From Ardenticatena maritima (GTDB taxonomy: Bacteria; Chloroflexota; Anaerolineae; Ardenticatenales; Ardenticatenaceae), in the NCBI RefSeq assembly GCF_001306175.1, contig NZ_LGKN01000005.1, positions 186,001-250,000 of the forward strand: a stretch of DNA of 64,000 nt. The letters are read 5' to 3'. The notes beneath the pieces are model-generated. The model searched no databases. It was not told the DNA's origin and saw only the letters and a program-made list of their open reading frames with translations. How positions within the stretch are numbered: position 1 is the stretch's first letter; each line of letters opens with the position of its first letter. Below are positions 1 to 64,000 of this stretch, piece after piece. The position numbers and the translations under genes were made by a program.

Positions 1-711
1 GTGCGGGCCAATGAATCCGGCAACGAACCACGTTTTGGGATGATCGTAGAGCTCGTCGGCGGTCCCCACCTGCTCGATTTTGCCTTGATGCATAACCGCC
101 ACGCGGTGCGCCAGGCGCGACGCCGTTGCCTGGTCGTGCGTCACGTAGATGAACGTGGCGCCCGTGTCGGCGTGGACTTTGAGCAATTCACGCTGAATTT
201 GCACCCGCAACGGCGGGTCAAGGTGCGCCATCGGTTCATCGAACAGGAAGAGCCGTGGTTCGCGGGTGAGCGCCCGCGCAAGCGCCACACGCTGCATTTG
301 CCCTGCCGAAAGTTGCGTTGGGCGGCGGTCCAGAAACGCGCCGATGCCCAAATACTCGGCGACACGCTGGACACGCCGCTGAATTTCGTCCTGCGGCAAC
401 CCGCGGAACTCCAGCCCCATGGCAATGTTTTCGTAGGCGGTGATATGCGGCCAGAGCGCCAGCGATTCAAAGACAAAGGCGAGATTGCGGTCGCGCGGCG
501 GAATGCGCGTGACATCTTCACCATCGAAAAGAACGGCGCCACGGTCAGGCACTTCGAGCCCGGCAATGATACGCAAAAGCGTCGTCTTGCCCGTGCCCGA
601 AGGCCCAAGCAATACCAGACGTTCGCCTTCCTGAACGTCCAAATCAATGCCGCGCAAGACTTCCTGGCGGCCAAATTTTTTGGTGACGCCTTGAATCTGA
701 ACGCGTGTCAT
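1..711 (-). CDS. ABC transporter ATP-binding protein, sugar-type, partial at left edge
   Basis: The first 237 residues of an ATPase of the MalK/UgpC (CUT1) class are present; the C-terminus lies beyond the left edge. Visible motifs are Walker A GPSGTGKTT (about residues 36-44), Walker B LFLFDEP and the H-loop YVTHDQ. Two canonical residues differ. The Q-loop reads FVFESLALWPH, so glutamate replaces the Q of the usual FQxYALYPH. The signature reads LSAGQMQR in place of LSGGQ. It starts 6 nt after the stop of the canonical MalK-like gene upstream, so the two are one transcript. The family energises sugar import at the inner face of the membrane. I infer that this subunit may form an asymmetric pair with its neighbour; it could also be a separate transporter's ATPase. 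Confidence 0.9.
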   Translation of the reverse strand, partial: MTRVQIQGVTKKFGRQEVLRGIDLDVQEGERLVLLGPSGTGKTTLLRIIAGLEVPDRGAVLFDGEDVTRIPPRDRNLAFVFESLALWPHITAYENIAMGLEFRGLPQDEIQRRVQRVAEYLGIGAFLDRRPTQLSAGQMQRVALARALTREPRLFLFDEPMAHLDPPLRVQIQRELLKVHADTGATFIYVTHDQATASRLAHRVAVMHQGKIEQVGTADELYDHPKTWFVAGFIGPH

Positions 712-716
712 GGTGG

Positions 717-1820
717 TTAGGAGTAAATCGCCTGCTCATCCGCCGGGTTGAAAAGTTTGATTTGGTCCACGTCCACAACCAGTTCGACGGTTTCGCCCGC
801 AACAACGTCCACACGTGCATCCACCCGCGCCACAAACTGCTGTCCGTTGGCGTCGAGGTAGAGCAGCTCTTCGTTGCCCAGCAATTCCTTCACGTCCAGT
901 TTGGCTTTGATGGGTTGCGGGTTGATGCCGGGCATGGCAAAGGCTTTGTGGAAGAGGTGTTCGGGACGAATGCCCAAAATGACCTCTTTGCCCAGCCAGT
1001 CGCTCACTTCACGTGCAATGTGTTCGGGCAAGCGCAGGCGGAAGCCGCCCGTATCCACGTACATTTCCTCTTTGGTGCCGGTCAGCGTGGCGTTGAAGAA
1101 GTTCATCGCCGGGCTGCCGATGAAGCCCGCCACGAAAACGTTTTGCGGGTGGTTGTAGAGGTTTTGCGGCGTGTCCAACTGCTGCAACACCCCATCACGC
1201 ATGACGGCGATGCGGTCGGCCATGGTCATCGCTTCGACCTGGTCGTGCGTCACGTAGATGAAGGTGGTTTGCAGGCGCTTGTGCAAGCGAATCAACTCGG
1301 CGCGCGTTTGCACACGCAATTTGGCGTCCAGGTTGGAGAGCGGCTCGTCCATGAGGAAGACCGCCGGCTCGCGCACGATGGCGCGCCCCAACGCCACACG
1401 CTGGCGCTGACCACCGGAGAGCGCTTTAGGCTTGCGGTCGAGCAGGTGGTCAATGCCCAGAATCTGCGCGGCTTCCTTCACGCGGCGGTCAATTTCATCT
1501 TTGGGCATTTTGCGCAGTTTCAAGCCAAACGCCATGTTGTCGTAAACGCTCATGTGCGGATAGAGCGCGTAGGACTGAAACACCATGGCGATGTTGCGGT
1601 CTTTGGGCGGCACGTCGTTGACAATGCGGTCGCCAATCCAGATGTTGCCTTCGGTGACTTCTTCCAGACCAGCCAGCATACGGAGGGCGGTACTCTTCCC
1701 ACAACCAGAAGGACCGACCAAAACGAGGAATTCCTTGTCCTTGACTTCGAGGTGCAGGTCTTTGATAACGACGTTGTCGCCAAAGGCTTTCCATACGTGC
1801 TCGTAGGTCACGCTTGCCAT
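717..1820 (-). CDS. ABC transporter ATP-binding protein, MalK/UgpC family
   Basis: A 367-residue ATPase with all canonical motifs: Walker [10 protein letters not shown] (about 38-46), Q-loop [11 protein letters not shown], signature LSGGQRQR, Walker B VFLMDEP, D-loop SNLD and switch THDQ. It is followed by the roughly 120-residue regulatory TOBE/MalK-type C-terminal domain, whose length matches the family (about 360-370). The ATG at 1820 is chosen because AAAGGAG lies 7 nt upstream and the protein then begins [11 protein letters not shown], typical of the family; upstream in-frame codons encode low-complexity sequence. Proteins of this class power several sugar permeases in one cell. No permease is adjacent in the window; malE and malF lie 60 kb away at the right edge, so which transporter it serves is open. 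Confidence 0.95.
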
Positions 1821-2105
1821 TGTAAAAACTCCTTTCAATTGAAATTGGTTGATGCTGTGCGGGCAGCCACAACCGAGGCGTGAGTGGCACCTGGTTGCGC
1901 CGACACCGCGGGTTGGAGGAGACAGAACTTTTCGGTCGCAGGCGCGGTTGCGTGTGACCCACCACGCACCGCCGGGCACTCCCCTCTGCGGGCCATTCGG
2001 CCGTCACCGCTCCCGCTCCAACCCATGAATGCCGTCAACGAAGATGGGTCAAGCGAATGTGTGTGTGTGCCTCACCTCCTTTCATGTTCAAAATGGCTGG
2101 CTTTC
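1821..2105 (-). promoter_or_regulatory. Long 5' leader of the ABC ATPase operon
   Basis: About 285 nt separate the predicted transcription start from the ATPase start codon. The leader contains a near-perfect Shine-Dalgarno stretch, AAAGGAGGTGAG, on the minus strand near 2073-2084 that is not followed by a convincing gene. I see no recognisable riboswitch, T-box or terminator hairpin. Function unknown. Confidence 0.35.
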
Positions 2106-2134
2106 ATCTTATGCACAAAAAGCCTGTTTGTCTA
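2106..2134 (-). promoter_or_regulatory. Putative sigma-A promoter of the ABC ATPase operon
   Basis: On the minus strand, TAGACA (2134-2129), a 17-nt spacer and TAAGAT (2111-2106) match the consensus at 5 of 6 and 4 of 6 positions. It points at the MalK-like gene. Confidence 0.45.
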
Positions 2135-2161
2135 GTGGCCATTTGTGCCATTTTGGATGTG

Positions 2162-3094
2162 TCAACTTTCATGTGTGAAGGTTCGTTCCAGCAGGGTATG
2201 CCACGTGGCTGTGTCGAACGCCTCAATGTTGAAGACGTTCGCCGCGTCGGGCGCGCCCGCCTGCGGCACGGTGAGCCCACGCGCCAACCCCGCTGTTTCG
2301 ACGGCGACGCAGCAGGTGGCGGCACGCTGTACCGCTTCGGGGCGCAACACCACCGCCGCGGCAAGCGGGTCGGGCAGGGGCATGCCGGTGTAGCCCCATT
2401 CAGTGCGGCAACGCGCCGCCAATGGGGCGCTGATGGCGCGCACAAAGCGCGCCGTGGGCGTTTCATGTGCCAGCATTGCGTGCCACCGCTCCCACGGCAC
2501 GGTATGCGCCAGGGTCGCTTCCCACGTGACCAGGGTGATACGCGCTTCGCTTTCCAGCACGATTTTGGCGGCTTCGGCGTCCGCCCAGATGTTGAATTCC
2601 GCCACGGGCGTGACGTTCCCCTGGGCGGTGAGCGCGCCCCCCATGATGATGAAGCGCCGCACCAGGCGGGGCAGGTCGGGGTCGAGCCGCATGGCAAGGG
2701 CGATGTTGGTCAGCGGTCCCAGCGCGAGGACGTCCAGGTCGCCGGGCATGGCGCGCGCGGTTTCCACCAGCGCCATTGCCGCCGGCAGCGCGGACGGAGC
2801 AATCGGCGCGGCGGGGTAGCGATGAGCGACGCCCCCCAACCCGTCGTCACCATGCACGAGGTCGAAGGGAAGAGACACGCCCATGAGCGGGGTCGCCGCG
2901 CCGCGATAGACGGGAATCTGCGGCGCGTCGGCGACGTTCAGCACGATGGCGATGTTGCGCATGACCGCGTCGAGCGGGCAATTGCCCTGGACGCCGCCAA
3001 TGCCCACCAAGGCGATGTCGGGCGCGTGCAGGAGCATGAGCAAGGCGATGGCGTCATCCACGCCCACGTCGGTATCCACAAAGAGCGGTCTCAT
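2162..3094 (-). CDS. Inosine/uridine-preferring nucleoside hydrolase family protein
   Basis: A 310-residue cytoplasmic hydrolase of the IUNH family, whose members cleave the N-glycosidic bond of nucleosides in salvage. The calcium-binding signature DTDVGVDDAIAL is at residues 6-17, and the GPLTNIALAM and EFNIWADAEAA blocks follow. The conserved C-terminal motif that is usually xHDPxA reads PLPDPLAAAV, so the histidine that normally assists leaving-group departure is proline. The ATG at 3094 has GAGGAGG just upstream and overlaps the stop of the TetR gene (ATGA), so translation is coupled. Family assignment is secure; substrate and full activity are uncertain because of the His-to-Pro change. 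Confidence 0.88.
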   Translation of the reverse strand: MRPLFVDTDVGVDDAIALLMLLHAPDIALVGIGGVQGNCPLDAVMRNIAIVLNVADAPQIPVYRGAATPLMGVSLPFDLVHGDDGLGGVAHRYPAAPIAPSALPAAMALVETARAMPGDLDVLALGPLTNIALAMRLDPDLPRLVRRFIIMGGALTAQGNVTPVAEFNIWADAEAAKIVLESEARITLVTWEATLAHTVPWERWHAMLAHETPTARFVRAISAPLAARCRTEWGYTGMPLPDPLAAAVVLRPEAVQRAATCCVAVETAGLARGLTVPQAGAPDAANVFNIEAFDTATWHTLLERTFTHES

Positions 3095-3684
3095 CGGGAC
3101 GCCTCCTCTGCGGTTGGTGAGGGGGGGCGGCGGACGGCGTCCCACGCCGCTTCGACAATGTGCGCGATAGCGGCGTCGTCCAATGTGAGGAAGCCCGCCG
3201 CACAACGCTGCGCCAGTCCGGTGGCAACGTCCAGCGTGAAGGCTTGCATGACCACGGGCGGCAAGGGTTTGAGCAGGTTGGCGGCTTGCGCTTCTTCAAA
3301 GGTGCGCAAGATGGGGTCGTACAAATGGCGTGTTTCGGCTTCAATCGCCGGCGTGTAGTAGGGCGAGCGGGTGTATTGCTCAACAAAGGCGGCTTCCAGC
3401 GGGTGGGTGAGGTAGTAGCGCATGAGGATGCTCAACGCCTGGCGCACGCGCTTTTCGAGCGGTTGCCCGGCGTCAAATTCGCGCTGGAAGGTGTCCGCCA
3501 GGCGCTGCTTGATGTCGCGATAGAGCGCGTTCATCACGTCGTCTTTGCTGGCAAAATAATGGTAGATGATGCCGGCGCTGACGCCCGCTTCGGCGGCGAT
3601 TTTCGCCATGGATGTGCCGTGAAACCCATACTGCGAGACAAGTTTGAGGGTCGCTTGCAAAATGGCGTTGCGTTTGTCGCTCAT
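3091..3684 (-). CDS. TetR/AcrR family transcriptional regulator
   Basis: A 197-residue repressor. The N-terminal helix-turn-helix (about residues 5-50) contains GFHGTSMAKIAAEAGVS and the typical IYHYFASKDDVM recognition-helix end. The remaining helical domain (about 60-190) is the ligand-binding and dimerisation part. The gene starts at 3684 after AGAGGGG and its stop overlaps the nucleoside hydrolase start, so regulator and enzyme form one operon. A GAATG-TT-CATTC palindrome lies between the -10 element and the start codon, as expected for autoregulation. The ligand is unknown; a nucleoside or related metabolite is a guess from the neighbour. Confidence 0.93.
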   Translation of the reverse strand: MSDKRNAILQATLKLVSQYGFHGTSMAKIAAEAGVSAGIIYHYFASKDDVMNALYRDIKQRLADTFQREFDAGQPLEKRVRQALSILMRYYLTHPLEAAFVEQYTRSPYYTPAIEAETRHLYDPILRTFEEAQAANLLKPLPPVVMQAFTLDVATGLAQRCAAGFLTLDDAAIAHIVEAAWDAVRRPPSPTAEEASR

Positions 3685-3702
3685 CGAACCCCTCTGCTGA
3701 GT

Positions 3703-3714
3703 GAATGTTCATTC
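3703..3714. promoter_or_regulatory. TetR operator palindrome
   Basis: GAATG (3703-3707), TT, CATTC (3710-3714) is a perfect inverted repeat directly downstream of the predicted -10 element and upstream of the TetR start codon. Position and form match TetR-family autoregulatory operators. Confidence 0.7.
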
Positions 3715-3715
3715 G

Positions 3716-3744
3716 ATGATGGCGTGAGGCGGGGGAATTGTCAA
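3716..3744 (-). promoter_or_regulatory. Promoter of the TetR-nucleoside hydrolase operon
   Basis: On the minus strand, a consensus TTGACA (3744-3739), 17-nt spacer and CATCAT (3721-3716). The TetR palindrome covers the expected transcription start. Confidence 0.65.
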
Positions 3745-3757
3745 GCAGGTGTGGGGC

Positions 3758-4546
3758 TTACAAGAGGCGGGCGGAGTGGACGGGCAATCCCACCAGTTCT
3801 TTGAAGCGGTTGCAGGTGGCGGGTAAATGCCCCGCATACTGGTTGTTGAAGAAGCCATACACCGCCGAGACGTGGGGCAACCGCGCTTCGATGCGTTCCA
3901 GCCACCAGCGCAGGCGCGGCGTGACGTCGCGCTGTTCGCGGTTCTTTTGGGCGTAGCGCCCGTGGCGATCAATCCAACGCAGGTAAAGAAAATCGGTAGT
4001 GGCGAGCACCTGTTTGGGCACGCCTTCGTAATCGGCGGCAACCCACGCGACGCCGTGGGCGCGCAGCAGGTGAATGGTCTCGCGCACGAACCAACTGCGA
4101 TGGCGAAATTCCACCGCGTAGCGCTGTGTGGGCGGTAAGGCGTGCAACAGGCGTTCAAAAGCGGGCAAAAAGCGCGCGCGGTCAAAATCGGGCGGGAATT
4201 GGAGCAAGATGGGTCCGAGTTTGTGTTCGAGCAGGGCGACGCGCTCTACAAAGGCGTGTACCGCCGCGCGGGGGTCTTCGGTGCGCGCCGCCAGCAAGAT
4301 GTCGCGCGGCATTTTGGGGCAAAAGGTGAAGTCGTCGGGTGTGATGGTGAACCAGCGGCGCACGTGCGCGGCGGCGGGCGGGGCGTAGAAGGTCGAATCC
4401 ATTTCGACGGCGTTGAAGTGGCGGCTGTACCACGCCAGAAAATCGCGCGGTTTGAGGTCGGGTGGGTAGAAGACACCCACCCAATCCTTGAACCCGTAGC
4501 CCATGGTGCCCAGATACCAGCGCACGCCGGCGGCTTGCTCACGCAT
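3758..4546 (-). CDS. DUF72 (YecE-like) family protein
   Basis: 262 residues with the DUF72 TIM-barrel hallmarks: an opening GTMGYGFKDWVGVFYP, then YSRHFNAVEMDSTFY, the LLQFPP strand, AVEFRHRSWF and the closing YGFFNNQYAGHLPATC. The length is normal for the family. Biochemical function is not established for DUF72; a nuclease-like or repair-linked role has been suggested from barrel similarity. It overlaps the last 8 nt of polA, making it the tail gene of a repair-flavoured operon, which fits such a role but does not prove it. Start at 4546 is the only upstream ATG compatible with the conserved N-terminus. Confidence 0.88.
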   Translation of the reverse strand: MREQAAGVRWYLGTMGYGFKDWVGVFYPPDLKPRDFLAWYSRHFNAVEMDSTFYAPPAAAHVRRWFTITPDDFTFCPKMPRDILLAARTEDPRAAVHAFVERVALLEHKLGPILLQFPPDFDRARFLPAFERLLHALPPTQRYAVEFRHRSWFVRETIHLLRAHGVAWVAADYEGVPKQVLATTDFLYLRWIDRHGRYAQKNREQRDVTPRLRWWLERIEARLPHVSAVYGFFNNQYAGHLPATCNRFKELVGLPVHSARLL

Positions 4547-7295
4547 GCAAAAACTCGTCCAGCGAGACCATTTCTTCCCAGTTGTAGCCCACTTTGGCGT
4601 CCACTTTGAGGGGCACGCTGAGCGGATAGGCGTTGCTCATGCGGTCAATCACGAGCGGGGGGATGTCGCCCAACTCGTCTTCGTGAATTTCAAAGAGCAG
4701 TTCGTCGTGCACTTGCAAAATCATGCGCGACCGCACGCCCCGATCGCGGAAGGTGCGGTGGATGTCAATCATCGCCAGTTTGATGATGTCCGCCGCGGAG
4801 CCCTGGATGGGGTGGTTGCGGGCGGCGCGTTCAGCGGCGCGCAGCTGATTGGCGGGAATTTGCGCCCCGGCGCGAAATTCGGGGAAGTAGCGTCGACGCC
4901 CCAGGATGGTTTCGGTGTAGCCCCGTTCGCGCGCTTGTTCGACGATGCTGTCCAGAAAGGCGGCGATGCTCGGAAAGCGCTCGAAGTAGCGTTCCAAAAA
5001 CGCCTCGGCTTCTTCGCGCGACAAGCCGGTTTCGGTGGCGAGCCGCCAGGCGCTCATGCCGTAGAGCAAGCCGAAGTTGACGCGCTTGGCAAGGTTGCGC
5101 ATTTCCGGCGTCACCTCTTCGGCGGGCACACCAAACACGGCGGCGGCGGTGGCGCGGTGGATGTCGCCGTCTTCCAGGAAGGCGCGGCGCAAGGCGTCGT
5201 CGCCGCTCAGGTGGGCGAGCACGCGCAGTTCGATTTGTGAGTAGTCGGCGGAGAGGAGCACGTACCCCGGTTCGGCGACGAAGGCGCGCCGAATGCGCCG
5301 CCCCACGTCGGTGCGGATGGGGATGTTTTGCAGGTTGGGGTTGGATGAGCTGAGCCGTCCCGTTTCGGTGCCCGTCTGGTTGAAGTCGGTGTGGATGCGC
5401 CCCGTGGCAGGGTTGACCATGCGCGGCAATTGTTCGATGTAGGTGGAGAGCAGTTTGCTCAGGTGGCGGTGTTCCAAAATCAGGTCCACCACGGGGTGCG
5501 CGCCGCGCAGGTTTTCGAGCACACGCGCCGAGGTGGAGTAGTGCCCGCTTTTGGTTTTGCTGCTGGCGCGTTTGTCCAGCCCCAGTTTGCCAAAGAGGAC
5601 GTCGCTCAACTGCTGGTTGCTGTTGATGTTGAATTCGTAGCCCACCAGGTCGTAAATCTCCCGTTCGATGGCGTCGAGCCGCTCGCGCAGTTCGGCGCGC
5701 AGTGCCGCCAGTACGTCCACGTCGAGCGCCACGCCCACCCGTTCCATCTCCGCCAGCACGGGCACCAGCGGCATTTCGACGTTGGCGAAGAGGTCCCACA
5801 AGGCGAGGTCGCGCAGGTCGGCTTCGAGCAGGCGCGCCAGGCGGGTGGTCATGTCCACGTCGGCGCAGGCGTAGGGGGCGACGTCTTCCACGGGCACTTC
5901 CGCCATGGAAATCTGGTCGCGCTTTTTGGCGCCGATGAGCTCTTCGATGGGGGTCATTTCCACGCCCAGCCGCTCGAACGCGAGCGCTTTCAGCCCGTAG
6001 GTGCGCCGACCGGGGTTGATGAGCCAGGCGGCAATCATGGTGTCGAAGTCCACGTTGGTGATGTCGAAGCCGTGCCGCCAGAGGACGAGCATGTCAAATT
6101 TGGCGTTGTGGGCGCGGGCGGGAATGCGCCGCGCCGCCAAAAAAGGACCGATGAGGGCGCGCACGTCTTCCAGCGGGACGTTGTAGGCGCTGGCTTCCAG
6201 CCCTTTGTGGGCGATGGGGATGTAGAAGCCTTCGCCTTCGCGCACGCTGAGCGCCAGCCCCACGAGGTTGGCGGTGTGGGGGTCGAGGTCGTCGGTTTCG
6301 ACGTCAAAGGTGATGAAGTCGGCGTCGCCGAGGCGCTGCGCCAGGGTGTGCAGGTCGTCGGGCTGGACGATGTGGTACGCCACGGGGCGGGCGGCTTCTT
6401 CGGTCTGCATGGGTTCGGTTTGCCCCGCGGGGGGCGGAATGCGCTCCACCAGGCTGTTGAATTCCAGTTCGCGGAAGAGGTCGAGCACGCGCCGGCGGTC
6501 GAAGTCGCGGGTGCGGGCGGCGTCCAGGTCGAGGGTGATGGGCACGTCGGTGCGGATACGCACCAAATCACGGCTGAGGAAGGCGAGTTCGCGCCCTTCG
6601 CGCAAGGCGTTTTGCACGCGGGCGGGCTTGATTTCGTCCAGGTGTTCGTAGATGCCTTCCAGCGAGCCGTAGGTTTGCAGAAGTTTGCGGGCGGTTTTGT
6701 CGCCAATACCGCGCACGCCGGGGATGTTGTCGCTGGGGTCGCCCACGAGGGCTTTGTAATCCACCAGCTGGTGGGGTTCCAGCCCGTAGCGTTCGCGCAC
6801 GGCGTCCACGTCGTAGCGGCGCACGTCGGAAAAGCGGCGCCCGCTGGTGAGCACAACGGTATGCGCGTTGATGAGCTGGAAGGCGTCGGTGTCGCCCGTG
6901 ACGATGACCACGTCCAGCCCCTGTTCGACGGCTTGCCGCGCCAGGGTGCCAATCACGTCGTCGGCTTCGTAGCCTTCGGCGGTGAAGATGGGAATGTTGA
7001 AGGCGTCCACCAGCTGGTAGATGCGCTCAAACTGCACGGCGAGTTCGTCGGGTTGTTTGGCGCGGTGTCCTTTGTAGTCGTCGAACAGCTCATGGCGGAA
7101 GGTGCGCCCCACGTCGAAAGCGACGGCGATGTAGTCGGGGCGTTCGTTTTCGAGCACTTCGAGCAACATGCTGGCAAAGCCGTACACGGCGTTGGTGAGT
7201 TCGCCTTTGCTGGTCGCCAGGGTGGGCGGCAAGGCGAAAAAGGCGCGGTACGCGAGCGAGTGCCCGTCAATGAGAACAATTTTGGGTCGGCTCAT
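4539..7295 (-). CDS. polA: DNA polymerase I
   Basis: 918 residues with three domains. The N-terminal 5'-3' exonuclease/flap domain (about 1-290) begins KIVLIDGHSLAYRAFF. The 3'-5' proofreading domain (about 310-500) keeps all acidic residues: FDVETD, HNAKFD and YACADVD. The polymerase domain has motif A DYSQIELR, the O-helix AKRVNFGLLYG and motif C QVHDEL. Unlike Taq Pol I, proofreading therefore looks intact. It fills gaps in excision repair and removes Okazaki primers. The ATG at 7295 is preferred because GAGG lies about 9 nt upstream and homology starts there; a GTG at 7310 overlapping the kinase stop (GTGA) is an alternative. It lies between a histidine kinase and DUF72 in an operon with endonuclease IV. 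Confidence 0.97.
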   Translation of the reverse strand: MSRPKIVLIDGHSLAYRAFFALPPTLATSKGELTNAVYGFASMLLEVLENERPDYIAVAFDVGRTFRHELFDDYKGHRAKQPDELAVQFERIYQLVDAFNIPIFTAEGYEADDVIGTLARQAVEQGLDVVIVTGDTDAFQLINAHTVVLTSGRRFSDVRRYDVDAVRERYGLEPHQLVDYKALVGDPSDNIPGVRGIGDKTARKLLQTYGSLEGIYEHLDEIKPARVQNALREGRELAFLSRDLVRIRTDVPITLDLDAARTRDFDRRRVLDLFRELEFNSLVERIPPPAGQTEPMQTEEAARPVAYHIVQPDDLHTLAQRLGDADFITFDVETDDLDPHTANLVGLALSVREGEGFYIPIAHKGLEASAYNVPLEDVRALIGPFLAARRIPARAHNAKFDMLVLWRHGFDITNVDFDTMIAAWLINPGRRTYGLKALAFERLGVEMTPIEELIGAKKRDQISMAEVPVEDVAPYACADVDMTTRLARLLEADLRDLALWDLFANVEMPLVPVLAEMERVGVALDVDVLAALRAELRERLDAIEREIYDLVGYEFNINSNQQLSDVLFGKLGLDKRASSKTKSGHYSTSARVLENLRGAHPVVDLILEHRHLSKLLSTYIEQLPRMVNPATGRIHTDFNQTGTETGRLSSSNPNLQNIPIRTDVGRRIRRAFVAEPGYVLLSADYSQIELRVLAHLSGDDALRRAFLEDGDIHRATAAAVFGVPAEEVTPEMRNLAKRVNFGLLYGMSAWRLATETGLSREEAEAFLERYFERFPSIAAFLDSIVEQARERGYTETILGRRRYFPEFRAGAQIPANQLRAAERAARNHPIQGSAADIIKLAMIDIHRTFRDRGVRSRMILQVHDELLFEIHEDELGDIPPLVIDRMSNAYPLSVPLKVDAKVGYNWEEMVSLDEFLHA

Positions 7296-7306
7296 ACGAT
7301 TTTGCC

Positions 7307-8914
7307 TCACTCGGTTGTGTCAATTGGGCGAATGCGAATGGTGCGCTTGGGGGCGTTGTCGTCGGCGGCGGGCAACGCCACGCAGAAGGTGGCGCCCCGG
7401 TTGGGTTCGCTTTCCACCCAGATGCGCCCCCCGTGGGCTTCGACGATGGCGCGCGCCATGTACAGCCCCAGCCCGGCGCCTTCGGTGCGCGAGGCTTCGC
7501 CTTCCACGCGGTGGAAGCGGCGGAAGATGCGTTCTTGCTCTTCCAGCGGAATGCCGGGTCCTTCGTCGCTGACGCAGAAGATGAGTTCGCCCCGCGCGTC
7601 GTCGTAGGTCAGGCGCAGGCTGACGCGCGTGTCGGCGGGGGCGTATTTGACGGCGTTGGAGAGCAGGTTGTGCACCACTTGCCGCAGGCGTCCCGTATCC
7701 GCCATGACGGGCGGGAACGCCGCGCCGTCAAGCGCGATGTCGAAATGGTGCGAGGGGTGGGCGCGGGCAAATTCGCTGAGCACGCGCGGCAACCATTCGT
7801 CCAGTTGCACGGGTTCGAGGTGCAGTTGAAGCCCGCCGGCTTCGAGGCGGGCGGCGTCGAGCAGGTTGTCCACCAGGCGGGTGAGGTGCTGGGCTTCGTC
7901 CAGGATGACGTGCAAGCCTTCGCGCCAGGTGGCTTCGTCCCATTGCACGTCGTCGCGCAAGAGGGTTTCGGCGTAGCCGATGATGATGGCGAGCGGGGTT
8001 TTGAGTTCGTGCGAGATGCCGGCGATGAAGGCGCGTTGCGAGGCTTCGAGTGCGCGGCGTTCGCTCAAATCGTGGACGCTCGCCACCATGCCGCGCCCCT
8101 GCGCCAGCGGTGTGTAAACCACGCTGACGTAGGGTCCGCGTGTACCGTTGCGGCGGATGAGGTAGCCTTCCTGCCGCACCAGGTCGCTATGCGGGGCGGG
8201 GGCGGGCAAGCGCACGCCGGCTTCGTTTTCCAGCCGCAGGACATGCTCGAACGGTTGCCCGACTACGTCGTCCAGGTTCCAGCCGGAGAGCCGCGCCAGC
8301 GCGGGGTTGATGAGTTCGATGCGCCTTTCGGCGTTGATGAGCGCCACGCCGTCGGCACTGTTGGCAAGCACCGCCGCCAGACGTTCGCGTTCTTGCACCA
8401 GTTGGCGCACGAGCATGGCGTTGCGAATAGCGATGGACGCCTGGTCGGCGAAGCCGGAGAGCAGGCGTTCTTCGTAGCGGGTGAAGGCGCGTTCGCTGGA
8501 ACGAAAGGCGATGAGCGCGCCGATGACGTCGCCGTCCACTTCAAGCGGCATGGCGATGATGTGGGTGAAGGGCAACTGCTGGCGGCGGGCGATACGCAGC
8601 AACGCCCGTTGCAGGGCGGGTTGTTTCCACCAGGGGGGTGTATCGTCGGCGGTTTCGCTGTGCTGGGGAATGCTGTTGAGCAACGGCTCGAAAGCGCGCG
8701 CCGTTTCCAGCGGCAAGCCGGTGGTGGCGACAACGCGCATGTTGGTGCGGGGCAGCCGCAGGGCGACAAAGCCCGCGTCGGCTTGGAGAAGCACGACGGC
8801 TTCTTCCAGCACGATGTGCAGGACGGTGCCCAAATCAAGGTTGCGGCTGAGCGCCCGCGAGAGCGCCAGCAGGTATTCGTGCGCGCCAAAGGGTGCGAGT
8901 TCGGTTCCGCTCAT
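7307..8914 (-). CDS. Cytoplasmic GAF-PAS sensor histidine kinase
   Basis: 535 residues without membrane segments. Order: GAF domain (about 20-165), PAS domain (about 175-290), HisKA with H-box FIAGISHELKTPLA (about 297-310) and a HATPase domain ending with VSDEGPGIP, FRRFHRVEG and GAGLGLYMARAIVEAHGG (about 410-520). It autophosphorylates on the H-box histidine and should pass phosphate to a response regulator, but none is adjacent. It lies within the repair operon, 9 nt after endonuclease IV and overlapping or abutting polA. Whether it senses DNA damage, redox state or something unrelated cannot be told from sequence. Confidence 0.93.
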   Translation of the reverse strand: MSGTELAPFGAHEYLLALSRALSRNLDLGTVLHIVLEEAVVLLQADAGFVALRLPRTNMRVVATTGLPLETARAFEPLLNSIPQHSETADDTPPWWKQPALQRALLRIARRQQLPFTHIIAMPLEVDGDVIGALIAFRSSERAFTRYEERLLSGFADQASIAIRNAMLVRQLVQERERLAAVLANSADGVALINAERRIELINPALARLSGWNLDDVVGQPFEHVLRLENEAGVRLPAPAPHSDLVRQEGYLIRRNGTRGPYVSVVYTPLAQGRGMVASVHDLSERRALEASQRAFIAGISHELKTPLAIIIGYAETLLRDDVQWDEATWREGLHVILDEAQHLTRLVDNLLDAARLEAGGLQLHLEPVQLDEWLPRVLSEFARAHPSHHFDIALDGAAFPPVMADTGRLRQVVHNLLSNAVKYAPADTRVSLRLTYDDARGELIFCVSDEGPGIPLEEQERIFRRFHRVEGEASRTEGAGLGLYMARAIVEAHGGRIWVESEPNRGATFCVALPAADDNAPKRTIRIRPIDTTE

Positions 8915-8923
8915 CCTGTGTCC

Positions 8924-9838
8924 TTACGGGGTTCTGCCCGTTTCCTGTTCAAAGGTGCGCCACCAATCGCGCAGGTCGTCTTCGCTGAGGTCGCCTTCCA
9001 CCAGTGCGCGCAAGACGCGCAGGTTGAGGCGGTCTTCCGCCATGTCGTCTTCCTTGGGCGTTTCCAGAATCATGGGGGCGTCGGCAAAGCGGGGGTCGCG
9101 CACCAGCCGCGCAAAGCCGCCCAAGCCGATGGCGCCCAAGCCGATGTGGGTGTGGCGGTCGAGGTTCGACGCGAGGTCGCCCTTGCTGTCGTTCAGGTGG
9201 AAGCAGACCAGGCGGTCCAGCCCCAAGAGGCGGTCGAAGGCGTCGAACGTCGCCTGATAGCCTTCGTCGGTGGTGAGGTCGTAGCCGGCGGCGAAGGCGT
9301 GGCACGTGTCGAAGCAGTAGACGATACGGTCGCCGTAGCGCATTTGTTCGACGATGCGCGCCAGGTGCTCGAATTCGTACCCCAGGTTGGTGCCCTGCCC
9401 GGCGGTGATTTCGAGTGCGACGGCGGTCTGGTAGCCGCCTTCATCGTAGAGGCGGTCGAGCGAGTGGGCGACCTTGGCAAGCCCGGCTTCGACGCCCGCG
9501 CCGGTGTGGGAACCGGGGTGCAGGACGAGCCAGGGGATGCCCAGGGTGTCGCAGCGTTCCATTTCGATGCGCAGAGCGTCGAAACTCTTTTGCCAGACGG
9601 ATTCTTTAGGCGACGCGATGTTGATGAGGTACGAGGCGTGCGCCACCACGGGGTCTATGCCGGTTTGGGTGTGCAGGTCGTGAAAGCGCGCCACCTCGTC
9701 GGGTTTGAGGGGTGGGGCTTTCCACTGCCGGTTGTTCTTGGTGAAGAGTTGTATGGTCTCACAGCCGATGTCGCGCCCCCGCTCGAAGGCGGTGGCGACG
9801 CCGCCGCTGATGCTCATGTGTGCGCCAAATTTGGGCAT
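8924..9838 (-). CDS. nfo: Endonuclease IV (AP endonuclease)
   Basis: 304 residues, slightly longer than the usual 280-290. The zinc ligands of this TIM-barrel family are all visible: His in VVAHASY, His in LVLHPGSH, Glu in LEITAGQGTN, Asp and His in FDTCHAFAAGYD, His in CFHLNDSKG, Asp/His in DRHTHIG and Glu in LETPKED. It nicks DNA 5' to abasic sites in base-excision repair, producing the 3'-OH that Pol I extends; polA is in the same operon. It starts at 9838, 3 nt after the stop of the GNAT gene upstream. Confidence 0.97.
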   Translation of the reverse strand: MPKFGAHMSISGGVATAFERGRDIGCETIQLFTKNNRQWKAPPLKPDEVARFHDLHTQTGIDPVVAHASYLINIASPKESVWQKSFDALRIEMERCDTLGIPWLVLHPGSHTGAGVEAGLAKVAHSLDRLYDEGGYQTAVALEITAGQGTNLGYEFEHLARIVEQMRYGDRIVYCFDTCHAFAAGYDLTTDEGYQATFDAFDRLLGLDRLVCFHLNDSKGDLASNLDRHTHIGLGAIGLGGFARLVRDPRFADAPMILETPKEDDMAEDRLNLRVLRALVEGDLSEDDLRDWWRTFEQETGRTP

Positions 9839-9841
9839 GGG

Positions 9842-10420
9842 TTATTCCTCCTCGATGACATGGTCGTCGCCAATCCAGAGCCCCATGAGGACGCCGTCCA
9901 CGTAGTCGCCGCGCAGTTTGTAGGCGCGGCGGCGGCGACCTTCTTCCACGAAGCCTTTGCGCCGGTAGAGCGCCAGCGCGCGCTCGTTGGTGGCGAAGAC
10001 TTCCAGTTGGATTTTCTCGAAGCCTTTGGCGCGCGCCCACTCCAGGGCGGCGTCAATCATGGCGCCGCCCAAGCCCACACCGCGGTATTGGGGCGCAAGC
10101 ACGATGCCCAGCGTGGCGAGGTGGGCGTCCTTGCGCCCGAACTGCCCCGGCGTGAGCGAGAGCGTGCCCACGATGCGCCCGTTGACTTCCGCCCCCATGA
10201 AGAGGCGGCGCGGCGTGTTGAGCGCGGCGCGGATGAAGCGCCGTTCTTCTTCGACGCTTTGGGGAATGTTGGGCGTTTCGACGCCGATGAGCACTTCTTC
10301 CGCCGCCACCGCCTGCACCAGCCGCAAGACGTCGGCGGCGTCGGCTTCGCGCACGGTGCGCAAACGTGCGGTTTCTCCTGTTTTGAGTGTGACCAGGCGG
10401 GGGAAGATGGTCGTCGCCAT
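9842..10420 (-). CDS. GNAT-family N-acetyltransferase
   Basis: 192 residues with the GNAT fold: an N-terminal TVREADAADVLRL helix, the acetyl-CoA-binding A motif LGIVLAPQYRGVGLGGAMI, and the C-terminal ATNERALALYRRKGFVEEGR segment. The substrate cannot be predicted; RimI/RimJ-like protein acetylation and small-molecule acetylation are both possible. The ATG at 10420 is chosen by homology and AGGA upstream; the in-frame extension to 10783 runs through the promoter and CRISPR leader and is not coding. It is the first gene of the endonuclease IV - kinase - polA operon. Confidence 0.9.
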   Translation of the reverse strand: MATTIFPRLVTLKTGETARLRTVREADAADVLRLVQAVAAEEVLIGVETPNIPQSVEEERRFIRAALNTPRRLFMGAEVNGRIVGTLSLTPGQFGRKDAHLATLGIVLAPQYRGVGLGGAMIDAALEWARAKGFEKIQLEVFATNERALALYRRKGFVEEGRRRRAYKLRGDYVDGVLMGLWIGDDHVIEEE

Positions 10421-10464
10421 GGCGCTCAATCCTGCTCGGTTGGCTCTGGTGGTTGGTCGGGGGT

Positions 10465-10492
10465 ATGATAGCAGGTGTGGGGGACGTGGCAA
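10465..10492 (-). promoter_or_regulatory. Promoter of the GNAT-nfo-kinase-polA operon
   Basis: On the minus strand, TTGCCA (10492-10487), a 16-nt spacer and TATCAT (10470-10465), followed by the GNAT start about 45 nt on. It is divergent from the CRISPR promoter. Confidence 0.5.
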
Positions 10493-10586
10493 CCAGGCGC
10501 ACGCGCGGGGTTGCCCATTGGCGCGGAGTGCGGTATGCTCGGCACACGCTTTTGCCAGAGGCGAGAGCATATTTTGCCAAGCAAAT

Positions 10587-10673
10587 AGTTGAACGTGATA
10601 AAGTTCTGTCAGCCCCCCCCCTGAAACGAGGCGATTTTGGGGCGATTTTGAGGGGGTCTGAAAACGTTCAACT
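10587..10673 (+). promoter_or_regulatory. CRISPR leader with a 10-bp inverted repeat
   Basis: The 370-nt gap between the GNAT gene and the array is the leader. AGTTGAACGT (10587-10596) and its exact complement ACGTTCAACT (10664-10673) flank an AT/G-rich segment with two GGCGATTTTG-like copies. GTCTGAAAA at 10656-10664 equals the first 9 nt of the CRISPR repeat. This arrangement looks like a protein-binding or integration-determining element, but that is inference. Confidence 0.45.
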
Positions 10674-10712
10674 TTCTGGAAAAAGAGGCGGCATTTGGCA
10701 TGGTTTTGGGGG

Positions 10713-10741
10713 TTGACAAACGCGCCATTTTCCTGTATGCT
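10713..10741 (+). promoter_or_regulatory. CRISPR array promoter
   Basis: Consensus TTGACA (10713-10718), a 17-nt spacer and TATGCT (10736-10741), with the first repeat about 50 nt downstream. Direction agrees with the repeat orientation, with the degenerate last repeat at the far end. Confidence 0.7.
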
Positions 10742-10792
10742 GTGCCACAGATGAAGCAGACGAGCGGACGATGCCCATAGCACATCCGTACA

Positions 10793-11281
10793 GTCTGAAA
10801 AGCCCTAATCCCCGCAAGGGGATTGAAACCCAAAAACTTCTATTTCCGACAATCTCAACATATAATACGTCTGAAAAGCCCTAATCCCCGCAAGGGGATT
10901 GAAACCTACGCTCAATAAGGTAAAGCAATGCGCGGTAGTCAGTCTGAAAAGCCCTAATCCCCGCAAGGGGATTGAAACTGTAAATCATAACGACTCGCCC
11001 GCATTTATAACATTGAGTCTGAAAAGCCCTAATCCCCGCAAGGGGATTGAAACGTTTATAAGACCGTTGCTCTCACCTTCTGAGCTACCCCCACGTCTGA
11101 AAAGCCCTAATCCCCGCAAGGGGATTGAAACGCATAACCACACATCCGGGAGGATGTGTGGACCCCCGCGTCTGAAAAACCCTAATCCCCGCAAGGGGAT
11201 TGAAGCCCCAGAACGACGCCTAGAGCGATAATCCAATCGAACGCGATTGAAAAGCTCCCATCCCCGCAAGGGGCGTGTCGT
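10793..11281 (+). CRISPR. CRISPR array, six repeats plus a degenerate terminal repeat
   Basis: Repeats of 37 nt start GTCTGAAAAG and end GATTGAAAC. Exact copies lie at 10793-10829, 10869-10905, 10942-10978, 11017-11053 and 11095-11131. The sixth (11170-11206) has two changes, and a seventh (11245-11281) keeps only the first half and the CCCCGCAAGGGG core. Spacers are 36-41 nt. Each repeat folds as AATCCCC-GCAA-GGGGATT, a 7-bp stem with a GNRA loop (10807-10824 in repeat 1), and the ATTGAAAC 3' end is the usual Cas6-generated crRNA handle of type I/III systems. Spacer 4 (11054-11094) is the antisense of a tRNA 5' half. Spacer 5 (11132-11169) is a perfect hairpin. There are no cas genes next to it; a lone cas6 is at 34171-35187. 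Confidence 0.98.
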
Positions 11282-11326
11282 TCTTGCACCGTCGCGTGAG
11301 TGTTCGCGCGCGGTGTGTGCGCCAAA

Positions 11327-11348
11327 GGCTCCCACGGGAGCCTTTTTT
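11327..11348 (+). terminator. Terminator after the CRISPR array
   Basis: GGCTCC-CACG-GGAGCC followed by TTTTTT. It separates array transcription from the valS promoter 20 nt downstream. Confidence 0.85.
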
Positions 11349-11368
11349 GTTGGGTGCACGGCGGAGCG

Positions 11369-11397
11369 TTGACAGTGCAGGCACAAGCGGTTATACT
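11369..11397 (+). promoter_or_regulatory. Promoter of the valine T-box operon
   Basis: TTGACA (11369-11374), exactly 17 nt, TATACT (11392-11397). This near-consensus sigma-A promoter lies directly ahead of the T-box leader. Confidence 0.8.
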
Positions 11398-11411
11398 CCT
11401 GCCCAGCCAAG

Positions 11412-11656
11412 CCAAGAGTGAAAACGGCTGTGAACCGGAGGAGTAGGCGGCGACGGTCGCCAGAGAGGGGCGGTCATCGGCTGGAAGCCGCCCTCGACAC
11501 GAACCGCCGAAGGTCGCCGGGGAGCCGCAACGGTGAAGCGCAGTAGCCGTTGCCGGGAGCGCCCGTTATCGCGCCACGAGCGCCGGCATCTTCTGCCGGA
11601 AGCAGGGTGGTACCGCGGAGGCAACGCCTTCGTCCCTGAGGGGGCGAAGGCGTTTT
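11412..11656 (+). ncRNA. T-box leader, valine (GUC specifier)
   Basis: The 14-nt T-box AGGGTGGTACCGCG is at 11604-11617, followed by a terminator hairpin (CGCCTTCG 11625-11632 with CGAAGGCG 11645-11652, then TTTT). Stem I is visible: the GAGTAGG bulge near 11440, an AGAGAG apical motif near 11462, and GGCGG pairing with CCGCC just before GAAG-GTC. By position the specifier is GTC (11513-11515), a valine codon, which agrees with valS downstream. Uncharged tRNA-Val should pair with the specifier and the T-box and prevent termination, raising methyltransferase and valS expression when valine is short. Confidence 0.93.
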
Positions 11657-11673
11657 CACTTGTGGGGGAGCGT

Positions 11674-12393
11674 ATGTTGCCACGCCCATTCTGGCAACGC
11701 CTGTACACAACCGACGAGCAAGAGGCGGAGCAAGCCGCCCAGCGGCTGGCGGCGCTCGCCCGCGCCCACGGCGCCCAGCGCGTGCTGGACGGGCACGCCG
11801 GCGTCGGGCACCGCGCGGTGGCGCTGGCGGCGGCGGGGCTGGACGTGACCGCCGCCGAAGCCGACGAATGGCGCTTTGCCACCGCGGCGCGGCTGGTGCG
11901 CGCCACCCACGCCCCCGTGACGCTCTACCGCCTGGGGATGACGCGACTGGCGAACATTGAGGGCGCGCCTTTCGATATGGCGCTCCTACTGGACGACGCG
12001 CTGGCGCTCGTCGGTCAGCCCGCTGCCGCCCGCCTGCTCGACACCATGCACCGCGTGGTGCGCCCCGGCGGGCTGTTGGTGGTCGGGTTGCGCGATTGGG
12101 AGCAACACCTGCGCCGACGCGAGACGTTCATCCCCCGCCAGGTTGCGCGCGTCAACGGGTCGCGGCTTTTCATGTTTGAAGCGTGGGAGTACACCGACAA
12201 ACGCATGGCGCACTGTTCGCACTTCTACGTCTCTTTCGGCGCCAGCAAGTGGCACGTCGAGGTGCGCGAAATGCTCTACGAAGCCATCTTCCGCGATGAA
12301 GCCGAGCAGGCGTTTGCCGCCGCCGGCTGGCGCATTCTGGAAGAAATCACCCTGGACGACAGACGCTGGTGGGTGCTGCGCTCGACGCCATAA
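11674..12393 (+). CDS. Class I SAM-dependent methyltransferase
   Basis: 239 residues. Motif I is a variant VLDGHAGVGHRAVALAAAG (about 34-52), followed by an acidic strand end TAAEAD, motif IV-like FDMALLLDDALALV and the PGGLLVVGL strand. The substrate is unknown; it resembles small-molecule or generic Methyltransf_11/25 enzymes. The ATG at 11674 is chosen because it lies just after the T-box terminator and a GGGGGAG Shine-Dalgarno; the longer open frame from 11533 runs through the riboswitch. It is the first gene of the T-box operon, 36 nt before valS, so its product is made under valine starvation, which is unusual for a methyltransferase. Confidence 0.8.
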   Translation: MLPRPFWQRLYTTDEQEAEQAAQRLAALARAHGAQRVLDGHAGVGHRAVALAAAGLDVTAAEADEWRFATAARLVRATHAPVTLYRLGMTRLANIEGAPFDMALLLDDALALVGQPAAARLLDTMHRVVRPGGLLVVGLRDWEQHLRRRETFIPRQVARVNGSRLFMFEAWEYTDKRMAHCSHFYVSFGASKWHVEVREMLYEAIFRDEAEQAFAAAGWRILEEITLDDRRWWVLRSTP

Positions 12394-12429
12394 CCCCGCC
12401 AGAACCAAAACAGCAAGAGGAGGAATGCC

Positions 12430-15129
12430 ATGAGCCAACTACCCAAAACCTACAATCACCGCGAAACCGAACCCAAACTCTACCAATGGTGGGAATCATC
12501 CGGCTTTTTCACCCCCGAAATTGATTGGAGCAAAAAGCCCTTTGTGATTGCCATGCCGCCGCCCAACGTCACCGGCGCGCTCCACATGGGGCACGCCATG
12601 TTCGTCACGCTGGAAGACCTGATGACGCGCTACCACCGCATGAAAGGCGAACCGACCCTCTGGTTGCCCGGCACCGACCACGCCGGCATCGCCACGCAGT
12701 TGCAGGTGGAAAAAGCGCTCGCGCAGGAAGGCAAAACGCGCTGGGACCTGGGGCGCGAAGCGTTCGAGGCGCGCGTCTGGGCGTGGAAAGAAAAGTACGG
12801 CGGCTACATCACCCAACAATTGCGGCGGCTGGGGGCTTCGTGCGACTGGACACGCGAACGCTTCACCCTGGATGAAGGGCTGAGCGAGGCAGTGCTGGAA
12901 GCGTTCATCCGCCTGCACGAAAAAGGCCTGATTTACCGCGGCGAGTACATGGTCAACTGGTCGCCCAACCTGCAAACCGCCGTCTCCGACCTGGAAGTGG
13001 AATACAGCGAAGAAGAAGGCACGCTCTACTACTTCAAGTATCGCCTGAAAGATTCGGACGACTACATTCCCGTGGCAACCACCCGCCCCGAAACCATTTT
13101 GGGCGATACCGCCGTCGCTGTCCATCCCGAAGATGAGCGCTACCGGCAGTACATCGGGCGCACCGTGCTGGTGCCCATCCTCAACCGCGAAATTCCCGTC
13201 ATCGCCGATGAATACGTGGACCGCGAATTTGGCACGGGGGCGCTCAAAGTCACACCCGGCCACGACCCCAACGACTACGAAATCGGGCGGCGGCACAACC
13301 TGCCCATCATCAACATCATGAACCCCGACGCCACACTGAACGCCAACGCCGGACCCTACGCCGGCATGGACCGCTTTGAAGCGCGCAAAAAACTCTGGGC
13401 GGACATGGAAGCCGCGGGGCTCACCATCAAAACCGAACGCCACATGCAGCGCGTCCCGCGTTCGCAACGGGGCGGCGAAATCATCGAACCGATGGTGAGC
13501 AAGCAATGGTTCGTGAAGATGAAGCCGCTCGCCGAACCGGCGCTGGAAGCGGTGCGCTCCGGCAAAATCCGCATCATTCCCGAACGCTTCGAGAAAATCT
13601 ACTTCCACTGGCTGGAAAACATCCGCGACTGGTGCATCAGCCGCCAACTCTGGTGGGGGCACCGCATTCCCGTCTGGTACGTCAACGGGAACGAGGACGA
13701 GTACATCGTGGCACGCAATGAAGAAGAAGCCTACGCCAAAGCCCGTGAACGCTACGGCGACAACGTCACCCTGGAACGCGACCCCGACGTACTCGACACG
13801 TGGTTTTCCAGCGCCCTGTGGCCGTTCAGCACACTGGGCTGGCCCAACGAAGAGGCCGAAGACTACCGCTACTTCTACCCCACCACCGTCATGGAAACGG
13901 GGTACGACATCCTCTTCTTCTGGGTCGCCCGCATGATCATGACGGGGCTGGAATTCACCGGCAAACCGCCGTTCGAGGTGGTCTATCTGCACGGGCTGGT
14001 GCGCGATGAGCACGGGCGCAAAATGAGCAAGACGCTCGGCAACGTCATTGACCCGCTGGACGTGGTGGAGCAGTACGGCGCGGACGCCCTGCGCTTCACG
14101 CTCGCCACCGGTTCAACCCCCGGGCAAGACATCAACCTTTCGATTGCGCGCATCGAGTCGAACCGCAATTTCAGCAACAAAATCTGGAACGCCACGCGCT
14201 TTGTGCTCGCCAACCTGGAAAAAATCGAAGAAGCCGAACGCGAAGCGCTCGCCGACATCACCTTCAGCGACGCCGACGTGCAAGCGTTGCCCTTGCCCGA
14301 GCGCTGGATTGTAAGCCGCCTGCACCAGGTCATCGCCGAAGTCACCGACCTGCTGGACCGCTTCTACTTCGGCGAGGCGGGGCGCACGCTCTACCACTTC
14401 TTCTGGAACGAATTTGCCGACTGGTACATCGAAGCCGCCAAAACGCGGCTCTACGGGGACGACGCCGCGCGGGCGCGCATGGCGCGGCGCGTGCTGGTGT
14501 ACGTGCTGGAACGCACCTTGCGCCTGCTGCACCCCTACATTCCGTTTGTCACCGAAGAAGCGTGGCAACACCTGCCGCACCGCGGCGAAACACTCATGAA
14601 AGCCCCCTGGCCGCACCCCGGCTTTGTGGACGAAGACGCCATCGAGCGCTTTACCGCCGTGCAAGAACTCATCCGCGCCATCCGCAACGTGCGCAACGAG
14701 TACGACGTGGAACCGGGGCGGCGCATTGCGGCGTTGATTGCCGCCGGCGCGGCGCTGGACGACCTGGAAGCCGAGCGCGACGTTCTGCTGGCGCTGGCGC
14801 GTCTGGATGAAGACCGCCTGGAAATTGTGCCGCAGGTGGAGCAAGCGCCTGAAATGGCCGCCCACGTGGTGGTGCGCGAAGGGCTGGAAGCCTTCCTGCC
14901 GCTGGCGGGCATGGTTGACCTGGAACAGGAAATCGCGCGCTTGCAAAAACAAGCCGCCGAACTGGAAGAGGTGGTCAAGCGGCATCGGGCGCGGCTGGCG
15001 AACGAAAACTTTGTGCAGAAAGCGCCGGCGCACATTGTCGAAGGGGCGCGGCAAGCGCTCGCCGACGCTGAGGAACAGTTGGCGAAAGTGCGCGAACGGC
15101 TGGAACGCTTGGGGGGTGGTGCGTCCTGA
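12430..15129 (+). CDS. valS: Valyl-tRNA synthetase
   Basis: 899 residues, the usual bacterial length. Class I signatures are PPPNVTGALHMGHA (HIGH box, about 40-56) and GRKMSKTLGN (KMSKS box, about 529). The CP1 editing domain lies between them, with TTRPETILGDTAVAVHP, which hydrolyses Thr-tRNA(Val). The C-terminal end (about 830-895) is the heptad-rich coiled-coil arm of ValRS. It charges tRNA-Val with valine in the cytoplasm. A strong GAGGAGG lies upstream of the ATG. Expression is controlled by the valine T-box at 11412-11656. Confidence 0.98.
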   Translation: MSQLPKTYNHRETEPKLYQWWESSGFFTPEIDWSKKPFVIAMPPPNVTGALHMGHAMFVTLEDLMTRYHRMKGEPTLWLPGTDHAGIATQLQVEKALAQEGKTRWDLGREAFEARVWAWKEKYGGYITQQLRRLGASCDWTRERFTLDEGLSEAVLEAFIRLHEKGLIYRGEYMVNWSPNLQTAVSDLEVEYSEEEGTLYYFKYRLKDSDDYIPVATTRPETILGDTAVAVHPEDERYRQYIGRTVLVPILNREIPVIADEYVDREFGTGALKVTPGHDPNDYEIGRRHNLPIINIMNPDATLNANAGPYAGMDRFEARKKLWADMEAAGLTIKTERHMQRVPRSQRGGEIIEPMVSKQWFVKMKPLAEPALEAVRSGKIRIIPERFEKIYFHWLENIRDWCISRQLWWGHRIPVWYVNGNEDEYIVARNEEEAYAKARERYGDNVTLERDPDVLDTWFSSALWPFSTLGWPNEEAEDYRYFYPTTVMETGYDILFFWVARMIMTGLEFTGKPPFEVVYLHGLVRDEHGRKMSKTLGNVIDPLDVVEQYGADALRFTLATGSTPGQDINLSIARIESNRNFSNKIWNATRFVLANLEKIEEAEREALADITFSDADVQALPLPERWIVSRLHQVIAEVTDLLDRFYFGEAGRTLYHFFWNEFADWYIEAAKTRLYGDDAARARMARRVLVYVLERTLRLLHPYIPFVTEEAWQHLPHRGETLMKAPWPHPGFVDEDAIERFTAVQELIRAIRNVRNEYDVEPGRRIAALIAAGAALDDLEAERDVLLALARLDEDRLEIVPQVEQAPEMAAHVVVREGLEAFLPLAGMVDLEQEIARLQKQAAELEEVVKRHRARLANENFVQKAPAHIVEGARQALADAEEQLAKVRERLERLGGGAS

Positions 15130-15153
15130 GGGGCGCTCCCTTGCCCTACCAAA

Positions 15154-15185
15154 CCAAAACGGGCGAGCCGCACGGCTCGCCCGTT
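15154..15185 (-). terminator. Terminator between valS and the TPR gene
   Basis: A 12-bp stem AACGGGCGAGCC-GCAC-GGCTCGCCCGTT. On the minus strand it is followed by TTTTGGTTTGG, so it best serves the convergent TPR gene; it may also stop valS transcripts. Confidence 0.75.
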
Positions 15186-15210
15186 CTGCTTGCCACACCA
15201 GCCCCACCGG

Positions 15211-15741
15211 TCAGGAAAGGCTCACCCCCAAAAGGCGCAAGAAAAGCCCCAACAAGCGCGCCGAAAGGGAGACATCGTCACCCGTGCGGCGCATGAGGTA
15301 ATAGCGCACAATCAGGCGGTTCAACCAATCGCCTTGCTGACCAAAGGCTTCTTCCAGCGTTGCCAGCACTTCATTGGCATGCTCGACGTCATCCAGTTCA
15401 TCGAACAGTTGCGCGGCATACGCCAGCAACTCCGACGCGCGCTTGTAATCACCACGCTGGACCATCAACTGCCCCAACTGCATGGCGACGGCGGCTTGCT
15501 CTTCCAGCGCATCACATTCCTTGAAGAGTTTGAGCGCATCGCTCAGGGCTTCAATTGCCGCTTCAATGTTGCCGAAACGGGCATGCGCACGCCCCTCGTC
15601 CATGGCAGCCTGGGCTTCGCCAAAGGGGTCGCCCATCTCATGCCATACCTGGCGCGCCTGCCGAAACGCGGCAACAGCGGTTTCATAATCTTCGGCGTCA
15701 TACGCCGCTTGGCCTTGCGCACTCAACGTGTCCGGGGTCAT
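15211..15741 (-). CDS. Tetratricopeptide-repeat protein
   Basis: A 176-residue all-helical protein with about four TPR-like units, for example AYDAEDYETAVAAFRQARQV, AHARFGNIEAAIEALSDAL and MVQRGDYKRASELLAYAAQL, and a hydrophobic C-terminal helix LSARLLGLFLRLLGVSL. TPRs mediate protein contacts, so the partner may be the histidine kinase whose gene ends 30 nt upstream in the same direction. No enzymatic motif is present. A specific function cannot be assigned. Confidence 0.8.
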   Translation of the reverse strand: MTPDTLSAQGQAAYDAEDYETAVAAFRQARQVWHEMGDPFGEAQAAMDEGRAHARFGNIEAAIEALSDALKLFKECDALEEQAAVAMQLGQLMVQRGDYKRASELLAYAAQLFDELDDVEHANEVLATLEEAFGQQGDWLNRLIVRYYLMRRTGDDVSLSARLLGLFLRLLGVSLS

Positions 15742-15771
15742 TTTCGGCTCCTTGGGTTTGGGTGGTGCCTG

Positions 15772-17424
15772 TCATCTATTTTCTGCGATAGCACGCAGTC
15801 GGTCAAGTGATTCGTATGGCAGCACAATCTGTATGCGCGTGCCTTTGCCAACTTCGCTCTCGATAGTCAGCGAGGCTTCGATAAGATTCGCGCGCTCATA
15901 CATGTTGATCAAGCCAAGGCTGCCGGAGACATCATACGACTGCTGGACCTTCTTCAAGTCGAACCCTTTGCCGTCATCCTCAACAAGCACTTCCATTCCC
16001 TCGTCCGTGCAGACAGTCTTCACCCGAATTGTGGACGCCTGGGCGTGCTTGATGGCGTTATTGATGGCTTCCTGCACGATGGCAAAGAGCGTTTGCGCCA
16101 CATGGGGCGGCAAATCCGGCAAGTCTTCGCATAGGTCCAAGATAAAGCGCGTTTGCCGGGAGATTTCATCCAGACGCTGAATGTAGGCTTCGAGCGCCGC
16201 GCCCAAGCCGCGCGTTTCCAACACCACCGGGCGAAGTTCAAAGAGCAATTGGCGGGTCGAGAGCATGGCGCGTTGCGCCAAATCCTCAATGTTGCGCAGC
16301 TCATCCGGCAGCAACTCCGGCGCACGCTCGTACAATTTTTGGGCGTGCGACACACTCATCACAATGGAAGACAACAATTGCACGGTGGTATCGTGCAAGG
16401 TGCGCGCCAATTCACGCCGCACATCTTCTTGAATGCGCATGATACGGTCGCGCTCTTCACGCAAATTCTGATAAAGCCGCGCATTTTCAATGGCAATGGC
16501 GGCTTCGGCGGCAAGCGTCATGAGCAGGTGTTTGTCTTCTTCGGTAAACGATTCATCACCATGCTTATTCAGCACTTCAAGAACGCCAATGCGCTTGCCC
16601 TTGACCTGGAGCGGTACACACAGAATGTTGCGCGTCACAAATCCTGAGCGTTCATCCACCACCTGGCTAAAACGGGGGTCGTTGGCGGGGTCGTCGCAGA
16701 TAACGGCTTCACCGGTTTGATAGACCCACCCGACAATACCCTGGTTGTTTTGCAAACGCACATTCACCAGGCGGTCGCGCTGGGTGCTATGGATCGCGTA
16801 GAAATAGAGTTCGTTGGTCTTGGGGTCGGCAAGCAAAAGGCTAGCCGCCTCAGCGTCCATTGCCGTCGCCGCCAACTGCATCGTGTACGACAACACCCCC
16901 TGCAAATCGAGCGTTTCCGTCAATGCGCGCGTGATATCGAACAGGAGTTCCAGGCGTTGGGAATAGCGTCGGGCGGCGCGGTTTTCTTCGATGATATTCG
17001 CATAATGCGCCAAAATGCTCAGCAGGTTTTGGAGAAAGTGCAAGACTTCCTGCGTCAACGGCTCTTGCACATAAAAGAGCGCACGCCCCGCCACCAGGTG
17101 GCGATAACTCTGCATGGGCAGGGCAACCCACTGGTCGGGGGGAAGCGTGAAATCGGCTTCATGCTCTTCACCCTGTTGCGAAGGACGCCACGCCGTCTTC
17201 CATGCCTCGACAATATCCAGCGCATCCGCCGGGATACCGCTCTGCACCTGCAACTGCCGCGATGACGTTTGAAGCAGCAAAGCCCCGCCCATGATGGGGG
17301 GAACGGTTTGGATGATCATATCCAAGCCGGTTTGCAACAAAGCGGTACCGCTCTCGGCTTCCAGCACCCAACGCAAATCTTCAAGTGTGAAAGCGAACGA
17401 ATCCGAATGTCCCGTGTTCAACAT
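15772..17424 (-). CDS. GAF sensor histidine kinase, NarL/UhpB type
   Basis: 550 residues, soluble. An N-terminal GAF-like region (about 10-155) is followed by a clear GAF domain (about 165-315). The HisKA_3 dimerisation domain carries RRELARTLHDTTVQLLSSI (His about 339), and the HATPase has VQEAINNAIKHA, VEDDGKGFDL and GSLGLINMYERA. Such kinases phosphorylate LuxR-type regulators; the only one in the window (38042) is far away and paired with another kinase. The ATG at 17424 is preferred over a TTG at 17448 because GAGGA precedes it. It is divergent from the pilus-like operon and close in sequence to the kinase at 24431. Confidence 0.92.
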   Translation of the reverse strand: MLNTGHSDSFAFTLEDLRWVLEAESGTALLQTGLDMIIQTVPPIMGGALLLQTSSRQLQVQSGIPADALDIVEAWKTAWRPSQQGEEHEADFTLPPDQWVALPMQSYRHLVAGRALFYVQEPLTQEVLHFLQNLLSILAHYANIIEENRAARRYSQRLELLFDITRALTETLDLQGVLSYTMQLAATAMDAEAASLLLADPKTNELYFYAIHSTQRDRLVNVRLQNNQGIVGWVYQTGEAVICDDPANDPRFSQVVDERSGFVTRNILCVPLQVKGKRIGVLEVLNKHGDESFTEEDKHLLMTLAAEAAIAIENARLYQNLREERDRIMRIQEDVRRELARTLHDTTVQLLSSIVMSVSHAQKLYERAPELLPDELRNIEDLAQRAMLSTRQLLFELRPVVLETRGLGAALEAYIQRLDEISRQTRFILDLCEDLPDLPPHVAQTLFAIVQEAINNAIKHAQASTIRVKTVCTDEGMEVLVEDDGKGFDLKKVQQSYDVSGSLGLINMYERANLIEASLTIESEVGKGTRIQIVLPYESLDRLRAIAENR

Positions 17425-17521
17425 GCGTCCTCGTGTGTATTCTGTCAAGGCACTCCACTACTGTAAGAATGTCATGGCGATGGCAACGGTGCTGACGGTA
17501 GTAAGCCCGCCTAAAGTCCTA

Positions 17522-17550
17522 TTGCGTTTCGCCGCTTCTTGCCATATGAT
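17522..17550 (+). promoter_or_regulatory. Promoter of the pilus-like operon
   Basis: TTGCGT (17522-17527), 17 nt, TATGAT (17545-17550), about 75 nt before the first gene at 17625. Confidence 0.55.
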
Positions 17551-17624
17551 AGCAGAAGCGAGAACCTTGCGAAAATATGAAAAAACTTTCTCAGCCGCCA
17601 ATCGAACCGTGAAAGAGGTCTCTC

Positions 17625-17915
17625 ATGAAACGTTTCGACGCCAAAGGCAAGTACTACACCGACAAGGTCACCACACGCCCTTTGCTGGTGCGCATTGCGA
17701 CACACGACGGGCTTGTTGAGGGTGAAATGCACATCCACTTCGACCAGCGACTGAGCGATGAGGTCAACAACAAGGAACGCGGCTTCCTCGCGCTCACCAA
17801 CGCCACGGTTCACTTGCGAGATGGTTCCTCATTTTTTACGGGTTTTCTTTCGCTCAATAAGCAGCAAATCATATGGATTACCCCTGTTGAAGCAATCAAC
17901 CAACGTGATGAATAA
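17625..17915 (+). CDS. Small conserved-looking protein, first gene of the pilus-like operon
   Basis: 96 residues, no signal peptide, probably all beta: alternating hydrophobic strands such as PLLVRIATHDGLVEGEMHIH, GFLALTNATVHL and QQIIWITPVEAIN. I do not recognise a named function; it has the look of a small beta-barrel regulator or assembly factor. The start codon follows AAAGAGG. It is 24 nt before the AAA+ ATPase and shares its promoter, so it probably works with that ATPase or the CpaF-type ATPase. Confidence 0.75.
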   Translation: MKRFDAKGKYYTDKVTTRPLLVRIATHDGLVEGEMHIHFDQRLSDEVNNKERGFLALTNATVHLRDGSSFFTGFLSLNKQQIIWITPVEAINQRDE

Positions 17916-17939
17916 TTCTTTGTGTAGGGAGCCAATACC

Positions 17940-19346
17940 ATGACAGTGGCCACCATACCCGTTGATCTTTCACAAGAAGCATGGGAAGTTTTGAAAGAAC
18001 CTCGTTCTATCGAAGAAACCGGGCTTTCGATGGGCTTTTTGACCGACCTTGTCTTGAAGGTCGTTTACTTTGCCGGTGAAATTACCGCGCAGGATATTGC
18101 CGATACCGTCAAACTTCCATTTGTGAATGTTGTGGAGCCGGTGTTGGATTTTCTGAAACGTGAAGAGTTGATCGGCGTCACCGGCAGTCGCGGCATCAGT
18201 GAACGCAGTTTTCGCTACACCATCGCCGAAAAAGGTATCAAACGCGCGCGCGAAGCCCTTGAACGCAGTCAATACGTCGGTCCTGCACCTGTCCCTATTG
18301 AAGCATACCGCAAAGTGGTTGTCGAGCAGAAACCCAACAAATACCGCATTGGGCCGGAAGACGTGCGCCAGGCGCTTTCTCACCTTGTTGTCCCGCCGGA
18401 AACGATTGACCGCATCGGTCCCGCCGTCAATTCGGGGCGCTCTTTCTTCCTGTATGGTCCCCCCGGCAACGGGAAAACCGCCATCGCCAGTTCGATTACG
18501 CGCATGATGAAAGGGGATATTTACATCCCGTATGCCATTTCTGTTGGCGGCGCCTCAATCATCAAAGTGTTCGATTCACTGGTACACGAACCCGTTGAGG
18601 AAGAGCAAGAATCGGACACATCGAAACTCGGCACTTCCAGCCTGGGCGCCAAAACCGAGAGTTTGCGCAAGCCCGGCACGGGGCGGTTGGGCACAGGCAA
18701 AATAGGAACCGACGGCTTGCAACCCAAGCGCATTGACCGCCGCTGGGTGAAAATCAAGCGCCCCACGGTGATGGTAGGCGGTGAATTGACGCTGGAAATG
18801 CTCGATTTGATTTACGACCCCATTTCCAAGACGTATGAAGCCCCGCTGCAAATGAAAGCCAATGGCGGGCTCTTCTTGGTGGACGACTTCGGTCGCCAGC
18901 AAATGCGCCCCCAAGATTTGCTCAACCGCTGGATTGTACCGCTTGAATTGCGCATTGACTTTTTGACGCTGCAAAACGGCATGAAAATTGAAATTCCTTT
19001 TGAAACTTTTATCGTTTTCAGCACCAACCTTGACCCCAAAGACCTGGTGGACGAAGCCTTTTTGCGACGCTTGCGGCACAAACTGGAAATTCCCAACCCC
19101 ACCGACCGCCAGTTTTACGAAATTTTCCGCCGCGTCTGCGCCGCCAAGGGTATTGAATTCAACCAGAAGGTGTTTGTCTACTTGCTGCGCGAATACTACA
19201 TCAAACAAAAACGCGAATTGAAGTCGGCGCACCCGCGCGACTTGATTGACCAGATTCTGGATATCGCCGCCTATCGCGGGATACGCCCAGCGATGACCAA
19301 AGAGTTGATTGACCAGGCGTGCGATGCCTATTTCGTTGAGTTTTAG
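17940..19346 (+). CDS. AAA+ ATPase with N-terminal winged-helix-like domain
   Basis: 468 residues. Residues about 30-110 resemble a winged helix (ITAQDIADTVKLPFVNVVEPVLDFLKREELIGV). The AAA+ core has Walker A YGPPGNGKTA (about 171-180), Walker B LFLVDDFG, sensor 1 FSTNLDP and an arginine-rich FLRRLRHK. Between Walker A and B is a roughly 50-residue insertion (about 220-268) of glycine-rich KLGTSSLG/RLGTGKIGTDGL-like repeats. Similar ATPases occur beside Tad/pilus genes in Chloroflexota. Its role is unknown; remodelling or regulating the secretion machine is plausible because the CpaF gene follows after 22 nt. Confidence 0.82.
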   Translation: MTVATIPVDLSQEAWEVLKEPRSIEETGLSMGFLTDLVLKVVYFAGEITAQDIADTVKLPFVNVVEPVLDFLKREELIGVTGSRGISERSFRYTIAEKGIKRAREALERSQYVGPAPVPIEAYRKVVVEQKPNKYRIGPEDVRQALSHLVVPPETIDRIGPAVNSGRSFFLYGPPGNGKTAIASSITRMMKGDIYIPYAISVGGASIIKVFDSLVHEPVEEEQESDTSKLGTSSLGAKTESLRKPGTGRLGTGKIGTDGLQPKRIDRRWVKIKRPTVMVGGELTLEMLDLIYDPISKTYEAPLQMKANGGLFLVDDFGRQQMRPQDLLNRWIVPLELRIDFLTLQNGMKIEIPFETFIVFSTNLDPKDLVDEAFLRRLRHKLEIPNPTDRQFYEIFRRVCAAKGIEFNQKVFVYLLREYYIKQKRELKSAHPRDLIDQILDIAAYRGIRPAMTKELIDQACDAYFVEF

Positions 19347-19368
19347 GTGGGAATGAGAGGAGTGAACT

Positions 19369-20877
19369 ATGTCTCTGTTGCGCCGTATGCAAAATAACCC
19401 CAACCGCCCACGGAAAGATGATGAGAAAAATCCCCCAGCACCCCAGCCCCAAAAACCGGCCGAAGATATTCGCAACTTGCTGGGGCTGGACGAGGGGGAA
19501 GCCATCCGCCAGGAAGACGTGCGTCCAGAAGAATCCCCCCTGCAAGGCACAGTCTTTGAAGAAGGCGAAGTCGAAGCCAGCGTGGAAGAGATTGCGCGCC
19601 AGCGCCGCAATGAACTGCGCGACTGGATTATTGACCAGTTGATGGTGAGTTTGGAACACATCACGCTGGAAGATACGCCCGAAGTGCGCCAGGTCATTCA
19701 CGAGCGTTTCCAGGAATTGTATCGCCATGGCAACGTCTCGCTGACGGTGCAGGAGCAAAAAGCGCTCTATCAGGAAGTCCTCGACGAATTGCTGGGGTTT
19801 GGACCTATCGAACCCCTTCTGCGCGACCCGGACATCAGCGAAATCATGGTCAACGGTCCCTACCAGGTGTTCATCGAAAAGAAGGGGAAACTCATCGAAA
19901 CCAACATCAAATTCCGCAACGATGACCACGTGTTGCGCATTATTGACCGCATTGTACGCCCACTTGGTCGCCGTGTGGACCGCCGCTGGCCGATGGTGGA
20001 CGCCCGTCTCCCCGACGGGAGCCGTGTCAACGCCATCATTCCCCCCTGCGCGATTGATGGTCCCACAATTACCATTCGTAAATTCAGCAAAGAGAAACTC
20101 ACCATCCGCGACCTCATCAAATTCGGCTCGCTGACGCCGGCGATGGCGGAATTTTTGCGGGCATGCGTCGTCTCCCGCCTGAACATCATCGTCAGCGGTG
20201 GGACGGGCTCCGGGAAAACCACTTTGCTCAACATTCTGAGCGGCTTCATTCCCGAAGGGGAGCGCATTGTCACTATCGAAGACTCCGCCGAATTGCAATT
20301 GCAACAGCGCCACGTGGTACGCCTGGAAACCAAACCCGCCGAACCTGACGGCAGCGGGCGCGCCGTCACCATCCGTGACCTCGTTATCAACTCTCTGCGT
20401 ATGCGCCCCGAGCGGATTGTCGTCGGCGAGTGCCGTGGCGGCGAAGCGCTGGACATGTTGCAAGCCATGAACACCGGGCACGATGGCTCGCTCACCACAC
20501 TGCACGCCAACACCCCGCGCGACTGCCTCTCCCGCCTTGAAACCATGTGCCTCATGGCGGGGATGGAAATGCCGCTCAGCGTCATTCGCGAACAGATTGC
20601 TAGCGCGGTAGACTTGATTGTGCAAACCTCCCGCCTGCGCGATGGTTCACGCAAAATTATCCAAATCAGCGAAGTGCAGGGGATGGAAGGCGATACCATT
20701 GTCATGCAAGATATCTTCCGCTTTGTGGAACGGGGCTACAACAGCGAAACCAACAAGGTTGAAGGCTCGTTTGAGCCAACCGGTGTGCGCCCCCACTTCA
20801 CGCCACGCCTCGAAGCCCACGGCTTCAATTTGCCCGCCGAGATTTTCGTCCCGAAAGTGCGGCGTCGCCCGTATTGA
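19369..20877 (+). CDS. cpaF: CpaF/TadA-type secretion ATPase
   Basis: 502 residues of the type II/IV secretion ATPase superfamily. A Pro/Glu-rich N-terminal 70 residues precede the N-terminal domain with LLGFGPIEPLLRDPDISEIMVNG. The core has Walker A SGGTGSGKT (276-284), the Asp box TIEDSAELQL, Walker B RPERIVVGECRGGEALDML and the His box TGHDGSLTTLHAN. It hydrolyses ATP at the inner membrane to assemble pilin-like filaments. CpaF normally works with TadB/TadC platforms, but none is in the window; PilM-, PilN- and PilO-like proteins are encoded next instead. Confidence 0.95.
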   Translation: MSLLRRMQNNPNRPRKDDEKNPPAPQPQKPAEDIRNLLGLDEGEAIRQEDVRPEESPLQGTVFEEGEVEASVEEIARQRRNELRDWIIDQLMVSLEHITLEDTPEVRQVIHERFQELYRHGNVSLTVQEQKALYQEVLDELLGFGPIEPLLRDPDISEIMVNGPYQVFIEKKGKLIETNIKFRNDDHVLRIIDRIVRPLGRRVDRRWPMVDARLPDGSRVNAIIPPCAIDGPTITIRKFSKEKLTIRDLIKFGSLTPAMAEFLRACVVSRLNIIVSGGTGSGKTTLLNILSGFIPEGERIVTIEDSAELQLQQRHVVRLETKPAEPDGSGRAVTIRDLVINSLRMRPERIVVGECRGGEALDMLQAMNTGHDGSLTTLHANTPRDCLSRLETMCLMAGMEMPLSVIREQIASAVDLIVQTSRLRDGSRKIIQISEVQGMEGDTIVMQDIFRFVERGYNSETNKVEGSFEPTGVRPHFTPRLEAHGFNLPAEIFVPKVRRRPY

Positions 20878-20929
20878 CGAAAGCCCACACTTTCGGTATT
20901 GTACGCATACGGCTATTTGAAACCGAGCA

Positions 20930-20958
20930 GGCACCCGCCCCATCACGTGGCGGGTGCC
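20930..20958 (+). terminator. Hairpin between cpaF and the PilO-like gene
   Basis: GGCACCCGCC (20930-20939), 9-nt loop, GGCGGGTGCC (20949-20958), then TTATT. The short T-run suggests a partial terminator that would lower expression of the downstream genes relative to cpaF. Confidence 0.55.
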
Positions 20959-20971
20959 TTATTGGAAGCGT

Positions 20972-22933
20972 ATGCGTGCACTGAATCGCCTATCACCCAT
21001 CATCGAAAGATTTTCATCGCGCCCCTTCTGGCTGCTTGTGGCAGCCCTTGCGCTGTTGACCGCTTACAGTTGGTTCGCGTGGGAATTTCGCACGCAACAC
21101 GCTGAAGAGCGCCGCCTGGAAGCCGAACTCGCACGCTACCAGGCGTTCATCGCCGAAAATGCCCCGCGCATCAACCAGATAACCACACTGCAACGCCAGG
21201 CCGCTGTGGCTGAACAGCGGTTGAACGCCGCCCAAGCGCGCCTGGCGCGCGCCGACACCCCGCTCGACCTCGCGGCTACCCTGCTTGACACGGCGCGCCA
21301 GTACGACGTGGAACTGGTGACCTTCGAAGAAGGTCTCGCCGAGAAAACCGACGAGGGCATCATCCGCCAAACCTACACGCTGGCGGTGCGCGGTACGCTC
21401 AGCAACGTGCAGGCTTTCCTGCAAGCCGTGGAAGGTGATATCCTTCCCACCGCCCGCCTGCGCAACGCTCGCCTGACACGCGACGAAAACGACCCGAACA
21501 CCTACACGCTCGAAGGCACGCTCGTACTCTTCACCGCACCCGCCGACACCCGTGCGGCAGGCGCCCCCCAAAGTCCGGAAGAACGCGCCAAAACGCTGCG
21601 CCGCGAGTATGAACGCGCCATGACACAAGGCGATTACGAACGCGCCATCAGCCTGCTCATTCGTCTCTCGGTCTTGACACCCAACGACCCCTCGATTGAC
21701 ACCTTGCTTTACGAGACATACGTCGCCTATGGCGACACCCTGCTGGCGCAAGGCTACGTCTTGCTGGCGCAAGAACAGTACGAACAGGCGTTGAGCATCA
21801 ATCCCAACGGGCAAGAAGCCGTCGCCGGCTTGCTCCGCGTGAATGAAGCCCTTGCCCAAACACCGCAACCCAACCAAACAACCGTGGCGCTTGCCCCCAC
21901 ACCGCCGCCTTCATCCACGCCCACTCCAGCCACATCAACGCCCGTCGCTACGCCAACCTTGCCGCCCACGCAACCACCGCCGCCCACCAACACCCCCGCG
22001 CCAACGTACACATCGGCGCCTGCAACCAGAACGCCAACACCCACACGCACGCCAACGCCCACCATCACGCCAACGCCCGACCCGTATCAGTTCGGCGCAA
22101 CAACGCCCTTCTACCTGCCCAACTGCGGCGTGACGATGATCAAGGGACTCATCAAAGATGAAAACGGGCAACCGCTCAACGGCGTCACCGTGCGCGTCTG
22201 GTGGGACGGCGCCGCGCCCGACCAGGTCTATTCCTATCCGTCGGGTATCGGCTACACCAACCAGCCCAACGGCTATTGGGACGTGGTTCTCGCGCCCTAC
22301 CCCAAAGAGGGGCGCTGGTATGTCGCCGTGGTTGACCCAGAAACCGGGCGCGAACTCTCGCCGCGCCTGACCGTTGAAACGGACGCGAAAGATTGCCACC
22401 CCAACGGAACCGGTCGGCAAGTGGTGGTGATTGATTTCATTCGCTACGCGGGGACATACGGCACACCCGTGCCGACCAGCACGCCGACCGTCCCGCCCAC
22501 AGCCACCCCCACACCAACTAACACACCGACCATCACACCAACACCGACGGCGACCCCAACCGCCACTGCGACACCTGTCGCATACGCCTGTACGGGGTGC
22601 CCGCTCGCCATTCCCGACGACATCACCACACCGCTCACCAGCAGCGTCACAGTGCCCGACACCATTTCGATTCGCGAACTCAAAGTCTTCGTCTGGATTA
22701 CGCACGAAGACGTGTACGACCTGCGTGTTGAACTGATTGCGCCGAACGGGAGCACCTACCTGCTCTACGCCGACCGCGACGTAGGCGGCGGTCCCGACGA
22801 ACTGCGCACGCGCTACACCGTCAGCGGCGGCTTGCCCGACACAGCCAACGGCACCTGGACGTTGCGCGTCACCGACACCAAGCCGGGCAAAACGGGCACG
22901 CTGGAAAGTTGGAACCTGGAAATCTACCCGTAG
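20972..22933 (+). CDS. PilO-like membrane protein fused to TPR, Pro/Thr linkers and a P domain
   Basis: 653 residues. One membrane helix (about 22-38), a coiled coil (about 42-90) and a ferredoxin-like region (about 95-190) resemble PilO/GspM. TPR-like helices (about 205-290) follow, then a Pro/Thr linker (about 303-372), a carboxypeptidase-regulatory-like beta domain (about 375-485; IKGLIKDENGQPLNGVTVRV), a second Pro/Thr linker (about 495-540) and a C-terminal proprotein-convertase P/Homo B domain (ELKVFVWITHEDVYDLRVEL to WTLRVTDTKPGKTGTLESW). No protease domain accompanies the P domain. The ATG at 20972 follows GGAAG; an upstream GTG lies inside the hairpin. The order TM then P domain places the adhesion-like part outside the membrane. 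Confidence 0.8.
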   Translation: MRALNRLSPIIERFSSRPFWLLVAALALLTAYSWFAWEFRTQHAEERRLEAELARYQAFIAENAPRINQITTLQRQAAVAEQRLNAAQARLARADTPLDLAATLLDTARQYDVELVTFEEGLAEKTDEGIIRQTYTLAVRGTLSNVQAFLQAVEGDILPTARLRNARLTRDENDPNTYTLEGTLVLFTAPADTRAAGAPQSPEERAKTLRREYERAMTQGDYERAISLLIRLSVLTPNDPSIDTLLYETYVAYGDTLLAQGYVLLAQEQYEQALSINPNGQEAVAGLLRVNEALAQTPQPNQTTVALAPTPPPSSTPTPATSTPVATPTLPPTQPPPPTNTPAPTYTSAPATRTPTPTRTPTPTITPTPDPYQFGATTPFYLPNCGVTMIKGLIKDENGQPLNGVTVRVWWDGAAPDQVYSYPSGIGYTNQPNGYWDVVLAPYPKEGRWYVAVVDPETGRELSPRLTVETDAKDCHPNGTGRQVVVIDFIRYAGTYGTPVPTSTPTVPPTATPTPTNTPTITPTPTATPTATATPVAYACTGCPLAIPDDITTPLTSSVTVPDTISIRELKVFVWITHEDVYDLRVELIAPNGSTYLLYADRDVGGGPDELRTRYTVSGGLPDTANGTWTLRVTDTKPGKTGTLESWNLEIYP

Positions 22934-22939
22934 GTGTGC

Positions 22940-23800
22940 ATGTTCTGGCAACGCTCACGCCCAACCTTGTTGCTCGAAACCGACGCCGCCCGCCTGGTCC
23001 TGTTTGAGCGCGGGCGCGCTGTGCGCTGGGGGAGCATCCCCCTTCCTGAATGGACGGCGACGCCACCGGACACCCTTCCCCCCGCCGAACCAATTGCCGC
23101 CGCATTGCGCACCCTCTGGGCGCACCACCGCGCCCCTACGCGGGGCGTCATCGTTGCCAGCGCCTGGCTGCCCGCCGATACGCGCCTCGTCCCCTGGTCG
23201 CCTGACGAACCGCCCCCCACCGAGCAGGCAATCGCGCAACGCTTCTGGGCGGGACAAGCCGTCCGCGTGGGCGTCCACCTGCTGACGCGCCACGCCGTCC
23301 CCCACCTTTTCGCCATGGCGTCCCCCCAGAACATGGTTGCTTTTATCGAAACAGTGCTGGATATGGCGGGCTTGCACATGGCGGCGCTCGAACCCAAACC
23401 CCTCGCCCTCATTCGCGGCATTGGCGCGCCGCACTGCTTCGTGCTGGACGTAGGGCGCACCATGGCAACCTTCACCTTCGTACAGGACGCCTTGCCGCTG
23501 GTCTCGGCAACCTGGCAATTGACCGCGCCCCTTCTGCGCACACACGGCGCACGCCTGACACGCCTTGCCGAACACATCCACACCATCACACAACGGGTGG
23601 CGGCGACCTACGGCAAAGAGGCGCTCGCATGCCCAACCTACGTTGTCGGCGCACTGGCAACCAGCGGCGAACTGCACGACCTGCTGACCACCGTCCTGGG
23701 GTTGTCGCTCGCGCCATTGCCCGACGATACCCCCTTCCCCACCAGCCTGCCCCCACACCTCTACATGGCTGCGGTAGGGCTGGCACGCAAGCGCATTTGA
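22940..23800 (+). CDS. PilM-like actin-fold protein
   Basis: 286 residues (292 if the GTG at 22934, directly after the previous stop, is used). The opening TLLLETDAARLVLFERGRAV, the middle CFVLDVGRTMATFTFVQDALPLVSATWQL and the late TYVVGALATSGELHDLLTTVLGL follow the phosphate-1, phosphate-2 and adenosine-motif layout of the PilM/FtsA/HSP70 ATPase fold, though the motifs are divergent. PilM is the cytoplasmic partner of PilN in type IV pili. A PilN-like gene follows 49 nt later, which supports the call more than the sequence alone. Confidence 0.65.
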   Translation: MFWQRSRPTLLLETDAARLVLFERGRAVRWGSIPLPEWTATPPDTLPPAEPIAAALRTLWAHHRAPTRGVIVASAWLPADTRLVPWSPDEPPPTEQAIAQRFWAGQAVRVGVHLLTRHAVPHLFAMASPQNMVAFIETVLDMAGLHMAALEPKPLALIRGIGAPHCFVLDVGRTMATFTFVQDALPLVSATWQLTAPLLRTHGARLTRLAEHIHTITQRVAATYGKEALACPTYVVGALATSGELHDLLTTVLGLSLAPLPDDTPFPTSLPPHLYMAAVGLARKRI

Positions 23801-23849
23801 CAAAACGCCACACTATCGCCTACAACCTGTGGAAAAGGTGAGCAAAACC

Positions 23850-24425
23850 ATGGCAACAGAGTTTCCAGACATCAACCTGACCGCCCCATCATCACGTGCC
23901 GCGCGCACGTGGCAGTCGGCGTCTGCCCCCGAAAGGCTTGGGGGGCTGCTCATCATCGCGGGGCTTGTGGTGCTTGTGTTCCTCTTCTTCGTCAAACAGT
24001 CCAACGACAAGCAGCTGTCGCGCCTGCGCGACGCCGTAGAAGCCGAACGCGCACGCGCCCAAGACGTCGAAACCCTGTTGGCGGAATACGAAACGCTCAC
24101 CACGCACATTCACACCACACTCGAAACAGCCGTCCGGCTTGAACGCCTTGCCGACGCCGTCGAACGCGAGGGCACGCCGTTTTCCACCGTGTTGGAAGCC
24201 GTCGCCACGGCGTTGCCGCCCCGCGTGAGCATCACCAACCTCACCGAAACAGACGACGCCCTCATCATCGAAGGCGAAGCCGGCAGCGCCTCGCTCGCCC
24301 TGGAATTTGCACGCGCACTGCAAACAGACCCCACCTGGAAGCGTGTACGCCTGGAAAAACTCGAAGAAGGCGTCCCCAACGGACCGCCAACCGCCGTCAA
24401 CTTTCGGTTACGCCTGGAGAAATAA
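23850..24425 (+). CDS. PilN-like membrane protein
   Basis: 191 residues. The cytoplasmic N-terminus contains FPDINLTAP, a partial match to the INLLP motif by which PilN binds PilM. A single membrane helix (about 30-50, GGLLIIAGLVVLVFLFFV) is followed by a coiled coil (about 52-95) and a PilN-type ferredoxin-like domain (VLEAVATALPPRVSITNLTE, IIEGEAGSASLALEFARAL). The start at 23850 has AAAGGTGAG upstream; an in-frame ATG at 23829 is less well placed. With the PilM-like and PilO-like proteins it would form the inner-membrane alignment complex of a pilus. Confidence 0.72.
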   Translation: MATEFPDINLTAPSSRAARTWQSASAPERLGGLLIIAGLVVLVFLFFVKQSNDKQLSRLRDAVEAERARAQDVETLLAEYETLTTHIHTTLETAVRLERLADAVEREGTPFSTVLEAVATALPPRVSITNLTETDDALIIEGEAGSASLALEFARALQTDPTWKRVRLEKLEEGVPNGPPTAVNFRLRLEK

Positions 24426-24430
24426 GACCT

Positions 24431-26008
24431 GTGGAAACGTGTGTTGTCTTTCTCTCAACGTATCCAGAAGACCAACTGGCGGGGCAAGAAGCCGCCCTTA
24501 TGGCGAACATGCCCTTTTACGCGGTTGAATCAGGCGACGAAATCGGCGAAACCGTCCCCGCCCTGGCGCGCGGCTTGCTCTTCTACCTGTGGGCGCATGA
24601 CGACATCACCGCCCTGACCGAACTGCGCACACGCTTCCCCGGATTTGACATTGTTGTGCTGGACCCCACGCCATCCATCGAACGCGCCCGCACCGTTATG
24701 CGGCAAGGCTTCTTCGACTATCTCTCGCACCCGCTCACCCGCGACGAAGCCCTGGTGGCGCTGGAACGCTGGCGACAGCACTTTGAAATGCGCGAAGAGC
24801 GCGAGCAACTCTCCGAAATTCTCTCGCTCATGGAGTTAGGGCGCACCATCACGAGCACGCTCAACTCCCAACGGCTCTACGAGCAAACCATCACGATTGT
24901 CCAGCGCACCTTTTTCGCCGACACCGTCTCGCTCATGTTGCTGGAAGAACAACCCGACGGTCCTCACCTCATCATCGTCGCCCAACACGGATTGCCGCCC
25001 GCCGCCGTCGCGGCGGAAGTGCCCCTCACAAACAGTATCGCGGGGGAAGTGGTGCGCAAAGGGAAGCCGCTGATTCTGCTGGGGGGGCTGGAAGGAACGC
25101 CCTACGAACATCTCGCCAGCGATACCATTGGACGTATCGGTAGTGCCATGAGCGTCCCGCTCAAAGTGCGCCGTCGCACGCTCGGCGTCATTAACGTCAA
25201 TCGGCGGCCAGGGCGCACCCCTTACACCGAACGCGAAGCCCAACTCCTGAACGTGTTCGCCGCCCAAATCGCCGTCGCGATTCAAAACGCACGCCTCTAC
25301 GAAAGCGTCCGCCAGGAACGCGACCGCATTCTGGAAGCGCAAGAAACCGTGCGGCGCGAACTGGCGCGCGACTTGCACGACGGGCTAACCCAACTGCTCT
25401 CAGCCATCACGCTCAGCGCCGAAAACATTCGCCTGCTGGTAAAGCAAAGCGGTATCCAGTCCGAGCGGCTCGATGTTGAAATCGAATACCTGCGCACCAC
25501 CGCCCGCCAGGCCGTGCGCGAAGCGCGTTCCTTGCTCTTTGGGCTACGCCCGCTCATTCTGGAAACGCGCGGCTTGGTCGCCGCCCTGGACGAATTTTTG
25601 CAACAAATCCAAATGGGCGACCAGGACGTGACCTACCACTACATTGTCGCCCCCGACGTGCCGCGACGCCTCAACTTGCCGCTTCCCACGGTGCGCGAAC
25701 TCTTTGCCATTGTGCAAGAAGCGGTCAACAACGCCCGCAAGCATGCGCAGGCGCAAAACATTCGCGTACACGTCAGCATTCACGATGAGATCACGCTCGA
25801 CATTCTGGTTGAAGACGACGGCGTCGGCTTCAACATGGAGAGCATTCACCAGCAATCGGGCGAACGCTACCACTTTGGGCTGATGAACATGCAAGAGCGC
25901 GCCGAACTGATTGACGCCCGCTTGCTCATTGACAGCCGCCCTGGTGAAGGCACTCGCGTTCACGTCCAACTCCCTTTGCAGGAATACCAACCCGTACATT
26001 CATCATGA
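24431..26008 (+). CDS. Histidine kinase with N-terminal pseudo-receiver, GAF and HisKA_3
   Basis: 525 residues with GTG start. Residues about 1-115 look like a receiver: the acceptor-strand FDIVVLDPTP is present, but the end reads FFDYLSHPLTRDEA, so the conserved lysine of the KP motif is histidine. A GAF domain (about 130-285) follows, then HisKA_3 with RRELARDLHDGLTQLLSAI (His about 315) and a HATPase with VQEAVNNARKHA, VEDDGVGFNM and FGLMNMQERA. It lies 5 nt after the PilN-like gene and overlaps the LysM gene by ATGA, so it is co-translated with the surface machine and may report on its state or on surface contact. Confidence 0.92.
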   Translation: METCVVFLSTYPEDQLAGQEAALMANMPFYAVESGDEIGETVPALARGLLFYLWAHDDITALTELRTRFPGFDIVVLDPTPSIERARTVMRQGFFDYLSHPLTRDEALVALERWRQHFEMREEREQLSEILSLMELGRTITSTLNSQRLYEQTITIVQRTFFADTVSLMLLEEQPDGPHLIIVAQHGLPPAAVAAEVPLTNSIAGEVVRKGKPLILLGGLEGTPYEHLASDTIGRIGSAMSVPLKVRRRTLGVINVNRRPGRTPYTEREAQLLNVFAAQIAVAIQNARLYESVRQERDRILEAQETVRRELARDLHDGLTQLLSAITLSAENIRLLVKQSGIQSERLDVEIEYLRTTARQAVREARSLLFGLRPLILETRGLVAALDEFLQQIQMGDQDVTYHYIVAPDVPRRLNLPLPTVRELFAIVQEAVNNARKHAQAQNIRVHVSIHDEITLDILVEDDGVGFNMESIHQQSGERYHFGLMNMQERAELIDARLLIDSRPGEGTRVHVQLPLQEYQPVHSS

Positions 26009-27540
26009 AAGCCATGCGTTGCACCATGCGTTCCATCTCGCTTGTTCTCCTGCTGACACTCTGGCTCAGCGCCTGCACCACGCAGCGCCACGACGCATCC
26101 GAGCCCTTGTTGTTGGTACCCACTAACCCGCCGCTCGCCATTGGCGGACACCAGGCCGCCCCCGCCGATGAGATCGCCAATCAACCGCCCCCCACCCTCA
26201 ACGACGCCGATTTGGCGGCACGCTTGCGCACGCCGACACCCCGCGCCGCGCCCACAGCCACCCCCTACCCTGAGTATTACACTGTTCAGCCGGGCGATAC
26301 CTTGCTGGCGCTGGCGGAACGGTTCAACACGACCGTGGATGAATTGATGCGGCTCAACAATCTCAGCAATCCGCACGAAATTTACGCGGGGCAAGTGCTC
26401 CAACTGCCCTACAAAACCGTGACCGCCTACGTCCCGCCTGCCCAAATCATCCCCGACAGCGAAGTCGTGTATGGACCAACCTACAAAACCTTTGACCTTT
26501 CGTCCGAAGTGCGGCGCTACAACGGCTATCTGGCGGGGTATCAGGAATGGGTGGAAGGGCGTTTGCTGAGTGGCAGCACCATTCTGCAACAGGTGGCCGA
26601 AGATTACAGTATCGGTCCACGGGTTTTGCTGGCGCTGCTCGAATTTCAAAGTGGGTGGCTCACCAGCGCGAACCCCGAAAACCGCGATTATCCCTTTGGC
26701 TTGCGCGACCCCGCCCGCAGTGGCTTGTACCTGCAAGCCTCGTGGGCGGCTAACCGCCTGAACCAGGGCTACTACGGGCAATTGAGCGGGCGCGACGCTG
26801 TGCTGCAATTTGCCTCAGGGGAACGCATGCGCTACGACCCCGCCACGAACCCCGGCACCGCCGCCGTCTCAAACGTGCTGGCACGCACCACCACGCCGGA
26901 CAAATTGCCGCTGATGCTGGGCGCTTTCCAGCAAACGTACCGCCGCCTCTTTGGCGACCCCTGGCAGTACGATGTGCCGCTGCTTCCGCCGGGGGTGGAA
27001 CAGCCCGCGTTCCGCCTGCCCTGGCGCGACGGCGAAGTCTGGCACTTTACGGGTGGTCCACACGGTGGGTGGGGCGATTTCAGCGCCTGGGCGTCGCTCG
27101 ATTTCCTGCCGCCGGACGTGTACAGTTGCTGGCCGTCGCAGTATCCTGCGGTGGCGGTGGCGGCGGGCACGGTTGTGCGCAGCCGCGACGGGCAAGTGAT
27201 TCTCGACCTGGACGGCGACGGCTACCACGGCACCGGTTGGAGCGTGCTCTACATGCACATGACCGAAGCGGGGCGCGTCACGGTGGGTATGCGCTTGCAA
27301 AAGGGCGACCCCGTGGGCTATCCATCGTGTGAGGGGGGCATTGCCGACGCCTCGCACCTGCACATTGCCCGCAAGTACAACGGGCAATGGCTCGAAGCCG
27401 ACAGCGCCATTCCGTTCGTGCTTTCAGGCTGGCGGGCGGTTGCCGCACCCCGCGCCTACGACGGTTGGCTCATTCGCGGCGAAGAAGTGCGCGAAGCGTG
27501 CGCATGCCGCAACGAGAAAAACGCCATCACCGGCGAATAA
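26005..27540 (+). CDS. LysM lipoprotein with M23-like C-terminal domain
   Basis: 511 residues. A signal peptide ends in lipobox LWLSAC (Cys about 24), so the protein is lipid-anchored outside the membrane. A Pro/Thr-rich stretch precedes one LysM domain (about 91-136, YTVQPGDTLLALAERFNTT), which binds glycan strands. A helical region of unknown type (about 160-330) follows, then an M23/lysostaphin-like fold (about 345-480) with GGPHGGWGDF...SLDF, VLYMHM and SHLHIAR supplying the expected H, D and HxH metal ligands. It could cleave peptidoglycan peptides or be a divergent scaffold. It is the last gene of the pilus-like operon, where local wall remodelling would let the machine pass. Confidence 0.85.
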   Translation: MKAMRCTMRSISLVLLLTLWLSACTTQRHDASEPLLLVPTNPPLAIGGHQAAPADEIANQPPPTLNDADLAARLRTPTPRAAPTATPYPEYYTVQPGDTLLALAERFNTTVDELMRLNNLSNPHEIYAGQVLQLPYKTVTAYVPPAQIIPDSEVVYGPTYKTFDLSSEVRRYNGYLAGYQEWVEGRLLSGSTILQQVAEDYSIGPRVLLALLEFQSGWLTSANPENRDYPFGLRDPARSGLYLQASWAANRLNQGYYGQLSGRDAVLQFASGERMRYDPATNPGTAAVSNVLARTTTPDKLPLMLGAFQQTYRRLFGDPWQYDVPLLPPGVEQPAFRLPWRDGEVWHFTGGPHGGWGDFSAWASLDFLPPDVYSCWPSQYPAVAVAAGTVVRSRDGQVILDLDGDGYHGTGWSVLYMHMTEAGRVTVGMRLQKGDPVGYPSCEGGIADASHLHIARKYNGQWLEADSAIPFVLSGWRAVAAPRAYDGWLIRGEEVREACACRNEKNAITGE

Positions 27541-27546
27541 ACGCGC

Positions 27547-30159
27547 TCACGCGCGGTGCGTCGCCAGCCATTCCCGCGCCAGCCGTTCCAGCAACGCCGC
27601 TTGTTCTTCCGCGCTCTGCACTTCGCCGTCCAAAAGGGCGTTGCGCACCTGCGCCAGAATCTCGGCGTAGTGCGGACCGGGCGGCAAGCCCAATTCGCGC
27701 AGGCGGCGACCGCTGATGCTGGGACGCATATGCCGCCACTCGTCCAGATAGCGTTGCAGGTGGTCGCGGGCGCGCGGTTCATCCAGCAAATGCCACGCCA
27801 CCCGCAGCACACGCTCGTCGGTGGTCTGCGCCTCGATGAGACGCACCACCTCGCTGGGGCGTTCCGCCGCCGCAAGCCGCGCCGCCTGGCTTTTCAAACC
27901 CCACAAGGCGCGCAACTTGCGAATATCGCGCCCGGCAACGCTCAACCGCTGGGCAATCCGCTCCACCTCTTCCCACGCCAGCGGCCACAACCACGCCGCA
28001 AGCAACGCCCAAAACGCCGTCAAGCCCGCTTCACGCAGTCGGCGCATTCGCTCAGCCGCGTCATCGTCGAACGTGAGGGCGGGGTCAATGGCGCGTAATG
28101 CCCCCAACGCATGCAGGCGCGCCAACATGTGCTCGGCGCGGTCTTCCTGAAAGATGAGCGCCAATTCATGGCGCAGGCGGTCGCCGCTCACACGCGCCAG
28201 CAATTCCACCGAATCGCGGATGAGTTCCAGCGTGCGCGGCTCAATTTCAAACCCAAGGCGCTGTTCAAAGCGCACAGCGCGCAAAATGCGCGTGGGGTCT
28301 TCCACCAGGCTCAGGTTGTGCAGGACGCGGATGCGCTTTTCGCGCAGGTCGCGCACGCCGCCGTAGAAATCAAGCAATTGCCCGTAGCGCGATTCATCCA
28401 GCGCGATGGCAAGCGTGTTGATGGTAAAATCGCGGCGGTGCAAATCCAGTTTGATGTTGCTCTGCTCCACCGTCGGCAAGGCGGTTGGTTCTTCGTAGAA
28501 CTCCGTGCGCGCCGTCACCAGGTCGAGATGCGGGGGCAAAGTGGGGTCGCTGATGAGGGGCGAGGGGGGGCGCTCGCCTTCGCGCAAAATCCACTTGGCG
28601 GTGCCAAAGCGCTTGTGCGCCACCACACGCCCGCCGTATTTTTCCGCCAGACGATGCGCAAGCCGCACGGCGTCGCCTTCAACCACCAGGTCCAGGTCTT
28701 TGAGCGGTTGTTCAAGCAACAAATCGCGCACGAAACCGCCCACAAAGTAGAGCGAGTAGCCCATGTCGTTGGCTTCGCGGGCAATGGCGCGCACCAGGCG
28801 CAAAATTGCCGGGGGGATGGCGGCTTCCAGGCGGCGCGCAATCTCCTCGCGCGAGTAGGGTTGTTCCTGAGGAGATTGCCAGAGTTTGAGCAGGTCTGTG
28901 CGCGTGACGATGCCCACGATGCGCCCGTTTTCGAGCACAGGCACTTGCCCTACGTTGTACTCCGTCATCACGCGCTGGACACGCTCCACGCTCTCATCCG
29001 GCGTGACAAAAATAGCGCCCTTGTGCATGACGGCGGAAACAGGTTGCTTGCCCATGTGGTGGTGCAAGGCGCGGTCCACGTCGCGGCGGGTGAGCACGCC
29101 GACAACCTGTCCGTTTTCATCCACCACCGGGAAGCCTTCATGCCCCCAACGCACCATTTGCTCATGCGCTTCGCGGATGGTGGTGTCGGGGTGAATGGTG
29201 CGAATGCGTCCGCGGCTCATGATGTCGCGCACGCGGTGCGCCGGTTCGACAAAGCGGGGCAAAAGCGCGCGCAAGCGTTGGACCACCTGGTCCAGCGCCT
29301 GGTTGTCCACAAAGGCGGCGGCGGCGCGGGCGTGCCCCCCCCCGCCAAACTGCTCCATGATGCGCCCCACGTGAATATCGTCGGTGGTGCTGCGCGCCAC
29401 AATTTGCACATGGTCGCCCATTTTCACCACCACGAAGAGCGCGGCGGGGTCGTGCAGTTCGCGAATGAAGTGCGAGAGGGTCGAGACTTCGTCCACGTAT
29501 TCGTCGAATTCGGTGGCGGCAATGACGATCGTGTAGCCGTTTATGTCAACCGTCTCAATGTTTTGCAGCAACTGGCGATAGAGCCGCCGCTGGCTTTCGG
29601 TGAGTGGGTGGTCGAGAAACGTGCGCACCACGTCGAGGTTTGCGCCTTGTTCCAGCAACCAGGCGGCGGCGCGCAAATCAAGCGAGGTGGTGCCGGCATA
29701 CGTGAGCGAGCCGGTGTCTTCGTAGATGCCGAGCAAAAGCAAAGTGGCTTCAACAGGCGTCAGCGCGATGCGGCGTTCGGCAATTTTTTGCACAAGGAGA
29801 GTGGTACAAGCGCCGGTCAATTGCCCTTCAAAGTGCCAGTCGGGGGGCAAGTCTTCCCGTTTTTCGTGGTGGTCAATCACCCGCACCAAGCGGACGGTGT
29901 CGGGGCGCAAGCCTTTGATGCTGGGGAGCGTCTGCGTTTCCACCAAAATCACGTTGACAAAGCGCGTGTTGGGCGGCAATTCGTCAATCCGCTTGAAGGG
30001 CAAGACGTCGCGGTGCAGGGCGAGAAAGTCCTGCACGTTTTTGTTGACGCGGCGCGGCAAGATGGGCACATAGGACGGGTAGAGTTTGTGCGCGCCGAGT
30101 TGCGAGGCAACGGCGTCGAAGTCGGTATGTTCGTGTGTCAGAATGGCGTTGAGTTCCAT
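27547..30159 (-). CDS. tRNA nucleotidyltransferase with DHH and CBS domains (CCA- or A-adding)
   Basis: 870 residues. Residues about 1-310 are a DHH/DHHA1 phosphoesterase (HEHTDFDAVAS, VIDHHEKR, GGGGHARAAAAF). Two CBS domains (about 315-440) follow, then a class II nucleotidyltransferase head (GGFVRDLLL and DLDLVVEG near 475-490, RRDFTINTLA near 576, EDPTRILRAVRFEQR) and helical neck/body domains. This multi-domain form is known from Aquifex, Deinococcus and cyanobacteria, where some members add only the terminal A or only CC. Whether this one adds CCA alone cannot be decided here because no second nucleotidyltransferase is visible in the window. It ends 6 nt from the stop of the convergent LysM gene. 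Confidence 0.93.
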   Translation of the reverse strand: MELNAILTHEHTDFDAVASQLGAHKLYPSYVPILPRRVNKNVQDFLALHRDVLPFKRIDELPPNTRFVNVILVETQTLPSIKGLRPDTVRLVRVIDHHEKREDLPPDWHFEGQLTGACTTLLVQKIAERRIALTPVEATLLLLGIYEDTGSLTYAGTTSLDLRAAAWLLEQGANLDVVRTFLDHPLTESQRRLYRQLLQNIETVDINGYTIVIAATEFDEYVDEVSTLSHFIRELHDPAALFVVVKMGDHVQIVARSTTDDIHVGRIMEQFGGGGHARAAAAFVDNQALDQVVQRLRALLPRFVEPAHRVRDIMSRGRIRTIHPDTTIREAHEQMVRWGHEGFPVVDENGQVVGVLTRRDVDRALHHHMGKQPVSAVMHKGAIFVTPDESVERVQRVMTEYNVGQVPVLENGRIVGIVTRTDLLKLWQSPQEQPYSREEIARRLEAAIPPAILRLVRAIAREANDMGYSLYFVGGFVRDLLLEQPLKDLDLVVEGDAVRLAHRLAEKYGGRVVAHKRFGTAKWILREGERPPSPLISDPTLPPHLDLVTARTEFYEEPTALPTVEQSNIKLDLHRRDFTINTLAIALDESRYGQLLDFYGGVRDLREKRIRVLHNLSLVEDPTRILRAVRFEQRLGFEIEPRTLELIRDSVELLARVSGDRLRHELALIFQEDRAEHMLARLHALGALRAIDPALTFDDDAAERMRRLREAGLTAFWALLAAWLWPLAWEEVERIAQRLSVAGRDIRKLRALWGLKSQAARLAAAERPSEVVRLIEAQTTDERVLRVAWHLLDEPRARDHLQRYLDEWRHMRPSISGRRLRELGLPPGPHYAEILAQVRNALLDGEVQSAEEQAALLERLAREWLATHRA

Positions 30160-30198
30160 GGTGTATTCGTTGCCTTCGATTGGTTTGGGCGATGGCGG

Positions 30199-32934
30199 TT
30201 ATTCGTCCAGGCGCACCAAAAGGCGCTGGGTGAACGCCCAAAGTCGGTCGAGCAGGGTGTCGGGCGGTGCGCCGTACAGAATGGTGTAGGCGAGTTTTTG
30301 GGTGTCGGGATAGGGTGTTTGCAGGCGCACGGTTTCGATGAGCGCGTCGGGGCGCGGCTGGAAGGTTGCCAGCCGATAGAGCGCCCGTGTCCGCACGTTG
30401 GGGTGCGGGGCGTTTTGCGCCAGTGTTGCCAACACAGCCAGCGCCGAGGCTTTGGCGCTCAACGACAACAGGCGTTCGGCGGCGGCAAGCGCAAAGGCGG
30501 CGTTGGGCGCCCGCGCGATGAGTTGTTCCAGAGCGGCGTAGGCGTGCTCGGCGGGGAGCGTCGCCAGCAGGTTGAACAGCCGCCAACGGTGCAGCGTGGG
30601 GGTGTCGGGCGCAAGCAGGGTTTCGAGAAGCGCTTGCGCGGCGATGGGAGCGCTGTCGTGCAGGGTTTGCAAGGCGGCGCTGTATTCGCTGGGCGGCGCG
30701 TCGGTGGCAATCAGCCCGCGAATGAGCAGCGGCAACGGGAGCGCCGCCGGGCGTTCCACCATGAGGAAGTGGTGCGCCATGTGGCGCACATTGGGGGTTG
30801 CGCCGTGTCGCGCGACACGTTCCAGCGCTTCGGTGATGACGGCGCGCGCTTCTTCGTGGGCGCGGTAGGCGGCGATGAGAGTGGCGACAGCGGCTTCGTT
30901 CTGTTCGGGGGACATGGTGGCGTCGGTGGCAATCGCCACAAGGACGTTGGCGGCTTGCTCGGCTTCGCCCAAGGTGATGAGTTGCGCCGCGAGGCGGCGT
31001 TGTTCGTTGGGATCGTCCGAGAGGGTGAGCACGGTTTCGGTCAGGCGTACCACCATGTCATGCGCGGTCTCTTTTTCGAGCGCTTCACGCAGGAGCGGCA
31101 AAGCGGGTTTGCCCACGTCGTGCAGGGTGCTCAGCGCCCAAAGCCGCCAGCGGCGGTCGTTGGCACGGCGGAGCAGGTCGCCGAGCACGTGCAAGGCTTC
31201 TTCGGTCGCGCCAACGTCAAGCAAGGTGCGGGCGGCGTGTTGACGCACAACGTCGGGCATGTTGGGCGCGCTCAGTTGTTCCGCCGCCAAACGGCGCACG
31301 GCGGGTTGCACGGCTTCGCGCATGAGGCGCTCGGTTTCTTGCGGGGTCAGGACAGGCAAGACCATTTGCGCGGCGGCAGGGGCGAGTTTGCTTTGTCCAC
31401 GCGCCAGTTCCAGCAGGAAGGTGCGCGCGGCGTGGTGCTGTTCTTCGGTTTGGCTTGTGAGCAGGGTTTGCGCCGCCAGGAAACGCACTTTTTCGTGCGG
31501 TGAGTGGCGCAACGCGCGCAACAACGCCAGTTGGGCGGCTTGCATGTCAATGGTGCGCAATTCAATCACCGCCCGCTCGGCTTTGAGCGGGTCGGGGCTG
31601 ACAGCCTGGTCAGCCAGCCAGCGCATGACCGCGAGCCGCACGAAGGGGTCTTCGCTGGTGTGGACGAGGGCGCGCAAGTTCTGATACGAGACGAGGTTGA
31701 AACTCATCATCGTGTCAATTGCCGCGCGGGCGATGGCGGCGTCTTCGTGGCGGGTGAGTTCTTCCAGCCGCACGCGCGCCGTTTCGGGATCGCCGGCGGC
31801 GGCGATGTGCGCGGCAAGCACAATTTGGCGGCGCGGGTCGCGTTCGGCGGTGTCCAGCCGCCACAGCACAGGCAGGGCGGCGGGTCCCAGCGCGGTCAGC
31901 GCGTTGAGAGCGGTTTGAGCGACGGCGGGCGCGCGGGTGTGGTAGGTTGCCAGGCGACCGTAGGCTTCGGCGGCGCCTTCGAGGTCGCCGATTTTGACGA
32001 GCACGCGGGCGGCGTGCAGTCGCGACGAGAGCGAGGCGCTTTCATCGAGCGCTTTTTGGCGATAGATACGGCGGCGCGCTTCGGCGGGAATCTCCGCGGG
32101 CGGCGGCGCGGCGTGGCTTTCGGGCACCAGCACCGACGGCGGCGGTGCGGGCGGTTCGGCGTCGGCGGGTTCCTCAGGCGCGGGTTGGGGCGCAGGTTCG
32201 GCGGGTGCACCACGCAAGAGGTGTTGCACGCGCTGTTCGAGCGTATCCAGGAAAGGCGTCAGGTCGTCGCCGTAGCGAATGATGTCGCCCGTGATGTCGG
32301 CGGGCACATGGGCTTCCTCGGCGGCGATGAGGATGACGGGCAGGGTGGGCGGCGCTTGGCGCACCATGTGCACGCCGCGCTCAGTGCCGACGTCGGCGAT
32401 GAGCAGGGCGGTATTGTCGGGCAACGTGTCGCCCCCCATGCGCAAGTGCAGTTGGTGCGCGTCGAGCAGGGGTTGCAGGCGCACGGCAAGGGCTTCGTAG
32501 CGGCGGTGGGGCGGGGCGGCGAAAAAGGCGACCGCGGCGGCGGCGGGTTCCTCGGCGGGGGCGGCTTCGGTTGGTGTGTCGTCCTCGTCGGGCGGCGCAT
32601 CGGCTTCTTCGGAAAGCGGCGCGGTTTGCACCTGCACACCGTACTCTTCCAAGCGGGTCAACAGTTCGGCTTCAAATTCGGCAAGGTCAACATGGCGGCT
32701 CTGCTCGTAGGGGGTGAGCACAATCGCGCATTGACCGCGCTGGGCAGTGTGCACCGCCAGCATGGCAATCGGTTCGTGTGTTTCGCCCACGAACACGTCC
32801 CACGCCGGCATCTCGCCATGGCTCAGCCGCGTCAGCCGAAACTGCGTCGCATCCGCCATCACCAGCGGGATGGCGCGTGCGACGAGACGCGCGCCGGCGT
32901 CGGTGAGGTAGGTTCGGGTTGCCGAGAGCGTCAT
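30199..32934 (-). CDS. Large HEAT-repeat protein
   Basis: 911 residues. The N-terminal domain (about 1-110) is alpha/beta without a recognised family. A Pro/Ala/Glu-rich low-complexity stretch (about 110-135 and 250-300) is followed by about 600 residues of HEAT/Armadillo-like helical repeats, such as HAARVLVKIGDLEGAAEAY, FVRLAVMRWLADQA and VRFLAAQTLLTS. Such solenoids bind other proteins. The start at 32934 has AAAGGAG 6 nt upstream. It lies 22 nt after a permease gene and 39 nt before the tRNA nucleotidyltransferase. The function is not recognised. Confidence 0.82.
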   Translation of the reverse strand: MTLSATRTYLTDAGARLVARAIPLVMADATQFRLTRLSHGEMPAWDVFVGETHEPIAMLAVHTAQRGQCAIVLTPYEQSRHVDLAEFEAELLTRLEEYGVQVQTAPLSEEADAPPDEDDTPTEAAPAEEPAAAAVAFFAAPPHRRYEALAVRLQPLLDAHQLHLRMGGDTLPDNTALLIADVGTERGVHMVRQAPPTLPVILIAAEEAHVPADITGDIIRYGDDLTPFLDTLEQRVQHLLRGAPAEPAPQPAPEEPADAEPPAPPPSVLVPESHAAPPPAEIPAEARRRIYRQKALDESASLSSRLHAARVLVKIGDLEGAAEAYGRLATYHTRAPAVAQTALNALTALGPAALPVLWRLDTAERDPRRQIVLAAHIAAAGDPETARVRLEELTRHEDAAIARAAIDTMMSFNLVSYQNLRALVHTSEDPFVRLAVMRWLADQAVSPDPLKAERAVIELRTIDMQAAQLALLRALRHSPHEKVRFLAAQTLLTSQTEEQHHAARTFLLELARGQSKLAPAAAQMVLPVLTPQETERLMREAVQPAVRRLAAEQLSAPNMPDVVRQHAARTLLDVGATEEALHVLGDLLRRANDRRWRLWALSTLHDVGKPALPLLREALEKETAHDMVVRLTETVLTLSDDPNEQRRLAAQLITLGEAEQAANVLVAIATDATMSPEQNEAAVATLIAAYRAHEEARAVITEALERVARHGATPNVRHMAHHFLMVERPAALPLPLLIRGLIATDAPPSEYSAALQTLHDSAPIAAQALLETLLAPDTPTLHRWRLFNLLATLPAEHAYAALEQLIARAPNAAFALAAAERLLSLSAKASALAVLATLAQNAPHPNVRTRALYRLATFQPRPDALIETVRLQTPYPDTQKLAYTILYGAPPDTLLDRLWAFTQRLLVRLDE

Positions 32935-32956
32935 GGTGCGCTCCTTTCTCCTGCGT

Positions 32957-33901
32957 TCATCTCTGCTTCCAAAGATACCACATGAGCGTACTCGTGACGA
33001 GAACAGCCCCAATCAGTTGCCAGATGGACGTGAGGCGTTCGCCAAGCAACAATGCCGCCAACACCAGCACCACCACCATGCGCCACGGGAGCATACTGCT
33101 GACCGTGGTCGCGCCGATACGGCGCAGGGCGGCGATTTGCAAGACGTTCGCCCCAAAGATGACCAGCCCGGCAAACGCGCCAAAAACCAGCCAATCGGTG
33201 GGTGTCAACTGCAACCAGCGCCCCCACTCTTCGCGCAGGAGCAGGCTGGCGGGTGTGGAAATCGCCAACACCGTGACGATTTGCGCCAGAAAGACCTGCT
33301 CGCCGCTCAGGTTGTACGCAACACTGCGGCGCACAATCAGCATGTAGAGCGCCAGCGCCACGGTGCTGAACGCCGCCAACCCAAGCCCCAGCCAGTCGGA
33401 CGGCGTCAACGGCTTGATGACGCCTTGTTGCTCGATAGAGCCGCTGAGCATCAGCAAAGCGCCCAGCGTGGCTAACACCATGGCGCGCCCCGTGGCGGGG
33501 GGCGTCGGTTCATCAAACGCCAGGCGGTTGAGCATCGCCACGACAAAGGGCGTCATCAGCGTGATAAGTTGCACGTAGATGGCGAGCGTGTAGCGCGCCG
33601 CCAACAAGTTCGTGATGGAACGCGCCGCCACAACCAGCGCAATCACCGCCAAAAAGCGCGACGGGCGCGGCAGCGGTCGGCGACGCACGGCGCGCCATGC
33701 CAGCATCAGCACAAGCGAGCACGTCATGCTGACGACCAGCAGCGACATGCTGGGCAAGCCGCTGACGGTTTGCAGGTAGCGCGCCAGCACCGGATACGCG
33801 CCCCAACTGGTGTGTGAAACCAGCGCCGCCAGCATCCAGACAAGCAAGGCGCGCGTCGGCAAGCCAACGGTGTCCGATGTAGGTGTCGTTTGCTCGTGCA
33901 T
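32957..33901 (-). CDS. EamA/DMT-family transporter
   Basis: 314 residues with about ten hydrophobic segments in two EamA halves, for example LLVWMLAALVSHTSWGAYPVLARYL, FLAVIALVV, GLGLAAFSTVALALYMLIV and LIGAVLVTSTLMWYLW. Members export or import metabolites such as amino acids or nucleotide sugars; the substrate is unknown. The ATG at 33901 has GGTGG upstream; ATGs at 33913 and 33919 are alternatives. It is the first gene of a three-gene operon. Confidence 0.9.
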   Translation of the reverse strand: MHEQTTPTSDTVGLPTRALLVWMLAALVSHTSWGAYPVLARYLQTVSGLPSMSLLVVSMTCSLVLMLAWRAVRRRPLPRPSRFLAVIALVVAARSITNLLAARYTLAIYVQLITLMTPFVVAMLNRLAFDEPTPPATGRAMVLATLGALLMLSGSIEQQGVIKPLTPSDWLGLGLAAFSTVALALYMLIVRRSVAYNLSGEQVFLAQIVTVLAISTPASLLLREEWGRWLQLTPTDWLVFGAFAGLVIFGANVLQIAALRRIGATTVSSMLPWRMVVVLVLAALLLGERLTSIWQLIGAVLVTSTLMWYLWKQR

Positions 33902-34061
33902 ACATGCCACCATGTTCAAGTATGGCGCGGTAGTGTGATACCGCTATGATTTCAGAGAACCACTATGATGAAAAAATGCGCATGCAGATGGGCTGTAAAG
34001 GCATTATGGGCAAGGCAAGCGGCGCGCCAAACGCGCCAGGCAAACGGCGGATGTAGGCAAG

Positions 34062-34090
34062 TTGCAAACTGCGCGGTTTGCGTGTATCAA
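34062..34090 (+). promoter_or_regulatory. Putative cas6 promoter
   Basis: TTGCAA (34062-34067), 17 nt, TATCAA (34085-34090), about 80 nt upstream of the cas6 start. The 250-nt gap between the divergent permease and cas6 otherwise shows only short inverted repeats (GCAAAC/GTTTGC around 34064-34080). Confidence 0.4.
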
Positions 34091-34170
34091 TTTTGATGGT
34101 GCAACACACTGTCAAAACAGCCACATCATCTCAGTTGCCAACCCAACCATTCGATCCACGGAGGATATGC

Positions 34171-35187
34171 ATGTACTTGTTCCCCTCGGAATGGCCTGAG
34201 TTGCGTGTGCTCGTACTCGATATTGTGCTGGAAGCCGCTACGCCCGCGGTCTTGTCCTCATGGCCCGGCTCGGCAGTACGCGGCAGCCTGCTCACGGCGC
34301 TCCGCCAACATGTCTGTACCCATTCCCCCAACCTCACCTGCCCAGTCTGCTGGCTCATCGCCCGCGAAGACCCCCAATGGCGCTGGGGACGTACCCCCGC
34401 ACGCCCGTATGCGCTGGCGGTTCCCGGTGAGCAAGGGCGTCCCACGGGGCAACGTCTGCACAATTCGACCGCCGAATGGCGGCGCTTTGCCCCCGGCGCC
34501 CCCTTTCAATTCCGCCTGACGCTGTTCGGCGAAGCAACCCACCTGCTGCCGTATCTGGTGGCAACCCTGCCCTGCATGGGGGAAAATGGGCTGGGGCGGC
34601 GGCTGGACGAACTGGGCGGACGCCGCGGACAATTTGTCTTGCGTTCCATTGAAGCGGTACACCCACTCACCCAAACCCGGCAACCGCTGGTAGAAGCAGG
34701 GCGGCTTGTAGGCGATGTGTCGGCTTGTTTGGTCTCGACGCAAGACGTGCTGGCGCTGGCAGCCGCCTGGGAAAGCCAGCGCGCCTTCACCGTCTTCTTC
34801 GATACGCCGATGCGCCTCATCGAGCGGCGCGCGCTCTGCAAAACGCCCCGTTTTCGTCCCCTTTTCCAGCGGGCGCTCGACCGACTGGAAGCCCTCATGG
34901 AGCAGTACGGCGGCAAACGCCCACGTTGGGGCGACTTGCTCGCCTTGTTCGACCTGGCGGAGCGCGTGCGCGTCGCCGACTCCGAAACGACGTGGGTGGA
35001 ACTGTGGAGCGGTTCACAACGCACGCAACGCATTACCCCGCTGAGCGGCTTTGTCGGGCAAGCCACATTCGTCGCCGACGATTGGTCGCCGTTTGCGCCG
35101 CTGCTGGCATGGATGCCCATCATCCAGGTGGGCAAAGATGTGGTGAAAGGCAACGGCGCGCTGCGCGTGAGTCCCGCCCACCTGTGA
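34171..35187 (+). CDS. cas6: Stand-alone CRISPR Cas6-type pre-crRNA endoribonuclease
   Basis: 338 residues. The N-terminal half has the RAMP pattern of the Cas6 family found with type III systems: WPGSAVRGSLLTALRQHVC, a CPVCWLI cysteine pair, RPYAL, then FQFRLTLFGEATHLLPYLV and GENGLGRRL..GRRGQFVLRSI. The C-terminal half ends PLSGFVGQATFV, SPFAPLLAWMPIIQVGKDVVKGNGALRV, the glycine-rich loop block of CRISPR_Cas6. It should cut repeat hairpins to give crRNAs with an ATTGAAAC-type handle. The ATG at 34171 has GGAGG (34160-34164) at ideal spacing; in-frame codons back to 34078 are upstream of it. No other cas gene is in the window; the array is 23 kb to the left. The catalytic histidine is not obvious. 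Confidence 0.87.
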   Translation: MYLFPSEWPELRVLVLDIVLEAATPAVLSSWPGSAVRGSLLTALRQHVCTHSPNLTCPVCWLIAREDPQWRWGRTPARPYALAVPGEQGRPTGQRLHNSTAEWRRFAPGAPFQFRLTLFGEATHLLPYLVATLPCMGENGLGRRLDELGGRRGQFVLRSIEAVHPLTQTRQPLVEAGRLVGDVSACLVSTQDVLALAAAWESQRAFTVFFDTPMRLIERRALCKTPRFRPLFQRALDRLEALMEQYGGKRPRWGDLLALFDLAERVRVADSETTWVELWSGSQRTQRITPLSGFVGQATFVADDWSPFAPLLAWMPIIQVGKDVVKGNGALRVSPAHL

Positions 35188-35205
35188 GGAGAACAATCCA
35201 AACGT

Positions 35206-35234
35206 TTGCTCGCTGATGCTGAACACGGTACAAT
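35206..35234 (+). promoter_or_regulatory. Promoter upstream of the four-GAF kinase
   Basis: TTGCTC (35206-35211), 17 nt, TACAAT (35229-35234). It lies between cas6 and the hairpin at 35257. Confidence 0.45.
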
Positions 35235-35256
35235 CTCCGCAAACATCGGCGAAGAT

Positions 35257-35284
35257 GCTCACTCCCCGCGAGTGGGCTTTTTTT
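35257..35284 (+). terminator. Rho-independent terminator after cas6
   Basis: GCTCACTC-CCCGC-GAGTGGGC followed by seven T. It ends cas6 transcripts but also lies between the promoter at 35206-35234 and the kinase start at 35298, so it could act as an attenuator. Confidence 0.8.
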
Positions 35285-35297
35285 GTAGGGCGGGACA

Positions 35298-38045
35298 ATG
35301 ACAGAAGACAAACGCGCGGTTGAACGCCTGGAACGGCTCCAATCCATCCTCGAAACGCTGGTTGAATTTGAAGAGACGTTTGAATTTGAAGAGGCGTGGG
35401 AACGCATTATCCGCGACGCCGTCCAACTCATGGGGGCGCGCCGCGGCACGCTCTTTCTGGTTGACCGCAACCGCGATTTGCTCTTGCCGCGTGTCTGGTA
35501 CGGGGAACCCTGGACGGGACAAGGGCGACCACGCGGCTACCAGCGCGGCGAAGGCATTGCCGGGCGCGTCTGGTTGACGGGTGAACCCATCAACTGCCCC
35601 GATGTACGCCACGACCCCCGTTTTCGCCGCTCGCACGACCCCCGTTGGGCGGAACTGCGCTCATTGCTCTGCGTGCCCATTCGCGCCCGTGAGCGTGTGA
35701 TTGGCGTCATTGCGGTGGACAGCACCGAGGAAAACGCCTTCCGCGAAGAGGATGAACGCCTGCTGACGACGCTGGCGCGCCATGTGGCGAGCGCCTTCGA
35801 GACCGCCAAACTCTACCAGGGGCTTGCCGACCTGCGCGATGTGGGCGAACGCCTCAACAAGATGGGACCACGCACCGAGTACGCCGACACCCTGCGCGCC
35901 ATTGTCGAAAAAGCGGTGCAAGTGGTCGCGGCGGGCGCGTCCAGCGCGGGGGAAGCGGCAGCGGTCATCTACCGCTACGATGACACGCGCGGCGAATTCG
36001 ACCGCCATTCGCGCGTGGCGGCGGGCTGGCGCGACTTCGACGGCGCGCTGGACGACTACCCGCGCAAAGGGGGGTTGGGGGAACGCGCCATCCTTCTGCG
36101 GCGGCGCGTCCTCTCCTACGAGCAACCCGACTTCGTCATCAATCCGGCGCAACAACAGCAAGGCGCGGCGGCGGTGGTCGCTTACCCGCTGATAGCCGCC
36201 GACCGTGTGCTGGGCGTGCTCTACGTCACCCTGCGCGACGAACGGCGCTTCACCCGCCACGAACTCATGCTGTTGGACAACTTCGTCAACCAGGCGGCGC
36301 TCGCGCTCTACCACACCGAACAAATCGGCGACGTCAGCCGCGAACTGGCGCGCAAAGTGTACGAACTGGAACAACTGCGCCGCGCGGACGCGCTCATCAG
36401 CCAGCGCCCCCATCTCGATGAAGCCCTCGCCGAAATCCTGCGCATTGCCGTGGATACCACACGCGCCGAATACGGCTCATTCCGCCTCTACAACCGCAAT
36501 GACGAGCGCCTGCACCTTGCCGCCACGGCGGGCTTGCTCGCCGACCATGTGGTGCGCACGTCGCTCAGGCTCGATGAAGCCAGCGTCATCGGGCAAGCCG
36601 TGAAGCAACGCCGACCGGTGCGCGTGGATGATGTGTTCTCGCCCGAATGGAAGGGGCTCTATCGCCCCCTCGCCGCCGACATTCCCATTCGCTCCGAACT
36701 CGCTATTCCGCTCTTCAACGCGGGGGGTGGGCTGGAAGGCGTACTCAACCTGGAAAGCACCCAACCCTACGCCTTCGATGAAGAAGATGAACGCCTGCTC
36801 TCGGCGCTGGCGACGCAAGCCGTCATCGCCATTCAGGAATTCAAACTGATTGACACGATGGCGGAACTGACCGAAGCGACGCTGACGCACACCAAAACCA
36901 GCCTGTTTGAACTGGCTATCCGCCGCGCGTGCGAACTCATCAACGCGCCCTATGGCGCTATCTGGCGGCTGGAGCAACGCGACGACGGGCGCGTGCTGGT
37001 GCTGCAAGCCGCCAGCACCGGGCAACGCCGTGGCGAAACCATCCCGCTCGAATCCAGCCTGACGGGGAAAGCCGTGCTCCAACGTGCGCCCATCACCGTT
37101 GAAGATGTGCAGAACCATGCTGCCTTCCGCAACACCGAATTGGCGCGCCGCCACGGCTGGCGCTCGGCGCTCATCGTGCCGCTGCTGGCGCGCAACGGCG
37201 ACCCCATCGGGGCGTTCAGCATTTACACGACCGACAAGCGCACCTTTGGCGACTGGGAAAAGCGCCTGCTCACTGTGCTGGCGAACCACGCCGCCATCGC
37301 CATTCGCGACGCCGAAATCCTGGAAACCTTGCGCGAAACGCGCGAACGCCAGGCGGTGGCGGAAACCTTCGCCGCAGTGGGCGACATTGCCGCCAATCTC
37401 CTGCACCGCCTGAACAATCAGGTGGGCACCATTCCCGTGCGCGTGCAGAGTATCGAAGCCAAATGCGCCGCCGAAATCGAGGCGAACGAGTACCTGGCGA
37501 AAAACCTTGCCGCCATTGCCGCCAGCGCCCGCGACGCCATGCGCACCGTGCGCGACACACTGCGCCATCTGCGCCCCATCGAGATGGCGCCTGTGCGCGT
37601 CGGCGACGCGCTGCTGGATGCGTTGCGCGAGGTGCGTGTACCGCCTGAGGTGCAGTTGTTCACCGAAAACATTGAAACCTTGCCCCCCGTGCGGGCGGGA
37701 CGCCCACAACTGGCGCTGGTGTTTATCAACCTGATTGAAAACGCCATCGAAGCCATGCAAGGCGCCGGGCAAATAACCATCCGCGCCCACCGCACGAATG
37801 ACGAGGTGGTCATTCACGTCAGCGATAACGGTCCGGGGATTCCGGATGCGCTGCTACCGCACATTTTTGAACTCAACGTGTCGAGCGGCGGCGAGCGCAA
37901 ATTGGGGTTTGGGCTGTGGTGGGTGCGCACCCTGCTCCAGCGGCTCAACGGGCATATTGACGTGTTCAGCGAAGAAGGACATGGCACCACGTTCATCATT
38001 CGGTTGCCAGTCTGGGAAGAAGAACTTGCGGAGGCAGAAGCATGA
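35298..38045 (+). CDS. Multi-GAF sensor histidine kinase
   Basis: 915 residues, soluble. Four GAF domains lie in tandem (about 15-170, 190-350, 370-525, 540-690), each ending with a hydrophobic LLxxLAxxxAxAI-type helix. The phosphoacceptor segment is VGDIAANLLHRLNNQVGTI (His about 702), the NtrB-like form, and the HATPase has NLIENAIEAM, VSDNGPGIPDALLPHIFEL and GFGLWWVRTLLQRLNG. It should phosphorylate the response regulator whose ATG overlaps its stop codon (ATGA). GAF ligands are unknown. Confidence 0.95.
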   Translation: MTEDKRAVERLERLQSILETLVEFEETFEFEEAWERIIRDAVQLMGARRGTLFLVDRNRDLLLPRVWYGEPWTGQGRPRGYQRGEGIAGRVWLTGEPINCPDVRHDPRFRRSHDPRWAELRSLLCVPIRARERVIGVIAVDSTEENAFREEDERLLTTLARHVASAFETAKLYQGLADLRDVGERLNKMGPRTEYADTLRAIVEKAVQVVAAGASSAGEAAAVIYRYDDTRGEFDRHSRVAAGWRDFDGALDDYPRKGGLGERAILLRRRVLSYEQPDFVINPAQQQQGAAAVVAYPLIAADRVLGVLYVTLRDERRFTRHELMLLDNFVNQAALALYHTEQIGDVSRELARKVYELEQLRRADALISQRPHLDEALAEILRIAVDTTRAEYGSFRLYNRNDERLHLAATAGLLADHVVRTSLRLDEASVIGQAVKQRRPVRVDDVFSPEWKGLYRPLAADIPIRSELAIPLFNAGGGLEGVLNLESTQPYAFDEEDERLLSALATQAVIAIQEFKLIDTMAELTEATLTHTKTSLFELAIRRACELINAPYGAIWRLEQRDDGRVLVLQAASTGQRRGETIPLESSLTGKAVLQRAPITVEDVQNHAAFRNTELARRHGWRSALIVPLLARNGDPIGAFSIYTTDKRTFGDWEKRLLTVLANHAAIAIRDAEILETLRETRERQAVAETFAAVGDIAANLLHRLNNQVGTIPVRVQSIEAKCAAEIEANEYLAKNLAAIAASARDAMRTVRDTLRHLRPIEMAPVRVGDALLDALREVRVPPEVQLFTENIETLPPVRAGRPQLALVFINLIENAIEAMQGAGQITIRAHRTNDEVVIHVSDNGPGIPDALLPHIFELNVSSGGERKLGFGLWWVRTLLQRLNGHIDVFSEEGHGTTFIIRLPVWEEELAEAEA

Positions 38046-39136
38046 CTTGGCACGCACTCATTGTTGAAGATGACCCCGCCTGGCGTGAACTTCTCAGCGA
38101 AATGCTGGAAGACCTCGGCGCGCGTATCACCACCGCCGAATCGTATGAAAGCGCCATGGCGGCAATTCAGCGGGGACCTTATGACCTGGCGTTGCTCGAC
38201 TTGTCGCTGGAAAGCGAAGACCACGAAAACCGCGATGGAATGCGCGTGCTGGCGCGTTTCCGCGAACAATGGCCCGACGCCGCGGCGGTGCTCATCACGG
38301 GCTACGGCACGGTAGATGTGGCGGTGCAAGCCCTGACAACCTACGGCGCCCGCGATTTCATTCGCAAGGAAACGTTCGACCGGCGGCGCTTTCTGGAAAC
38401 CATTCGGCGCGTGGTGCACACACGCCCCACCCCCACCATCATTGGCGAACGCCAAGCAAACGAGGCTAGCGCGAACGACACGACGCCGGCGGTAGGCGGG
38501 CGTGTGCTGGTGGTGGAAGACAATCCGGCGTGGCAGAGCATTTTCCGGGAGTTGTTCGAGGATTTGGGGTGCGACGTGCTCATCAGCGTCAGCTATGCGG
38601 AAGCGCGGGGGTGGTTGCAGCGTGAACCGTTTGACCTGGTGGTGACCGACTTGAAGCTCGTCAGCAGTGTGTCGCCCTGGGAAAACCGCGACGGCTTCCA
38701 CCTGTTGCGGGTGGCGCGCGAGAAGAACGTTCCGGCCATTGTGGTAAGCGGGTTAGCGACCCCGGAGGAGATTGATCGCGCTTTTGAGGAGTTTGGCGTG
38801 TTCGGCTTCTTCGACAAGGAAGGGCTGCAACGTGAATCGTTCTTGCGGCTGGCGCGCACCGCTTTGCAACAAGGGCAATCGCAGGGAACGGCGACGGCGC
38901 GTTCCACACAAGGCCCCAACCCGCTGGATACGCTGACGGAGCGGCAGTTGGAAGTGTTGCGCTTGCTGGCGCAGGGCAAAACAAACAAGGAAATTGCCGC
39001 GGAGTTGATCGTCACGACAAACACGGTGAAAAAGCACGTGCTGGCGATTTTCGACAAGCTGGGCGTCAATTCACGGGCGGCGGCGGTGGCGGTGGCGTTG
39101 CAGCACGGGCTGGACGTGGAAACGCAAGACGAATAG
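38042..39136 (+). CDS. Response regulator with two receiver domains and LuxR-type HTH
   Basis: 364 residues: receiver 1 (about 1-125; LIVEDDPAW, acceptor in LALLDLSLE, FIRKETFD), a linker, receiver 2 (about 155-285; VLVVEDNPAW, VVTDLKLV, FFDKEG) and a NarL/LuxR HTH (about 300-360; LTERQLEVLRLLAQGKTNKEIAAEL). Both receivers keep the acidic pocket and acceptor Asp; receiver 2 has K in FDKEG. The ATG overlaps the kinase stop, so the two form a translationally coupled pair. Two receivers on one DNA-binding protein could integrate two inputs, for example one of the orphan kinases in this window. Confidence 0.94.
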   Translation: MTWHALIVEDDPAWRELLSEMLEDLGARITTAESYESAMAAIQRGPYDLALLDLSLESEDHENRDGMRVLARFREQWPDAAAVLITGYGTVDVAVQALTTYGARDFIRKETFDRRRFLETIRRVVHTRPTPTIIGERQANEASANDTTPAVGGRVLVVEDNPAWQSIFRELFEDLGCDVLISVSYAEARGWLQREPFDLVVTDLKLVSSVSPWENRDGFHLLRVAREKNVPAIVVSGLATPEEIDRAFEEFGVFGFFDKEGLQRESFLRLARTALQQGQSQGTATARSTQGPNPLDTLTERQLEVLRLLAQGKTNKEIAAELIVTTNTVKKHVLAIFDKLGVNSRAAAVAVALQHGLDVETQDE

Positions 39137-39163
39137 CGGGGGTGAGAAGCGGGAACACGCCCG

Positions 39164-40336
39164 TCAGGTTTCGCTGAAAAAAGCCACGTCTTGCGCCGAA
39201 TACCCGAAAAGTTCGAGCAAGTTGGCAATCATTTTTTGCGTGCTTTGGGCACTCAGGTTCGTCTCCACCCACAGGGACGTATTGGGAATGCGTTTAGGAC
39301 CAATCATCCCTGAGGGCGTCGGGGCAACGTATTGCCGCTTGCGACCTTTCAACGTCACAGCACGTTGGGCAAAATCACTGTGCTGTTCCGCAAGCACCTG
39401 ACAAACCGTGAGAAGCGCTTCACGCCACGTGCGAAGCCGATACTCACGCCCCAAAAGCCGCATACCGGTTATCCGCGTATTGCGGGCGCGTTGCGTTTTT
39501 GAGCGAACGCGCCCAGAACGGGGCGCCTCTGGCGCTTTGCTACTTTCGCGCTCTGCTGGGGCGTTCTCAGCGCGACCCGTGTCAGCACTATTCCACTCAT
39601 GCCACCATTCTTCATCCAAATCCAGAATGAACACCTGGCGGTCCACAATCCCGACACGATACTTGATGAGCAAGTCCAGAAGTGTCTCGCCGTCAATGAG
39701 CGTAATGGCTTTCTTTCCAGCGGCAACAGCCTCGCTACGCGCGGCCGGCGTGAAAAAACTCGTCGTGAGAATCATGCCATGTTGGTGGGCTTCCAATGAG
39801 CCACGTAATTCCCGAACAAGGCGCGCCCCTACAGGCTGTTTCCAGCGTTTCACCTGCACAGCAGTATGCAAATGCGTAATACCAGCGGCGCGAAAAATAC
39901 CGACGACATCAATGCCGCCATCATTGCTTCGCTGTGTCACCTGGATGGAGTTCTCCTCAAATCCCATCTGCAAAAGCAGTTCCGCCACCAACGCCTCAAA
40001 CCGTTCGGGCGGCATTTGCAACAGGCGCGCACGAAGTTCCTGGCGCACCTTTTTTTCCTGCTGGGCAATGGCGGCTTCCAATCCCGTAGGCTCCCACTCA
40101 GCCAATCCGAACACCCCACGCCCAGCACGCACAAAACGAGAACCGCTCTGCTTGGTGTCGGTGTAGAGGCGTGACCCCATGGTGGCATCAGGGGTAAGCC
40201 CGGCAGGCGCAATGAGCCCTCGTTCGAGCGCACGCTGTGTAATTTCGCGGTAATGAAGCGGCTGTCCTGCATCACGCAACACAACATATGCCGCATCAAG
40301 ATACGTCATTGGGGTGGTCGAATTTGGGGTAGCCAT
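39164..40336 (-). CDS. HARE-HTH plus Mrr-type restriction endonuclease
   Basis: 390 residues. An N-terminal HARE-HTH domain (about 8-85; TYLDAAYVVLRDAGQPLHYREI) is followed by a Mrr-cat nuclease domain (about 110-225; FEALVAELLLQMGFEENSIQVTQRSNDGGIDVVG...AVQVKRW) with the PD-(D/E)xK residues D and QxK. A charged linker and a C-terminal basic domain (about 300-390) of unknown type follow. Mrr-type enzymes cut modified DNA; HARE-HTH domains are linked to recognition of modified bases. No methyltransferase is adjacent, consistent with a type IV system. The ATG at 40336 has GGAAG upstream; ATGs at 40369 and 40381 are possible. Confidence 0.85.
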   Translation of the reverse strand: MATPNSTTPMTYLDAAYVVLRDAGQPLHYREITQRALERGLIAPAGLTPDATMGSRLYTDTKQSGSRFVRAGRGVFGLAEWEPTGLEAAIAQQEKKVRQELRARLLQMPPERFEALVAELLLQMGFEENSIQVTQRSNDGGIDVVGIFRAAGITHLHTAVQVKRWKQPVGARLVRELRGSLEAHQHGMILTTSFFTPAARSEAVAAGKKAITLIDGETLLDLLIKYRVGIVDRQVFILDLDEEWWHEWNSADTGRAENAPAERESSKAPEAPRSGRVRSKTQRARNTRITGMRLLGREYRLRTWREALLTVCQVLAEQHSDFAQRAVTLKGRKRQYVAPTPSGMIGPKRIPNTSLWVETNLSAQSTQKMIANLLELFGYSAQDVAFFSET

Positions 40337-40440
40337 CGTTGCTTCCAAATGGGTCGTTTCTTCTTTCATTCCTTCATTCATTGTATGGCGAGAAATTGTG
40401 CGCGTCAACCCGCAAAACACCCCCTCTGCCTCCGAAAACT

Positions 40441-40468
40441 TTGCGCGATTTTCCGCTCATGCTATACT
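40441..40468 (+). promoter_or_regulatory. rpsO promoter
   Basis: TATACT (40463-40468) with TTGCGC 16 nt upstream, about 75 nt before rpsO. It is divergent from the Mrr-like gene. Confidence 0.5.
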
Positions 40469-40546
40469 ACGCAGGCTGTAAGGTGAAAACAACGAGCCCC
40501 CGGCCTTGCGAGCGGGCCGACGGGTGTTAGGATGAGGAGGCTTTTC

Positions 40547-40816
40547 ATGGCGCTCGATAAAGCACAGAAAGAAGCAATCATCAAGGAATTTCAGCGTTTT
40601 GAAGGTGATACGGGTTCGCCCGAAGTGCAAATTGCCTTGTTGACGGCTCGTATCAACTACCTGACCGAACACCTCAAAGTACACAAACACGACCACCACT
40701 CACGCCGTGGGCTTCTCAAACTGGTAGGCCAGCGCCGCCGCTTGTTGCGCTACCTCCAGCAGAAGGATTACCAGCGCTACAAGGAAATCATCGAGCGGCT
40801 GGGCCTGCGCAAGTAA
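40547..40816 (+). CDS. rpsO: 30S ribosomal protein S15
   Basis: 89 residues, the exact family length. It contains the S15 core [40 protein letters not shown] and the C-terminal [27 protein letters not shown]. It binds 16S rRNA in early 30S assembly. The ATG at 40547 follows GAGGAGG; the in-frame start at 40532 would add an atypical leader. It precedes pnp, the conserved bacterial order. The roughly 75-nt GC-rich leader may carry the S15 autoregulatory structure, but I cannot fold it with certainty. Confidence 0.98.
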
Positions 40817-40852
40817 GGTGTGTTGGTTGGAGCATGATGTGATGGCCTGAAA

Positions 40853-40887
40853 AGCGAGTAGATGGCAATCCCATCTGCTCGCTTTTT
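40853..40887 (+). terminator. rpsO terminator
   Basis: A 13-bp stem (AGCGAGTAGATGG, loop CAATC, CCATCTGCTCGCT) followed by TTTT lies between rpsO and pnp, so pnp is partly or wholly transcribed from a separate start in 40888-41025. Confidence 0.85.
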
Positions 40888-41025
40888 CGTTTGCCAACAC
40901 TCGCCCTGGCCTTGGCGGGGGTAGGGATTGGAGAGAGCCTCGAAGGCTCTTCGCGGTTCTTTCCAGTACCTACCTCCAGGGCCAGGCGAGGAAGAAACAA
41001 CAATGAAGGTTCTGGAGGAGGATCT

Positions 41026-43287
41026 ATGGACGTTCAAAAAATGACGCAAGAACCCAAAACGTACACCACGACGCTCGGCGATAAGGAAATCATCATCCAA
41101 ACCGGCTTGCTCGCACCGCAAGCCGACGGCGCCGTGACGGTGCGCATGGGCGATTCGATGGTGCTGGTGACAGCGGTTGCGGCGAAAGAGCCGCGCCCCG
41201 GTATCACCTTTTTCCCGCTGACGGTGGATTTTGAAGAACGCCTCTACGCCATCGGGCGTATTCCGGGCAGTTTCTTCCGCCGCGAAGGGCGCCCCAGTGA
41301 GTCGGCGATTCTTTACAGCCGCCTGATTGACCGCTCGCTGCGCCCGCTCTTCCCCAAAGGCTTCCGCAACGATGTGCAAATCATCGTCACGCCGCTCAGT
41401 TATGACCAGGAGCACCCGCTTGACACGCTGGGCGTGATTGGGGCGAGCGCCGCGCTGAGCATCAGCGGGATTCCCTTTGAGGGCCCCATCGGGCACGTGC
41501 GCATCTCACTGGATGACGAGGGTAACTTCCTGATCAACCCCACCGTTTCGCAGTACGAAAACAGCCGCCTGGATTTGCGCGTTTCGGGCACCGCCGACGC
41601 CATCAACATGGTGGAATGCGCCTCGAACGAAGTGGACGAAGAAACAATGCTCCGCGCGCTCGAACTGGCGCACCGCGCCTTCCAGCCGGTGATTGCCCTG
41701 CAAAACCGCATGAAAGCCGAAATCGGCAAGCCTGAAATGCCCTACGAAGTGTACAAACCGGGCGACGAAGTGGCGCAACGTGTGCGCGAATGGCTGGGCG
41801 GTCGTGTGGAAGAAATTATCGCCTCGGCGATGAGCAAAGAAGAGCGCAACGACGCCCTGGCGGCGTTGGGCGCGGAACTGGCCGCCTCGTTCTACGATGA
41901 GGTCACGGGCGAATACGAATTCCCCCTCGAAGACATTACCACCGTGTACGATGACGTGGTGAAAGAAACCGTGCGCCGCCGCATCCTGGAAGAAGGCATC
42001 CGCCCCGACGGGCGCAAGCCGCATGAAATTCGTCCACTCTTTGCCGCGGTCGGTCTCAGCCCACGCTCGCATGGTTCGGGGCTCTTCCAGCGCGGTGAAA
42101 CACAGGTGCTCAGCATTGCCACGCTGGGGACGATGGGCGAAGAGCAAATGCTCGACGACCTGGGCGTGATGGAAAGCAAGCGCTACATGCACCACTACAA
42201 CTTCCCGCCCTTCAGCACCGGCGAAGCCCGCCCCTTGCGTGGGCCCCGCCGCCGTGAAATCGGGCATGGCAACCTGGCCGAAAACGCCCTGCGTCCCATG
42301 ATTCCCGACGAAAAAGAGTTCCCGTACACCATTCGCGTGGTGAGCGAAGTGCTTTCCTCGAACGGGTCTACCTCCATGGCGAGCGTCTGCGCGAGCACGC
42401 TTGCCCTGATGGACGCCGGCGTGCCCATCAAGAAGCCTGTTGCGGGCATCGCCATGGGGCTGATCAGCGACCCCGAAACAAACCGCTTCGTGGTGCTGAC
42501 CGATATTCAAGGCATGGAAGACCACCTGGGCGACATGGACTTCAAAGTCGCTGGCACGCGCGACGGTATCAACGCCCTGCAAATGGATATCAAAATCAAG
42601 GGGCTGGATATCGAATTGCTGCGCCAGGCGCTGGCGCAAGCACGCGACGCGCGCCTCGCCATTCTGGATGTCATGCTCGAAACCATTCCTGAGCCGCGCG
42701 CCGAACTCTCGCCGTATGCACCGCGCATCTTCACCATGAGCATTCCTGTGGACAAGATTGGCGCGCTGATTGGTCCCGGCGGGAAGCATGTGCGCAGCAT
42801 TCAGGAAGAAACGGGCGTCAAAGTGGATATCGCCGAAGACGGCACGGTCTATCTGGCGGCGACCGACGGCGAAGCCGCCAAACGCGCCGAAGAATTGGTG
42901 CGCTACTACACCGAAGATGTCGAAGTCGGTAAAATCTACACAGGCAAAGTGGTGCGCGTCACCGATTTCGGGGCGTTCGTGCAACTGCGCCCCGGTCAGG
43001 AAGGGCTGGTGCACATTTCGCAACTGGCCGACCGCCGCGTGGACAAGGTGGAAGACGTGGTCAAGGTTGGTGATGAAATCATGGTGATGGTCATCAACAT
43101 TGACCCCGAAGGCAAAATCCGCCTGTCGCGTCAGGCCGTGCTGGAAGGATGGACGCTCGAAGAAGCCCAAGCCGCCGACCGTGGCTCGCGCCGCTCAAGC
43201 GGCGACGGCCGCCGTGGCGGTGGTGGTGGTCGTGGCCGCGACGGCGGCCGCCGTGGCGGCGGTGGTGGTCGTGGCGGACGCCGCTAA
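41026..43287 (+). CDS. pnp: Polynucleotide phosphorylase
   Basis: 753 residues. Two RNase PH domains (about 15-230 and 320-550, with [21 protein letters not shown] and the second-domain phosphate site [20 protein letters not shown]), a KH domain (about 560-620; [20 protein letters not shown]) and an S1 domain (about 630-700; [33 protein letters not shown]). It degrades RNA 3'-5' with phosphate and can add tails. The last 35 residues are an RGG-like tail of Arg/Gly/Asp repeats, longer than in most PNPases. The ATG at 41026 follows GGAGGAGG; the reading frame to 40891 upstream is not PNPase-like. Confidence 0.98.
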
Positions 43288-43308
43288 CCACCCGACACAG
43301 ACCCAACG

Positions 43309-43343
43309 ACGGGCGAACTCAATGAGTTCGCCCGTTTGCTTTT
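43309..43343 (+). terminator. pnp terminator
   Basis: A 12-bp stem ACGGGCGAACTC-AAT-GAGTTCGCCCGT followed by TTGCTTTT. Confidence 0.85.
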
Positions 43344-43395
43344 GTCGCGAGAGAGGTCCACTGTCAACCATTATCCAGTTTTGAGGAGGAGACCC

Positions 43396-45009
43396 ATGCA
43401 AGAAGTCGCTCAACCGATTGAACGCACACACCGCCCCACAACAACACGCATTCTCGTCACCGAACCGCTGGCCGAATCGGGGTTGGCGCTGTTGCGTGAA
43501 GAAGCCGAGGTGGATACGCGCTACAAAATTCCCCACGAAGAGTTGGTGCGCATCATTCCCGAATACGACGCGCTCATCGTGCGAAGTGGCACCAAAGTCA
43601 CGCGCGATGTGATTGAAGCGGGAGAACGTTTGCGCGTCATCGGGCGTGCGGGCACGGGTGTGGATAACATTGACCTGCGCGCCGCCACTGAACGCGGGAT
43701 TATCGTCGTCAACGCGCCCACCGCCAACTGTATCGCCGCCGCCGAACACGCCATCGCGCTGATGTTTGCCGTGGCGCGCAACATTCCACAAGCGCACCAA
43801 GCCATGCAACGGGGCGAGTGGGACCGCCATCGCTTCGTCGGGACGGCGGTGGTGGACAAGGTGATGGGCATTGTCGGCTTTGGGCGTGTGGGGGGTGAAG
43901 TCGCGCGGCGTGCGCGCGGCTTGGGCATGCGCGTGCTTGCCTACGACCCCTACCTTCCCCGTGAACGCGCCCAAGCGCTGGGCGTTGAACTCGTCTCACT
44001 GGAAGAATTGCTGGCAACCGCCGATTTCATTTCGCTGCACGTGCCGCTGGTGGAAAGCACGCGCAACCTCATCAACGCGGAGCGGCTGGCGCTGATGAAA
44101 CCCACCGCCTACCTCATCAACGTGGCGCGCGGCGGTGTTGTGGACGAAGACGCACTGATACAGGCGCTGGACGAAGGGCGGCTGGCGGGCGCCGCGCTCG
44201 ACGTGTTCAGCGAAGAGCCCCCGCGCGACACACGCCTGGCGACGCACCCCAAAATCGTCACCACGCCCCACCTGGGCGCCAGTACCACCGAAGCGCAAAT
44301 CGGCGTCGCGACGGAAGTGGCGCGCGCCGTGCTCATGTCTCTGCGCGGCGAACTCGCGCCGACAACCGTCAACGCCCCCATGCTCGCCCCCGAAACCCTG
44401 CGCGAACTGCGCCCCTTTGTGGACTTGGCGGAACGCCTGGCACGGCTGGCGGTGCAATTGGTGGCGCATGGTCCCAGTGAAGTGCGCATCATCTACCGGG
44501 GAGCGTTCAACGAAGATACGCGGCTTTTGCGTGCGGCGGTCATCAAAGGCTTGCTGGAACCGATTGGCGAATACCATGTGAACTTCGTGAACGCCGATTT
44601 GCTGGCGCAACAACGGGGCTTGCGCGTGGTTGAAGAACGCCACACGGCAACCGACGGGTTGAGCGAAACCATCGAGGTGCGCCTGACCAACGGCGATTAC
44701 CACAGCGTCCAGGGGGCGGTGTTGCGTGGCAGCCCGCGCGTCATCCGCATTGGTGATTTCTGGATTGATTTGGAACTGCAAGGGTGCATGCTCCTCTGCC
44801 GCAATCAAGATCGCCCCGGCATGATTGGGAAAGTCGGCGCCATTTTGGGTGAAGCCGATGTGAATATCAGTTTCATGCAAGTGGGGCGCGACCAGCCGCG
44901 CGGTCAAGCCGTCATGGCTATCGGGCTGGATGAGGAGCCGCCGGCGGATGTGCTCGACCAAATTCGCGCGATTGAAGGGATTGAGGACGTGCGTTTGGTG
45001 GAAATTTAG
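43396..45009 (+). CDS. serA: D-3-phosphoglycerate dehydrogenase
   Basis: 537 residues, the long bacterial form. A catalytic/NAD domain (about 18-330; GIVGFGRVGGEVARRA Rossmann loop, catalytic Arg in NVARGGVVDEDAL, Glu in DVFSEEPP, His in PHLGAST) is followed by the intervening ASB domain (about 335-460) and a C-terminal ACT domain (about 465-537; MLLCRNQDRPGMIGKVGAILGEADVNISF). It oxidises 3-phosphoglycerate in the first step of serine synthesis; the ACT domain is the usual site of serine feedback. The ATG at 43396 follows TTGAGGAGGAG. Confidence 0.96.
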   Translation: MQEVAQPIERTHRPTTTRILVTEPLAESGLALLREEAEVDTRYKIPHEELVRIIPEYDALIVRSGTKVTRDVIEAGERLRVIGRAGTGVDNIDLRAATERGIIVVNAPTANCIAAAEHAIALMFAVARNIPQAHQAMQRGEWDRHRFVGTAVVDKVMGIVGFGRVGGEVARRARGLGMRVLAYDPYLPRERAQALGVELVSLEELLATADFISLHVPLVESTRNLINAERLALMKPTAYLINVARGGVVDEDALIQALDEGRLAGAALDVFSEEPPRDTRLATHPKIVTTPHLGASTTEAQIGVATEVARAVLMSLRGELAPTTVNAPMLAPETLRELRPFVDLAERLARLAVQLVAHGPSEVRIIYRGAFNEDTRLLRAAVIKGLLEPIGEYHVNFVNADLLAQQRGLRVVEERHTATDGLSETIEVRLTNGDYHSVQGAVLRGSPRVIRIGDFWIDLELQGCMLLCRNQDRPGMIGKVGAILGEADVNISFMQVGRDQPRGQAVMAIGLDEEPPADVLDQIRAIEGIEDVRLVEI

Positions 45010-45029
45010 GCTTTGGGCGGTCGTCTCTC

Positions 45030-45062
45030 AGCCTGTCAGAGGAGACTCTGGCAGGCTTTTTT
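45030..45062 (+). terminator. serA terminator
   Basis: AGCCTGTCAGAG-GAGA-CTCTGGCAGGCT followed by TTTTTT, overlapping the stop codon of the convergent TPR gene. Confidence 0.88.
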
Positions 45063-46281
45063 ATTGCAAGCGCGGCGCAGGTGCAAAGCGCAAGAGGCGG
45101 TGTTGTTCGGTGTAGTAGGCAAGTTGGGCGTCAAGGTTGGGGTCTGGGGGGAGTGTGTGCATCTCTTGCAAAAGGGTTTGCGCGAGATGGTCGGCGCGGT
45201 CGAGTTGACATTGCGCATCGGCGTGTGGGGCATCGGGGGCGTACCAGGGAACACTGCTTTTCAGCGGCGCCACCACGCCAATCAGGTCAGGGAGCCACGG
45301 TTCACGCCAGCCAACGCTCAGGCAGAACGTGATGGCGCTCATCTGCTCTTCCGCCACCATGCGAAGGGAAGCCGCTTCACGCCCCAGCGCCTGCACCAGC
45401 AACACGTGGTCGGTGGGCAATGGTTCGGTGCGTGTGCCCCACCAGTGGCTCAACGCCAGCGCCAGCGGCAGGCTGACGATGTCCACCGGTGCGACGGCGT
45501 CGAAGGTCATCCCCAGCGCTTCGAGAAGCGCCACCAGGCGACGCAACGTCACGGCGATGTCGCGGAACGTGAAATCATGCGAGATGTAGGGCGGAATGTG
45601 CAAGCCGTCATCCTCGGCGGTGCCCAGATAGACCACGCCATCTTCGCGGTAGTAGTGGGCTTTCAAATCGGCGTAATCACGCTGGGGAAATTCAAGGTAG
45701 CGGCGCACACGTTGCAACGCGTTGCGCGTGAGGTCGAATTCATCGGATGATGTCGCGTAGAGCAAAGCGGTTTTCCAAACCCGTTGCGCCACGTCGAAGC
45801 GTTCCAGCGAGAAGTAGCAATCCCCCAAAAAGAAAAACGTTGCCCAATTCGGGTCTAATTGGGCAACGCGGTAAAACTCGGTGATGGCGGTGGCATAGTC
45901 GCGGCGTCGGTAGTAGAGAAAAGCGAGCGTAAAGCGGGCAACATTGTTTTCGGGCTCATCACGCAGGACGTGGAGCAAAGCGCTTTCGGCTTCAGCAAAG
46001 TGGCCGAGTTCCATGAGCAGTTGCGCGAGTTGCAAATGGGTGTGCGCATCGGGCATGAGTTCAACGGCGATACGGCACTGCTCCAACGCCTCTTCAAAGC
46101 GCCCCAGTTTGCGGTACTGGTCAGCCAGGGCGAGACGTGCAGGGCAAAAATCGGGATCCATCTCGACAGCGCGGCGGTAGGTGTCAGCGGCAGCCGAAAG
46201 GTCGCCCTTGGCTTCGTAGCGGCGGCCTTCGCGCAGCAAACGCTGTGCTACCCCTTGTCGAAAGTCGAGAATGGTCGTCAC
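45061..46281 (-). CDS. TPR protein with unknown C-terminal domain
   Basis: 406 residues. Residues about 10-190 are TPR units (YEAKGDLSAAADTYRRAVEMDPDFCPARLALADQYRKLGRFEEALEQCRIAVELMPD and further repeats). The C-terminal 200 residues (DYADLKAHYYREDGVVYLGTAEDDGLHIPPY, LPTDHVLLVQALGREAASLRM) form a globular domain I do not recognise. The start is taken as GTG at 46281 because GGGAGGAG lies 7 nt upstream and the TPR frame begins there; codons back to 46431 run through the upstream terminator. No partner is suggested by the neighbours. Confidence 0.8.
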   Translation of the reverse strand: MTTILDFRQGVAQRLLREGRRYEAKGDLSAAADTYRRAVEMDPDFCPARLALADQYRKLGRFEEALEQCRIAVELMPDAHTHLQLAQLLMELGHFAEAESALLHVLRDEPENNVARFTLAFLYYRRRDYATAITEFYRVAQLDPNWATFFFLGDCYFSLERFDVAQRVWKTALLYATSSDEFDLTRNALQRVRRYLEFPQRDYADLKAHYYREDGVVYLGTAEDDGLHIPPYISHDFTFRDIAVTLRRLVALLEALGMTFDAVAPVDIVSLPLALALSHWWGTRTEPLPTDHVLLVQALGREAASLRMVAEEQMSAITFCLSVGWREPWLPDLIGVVAPLKSSVPWYAPDAPHADAQCQLDRADHLAQTLLQEMHTLPPDPNLDAQLAYYTEQHRLLRFAPAPRLQ

Positions 46282-46390
46282 AACCTGGCTCCTCCCTGCG
46301 TGTGTGCGGCTTCGGTGTGGCTCGTCTGTACAAAGCGTAGTTACTTCCGCACAAACGCGCAAATTCAACGAACGGCGTCTCCATTCAGGC

Positions 46391-46420
46391 AAAAAAACGC
46401 CCGCCAACGTGGCGGGCGTT
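46391..46420 (-). terminator. Terminator of the acyl-CoA carboxylase operon
   Basis: On the minus strand AACGCCCGCC-ACGTT-GGCGGGCGTT followed by TTTTT, just after the biotin-carrier gene. Confidence 0.9.
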
Positions 46421-46427
46421 CCCAGCG

Positions 46428-46958
46428 TCAAGACTCCTCCGACGGCGGACCGATGACCACCAGCGATTCGCCCAGATTGACGGCTGTGCCCGGCTGCACA
46501 CGCACGGTTTTGACAACACCGGCGACGGGCGCGCGCAGTTCGTTTTCCATTTTCATCGCTTCCAGAATCACGACAGGCTGGTTTTCCGCGACGGCGTCGC
46601 CGACATTGACCAGCACTTTGACAACCAACCCCGGCATGGGAGCGTCCACGCTGGTATCTCCAACGGGACCATGCGTCCCGCCGCCAAATTGCCGCAAGCG
46701 TTGCATGCGCTCGTCTTCAACGCGCACTTCGTGGCGTTCACCATCAACCAGCAAAATCCATTCGCCTTCGCCCTCGTATTCGGCAAAGACTTCGTGGGAA
46801 CGGTTGGCGAGCAGCATGGAGTAAATCGTCTCGTCGCTGATGTGGACCAGGTCAACATCCACGCGCTCGCCGTCCACTTCGACAGTGCCGTCCACGTGGA
46901 TGATGATTTCAACCGGTTCTTCGCGACCGTCCACATAGGTCATGTAGCGTGTACTCAT
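46428..46958 (-). CDS. Biotin carboxyl carrier subunit of acyl-CoA carboxylase
   Basis: 176 residues. The first 95 residues (DGREEPVEIIIHVDGTVEVDG...EWILLVDGERHEVRV) are beta-rich and resemble the BT linker domain of propionyl-CoA carboxylase alpha. The C-terminal biotinyl domain (about 100-172) has DAPMPGLVVKVLVNVGDAV and the EAMKMEN biotinylation site (Lys about 141). It carries carboxybiotin between the biotin carboxylase and the carboxyltransferase. It overlaps the accC-type gene by ATGA, so the alpha subunit of animal-type carboxylases is here split in two genes. Confidence 0.93.
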   Translation of the reverse strand: MSTRYMTYVDGREEPVEIIIHVDGTVEVDGERVDVDLVHISDETIYSMLLANRSHEVFAEYEGEGEWILLVDGERHEVRVEDERMQRLRQFGGGTHGPVGDTSVDAPMPGLVVKVLVNVGDAVAENQPVVILEAMKMENELRAPVAGVVKTVRVQPGTAVNLGESLVVIGPPSEES

Positions 46959-48448
46959 CGGAGCGCCTCCATACGCGCCGCCAGACGCCAGCGGCTGGTG
47001 GTGTCATCGGTGCCCGCCACGTACACCAACGCTTTCTGTCGGCGCTGGTGCATGAGCAAGGTAGCGGCAATAGCGGCTTCCAGGCCACGCTTCTGGCTGG
47101 TTGGTTGCAGCAATTCGGGCGTGTTTTCGATAAAGGCGGTATCGTACACACCGCCGATGAAGTTGGTATTGTCCACAAGACGCCGATGGAAGGGGATGTT
47201 GGTTTTCACGCCCAGGATGCGGTATTCGTTGAGCGCACGCCGCAAACGCAAGATGGCGTCGCCGCGTGTTTCCCCATACACAACCAGTTTGGCAATCATC
47301 GGGTCGTAGTGCAGTGAGACTTCAAAGCCTTCAAAGACGCCGCTTTCGATGCGCACGCCCGGCCCCGTGGGTTCTTGCAGGCGCGTAATCACACCGATGG
47401 AAGGCAGGAAGTTGTTGAAGGGGTCTTCGGCGGTGATACGCGCTTCAATCGCCCAACCGGTCATGGTGATGTCTTCCTGCTTGTAGCGCAGGCGGCGGCC
47501 TGAGGCGATGCGCAGTTGTTCCTTGACGATGTCCACGCCCGTCACCAGTTCTGTGACGGGATGCTCCACCTGCAAACGGGTGTTCATTTCGAGGAAGTAG
47601 AAGTTTTTATCGCGGTCCACCAGGAATTCGATTGTTCCCGCGTTGGCGTAGTCCACTTCGCGCGCGAGCGCCACGGCTGTTTCGCTCATGCGGCGGCGCA
47701 GGTCTTCATCCATGAAAGGCGAAGGGGCTTCTTCCAGCAATTTTTGGTGGCGACGCTGGATTGAGCATTCACGTTCGCCCAGCGAGATGACGTTGCCATG
47801 CTCGTCCGCCAGAATCTGGATTTCGATGTGGCGACCGCCTTCGATGAGTTTCTCGATATAGACCGAATCATCGCCGAAAGCGCCCTTGGCTTCGCGGCGG
47901 GCGGCCTGGATGGCGCGGGGCAATTCCTCAGGGGTGCGGACGATGCGCATCCCCTTACCCCCACCACCGGCGGCGGCTTTCACCATCACAGGAAACCCAA
48001 TGCGGTGCGCGGCTTCGATGAGTTCCTCGTCGCTCAGCCCGCCTTTGGTGCCCGGCACAAGCGGCACGCCGGCGCGTTCTGCACTTCGGCGCGCGGCGAC
48101 TTTATCCCCCATCAGCGCGATGGCTTCCGGGCTTGGTCCGATGAATGTGAGCCCGGCTTCGGCGACGGCGCGGGCAAAGGTAGCGTTTTCAGCCAGAAAC
48201 CCATACCCAGGGTGCACCGCATCAGCGCCGGCACGCAGGGCAACGTCAATCAGTTTGTCAATGCGCAGGTACGATTCGCCCGGCGGGGGTGGACCGATGT
48301 GGTAGGCTTCATCGGCGTAGCGCACATGCAGGGCTTTGCGGTCGGCGTCGGAATAGACGGCGACGGTACGCACGCCCAGTTCCTGACAGGCACGGATAAT
48401 CCGCACAGCAATTTCGCCACGGTTGGCAATCAACACTTTCTGGAACAT
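46955..48448 (-). CDS. accC: Biotin carboxylase subunit of acyl-CoA carboxylase
   Basis: 497 residues, ATP-grasp fold. Landmarks are the N-terminal KVLIANRGEIAVRIIRACQELG, the glycine-rich ATP loop KAAAGGGGKGMRIV, the catalytic ESLIEGGRHIEIQ-like segment EKLIEGGRHIEIQILAD, the active-site EMNTRLQVEHPVTE and the C-terminal lid domain. It carboxylates biotin with ATP and bicarbonate. The length exceeds E. coli AccC (449) because of a 40-residue C-terminal extension. It is the middle gene of the carboxylase operon. Confidence 0.96.
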   Translation of the reverse strand: MFQKVLIANRGEIAVRIIRACQELGVRTVAVYSDADRKALHVRYADEAYHIGPPPPGESYLRIDKLIDVALRAGADAVHPGYGFLAENATFARAVAEAGLTFIGPSPEAIALMGDKVAARRSAERAGVPLVPGTKGGLSDEELIEAAHRIGFPVMVKAAAGGGGKGMRIVRTPEELPRAIQAARREAKGAFGDDSVYIEKLIEGGRHIEIQILADEHGNVISLGERECSIQRRHQKLLEEAPSPFMDEDLRRRMSETAVALAREVDYANAGTIEFLVDRDKNFYFLEMNTRLQVEHPVTELVTGVDIVKEQLRIASGRRLRYKQEDITMTGWAIEARITAEDPFNNFLPSIGVITRLQEPTGPGVRIESGVFEGFEVSLHYDPMIAKLVVYGETRGDAILRLRRALNEYRILGVKTNIPFHRRLVDNTNFIGGVYDTAFIENTPELLQPTSQKRGLEAAIAATLLMHQRRQKALVYVAGTDDTTSRWRLAARMEALR

Positions 48449-48493
48449 AGCTGTTTCCCTTTACGCTCTTCTCAACGCTCCCCAACTCAACGC

Positions 48494-50044
<1,551 letters not shown>

Positions 50045-50054
50045 GGCACCTCCT

Positions 50055-50564
50055 TCACGATTGTCGTTGCAATTCACGCGCCGGGACACCACCAACAAAC
50101 GCGCCCGGCGGCACGTCACGGTTGACGAGGCTCATGGCGGAAACGGTCGCCCCGTCGCCAATGACAACACCCGGCAAAATAGTGCAGTTCGCACCGATAC
50201 TCACATTTTTACCAATCACCACCGGCCCTTTGCGCCACTCATCCACCATAAATTCGTGCGCCAGCACCACCGAGTTGTAGCCGATGATGCTGTTGTCGCC
50301 GATGGTGATGAGCTCGGGAAAGAATATGTCGAAAACGACGGCGAGCCCCACCGAGACGGATTTGCCCACGCGCATGCCCGTGCGGCGCAGCATCCAGCGT
50401 TTGAGCGCCAGTGATGGGCAGTAGCGCGCGGCGTAAATCCAGCAAAAGTTCCACACCACACGGAGTGGATGAACGGCTTTCCACCAGTAGCTGAGCGAAT
50501 TTTCGCGCCCCAACGAGGGCGAAATGAACAGTCGTTCACGCCGATGCGTCGGTTTTTCCGACAT
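50055..50564 (-). CDS. Left-handed beta-helix (hexapeptide) acyltransferase
   Basis: 169 residues. An N-terminal part with aromatic and basic residues ([24 protein letters not shown]) leads to hexapeptide-repeat coils ([55 protein letters not shown]). Such enzymes transfer acetyl or acyl groups to sugars or similar acceptors. The likely catalytic histidine is in LAHEF. It precedes the carboxyltransferase gene by 10 nt. The start is uncertain: ATG 50564 or GTG 50573; neither has ideal Shine-Dalgarno spacing. Confidence 0.85.
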
Positions 50565-50577
50565 ATCTCCCACCGTG

Positions 50578-50617
50578 AGAAAAAACCCCGCCTGCTCAGT
50601 CGGGTCACGCAGGCGGG
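50578..50617 (-). terminator. Terminator between acyl-CoA dehydrogenase and the carboxylase operon
   Basis: On the minus strand CCCCGCCTGC, a 13-nt loop and GCAGGCGGGG followed by TTTTTT. The next gene starts only about 14 nt later, so downstream genes depend on read-through or an internal promoter. Confidence 0.88.
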
Positions 50618-50627
50618 GCGGGTTGGC

Positions 50628-51791
50628 TTACAGTTGCTCGCGCAAAATGTTGCGGGCAATCACCAGCCGCTGAATTTCGCTGGTGCCTTCATAGATTTCG
50701 GTAATTTTCGCGTCGCGGAAGTAGCGTTCCACAGGCAGTTCTTTGGAATAGCCCATGCCGCCGTGAATCTGGACGGCCTGGTGTGTCACGAACATGGCAG
50801 TTTCGCTGGCGTAGAGCTTCGCCATGCTGGCGAGTTTGGTGTAGCGCTCACCGGTCTGCTTAGCGCGGTCTTTCGCAATCGCCGCCTGATAGACGAGCAA
50901 GCGCGCGGCTTCAATGCGGGTCGCCATGTCCGCCAGCTTGAACTGGATGGCTTGCAAATTGGCGATGGGACCACCAAAGGCGTGGCGTTCCTTCGCCCAC
51001 TTGACGCTGGCTTCAAATGCGGCTTGGGCAATGCCCAGGGCTTGCGCGGCAATGCCGATACGCCCGTTGTCGAGGATGGTCATGGCAATTTTGAAGCCTT
51101 CGCCTTCTTCACCCAAGCGATTTTCGGCGGGGCATTCGTAGTTTTCGTAGGTGCATTCGCAGGTCACGCTGGCGCGCACCCCCAGTTTGTGCTCCGGCTT
51201 GCCGGCGGTGAAGCCGGGTTTGTCGGTTTCGATGATGAAGGCGCTGATGCCTTTGTGTTTCGGCAAGTCGGGGTTGGTGCGGGCAAAGAGGATGAGCGCG
51301 TTGGCAACGGGACCGTTTGTCACCCACGATTTGCGCCCGTTGATGACGTAGACGTCGCCTTGGCGTTCGGCGCGGGTTTTCAGCGCGGCGGAGTCCGAAC
51401 CGCTTTCAGGCTCGGTGAGGCTGTACGCCCCCACCCATTCGCCTGTGGCAACCGGCACGAGATACTTGCGCTTTTGTTCTTCCGTGCCAAATTGCAAGAT
51501 ACCTTCGCAGTAGAGGGAGTTGTTGACCGACATGATGGTGCCGTGCGCGGCGTCGGCTTTGCAAATTTCTTCCATCGCGAGGACATACGAGAGCGTATCC
51601 AGCCCAGCGCCGCCGTATTCTTCGGGCACCATGATGCCCATGAGCCCCAATTTACCCATCTGCTTGACGGTTTCCCATGGGAATTCGCCCGCTTCGTCGT
51701 ACTTCGCGGCAACAGGGGCAATTTCGTTCTGTGCAAAATCACGCGCCAAATCGCGAATCATGCGCTGTTCTTGGGTCAGTTCGATATTCAT
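50628..51791 (-). CDS. Acyl-CoA dehydrogenase
   Basis: 387 residues, normal length. It has the flavin-binding ACAD signatures AYSLTEPESGSDSAALKTRA and FGGPIANLQAIQFKLADMATRIEAAR, and the C-terminal QIHGGMGYSKELPVERYFRDAKITEIYEGTSEIQRLVIAR block that carries the catalytic Glu (in YEGTSE region). It makes the alpha,beta double bond of acyl-CoA using FAD; chain length (butyryl, isovaleryl or short branched) is not decided. The ATG at 51791 follows AAAGGAGG. It is upstream of, but separated by a terminator from, the carboxylase genes, which suggests shared acyl-CoA catabolism. Confidence 0.95.
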   Translation of the reverse strand: MNIELTQEQRMIRDLARDFAQNEIAPVAAKYDEAGEFPWETVKQMGKLGLMGIMVPEEYGGAGLDTLSYVLAMEEICKADAAHGTIMSVNNSLYCEGILQFGTEEQKRKYLVPVATGEWVGAYSLTEPESGSDSAALKTRAERQGDVYVINGRKSWVTNGPVANALILFARTNPDLPKHKGISAFIIETDKPGFTAGKPEHKLGVRASVTCECTYENYECPAENRLGEEGEGFKIAMTILDNGRIGIAAQALGIAQAAFEASVKWAKERHAFGGPIANLQAIQFKLADMATRIEAARLLVYQAAIAKDRAKQTGERYTKLASMAKLYASETAMFVTHQAVQIHGGMGYSKELPVERYFRDAKITEIYEGTSEIQRLVIARNILREQL

Positions 51792-51867
51792 GCAGTGCCT
51801 CCTTTGGGTCTCATCGCCATTGATTGTTGCGCGATATGCTGTTGTGGTTGGTCGTCCAGCCGCGCGG

Positions 51868-51873
51868 ATTATA
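51868..51873 (-). promoter_or_regulatory. -10 element of the acyl-CoA dehydrogenase promoter
   Basis: Perfect TATAAT on the minus strand, about 77 nt before the start codon. The -35 (TTTCTT at 17 nt) is weak, so an activator may be needed. Confidence 0.5.
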
Positions 51874-51927
51874 ACAAAATGCGGGTGTGAAAGAAAGTAC
51901 AGAATGAGCACCACCCAGGCGCGCCAA

Positions 51928-51967
51928 CAAAAAACGTGCGACGCACCTGGTCGGCGCGTCGCACGTT
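51928..51967 (-). terminator. ileS operon terminator
   Basis: On the minus strand a 12-bp stem AACGTGCGACGC / GCGTCGCACGTT followed by TTTTG, starting about 22 nt after the ileS stop. Confidence 0.85.
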
Positions 51968-51989
51968 GCACGCTGCGGACGTCGGTGTT

Positions 51990-54900
51990 TTAGGGGCGCT
52001 TGACCGCCAGCACCACCTCGCCACCATCCAGCGCCACGCGCTGCTGCGCGTCCACGTCGGCGGGCGGCGCGTCGGTTTTCACTTCGGTGGCAAGGGCTTC
52101 ACGGGCAATGTAGTCGCGCCACTCATCCAGCACCTCCTGCACGCTGTCGCCATGCACCCAGACCACGATGCGGTCGGTCAGGTTGTAGTCGGCTTCCTTG
52201 CGCAGCTGGTTCAGGTGGCGCACGATGTCACGCGCCAGCCCTTCGCGGCGCAGGGCGTCATCAACATCGGTGGTGACGGCGACCGTGTAGGGACCTTCGG
52301 TGACGACGGCGTAGCCGGGCGCGTCCAGCGTTTCCACGGTGGCTTCATCGGGTGCGATTTCGAGCGTTTGCCCTTCGACCGTGACGGTGGCGGTTTGCCC
52401 CGCCAGCAACGCCCGCGCAATGGGGGTGTTGTCTTCGGTGTTCAGGTATTCGCGCAGGGCTTTGAAGAGTTTGCCGTACTTGGGACCCAGTTTGGCGGGG
52501 TTGGGACCCACTTTGTAGGTCGCCAACTCATCGCTGGATGCAAAGCGCAGTTCCTTCACGTTCAACTCGTCCAGCAGAATGGCTTGCATTTCGGGATTTT
52601 CGAGCGCCGCGCGTTCCTCGGCGGGCAAGCTGACCACCACCGCGCGCAACGGCTGGCGCACTTTGAGTTGGGCTTTGTTGCGGGCGGACAAGCCGAGACT
52701 GGCAATCGTCTGCACAAGCGCCATCTGCTCGTTCAACGTTTCGTCAATAAGCGCGTCGTCCGCCACGGGGAAGTCCGTCAGGTGGACGCTCTCCGCAGCG
52801 TCGGGGCGCACACGGCGCACCAGGTTTTGCCAGAGGTTGTCCGCCAGGAAGGGCGTGAAGGGCGCGAGCAATTGGCTGAGCAGCACCAGCGTTTCGTAGA
52901 GTGTGGCAAAGGCGGCGGCGTCGCCGTCCCAGAAGCGGCGGCGGTTGCGGCGCACATACCAGTTGGAGAGTTGGTCAACGAAGGCGTCAATCGCGCGCGC
53001 TGCGCCGGTGGCGTCGAACCCATCCAGTTTGGCGTCCACCGTCTTGATGAGCTGGTGCAGCTCGCTGAGCAACCACTTGTCCATGAGGGGGCGCTCCGCC
53101 ACGGGCGGCGTTTCCCCCGTTGCGGGGTTCCAGTCGGCGATGTTGGCGTAGGTGACGAAGAAGGCGTAGGTGTTCCAGAGTGTCAGCAAGAAGCGGCGCA
53201 CCACCTCTTCCACCACGTTGACGCCAAAGCGGCGTTCCGCCCAGGGGGGCGCGGAGACGAAGAAGTACCAGCGCACGGCGTCCGCACCATGGACATTGAG
53301 CACGTCCCACGGGTCTACCACGTTGCCCTTGCTCTTGGACATTTTTTGCCCTTCTTCGTCCAGAATCAGCCCGAGCACCACGCAGTTTTTGTAGGCGGGC
53401 TGGTTGAAGAGCAAGGTGCTAATGGCGTGCAGGGAGTAGAACCAGCCGCGTGTCTGGTCAACGGCTTCACAAATGAAGTCGGCGGGGTACTGCTGTTTGA
53501 AGATGTCTTCGTTCTCGAACGGGTAGTGCCATTGCGCGTAGGGCATGGCGCCGCTGTCGAACCAGACGTCAATCACTTCGGGCACGCGGCGCATGGTGCC
53601 GCCACAGGCTTCGCAGGCAAAGGTGATTTCGTCCACGTAGGGGCGGTGCAGGTCGAGGTCGCTCAAATCCTGCCCGGTGCGTTCTTCCAGTTCCTTCACC
53701 GAGCCAATGCAGACCATTTCGCCGCACTCGTCGCACGTCCAGACGGGCAACGGCGTTGCCCAGTAGCGTTCACGTCCCAGCGCCCAGTCAATGTTGTTTT
53801 CGAGCCAGTTGCCAAAGCGCCCATCGCGGATGTGTTCGGGCACCCAGTTGATTTTGCGGTTGTTTTCAAGCAGTTGCTCTTTGTAGCGCGTGGTCTGGAT
53901 GTACCAGGTCGGGCGGGCGTAGTAGAGCAACGGCGTTTTGCACCGCCAGCAGAAGGGGTAGTTGTGGACGTAGGTTTCGGCTTTGTAGAGCAAGCCGCGC
54001 CGCTGCAAATCTTCGATGATGAGCGGGTCGGCTTCTTTGACGAACATGCCCGCCCAGGGCTTGACTTCGGGAATGAAGCGCCCTTCATCGTTGACTGTGA
54101 GCAAGACGGGCAAGCCGTACTGGCGTCCCACGTTCATGTCGTCCGCACCAAAGGCGGGCGCGATGTGCACAATCCCCGTCCCGTCTTCGATGCTCACGAA
54201 GTCAGCCGTGACGACGTAGGCGTACTCTTGTTCGACGGGCAAGAAGCGGTAGAGTGGGCGATAGTGAATCCCGGCGAGGTCTTTGCCCTTCATCTCGGCG
54301 AGGATTTCGTAGTCCCCATCGAGCACGCTCAGGCGTTCCTTCGCCAGAATGAGCACGTCGTCGCCGTGGCGCACTTTCACATAGTCAATGTCTTCGCCCA
54401 CCGCCAACGCCACGTTGCCCGGCAACGTCCAGGGCGTCGTGGTCCAGGCGAGCAGGTACACGCCTTCTTCATCGGCGACGGGGAATTTCACATAGACCGA
54501 GGGGTCTTCGGTTTCGGCGTAGCCCAGCGATACTTCGTGGCTGGCGAGCGGCGTACCGCACCGCGGGCAATAGGGCACCACTTTGTAGTCGCGGTAGAGC
54601 AGGTCGCGTTCCCAGAAGTTTTTGAGAATCCACCAGATGGTTTCGATGTACGAGTTCTCCATCGTCACGTAGGGGTGGTCAAGGTCAATCCAGAAGCCGA
54701 TGCGGTCGGTCAGTTCACGCCACTTTTCGACGTAGCGGAAGACCGATTCGCGGCAGAGTTTGTTGAATTCAGCCACCCCGTACTCTTCGATTTGCTTTTT
54801 GCCCGTCAGCCCCAGTTGCTTTTCCACTTCCAGTTCCACGGGGAGCCCGTGCGTGTCCCACCCCGCTTTGCGGAGCACGTAGCGCCCCTTCATGGTGCGG

Positions 54901-55118
54901 TAGCGTGGGAAGATGTCTTTGTAGACACGTGTCAGCACGTGCCCGATATGCGGCAAACCGTTCGCCGTGGGCGGTCCTTCGTAGAAGACCCAGGGCTCCG
55001 CTCCTTCGCGCTGTTCGACGCTTTTTTCAAAAATGCGGTTTTGTTTCCAGAAGTCGAGAATACGTTTTTCTTCTTCAACAAACTGTGGTTTATTGGAAAC
55101 CGGCTCGAAAACAGTCAT
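51990..55118 (-). CDS. ileS: Isoleucyl-tRNA synthetase, type 2 (eukaryote-like)
   Basis: 1042 residues. HIGH box PPTANGLPHIGH (about 49-60), KMSKS box GQKMSKSKGNVVDPW (about 596), the CP1 editing domain with LLAWTTTPWTLPGNVAL, and a long C-terminal region (ADYNLTDRIVVWV) are of the type-2 class, which is generally mupirocin-insensitive. It charges tRNA-Ile. The start follows AAAGGAGGGAG. It is the last gene of a four-gene operon under an isoleucine T-box (57086-57375). Confidence 0.97.
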   Translation of the reverse strand: MTVFEPVSNKPQFVEEEKRILDFWKQNRIFEKSVEQREGAEPWVFYEGPPTANGLPHIGHVLTRVYKDIFPRYRTMKGRYVLRKAGWDTHGLPVELEVEKQLGLTGKKQIEEYGVAEFNKLCRESVFRYVEKWRELTDRIGFWIDLDHPYVTMENSYIETIWWILKNFWERDLLYRDYKVVPYCPRCGTPLASHEVSLGYAETEDPSVYVKFPVADEEGVYLLAWTTTPWTLPGNVALAVGEDIDYVKVRHGDDVLILAKERLSVLDGDYEILAEMKGKDLAGIHYRPLYRFLPVEQEYAYVVTADFVSIEDGTGIVHIAPAFGADDMNVGRQYGLPVLLTVNDEGRFIPEVKPWAGMFVKEADPLIIEDLQRRGLLYKAETYVHNYPFCWRCKTPLLYYARPTWYIQTTRYKEQLLENNRKINWVPEHIRDGRFGNWLENNIDWALGRERYWATPLPVWTCDECGEMVCIGSVKELEERTGQDLSDLDLHRPYVDEITFACEACGGTMRRVPEVIDVWFDSGAMPYAQWHYPFENEDIFKQQYPADFICEAVDQTRGWFYSLHAISTLLFNQPAYKNCVVLGLILDEEGQKMSKSKGNVVDPWDVLNVHGADAVRWYFFVSAPPWAERRFGVNVVEEVVRRFLLTLWNTYAFFVTYANIADWNPATGETPPVAERPLMDKWLLSELHQLIKTVDAKLDGFDATGAARAIDAFVDQLSNWYVRRNRRRFWDGDAAAFATLYETLVLLSQLLAPFTPFLADNLWQNLVRRVRPDAAESVHLTDFPVADDALIDETLNEQMALVQTIASLGLSARNKAQLKVRQPLRAVVVSLPAEERAALENPEMQAILLDELNVKELRFASSDELATYKVGPNPAKLGPKYGKLFKALREYLNTEDNTPIARALLAGQTATVTVEGQTLEIAPDEATVETLDAPGYAVVTEGPYTVAVTTDVDDALRREGLARDIVRHLNQLRKEADYNLTDRIVVWVHGDSVQEVLDEWRDYIAREALATEVKTDAPPADVDAQQRVALDGGEVVLAVKRP

Positions 55119-55148
55119 TGACTCCCTCCTTTTTGAGGATTTTTGCGC

Positions 55149-55721
55149 TCAGTGCCCCAACCAGTGCACACTGTTGCTCCGATCGTGATGCGTGATACGC
55201 CAGCCCCCAAACTGATTGAGCAAGGCAAGCGCCTCATCGCGCAACGCCGCCATGCGGGCGTCGCGGGCTTTCCAGCGCCCGCTCAACTGCTGAACCACCA
55301 GGTCGCTGTCGCCGCGCACTTCCAGCCGATAGGCGGCGGGGTCTTTTCCATGTGCGCGGATTTTGTCCAACAAGAGCCGCACGGCTTCGATGAGCGTCTT
55401 GTATTCGGCTTCGTTGTTGGTCAAACTGCCCTCAAAGTCGAAGCGTTGCACTTTGCGTTGTCCCGTATCCGTGCGCACAAGCATGGCGCTTCCGTAGCCT
55501 TTGCCGGGGTTGCCCTTGCTCCCTCCATCGAAAATCAGCACATAATGCACGTCTTGCGGCCAGGTTGCGGCGCCTGAAGCCGCAGGGCGCAGGTGTTGCG
55601 CGGCACGCAAAGCCTCGGCAAGGTCGTTTTCCTGCCACAAGCGTGCGAACAACGTGCGCCGTTCCTCTTCGCTCAGCGCCCGAATGCGCGCCAGGATGTC
55701 GTCCATGCGATTGGTGCTCAT
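55149..55721 (-). CDS. RNase H-like (RVT_3) protein, last catalytic Asp replaced
   Basis: 190 residues. An N-terminal helical region (about 1-50; LARIRALSEEERRTLFARLW) precedes an RNase HI-like fold. Three acidic residues are visible: Asp in YVLIFDGGSKGNPG, Glu in LTNNEAEYKTLIEA and Asp in VRGDSDLVVQQL. At the fourth position, where RVT_3 members read N-x-x-AD-xLA, this protein ends RSNSVHWLGH, so His replaces Asp. It would cut RNA in RNA-DNA hybrids if active; the change may weaken catalysis. It lies between an unknown gene (4 nt) and ileS (30 nt) in the isoleucine T-box operon. Confidence 0.87.
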   Translation of the reverse strand: MSTNRMDDILARIRALSEEERRTLFARLWQENDLAEALRAAQHLRPAASGAATWPQDVHYVLIFDGGSKGNPGKGYGSAMLVRTDTGQRKVQRFDFEGSLTNNEAEYKTLIEAVRLLLDKIRAHGKDPAAYRLEVRGDSDLVVQQLSGRWKARDARMAALRDEALALLNQFGGWRITHHDRSNSVHWLGH

Positions 55722-55725
55722 CGGC

Positions 55726-56346
55726 TTACCACCCTCGTCGCGTCAAATGTGCCGTGTAGGCGGGCGTTTGGGCTTGCAATAGCATTCCCGCGTCGTCCAG
55801 CCAGAGCGTCGCGCTGAAATCGTCGCCGCTGAGCGTGTAGCGATGCGCGGCAATGGGCTGACCGCCCAGCGTCAGCGTCTCCGTTTCAGGCGGGGCGATG
55901 TGCAGCGTGCGTTCTTCCCAATGCAGGCGTCCCCCCGGCGCGGCTGACACCACCAGGGCGGAGACGTCGCCCCTGGGGGGCGACTGCCAGAGAGGGACCG
56001 CCGCAAACGGCGTCAGGACGATCTGCACGGGGGGAATCGCCTGGCGTCCCGCCACACGGTTGTCGGCAATCAGCACGCTATCGTCAAAGAAGGTGTAGGT
56101 CTGCTCGTGGCGACCGTCCGCCAGGGAGACACGCACTTGCAGGCGGTCAAGCACGCCCGTCGGCGAGAGGATGACATGCACCAGGCGCGTGTGCGCGCCC
56201 GTCTGCTCAATGCGCACCAGTCTGCTGCCGTCGGGTGCGCGGTAGTGCTCCCACGTTTCGAGATACGCGCCGCTGGCGTCTTCGACCTGCGCCGTGCCGC
56301 TTTGCACTAGCGCTTCCCCTTTGCGCGGCGGGTGAAGATAGTTCAC
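55726..56346 (-). CDS. Unrecognised beta-rich protein in the ileS operon
   Basis: 206 residues starting with GTG that overlaps the stop of the AlaX-like gene (GTGA). No signal peptide is seen. The sequence is mostly beta strands, for example SRLVRIEQTGAHTRLVHVILS, EQTYTFFDDSVLIADNRV and HRYTLSGDDFSATLWLDDAG, in the style of lipocalin/DUF3108-like barrels; I cannot name a family. The coupled translation with AlaX-like and RNase H-like genes is the only functional hint. Confidence 0.78.
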   Translation of the reverse strand: MNYLHPPRKGEALVQSGTAQVEDASGAYLETWEHYRAPDGSRLVRIEQTGAHTRLVHVILSPTGVLDRLQVRVSLADGRHEQTYTFFDDSVLIADNRVAGRQAIPPVQIVLTPFAAVPLWQSPPRGDVSALVVSAAPGGRLHWEERTLHIAPPETETLTLGGQPIAAHRYTLSGDDFSATLWLDDAGMLLQAQTPAYTAHLTRRGW

Positions 56347-57065
56347 AGTCCCTCCTCCAAGGCAATCATCAGGCGCTTGTTGATGCGCCCCTTGCTTTTG
56401 TAGCCCACAATTTTGATGGCGCCGACTTCGCGGGTGTTGGCGACGTGCGTGCCACCGTCGGCTTGCAAATCCAGCCCCACAATTTCCACCACACGCACTT
56501 CCTGAATGTGCGGCGGCAAGAGGTTGATTTTGGTGCGAATCAAGTCGGGAATTTGGAAGGCTTCTTCACGTGGGAGAATCGCCACGCGCACTTCACGCGC
56601 GGCGGCGACTTCGGCGTTGATTTTTTCCTCGATTTCCTGCACAAGGTCTTTGTGCAAGTGCTCAAACTCAAAATCCATACGCCCCCGACCCGGCTCCATG
56701 TTGCCGCCCGTCACCTGCGCGCCGTAATCGCGCCAGACGACGCCGCACAAAATGTGCATGGCGGTGTGGGTGCGCATGAGCAGGTAGCGCCGCTCCCAAT
56801 CCAGCACACCATGCACAGGCGCGCCCAGCGCAGGGCGCGCGTCGCCTTCAAGCAGGTGGACAATCTGCCCATCGAGGCGCTTCACGCCCACCACGCGGTA
56901 GGTGTTGCCTTCGGCGTCTGTCAGCATGCCCGTGTCGGCGGGCTGCCCGCCGCCGCCCGGATAGAAGGCGGTGCGGTCGAGCACGACACCTTCATCGCGC
57001 ACGGCGCGCACCGTGGCGTCAAATTCTCGCAGATAACTGTCCATTTGGTAGAGCAACTCGGTCAA
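56343..57065 (-). CDS. AlaX-like alanyl-tRNA editing protein
   Basis: 240 residues. The N-terminal part (about 1-85; VVLDRTAFYPGGGGQPADTGML) is the AlaX-M type barrel. The editing core follows with HxxxH in RTHTAMHIL (about 98-102) and a second metal site QADGGTHVANT, where the usual CxxxH has Asp in place of Cys. The GGNMEPGRGRMDFEF and GRINKRLMIAL blocks are conserved. AlaX hydrolyses Ser-tRNA(Ala) or Gly-tRNA(Ala) in trans. The gene is first in an operon under an isoleucine-type T-box and ending with ileS, so its tRNA substrate may differ; this is inference. Confidence 0.9.
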   Translation of the reverse strand: MTELLYQMDSYLREFDATVRAVRDEGVVLDRTAFYPGGGGQPADTGMLTDAEGNTYRVVGVKRLDGQIVHLLEGDARPALGAPVHGVLDWERRYLLMRTHTAMHILCGVVWRDYGAQVTGGNMEPGRGRMDFEFEHLHKDLVQEIEEKINAEVAAAREVRVAILPREEAFQIPDLIRTKINLLPPHIQEVRVVEIVGLDLQADGGTHVANTREVGAIKIVGYKSKGRINKRLMIALEEGL

Positions 57066-57085
57066 GGGAGCCTCCTTTTCGCATC

Positions 57086-57375
57086 AAAAAACGCTCGCCC
57101 CGTCAAGGGACGAGCGTTTGGCTCGCGGTACCACCCTTGTTGCCTGCACAGGCAGGCCACTCCTGACGGGTGCCAGTACACCCGCGCCGTTGGTAACGGA
57201 CGGCGACCCCCGTCTCCGTCTACTCCGCCGCACGGCGTTTCGGGGAGAGGCTCGGGAAGGATTTTCGGTGCGTCGTAGGCGTTGGGCTTCCACCATCCCC
57301 AACTCGCTGGCGCCCCGGTGCGCACCTACTCGTTTCCGTCATCGCCTTTTGCGTATGCACTTGTGCAGTGCTGTT
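57086..57375 (-). ncRNA. T-box leader, isoleucine (AUC specifier)
   Basis: On the minus strand the T-box AGGGTGGTACCGCG is at 57137-57124, followed by a terminator (AACGCTCG near 57118-57111 with CGAGCGTT near 57097-57090, then T-run). Stem I shows GAGTA then GGTGCG pairing with CGCACC just before GAAA-ATC, the same arrangement as the valine leader. The specifier is ATC (57262-57260), an isoleucine codon. The downstream genes are alaX-like, an unknown gene, RNase H-like and ileS, so the specifier predicts ileS at the operon's end. Uncharged tRNA-Ile should prevent termination. Confidence 0.93.
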
Positions 57376-57381
57376 GACGCT

Positions 57382-57410
57382 TTTTTACGGCAAAGTGGGT
57401 GTTGTGTCAA
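57382..57410 (-). promoter_or_regulatory. Promoter of the isoleucine T-box operon
   Basis: On the minus strand TTGACA (57410-57405), 17 nt, TAAAAA (57387-57382). The -35 element overlaps the recN stop codon. Confidence 0.65.
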
Positions 57411-59149
57411 ACCTGCCGCGCGGCGCGGCGCAATTCCACCGCCGCTTCCCACGCCGATTCGCCTGTGCCGAGCATCATCGCCAGTTCGGCAAGGCGGTTT
57501 TGTTCGTCCAGCCGTTCCACGCGCGTGAGGGTGCGCCCGCCTTCGACGACTTTGTGAATGCGAAAATGCACGTCGCCAAAGGCGGCGAGTTGCGGCAAGT
57601 GGGTGACGCAAAGCACCTGATGGCGTTCCGCCAAACCGCGCAATTTGCGCCCCACCACGCCCCCCAGGCGTCCCCCAATGCCCGTGTCAATCTCGTCGAA
57701 GATGAGGGTGGGCGTTTCGTCGGCATGCCCCAGCACGGTTTTGAGCGCAAGCATGAGCCGCGCCGTTTCACCACCCGACGCGACACGCGCCATCGGCTTG
57801 AGCGGTTCGCCCGGGTTGGTGGAGACCAGGAATTCGATACGGTCGAACCCACTGGCGTCGAAGGCGTAGCGGGCGGTGGGGTCGTTGTCGAATGCGTCGG
57901 GCACGGGCGCCCCCTCGGGGGATGGCTGCCAGGTGAAGGCAACGTCGAGGCGCGAATGCCCCAGCCGCAAATCCCGCAATTCGTGTTCGACGGCGGCGCA
58001 GAGTTGGCGTGCGGCTTCACGCCGGGCGCGGCTCAGTTCCACCCCCAGGCGACCGATGTCGTGGAGCAGGGCTTCTTCCTGTTCGCGCAGTTCCGCCAGG
58101 CGCACTTCGGCGTCGGCGAGGTCTTGCAGTTCTTGTTCGGCGCGGGCGGCAACCGCCAGCACTTCTTCAATGGAATCGCCATATTTGCGTTTGAGGTGGA
58201 AAATCTGGTCGAGCCGCCGCTCAATTTCCTGCAACCGCGCGGGATTGTACTCCACACGCTCCATGTAGTCGCTAAGGGTGTGCGCCACGTCATCGAGGAT
58301 GGCGGCGGCGGTTTGGACGTCGTTGGCTTGTTCGCGCAGGCGTTCATCGAGCCGCGCCAGTTCGTTCAACGCCCGCTGGACTTCGCCGAGCATATCCAAC
58401 ACGGCTTGTTGTTCGTCGCTGCCCTCGTAGAGCAAGGTGTAGGCTTGTTGTGAGAGCAACGCCAGGCGCTCGGCGTTGGCGAGCAAGCGCCGTTCGGCTT
58501 GCAGAGTTTCTTCCTCGTCGGGGGCAAGGTTGGCTTGCCGAATTTCTTCGACGATGTAGGTCAGACGGTCAACACGTTGGGCGAGTTCGCGCTCGCTGAG
58601 CGCCAGCGCTTCGCGGGCTTTGCGCACCTGCTGCCATTCGGCGACTTTGGCGGCGAATTGGGCGCGCAGGTCGAGCGTGCCGGCAAAGCGGTCGAGCAGG
58701 CGCAGTTGGGTGCGGGGGCGCAAGAGCGACAGGTGCTCGCTTTGCCCGTGAATGTCCACAAACTGTTCGCCCACGGCCTGGAGCAGTTTCAGCGGCACGG
58801 GACGCCCGTTGATGCGACAAATGTTCTGCCCATGCAGGCGCACTTCGCGCGTGAGGATGATGGTGTCGAGCGGGTCGTCGGCTTCAACCAAGCCGCGCTC
58901 CTGCAAACGGGGGCGGAGTGTGCGCGCCAGCCGTTCATCCACCAGGAAGACGCCTTCCACCAGGGCGCGGTCGGTGCCGGCGCGTACCACGTCGCTTTGC
59001 GCGCGATCGCCCAAGAGCAAGCCAACCGCGTCAATGATGATGGATTTCCCCGCCCCGGTTTCACCGGTGAGCACGTTCAAGCCCGGTTCAAACTGGACAC
59101 GGATTTCATCAATGATGGCGAAGTTGCGGATGGTGAGTTCGGCCAGCAT
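57407..59149 (-). CDS. recN: DNA repair protein RecN
   Basis: 580 residues of the SMC-like RecN family. Walker A GETGAGKSI (about 31-39) near the N-terminus, a long central coiled coil (about 150-370) and the C-terminal head with VASGGETARLMLALKTVL and FDEIDTGIGGRLG. It acts in double-strand break repair by tethering DNA ends. The ATG at 59149 follows AAAGGTAG and gives the family N-terminus MLAELTIRNFAIID. It begins 23 nt after murE. Confidence 0.97.
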   Translation of the reverse strand: MLAELTIRNFAIIDEIRVQFEPGLNVLTGETGAGKSIIIDAVGLLLGDRAQSDVVRAGTDRALVEGVFLVDERLARTLRPRLQERGLVEADDPLDTIILTREVRLHGQNICRINGRPVPLKLLQAVGEQFVDIHGQSEHLSLLRPRTQLRLLDRFAGTLDLRAQFAAKVAEWQQVRKAREALALSERELAQRVDRLTYIVEEIRQANLAPDEEETLQAERRLLANAERLALLSQQAYTLLYEGSDEQQAVLDMLGEVQRALNELARLDERLREQANDVQTAAAILDDVAHTLSDYMERVEYNPARLQEIERRLDQIFHLKRKYGDSIEEVLAVAARAEQELQDLADAEVRLAELREQEEALLHDIGRLGVELSRARREAARQLCAAVEHELRDLRLGHSRLDVAFTWQPSPEGAPVPDAFDNDPTARYAFDASGFDRIEFLVSTNPGEPLKPMARVASGGETARLMLALKTVLGHADETPTLIFDEIDTGIGGRLGGVVGRKLRGLAERHQVLCVTHLPQLAAFGDVHFRIHKVVEGGRTLTRVERLDEQNRLAELAMMLGTGESAWEAAVELRRAARQV

Positions 59150-59172
59150 AGGCAGACTACCTTTGTGATGGC

Positions 59173-60720
59173 TCAGGATGGTTGTTGATGGGCGGTGAAG
59201 CCCAAGCGTTGCAAGGCAGCACGCACGGCGTCGTGTTCGCTCCACGGGTATTCGGTGGTGCCGTAGCACATGGTGGGTTCGTGCCCTTTGCCGCACGTGA
59301 GCACAACGTCGCCGGGTTGGGCTTGCGCCACGGCGTAGGCAATGGCTTCGGCGCGGTCGGGAATGCGCACATAGTCGCGCCCTTCCTCTGCGCCTTCGGC
59401 TTCCGCCCCGGCGGCGATTTCGGCGATGATGGCGTTCACGTCCTCGGTGCGCGGGTCTTCGGCGGTCAGCACTGCGAGATCCGCCAGGCGTGCGGCGACG
59501 CGCCCCATCATGCCCCGTTTGGCGCGGTCGCGCAACCCCGCCGAACCAAAGACGACAATCACGCGCCCGTCGGTCATGGCGCGGGCGGCGGTGAGCGCCT
59601 GTTCAAGCGAGACGGGCGTATGCGCAAAGTCAATCAGGACGAGGAAAGGTTGCCCCATGTCCACGGGTTCCATGCGCCCTTTCACGCGCTGAACGGCCTC
59701 AATGCCTGCCTGAATGGCGGGAATATCTGCGCCGTGGGCAATGCCGGCGGCAACAGCGGCGAGCACGTTGTACACGTTGAACGGACCAAGCAGATGCGTA
59801 TGCACGTCGAACGTGCCCAACGGCGACGCAACGCGCACGGTTGTACCGCTATTGTCGTAGCGCACCTGTTCGGCGCGCACGTCGGCGGGCTGTTCAACCG
59901 CGTAGGTCAAATAGCGCTCAGCGGGAATGGGGCGCAGGTACGCAAAACTGCTGTCATCGGCGTTGAGGATGCTCACCTTGGGCGTGTTGGGCTTGTGCGG
60001 CGTGTTCATCAGGTGCTCGAAAAGCATTGCCTTGGCGCGGCGGTAGTTTTCGAGCGTCCCGTGGAAATCCAGATGCTCGTGCGTGATGTTGGTGACGATG
60101 GCGGTATCGAACGCGATACCGGTGACACGGTGTTGCGCCAGCCCGTGCGATGTTACTTCCAGCACGGCGGTTGTCACCCCCGCCTCAACCATGTGGCGCA
60201 AATACTGTTGCAATTCCAGCGCGTCGGGGGTGGTGGTGTGCGGCGCTGTTTCAAAGTGTTGGCCGCCAATGGTCGCGCCGATGGTGGTGAGCACCCCCAC
60301 ATGCTCGCCGGCGGCGCTCAAGACACTGCTCACCAGCGTGGTGGTGGTGGTTTTGCCGTCGGTGCCTGTGATGCCCACCACACGCATGCGTTGCGAGGGA
60401 TGCCCATGCCAGGCGGCGGCAAGCCATGCCAGGGCTTCGCGCCCATCGCGCACGCGGATGTAGGGCACGGGCAACGCGCCGACGTCCTCAGGAGCGGCTT
60501 CGCCGACCACAGCGGCGGCGCCGCGCGCCACGGCGTCGCCGATGAAGCGGTGCCCATCCACACTCACGCCACGATAGGCGACAAAAAGCGTGCCCGGCTG
60601 AACAGCACGCGAGTCGGCGGTGATACCGCGAATGGCAAGGTTGGCAAGCGGTGATGGTGTTTCCGCCCACGGCAACGCCGCAAGCAGGGTTGCAAGCAAA
60701 ACGTGCGTCTCGGTGGTCAT
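59173..60720 (-). CDS. murE: UDP-N-acetylmuramoyl-tripeptide synthetase (MurE)
   Basis: 515 residues with three Mur ligase domains. Substrate-binding ITADSRAVQPGTLFVAYRG (about 31-49), ATP site GITGTDGKTTTT (about 121), THEHLDFHGTLENYRRAK with carbamylated-lysine region, and the C-terminal FGSAGLRDRAKRGMM. The amino-acid-selectivity motif, DNPR in meso-diaminopimelate enzymes, reads AEDPRTED here, so the added residue may be lysine, ornithine or another diamino acid. It adds the third stem-peptide residue in the cytoplasm. The ATG at 60720 is by homology, with AAGGGG upstream. No other mur gene is near. Confidence 0.94.
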   Translation of the reverse strand: MTTETHVLLATLLAALPWAETPSPLANLAIRGITADSRAVQPGTLFVAYRGVSVDGHRFIGDAVARGAAAVVGEAAPEDVGALPVPYIRVRDGREALAWLAAAWHGHPSQRMRVVGITGTDGKTTTTTLVSSVLSAAGEHVGVLTTIGATIGGQHFETAPHTTTPDALELQQYLRHMVEAGVTTAVLEVTSHGLAQHRVTGIAFDTAIVTNITHEHLDFHGTLENYRRAKAMLFEHLMNTPHKPNTPKVSILNADDSSFAYLRPIPAERYLTYAVEQPADVRAEQVRYDNSGTTVRVASPLGTFDVHTHLLGPFNVYNVLAAVAAGIAHGADIPAIQAGIEAVQRVKGRMEPVDMGQPFLVLIDFAHTPVSLEQALTAARAMTDGRVIVVFGSAGLRDRAKRGMMGRVAARLADLAVLTAEDPRTEDVNAIIAEIAAGAEAEGAEEGRDYVRIPDRAEAIAYAVAQAQPGDVVLTCGKGHEPTMCYGTTEYPWSEHDAVRAALQRLGFTAHQQPS

Positions 60721-60840
60721 GCCATAACCCCTTACAATATCAAAGTCGAACAGTTTGTATTTTGATGTGTTCGGGCAAATTGGCAATTGCAAGGCGTCTC
60801 GCTCGCGCCGATTTTGTCTCTTTTTTCACAAAATTGCCTC

Positions 60841-60868
60841 TTGACAAGCCTTGTTTTTGTGATATACT
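60841..60868 (+). promoter_or_regulatory. lacI-family gene promoter
   Basis: Consensus TTGACA (60841-60846), 16-nt spacer, TATACT (60863-60868). Confidence 0.75.
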
Positions 60869-60897
60869 TGGGAACGTTCCCAGTGAGAACGTTCCAA
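60869..60897. promoter_or_regulatory. Tandem LacI-type operators
   Basis: A perfect 14-bp palindrome TGGGAACGTTCCCA (60869-60882) and a second near-palindrome TGAGAACGTTCCAA (60884-60897). Their centres are 15 bp apart, directly after the -10 element of the regulator gene. They share GAACGTTC, as expected for autorepression by the adjacent LacI-family protein. Confidence 0.8.
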
Positions 60898-60914
60898 AAA
60901 AAGGGGTGAACGGG

Positions 60915-61949
60915 GTGGCTACGATTTACGACGTTGCCAAACGAGCCGGCGTCTCTCGCTCAACTGTCTCGCGCGTTTTGAACAATCAACCGGGCGTCCA
61001 TCCGGAAACGCGCGAGCGCGTTCTGGCAGCCGTGCGTGAACTCAACTATCACCCAAATTTTGCGGCGCGCGCCCTCAAACGCCAGCGCGCCGATGCAGTG
61101 GGGGTCATCATTCCTTCTTCGTTCCGCGAACCCCGTTCCGATGAACCACGCGGCTACTACTTCACCGAAATCATCCGCGGTGCCTACAACTACTTCACCG
61201 AGCACCGCATGGCTGTGACCTTGTTGGACGACGAAGGCACGTTTGAGTTTTATCAATCCATCTTCGAGCGGCGCCAGGTGGACGGTATCCTCTTCATTGA
61301 CCTTGAATTGGGCTCTGACATGACGCGCCGCCTGAAATCACTGGGGTTTCCATTTGTGGTGATCGGCAACGCCAGCGAGCCCGACGTTGTTGGAGTGGAC
61401 GTGGACAACTACGGGAGTTCCCAACGTGTGGTGCAGTATCTGTACAGTCAGGGGCACCGCCGCATTGCCATCATCAACGGTCCGGAGCGGCGCTTAGCCA
61501 GCCGCGACCGTCGGGCGGGTTTTTTGGCGGCGATTGAGCACCTGGGGCTGGATTTCCCGGAAGCATACGACCAGCCCGGCGATTTTAGCGAGCGCTCCGG
61601 TCAAAAAGCCATGCGCCGCCTGCTTCAGGTTTCACCTCGCCCCACAGCCGTTTACGCCATCAACGACCGCATGGCCATCGGCGCGATTCGCGCCGCACGC
61701 GATGCGGGGCTGAACGTGCCGGACGATATCAGCGTGGTGGGGTTCGACGATATCCCCGTCGCGCCGTATATCAACCCACCACTGACCACGATGCGCCAGC
61801 CGCTGTATGAACTTGGAGCGGAAGCGGCGCGCCTGCTGCATGAAATCATCGCCAACGGCGCGGCAAGTGTGAGCCGCGTTGTGTTGCCTGCAACGCTCAT
61901 TGAACGTAACACCGTTGCCTTACGAACAGAATCGCCGGAAAGGGGGTGA
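60915..61949 (+). CDS. LacI-family transcriptional regulator
   Basis: 344 residues with GTG start preceded by AAGGGGTGAACGG. The HTH is MATIYDVAKRAGVSRSTVSRVLNN followed by the hinge helix HPNFAARALKRQRADAVGV. A periplasmic-binding-type sugar domain (about 60-340) has IINGPERRLASRDRRAGF and the SVVGFDDIPVAPYINPPLTTMRQP signature. It should repress itself and the following malE/malF genes until an oligosaccharide binds. The maltodextrin assignment comes from the neighbours. Confidence 0.95.
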   Translation: MATIYDVAKRAGVSRSTVSRVLNNQPGVHPETRERVLAAVRELNYHPNFAARALKRQRADAVGVIIPSSFREPRSDEPRGYYFTEIIRGAYNYFTEHRMAVTLLDDEGTFEFYQSIFERRQVDGILFIDLELGSDMTRRLKSLGFPFVVIGNASEPDVVGVDVDNYGSSQRVVQYLYSQGHRRIAIINGPERRLASRDRRAGFLAAIEHLGLDFPEAYDQPGDFSERSGQKAMRRLLQVSPRPTAVYAINDRMAIGAIRAARDAGLNVPDDISVVGFDDIPVAPYINPPLTTMRQPLYELGAEAARLLHEIIANGAASVSRVVLPATLIERNTVALRTESPERG

Positions 61950-62043
61950 GGCCTGGCTTGAAGTGAATGTTGTCTGTTTGTCCTGCTGGCTGTTTGTCGT
62001 TTGACAACCAATGAACCAAGTCTCGACAGGAGGGAAAGAGACG

Positions 62044-63387
62044 ATGAAACGCCGAACATTGTTGTTGACACTTATTACGTTGTTGCTGGCGGCTATGGCA
62101 TTGGCTGCCTGTGGCGGCGGCGAAGAAACCCCGCCTGCAACCGAAGAACCCGCCGCTGAACAACCCGCGGAACCCACACCGACGGAAGAAGCGGCTATGG
62201 AAGAACCCACCGCTGAACCCGAACCGACGGCGACCGAAGAAGCCGCGGCTGAGGGTGAAGGCGAAATGGGTCCTCAGCTGGTCATCTGGGCGGACGAAAA
62301 CCGCGCCCCTGTGATGCAAGAACTGGCTGAACAATTCAAGGAACAGTATGGCGTCGAGCTGGTTGTGCAGCAGGTCGGTTTCGGCGACATTCGCGAACAG
62401 TTCAAGGTCGCCGGTCCGGCTGGCGAAGGGCCTGACATTATCATCGGCGCCCACGACTGGCTGGGTGAATTGGTAGTGAACGGTCTGGTGGCGCCCGTTG
62501 ACCTGGGCGACAAGCGCGACAAGTTCCTGGATGCCGCGGTGCAAGCCTTCACCTACGACGGCGAGCTCTACGGCATGCCCTACCTGACCGAAAACCTTGC
62601 CTTCTTCTACAACCCCGACCTGGTGCCCGAAGCGCCGCAGACGTGGAGCGAAGTGCGCGAAATCGCCGCGCAGCTGGAAGCCGAAGGCAAGGTGAAGCAA
62701 GGCTACGTCCTGCAACCGGGTGACGCCTACCACTTCTACCCGATCATGACGGCGTTCGGCGGCTACGTCTTCGGCCGCGACGAAAACGGTTCGTACAACC
62801 CCGAAGACCTGGGCATTGACAGCGAAGGCACGATCGCCGCGGCGAAGTGGCTCGACCAAATGGTCAAGGAAGGCCACCTGAGCCCGGACGTGGACTGGGA
62901 CACGATGCACGCCATGTTTGAAAACGGCGAAGCCGCGATGTTCCTCACCGGTCCGTGGGCGCTCAACCGTATCCGCGAATCGGGTGTGAACTACGCCATC
63001 GCGCCCATTCCGGATGAAACGAGCGAAGGCAAGCCGTTCCTGGGCGTGCACGGCTTCATGGTCAGCGCGTTCAGCAAAGACCCGCTCCTGGCGCAAGCCT
63101 TCTTGACCGAATTCGTGGCGACCGACGAAGTGATGCAGAAACTCTTTGATGCAGACCCGCGCCCGTCGGCCTACCTGCCGGTGCGTGAAGCCACCGACGA
63201 CCCCGACATCGCCGCGTTCGGCGTGGCCGGTCAGAACGCTGACCCGATGCCCGCCATTCCTGAAATGGCGTCGGTGTGGGAAGCGTGGGGCAACGCGATT
63301 ACGCTGGTCTTCCAGCAGCAAGAAGATCCGGAGGTTGCGTTCAAGAACGCCGCCGAGCAAATTCGCGCGGCTATCAGCGGCCAATAA
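62044..63387 (+). CDS. malE: Maltose/maltodextrin-type ABC transporter substrate-binding lipoprotein
   Basis: 447 residues. A signal peptide with lipobox LAAC (Cys about 23), a 50-residue Pro/Glu/Thr-rich linker, then a MalE-type two-lobe binding domain: [74 protein letters not shown] and a late [14 protein letters not shown]. It captures linear sugars outside the membrane. The ATG at 62044 follows GGAGGGAAAGAG. It lies downstream of the LacI regulator and 27 nt before malF. Confidence 0.93.
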
Positions 63388-63414
63388 GCAGAAGCATACA
63401 CGGAGCGTCGCGCC

Positions 63415-64000
63415 ATGACTCGCGCAACGACTGGTGGGGGGGCTTCCCGCCCCTCCACCTCCCTCAAACTATCCGATATCGCTCTTCGTCTCATTGGGTT
63501 GGCGTTCATTGACGCTGTGGCGGTCTGGCTTCTGACACAAATGATCGCCGACGGCGTCTGGATTTTGGTCACCCTGTTGCTCATCATCACGATTGGCGTC
63601 AACGTCATTTTCTTGCGCCCAGAACTCTACCCCCTGCGCTGGATGTCACCCGGCCTGGCGCTCATGCTCTTGATGGTCGTCTATCCGCTGGTCTTCACGG
63701 TTTACACCGCCTTCACCAACTACAGCGACGGCCACTTGCTGACCAAACAGCAAGCGATTGAGCGCATTACCACCGGCTTGCAGAACATGTACGTGCCGGA
63801 AGGGGGCGTCACGTACTCCTGGGTGGCTTTCCAGGCCGAAGATGGCACCTATGCGCTCTGGTTGACCGACAAAGAAGGCAACCACTACTTCGCCAGACCG
63901 GGAGAACCGATTGAACCGGCAACCGCCGGGGAGGGCATTTTCGGACCACCCGACGAAAACGGGGTTCCAACCACGATTGAAGGCTACACCCGCCTCAACC
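63415..64000 (+). CDS. malF: Maltose-type ABC transporter permease MalF, N-terminal part, cut by right edge
   Basis: 195 residues visible before the right edge. Hydrophobic segments are at about 27-43 and 45-62 and at PGLALMLLMVVYPLVFTVYTAFTNY (about 78-102). They are followed by HLLTKQQAIERI, the start of the large extracytoplasmic MalF loop (P2-like) that contacts the binding protein. It begins 27 nt after malE. The ATPase partner is not next to it in the window. Confidence 0.88.
   Translation, partial: MTRATTGGGASRPSTSLKLSDIALRLIGLAFIDAVAVWLLTQMIADGVWILVTLLLIITIGVNVIFLRPELYPLRWMSPGLALMLLMVVYPLVFTVYTAFTNYSDGHLLTKQQAIERITTGLQNMYVPEGGVTYSWVAFQAEDGTYALWLTDKEGNHYFARPGEPIEPATAGEGIFGPPDENGVPTTIEGYTRLN

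What the first reader, a model, noticed from the sequence alone, without database searches (positions are those of the whole stretch)
11054..11094. CRISPR spacer 4 is antisense to the 5' half of a tRNA, anticodon UAU
Read on the minus strand the 41-nt spacer fits a tRNA over positions 1-40: a 7-nt acceptor strand, T8-A9, D-arm AGCTCAGAAGGTGAGAGC, then ACGGT, a CTTATAA loop and the start of a matching 3' stem (AC). The loop gives anticodon UAU (Ile, AUA codon). This tRNA is rare in bacterial chromosomes, which usually read AUA with a lysidine-modified CAU anticodon, but it occurs in phages. The crRNA made from this strand would pair with the tRNA itself, fitting RNA targeting. I infer that the array was aimed at a phage-borne tRNA gene or its transcript.
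Basis: partly seen in the sequence, partly recalled or inferred. Interest (0 to 1): 0.78.

Follow-up and report, generated by a model that had tools for sequence, protein, structure and literature searches.

The report
CRISPR spacer against a foreign tRNA
One of the memory pieces in this bacterium's RNA-targeting CRISPR array is a copy of the front half of a transfer-RNA gene that the bacterium does not itself have, most likely taken from a virus; this fits the known taste of this CRISPR type for folded sequences such as tRNA genes.

Summary
Spacer 4 (11054-11094), read on the minus strand, is the 5' half of a tRNA (positions 1-40) with anticodon UAU; it scores 11 SD above its own shuffles on a tRNA 5'-half profile, and no other spacer comes close. 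D-loop base 20 is T, as in 102 of 110 viral UAU tRNAs and none of 99 viral UCU tRNAs, so it is Ile(UAU)-type. The array is a satellite of a complete type III-A (Csm) locus without RT-Cas1: identical repeat, leader 91% identical, read on the + strand, so the crRNA is antisense to the tRNA. The host has 46 tRNAs, none UAU, plus a tRNA-Ile2-like CAU tRNA and TilS; the spacer is not self. UAU tRNAs are common in viral contigs but rare in the phylum (10 of 399 genomes). No protospacer was found in IMG/VR, GTDB genomes, phages or plasmids, so 'phage-borne' is likely, not shown. Published work shows that type III-A acquisition favours tRNA/rRNA and stem-loop DNA. These arrays fit: hairpins exceed shuffles and spacers are pyrimidine-rich, unlike a type I-B array of the same genome. 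A clean example of a known process.

The parts
10573..10792 (+). Leader of the CRISPR array
   Evidence: 91.0% identical over 221 aligned columns to the leader of the array next to the type III-A operon; 88.9-95.6% to three other leaders; all abut the first repeat
10793..11206 (+). CRISPR array: six 37-nt repeats GTCTGAAAAGCCCTAATCCCCGCAAGGGGATTGAAAC, the last degenerate, with five spacers of 36-41 nt
   Evidence: Rfam CRISPR-DR18 matches
11054..11094 (-). Spacer 4: reverse complement equals tRNA positions 1-40, anticodon UAU; the crRNA (+ strand) is antisense to it
11132..11169 (+). Spacer 5: perfect 10-bp hairpin CCACACATCC-GGGA-GGATGTGTGG
11207..11244 (+). Old sixth spacer between the degenerate repeat 6 and a decayed seventh repeat
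11245..11281 (+). Decayed seventh repeat (26 of 37 identical), marking the trailer end

Best explanation
The array is a satellite array of the host's type III-A (Csm) system. Cas1-Cas2 once took up a piece of a foreign tRNA-Ile(UAU) gene, most likely from a virus, because type III-A adaptation favours DNA that folds into hairpins and cloverleaves. The insert was kept because it is harmless to the host, whose own tRNAs differ too much, and because it lies antisense to the transcript. The crRNA (5' tag AUUGAAAC + GUUUAUAAGACCG...) would pair with the 5' half of the tRNA precursor; its tag-proximal end lies over the anticodon loop, an open toehold and the part where host tRNAs differ. Binding would trigger Csm3 cleavage, Cas10 activity and the CARF effector. 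Shown here: tRNA identity and isotype, array orientation, complete type III-A operon without an RT-fused Cas1, absence of self match. Inferred: viral source, acquisition route, interference.
For: tRNA 5' half far above chance. Ile(UAU) type: base 20 is T in 102 of 110 viral UAU and A in 99 of 99 viral UCU tRNAs; UAU-minus-UCU score +9.2, inside the UAU range (1.0 to 51.3) and outside the UCU range (-25.9 to -4.9). Same repeat and leader as the array behind cas10/csm2-5/CARF/cas6/cas1/cas2. Host: 46 tRNAs, no UAU, a CAU tRNA of tRNA-Ile2 type and TilS; best host tRNA 31 of 41 identities with at least 4 mismatches in positions 27-40; the only match within 3 mismatches is the spacer itself. UAU tRNA pattern in at least 120 viral contigs against 10 of 399 other phylum genomes. 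III-A spacers: hairpin enrichment z -3.25 against 0.06 in the I-B array; pyrimidine-rich 38:22 against 10:28. Literature: type III-A adaptation prefers tRNA/rRNA and stem-loop DNA, without PAM (PMC9048733); functional type III spacers are complementary to transcripts (PMC7515739).
Against: No protospacer was found in any collection searched, and the other 62 spacers had no phage match either. The direct III-A versus I-B hairpin comparison is not significant (p 0.077 and 0.12). The anticodon stem ACGGT was absent from the 110 UAU tRNAs sampled and is typical of UCU tRNAs. A folded tRNA is a poor RNA target. The structure preference is known from two laboratory systems, not from this host.
Confidence: 0.72

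Rival explanations
1. The source was a chromosomal tRNA gene of another cell, or a tRNA gene on a plasmid or transferred DNA, not a phage.
For: A few genomes of the phylum carry UAU tRNAs, mostly in one family. Type III-A adaptation also samples cellular tRNA genes in the laboratory (PMC9048733).
Against: None of 400 phylum genomes has the 32-nt core within 3 mismatches apart from the spacer itself; no exact 25-mer in GTDB genomes; the listed plasmid hits are weak, at most 87.5% identical over 78% of the query.
Confidence: 0.15
2. The tRNA was an Arg(UCU)-type phage tRNA with a changed anticodon (C35 to A), so decoding or charging is not Ile.
For: A21 to C40 is identical to common viral tRNA-Arg(UCU) except base 35; phage JS98 tRNA-Arg matches 91% over 34 nt.
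Against: T20 instead of the A20 seen in all 99 UCU tRNAs; the D-loop region favours UAU by 11.5 bits; total score favours UAU.
Confidence: 0.1
3. The spacer comes from an attachment site (attP) of an element that integrates into tRNA genes.
For: tRNA genes are common attachment sites.
Against: Such elements usually use the 3' part of the gene (PMC6563490), and no host tRNA matches the spacer.
Confidence: 0.03
4. Chance resemblance of a random spacer to a tRNA.
For: Among 64 spacers a few weak resemblances are expected.
Against: z = 11 against shuffles; the next best spacer is 72 bits lower.
Confidence: 0.001

Closest known systems
Structure-biased, RT-free type III-A spacer acquisition (Streptococcus thermophilus, Zhang et al. 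2021; Staphylococcus epidermidis system, Aviram et al. 2022; as reviewed in PMC9048733)
   Same: III-A locus with Cas1-Cas2 and no RT on Cas1; spacer from a tRNA gene; excess of hairpin spacers
   Different: There the tRNA spacers came from the host's own genome in experiments; here the tRNA is foreign and the spacer sits in a natural array near its old end
Type III immunity with transcript-complementary spacers (Thermus thermophilus, PMC7515739)
   Same: Several arrays with one repeat served by a type III system; functional spacers antisense to phage transcripts
   Different: The target here is a structured non-coding RNA and its source is unknown
Phage-encoded tRNA-Ile(UAU)
   Same: D-arm, base 20, anticodon loop
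   Different: Anticodon stem ACGGT not seen in the 110 sampled; best identity among UAU tRNAs 33 of 41

Membership tests
tRNA gene, 5' half | 7-nt acceptor strand, T8, D-arm with G18 G19, T33 and purine 37 | tested here: met
tRNA gene, 5' half | complete cloverleaf including T-arm | not testable with these tools
   the spacer ends at position 40 and no protospacer was found
tRNA-Ile(UAU) | anticodon UAU in a standard 7-nt loop | tested here: met
   CTTATAA loop flanked by a pairing stem
tRNA-Ile(UAU) | body of Ile(UAU) rather than Arg(UCU) type | tested here: met
   T20 and +9.2 score difference; the anticodon stem alone points to UCU
Phage-borne tRNA | matching gene in a phage genome | tested here: not met
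   no match in the phage and viral collections searched; absence there does not exclude an unsampled phage
Type III-A CRISPR-Cas | cas10/csm1, csm2-csm5 in one operon | tested here: met
   NCBIfam hits over cut-off, in L064, not in the window
Type III-A CRISPR-Cas | window array served by that operon | tested here: inconclusive
   identical repeat and 91% leader identity; processing not observable
RT-mediated RNA spacer acquisition | reverse transcriptase fused to Cas1 or encoded beside it | tested here: not met
   Cas1 of 338 aa matches Cas1 models over nearly its whole length and no RT gene was seen in the operon; the rest of the genome was not searched for RTs
Self-targeting spacer | match in the host genome | tested here: not met
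   only the spacer itself within 3 mismatches; the assembly is 98.6% complete

The most novel reading that the evidence does not exclude
In nature, RT-free type III-A arrays are measurably enriched for structured sources, tRNA genes of viruses included, and a crRNA whose tag-proximal end covers the anticodon loop gives immunity that separates phage tRNAs from host tRNAs, hitting the very tRNAs with which phages are thought to resist host anticodon nucleases.
Probability: 0.1. Interest if true: 0.6.

Novelty: new member of a known kind. Interest (0 to 1): 0.36.

Why it matters
It is a natural, foreign-tRNA case of an acquisition bias so far seen mainly in laboratory experiments, and the two array types of this one genome give a built-in comparison (hairpin excess and pyrimidine excess in III-A, not in I-B) that could be tested cheaply on many genomes. 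If phage tRNAs are a recurring target, it would link type III immunity to the tRNA conflict between phages and hosts.

Tried and rejected
Exact and degenerate scans for the protospacer in IMG/VR, GTDB genomes, phages and plasmids: nothing. BLAST of the other 62 spacers against phages to name the virus: no match. A scan for other tRNA-antisense spacers behind the same repeat end in GTDB genomes: none; the pattern fixed the D-stem letters and one orientation, and the scan may leave out near-identical genomes, so this is weak. Stop-codon counts as a strand test of the spacers: no signal. Spacer 5 as a second tRNA: rejected by eye, no D-arm. Self-targeting and attP origin: rejected. Literature searches for reports of CRISPR spacers against phage tRNA genes found none in the held library, which does not cover most subscription journals.

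Full report
What is there. Window 10793-11206 holds six copies of a 37-nt repeat (the sixth degenerate) with five spacers; a decayed seventh copy lies at 11245-11281. Spacer 4 is 11054-11094. Its reverse complement is a textbook tRNA 5' half from the first acceptor base to position 40: GTGGGGG, T8, A9, GCTC, loop AGAAGGTGA, GAGC, A26, ACGGT, loop CTTATAA, AC. The anticodon is UAU. The Rfam tRNA model matches it at 20.6 bits, the 3' half being forced through the repeat. A profile from viral tRNA 5' halves gives 47.0 bits; 3000 shuffles average -48.1 and reach at most -9.0, and the next best spacer of the genome's same-repeat arrays has -25.6. It is not chance.

Which tRNA. The segment A21-C40 also equals the common viral tRNA-Arg(UCU) except for base 35, and some of the best BLAST matches in phages are tRNA-Arg genes. 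Base 20 separates the two: T in 102 of 110 UAU tRNAs, A in all 99 UCU tRNAs; the spacer has T. The total score difference is +9.2 in favour of UAU, outside the UCU range. The UCU sample was drawn mostly with the AACGG stem fixed, which biases that region in favour of UCU. The stem ACGGT was not found in any of the 110 UAU tRNAs, so this is an unsampled member.

Not self. The host genome (3.56 Mb, 98.6% complete, not named by the tools) has 46 tRNAs, among them three CAU tRNAs, one of the tRNA-Ile2 kind (assigned by resemblance), and a TilS gene; none is UAU. So AUA is presumably read by the lysidine route. The only match to the spacer within three mismatches is the spacer itself. The nearest host tRNAs reach 31 of 41 identities in a gapped alignment and differ by at least 4 of 14 bases in positions 27-40.

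Where it came from. UAU tRNAs of this consensus are found in 10 of 399 other genomes of the phylum, none with the spacer core within three mismatches. No protospacer was found in IMG/VR, GTDB genomes, phages or plasmids, and the other 62 spacers found no phage either. The mobile elements of this host appear to be unsampled. A viral source is the best guess from the frequency of UAU tRNAs in viral contigs, not a result.

The system. The same repeat occurs in five arrays of the genome. One lies directly behind csm1/cas10, csm2, csm3, csm4, csm5, a TIGR02710 CARF gene, cas6, cas1 and cas2; all are recognised by NCBIfam, all over cut-off except Cas6 (46.9 against 58.65), and Cas1 carries no reverse transcriptase. 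The window leader is 91.0% identical to the leader there over 221 columns. Leader upstream and decayed repeats downstream fix the direction: the crRNA is the + strand, antisense to the tRNA.

Why a tRNA. RT-free type III-A systems of S. thermophilus and S. epidermidis were reported to acquire tRNA and rRNA regions and, in S. thermophilus, stem-loops preferentially, without PAM (review PMC9048733), and functional type III spacers are complementary to transcripts (PMC7515739). Both marks are visible here. The 63 distinct III-A spacers have more stable folds than their shuffles (z -3.25; stems of 7 bp or more: 5 against 0.88 expected), while 38 spacers of a type I-B array in the same genome do not (z 0.06; 0 against 0.59); the direct comparison of the two sets does not reach significance (p 0.077). 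III-A spacers are pyrimidine-rich (38 against 22), I-B spacers purine-rich (10 against 28), as expected if III-A crRNAs are antisense to purine-rich messages (the purine rule is from general knowledge). The neighbouring spacer 5 is itself a perfect 10-bp hairpin.

How it would work (inference). The 5' end of the guide, next to the tag, covers the anticodon loop, which is open in the folded tRNA and could serve as a toehold; it is also where host tRNAs differ. The base-paired completion of the anticodon stem would put CGU after the protospacer, which does not match the anti-tag GUUUCAAU, so Cas10 should be licensed. Whether folded tRNA can be bound at all is untested; the nascent precursor is the likelier target.

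Verdict. A clean example of a known process: interest moderate to low.

Noticed in passing
window 11421-11640 (+): T-box leader (Rfam RF00230, 98.9 bits) in front of a methyltransferase-like gene and a valyl-tRNA synthetase-like gene, just downstream of the array (gene names from reading the ORFs).
   Followed up: partly
window 11132-11169: Spacer 5 is a perfect 10-bp hairpin with a GGGA loop; no viral match to its 24-nt core.
   Followed up: partly
L061, L062, L064, L065 and window arrays: III-A spacers are enriched for hairpins against shuffles and are pyrimidine-rich; 6 of 11 spacers of the C1 array have fold z-scores below -2.
   Followed up: partly
L065, spacers 11 and 12: Two identical neighbouring spacers: a repeat-spacer duplication.
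   Followed up: no
L061 (minus strand) and L065, array 3' flanks: At least 60 bases after the last repeat are identical in the C1 and C10 arrays, suggesting a duplicated locus.
   Followed up: no
L335:14571-19135: Cas3-like gene followed by a 610-aa protein with no NCBIfam match: possibly an unusual type I effector gene.
   Followed up: no
genome G000: No tRNA-Ile(GAU) among the 46 tRNAs found, probably an assembly gap at the rRNA operon.
   Followed up: no
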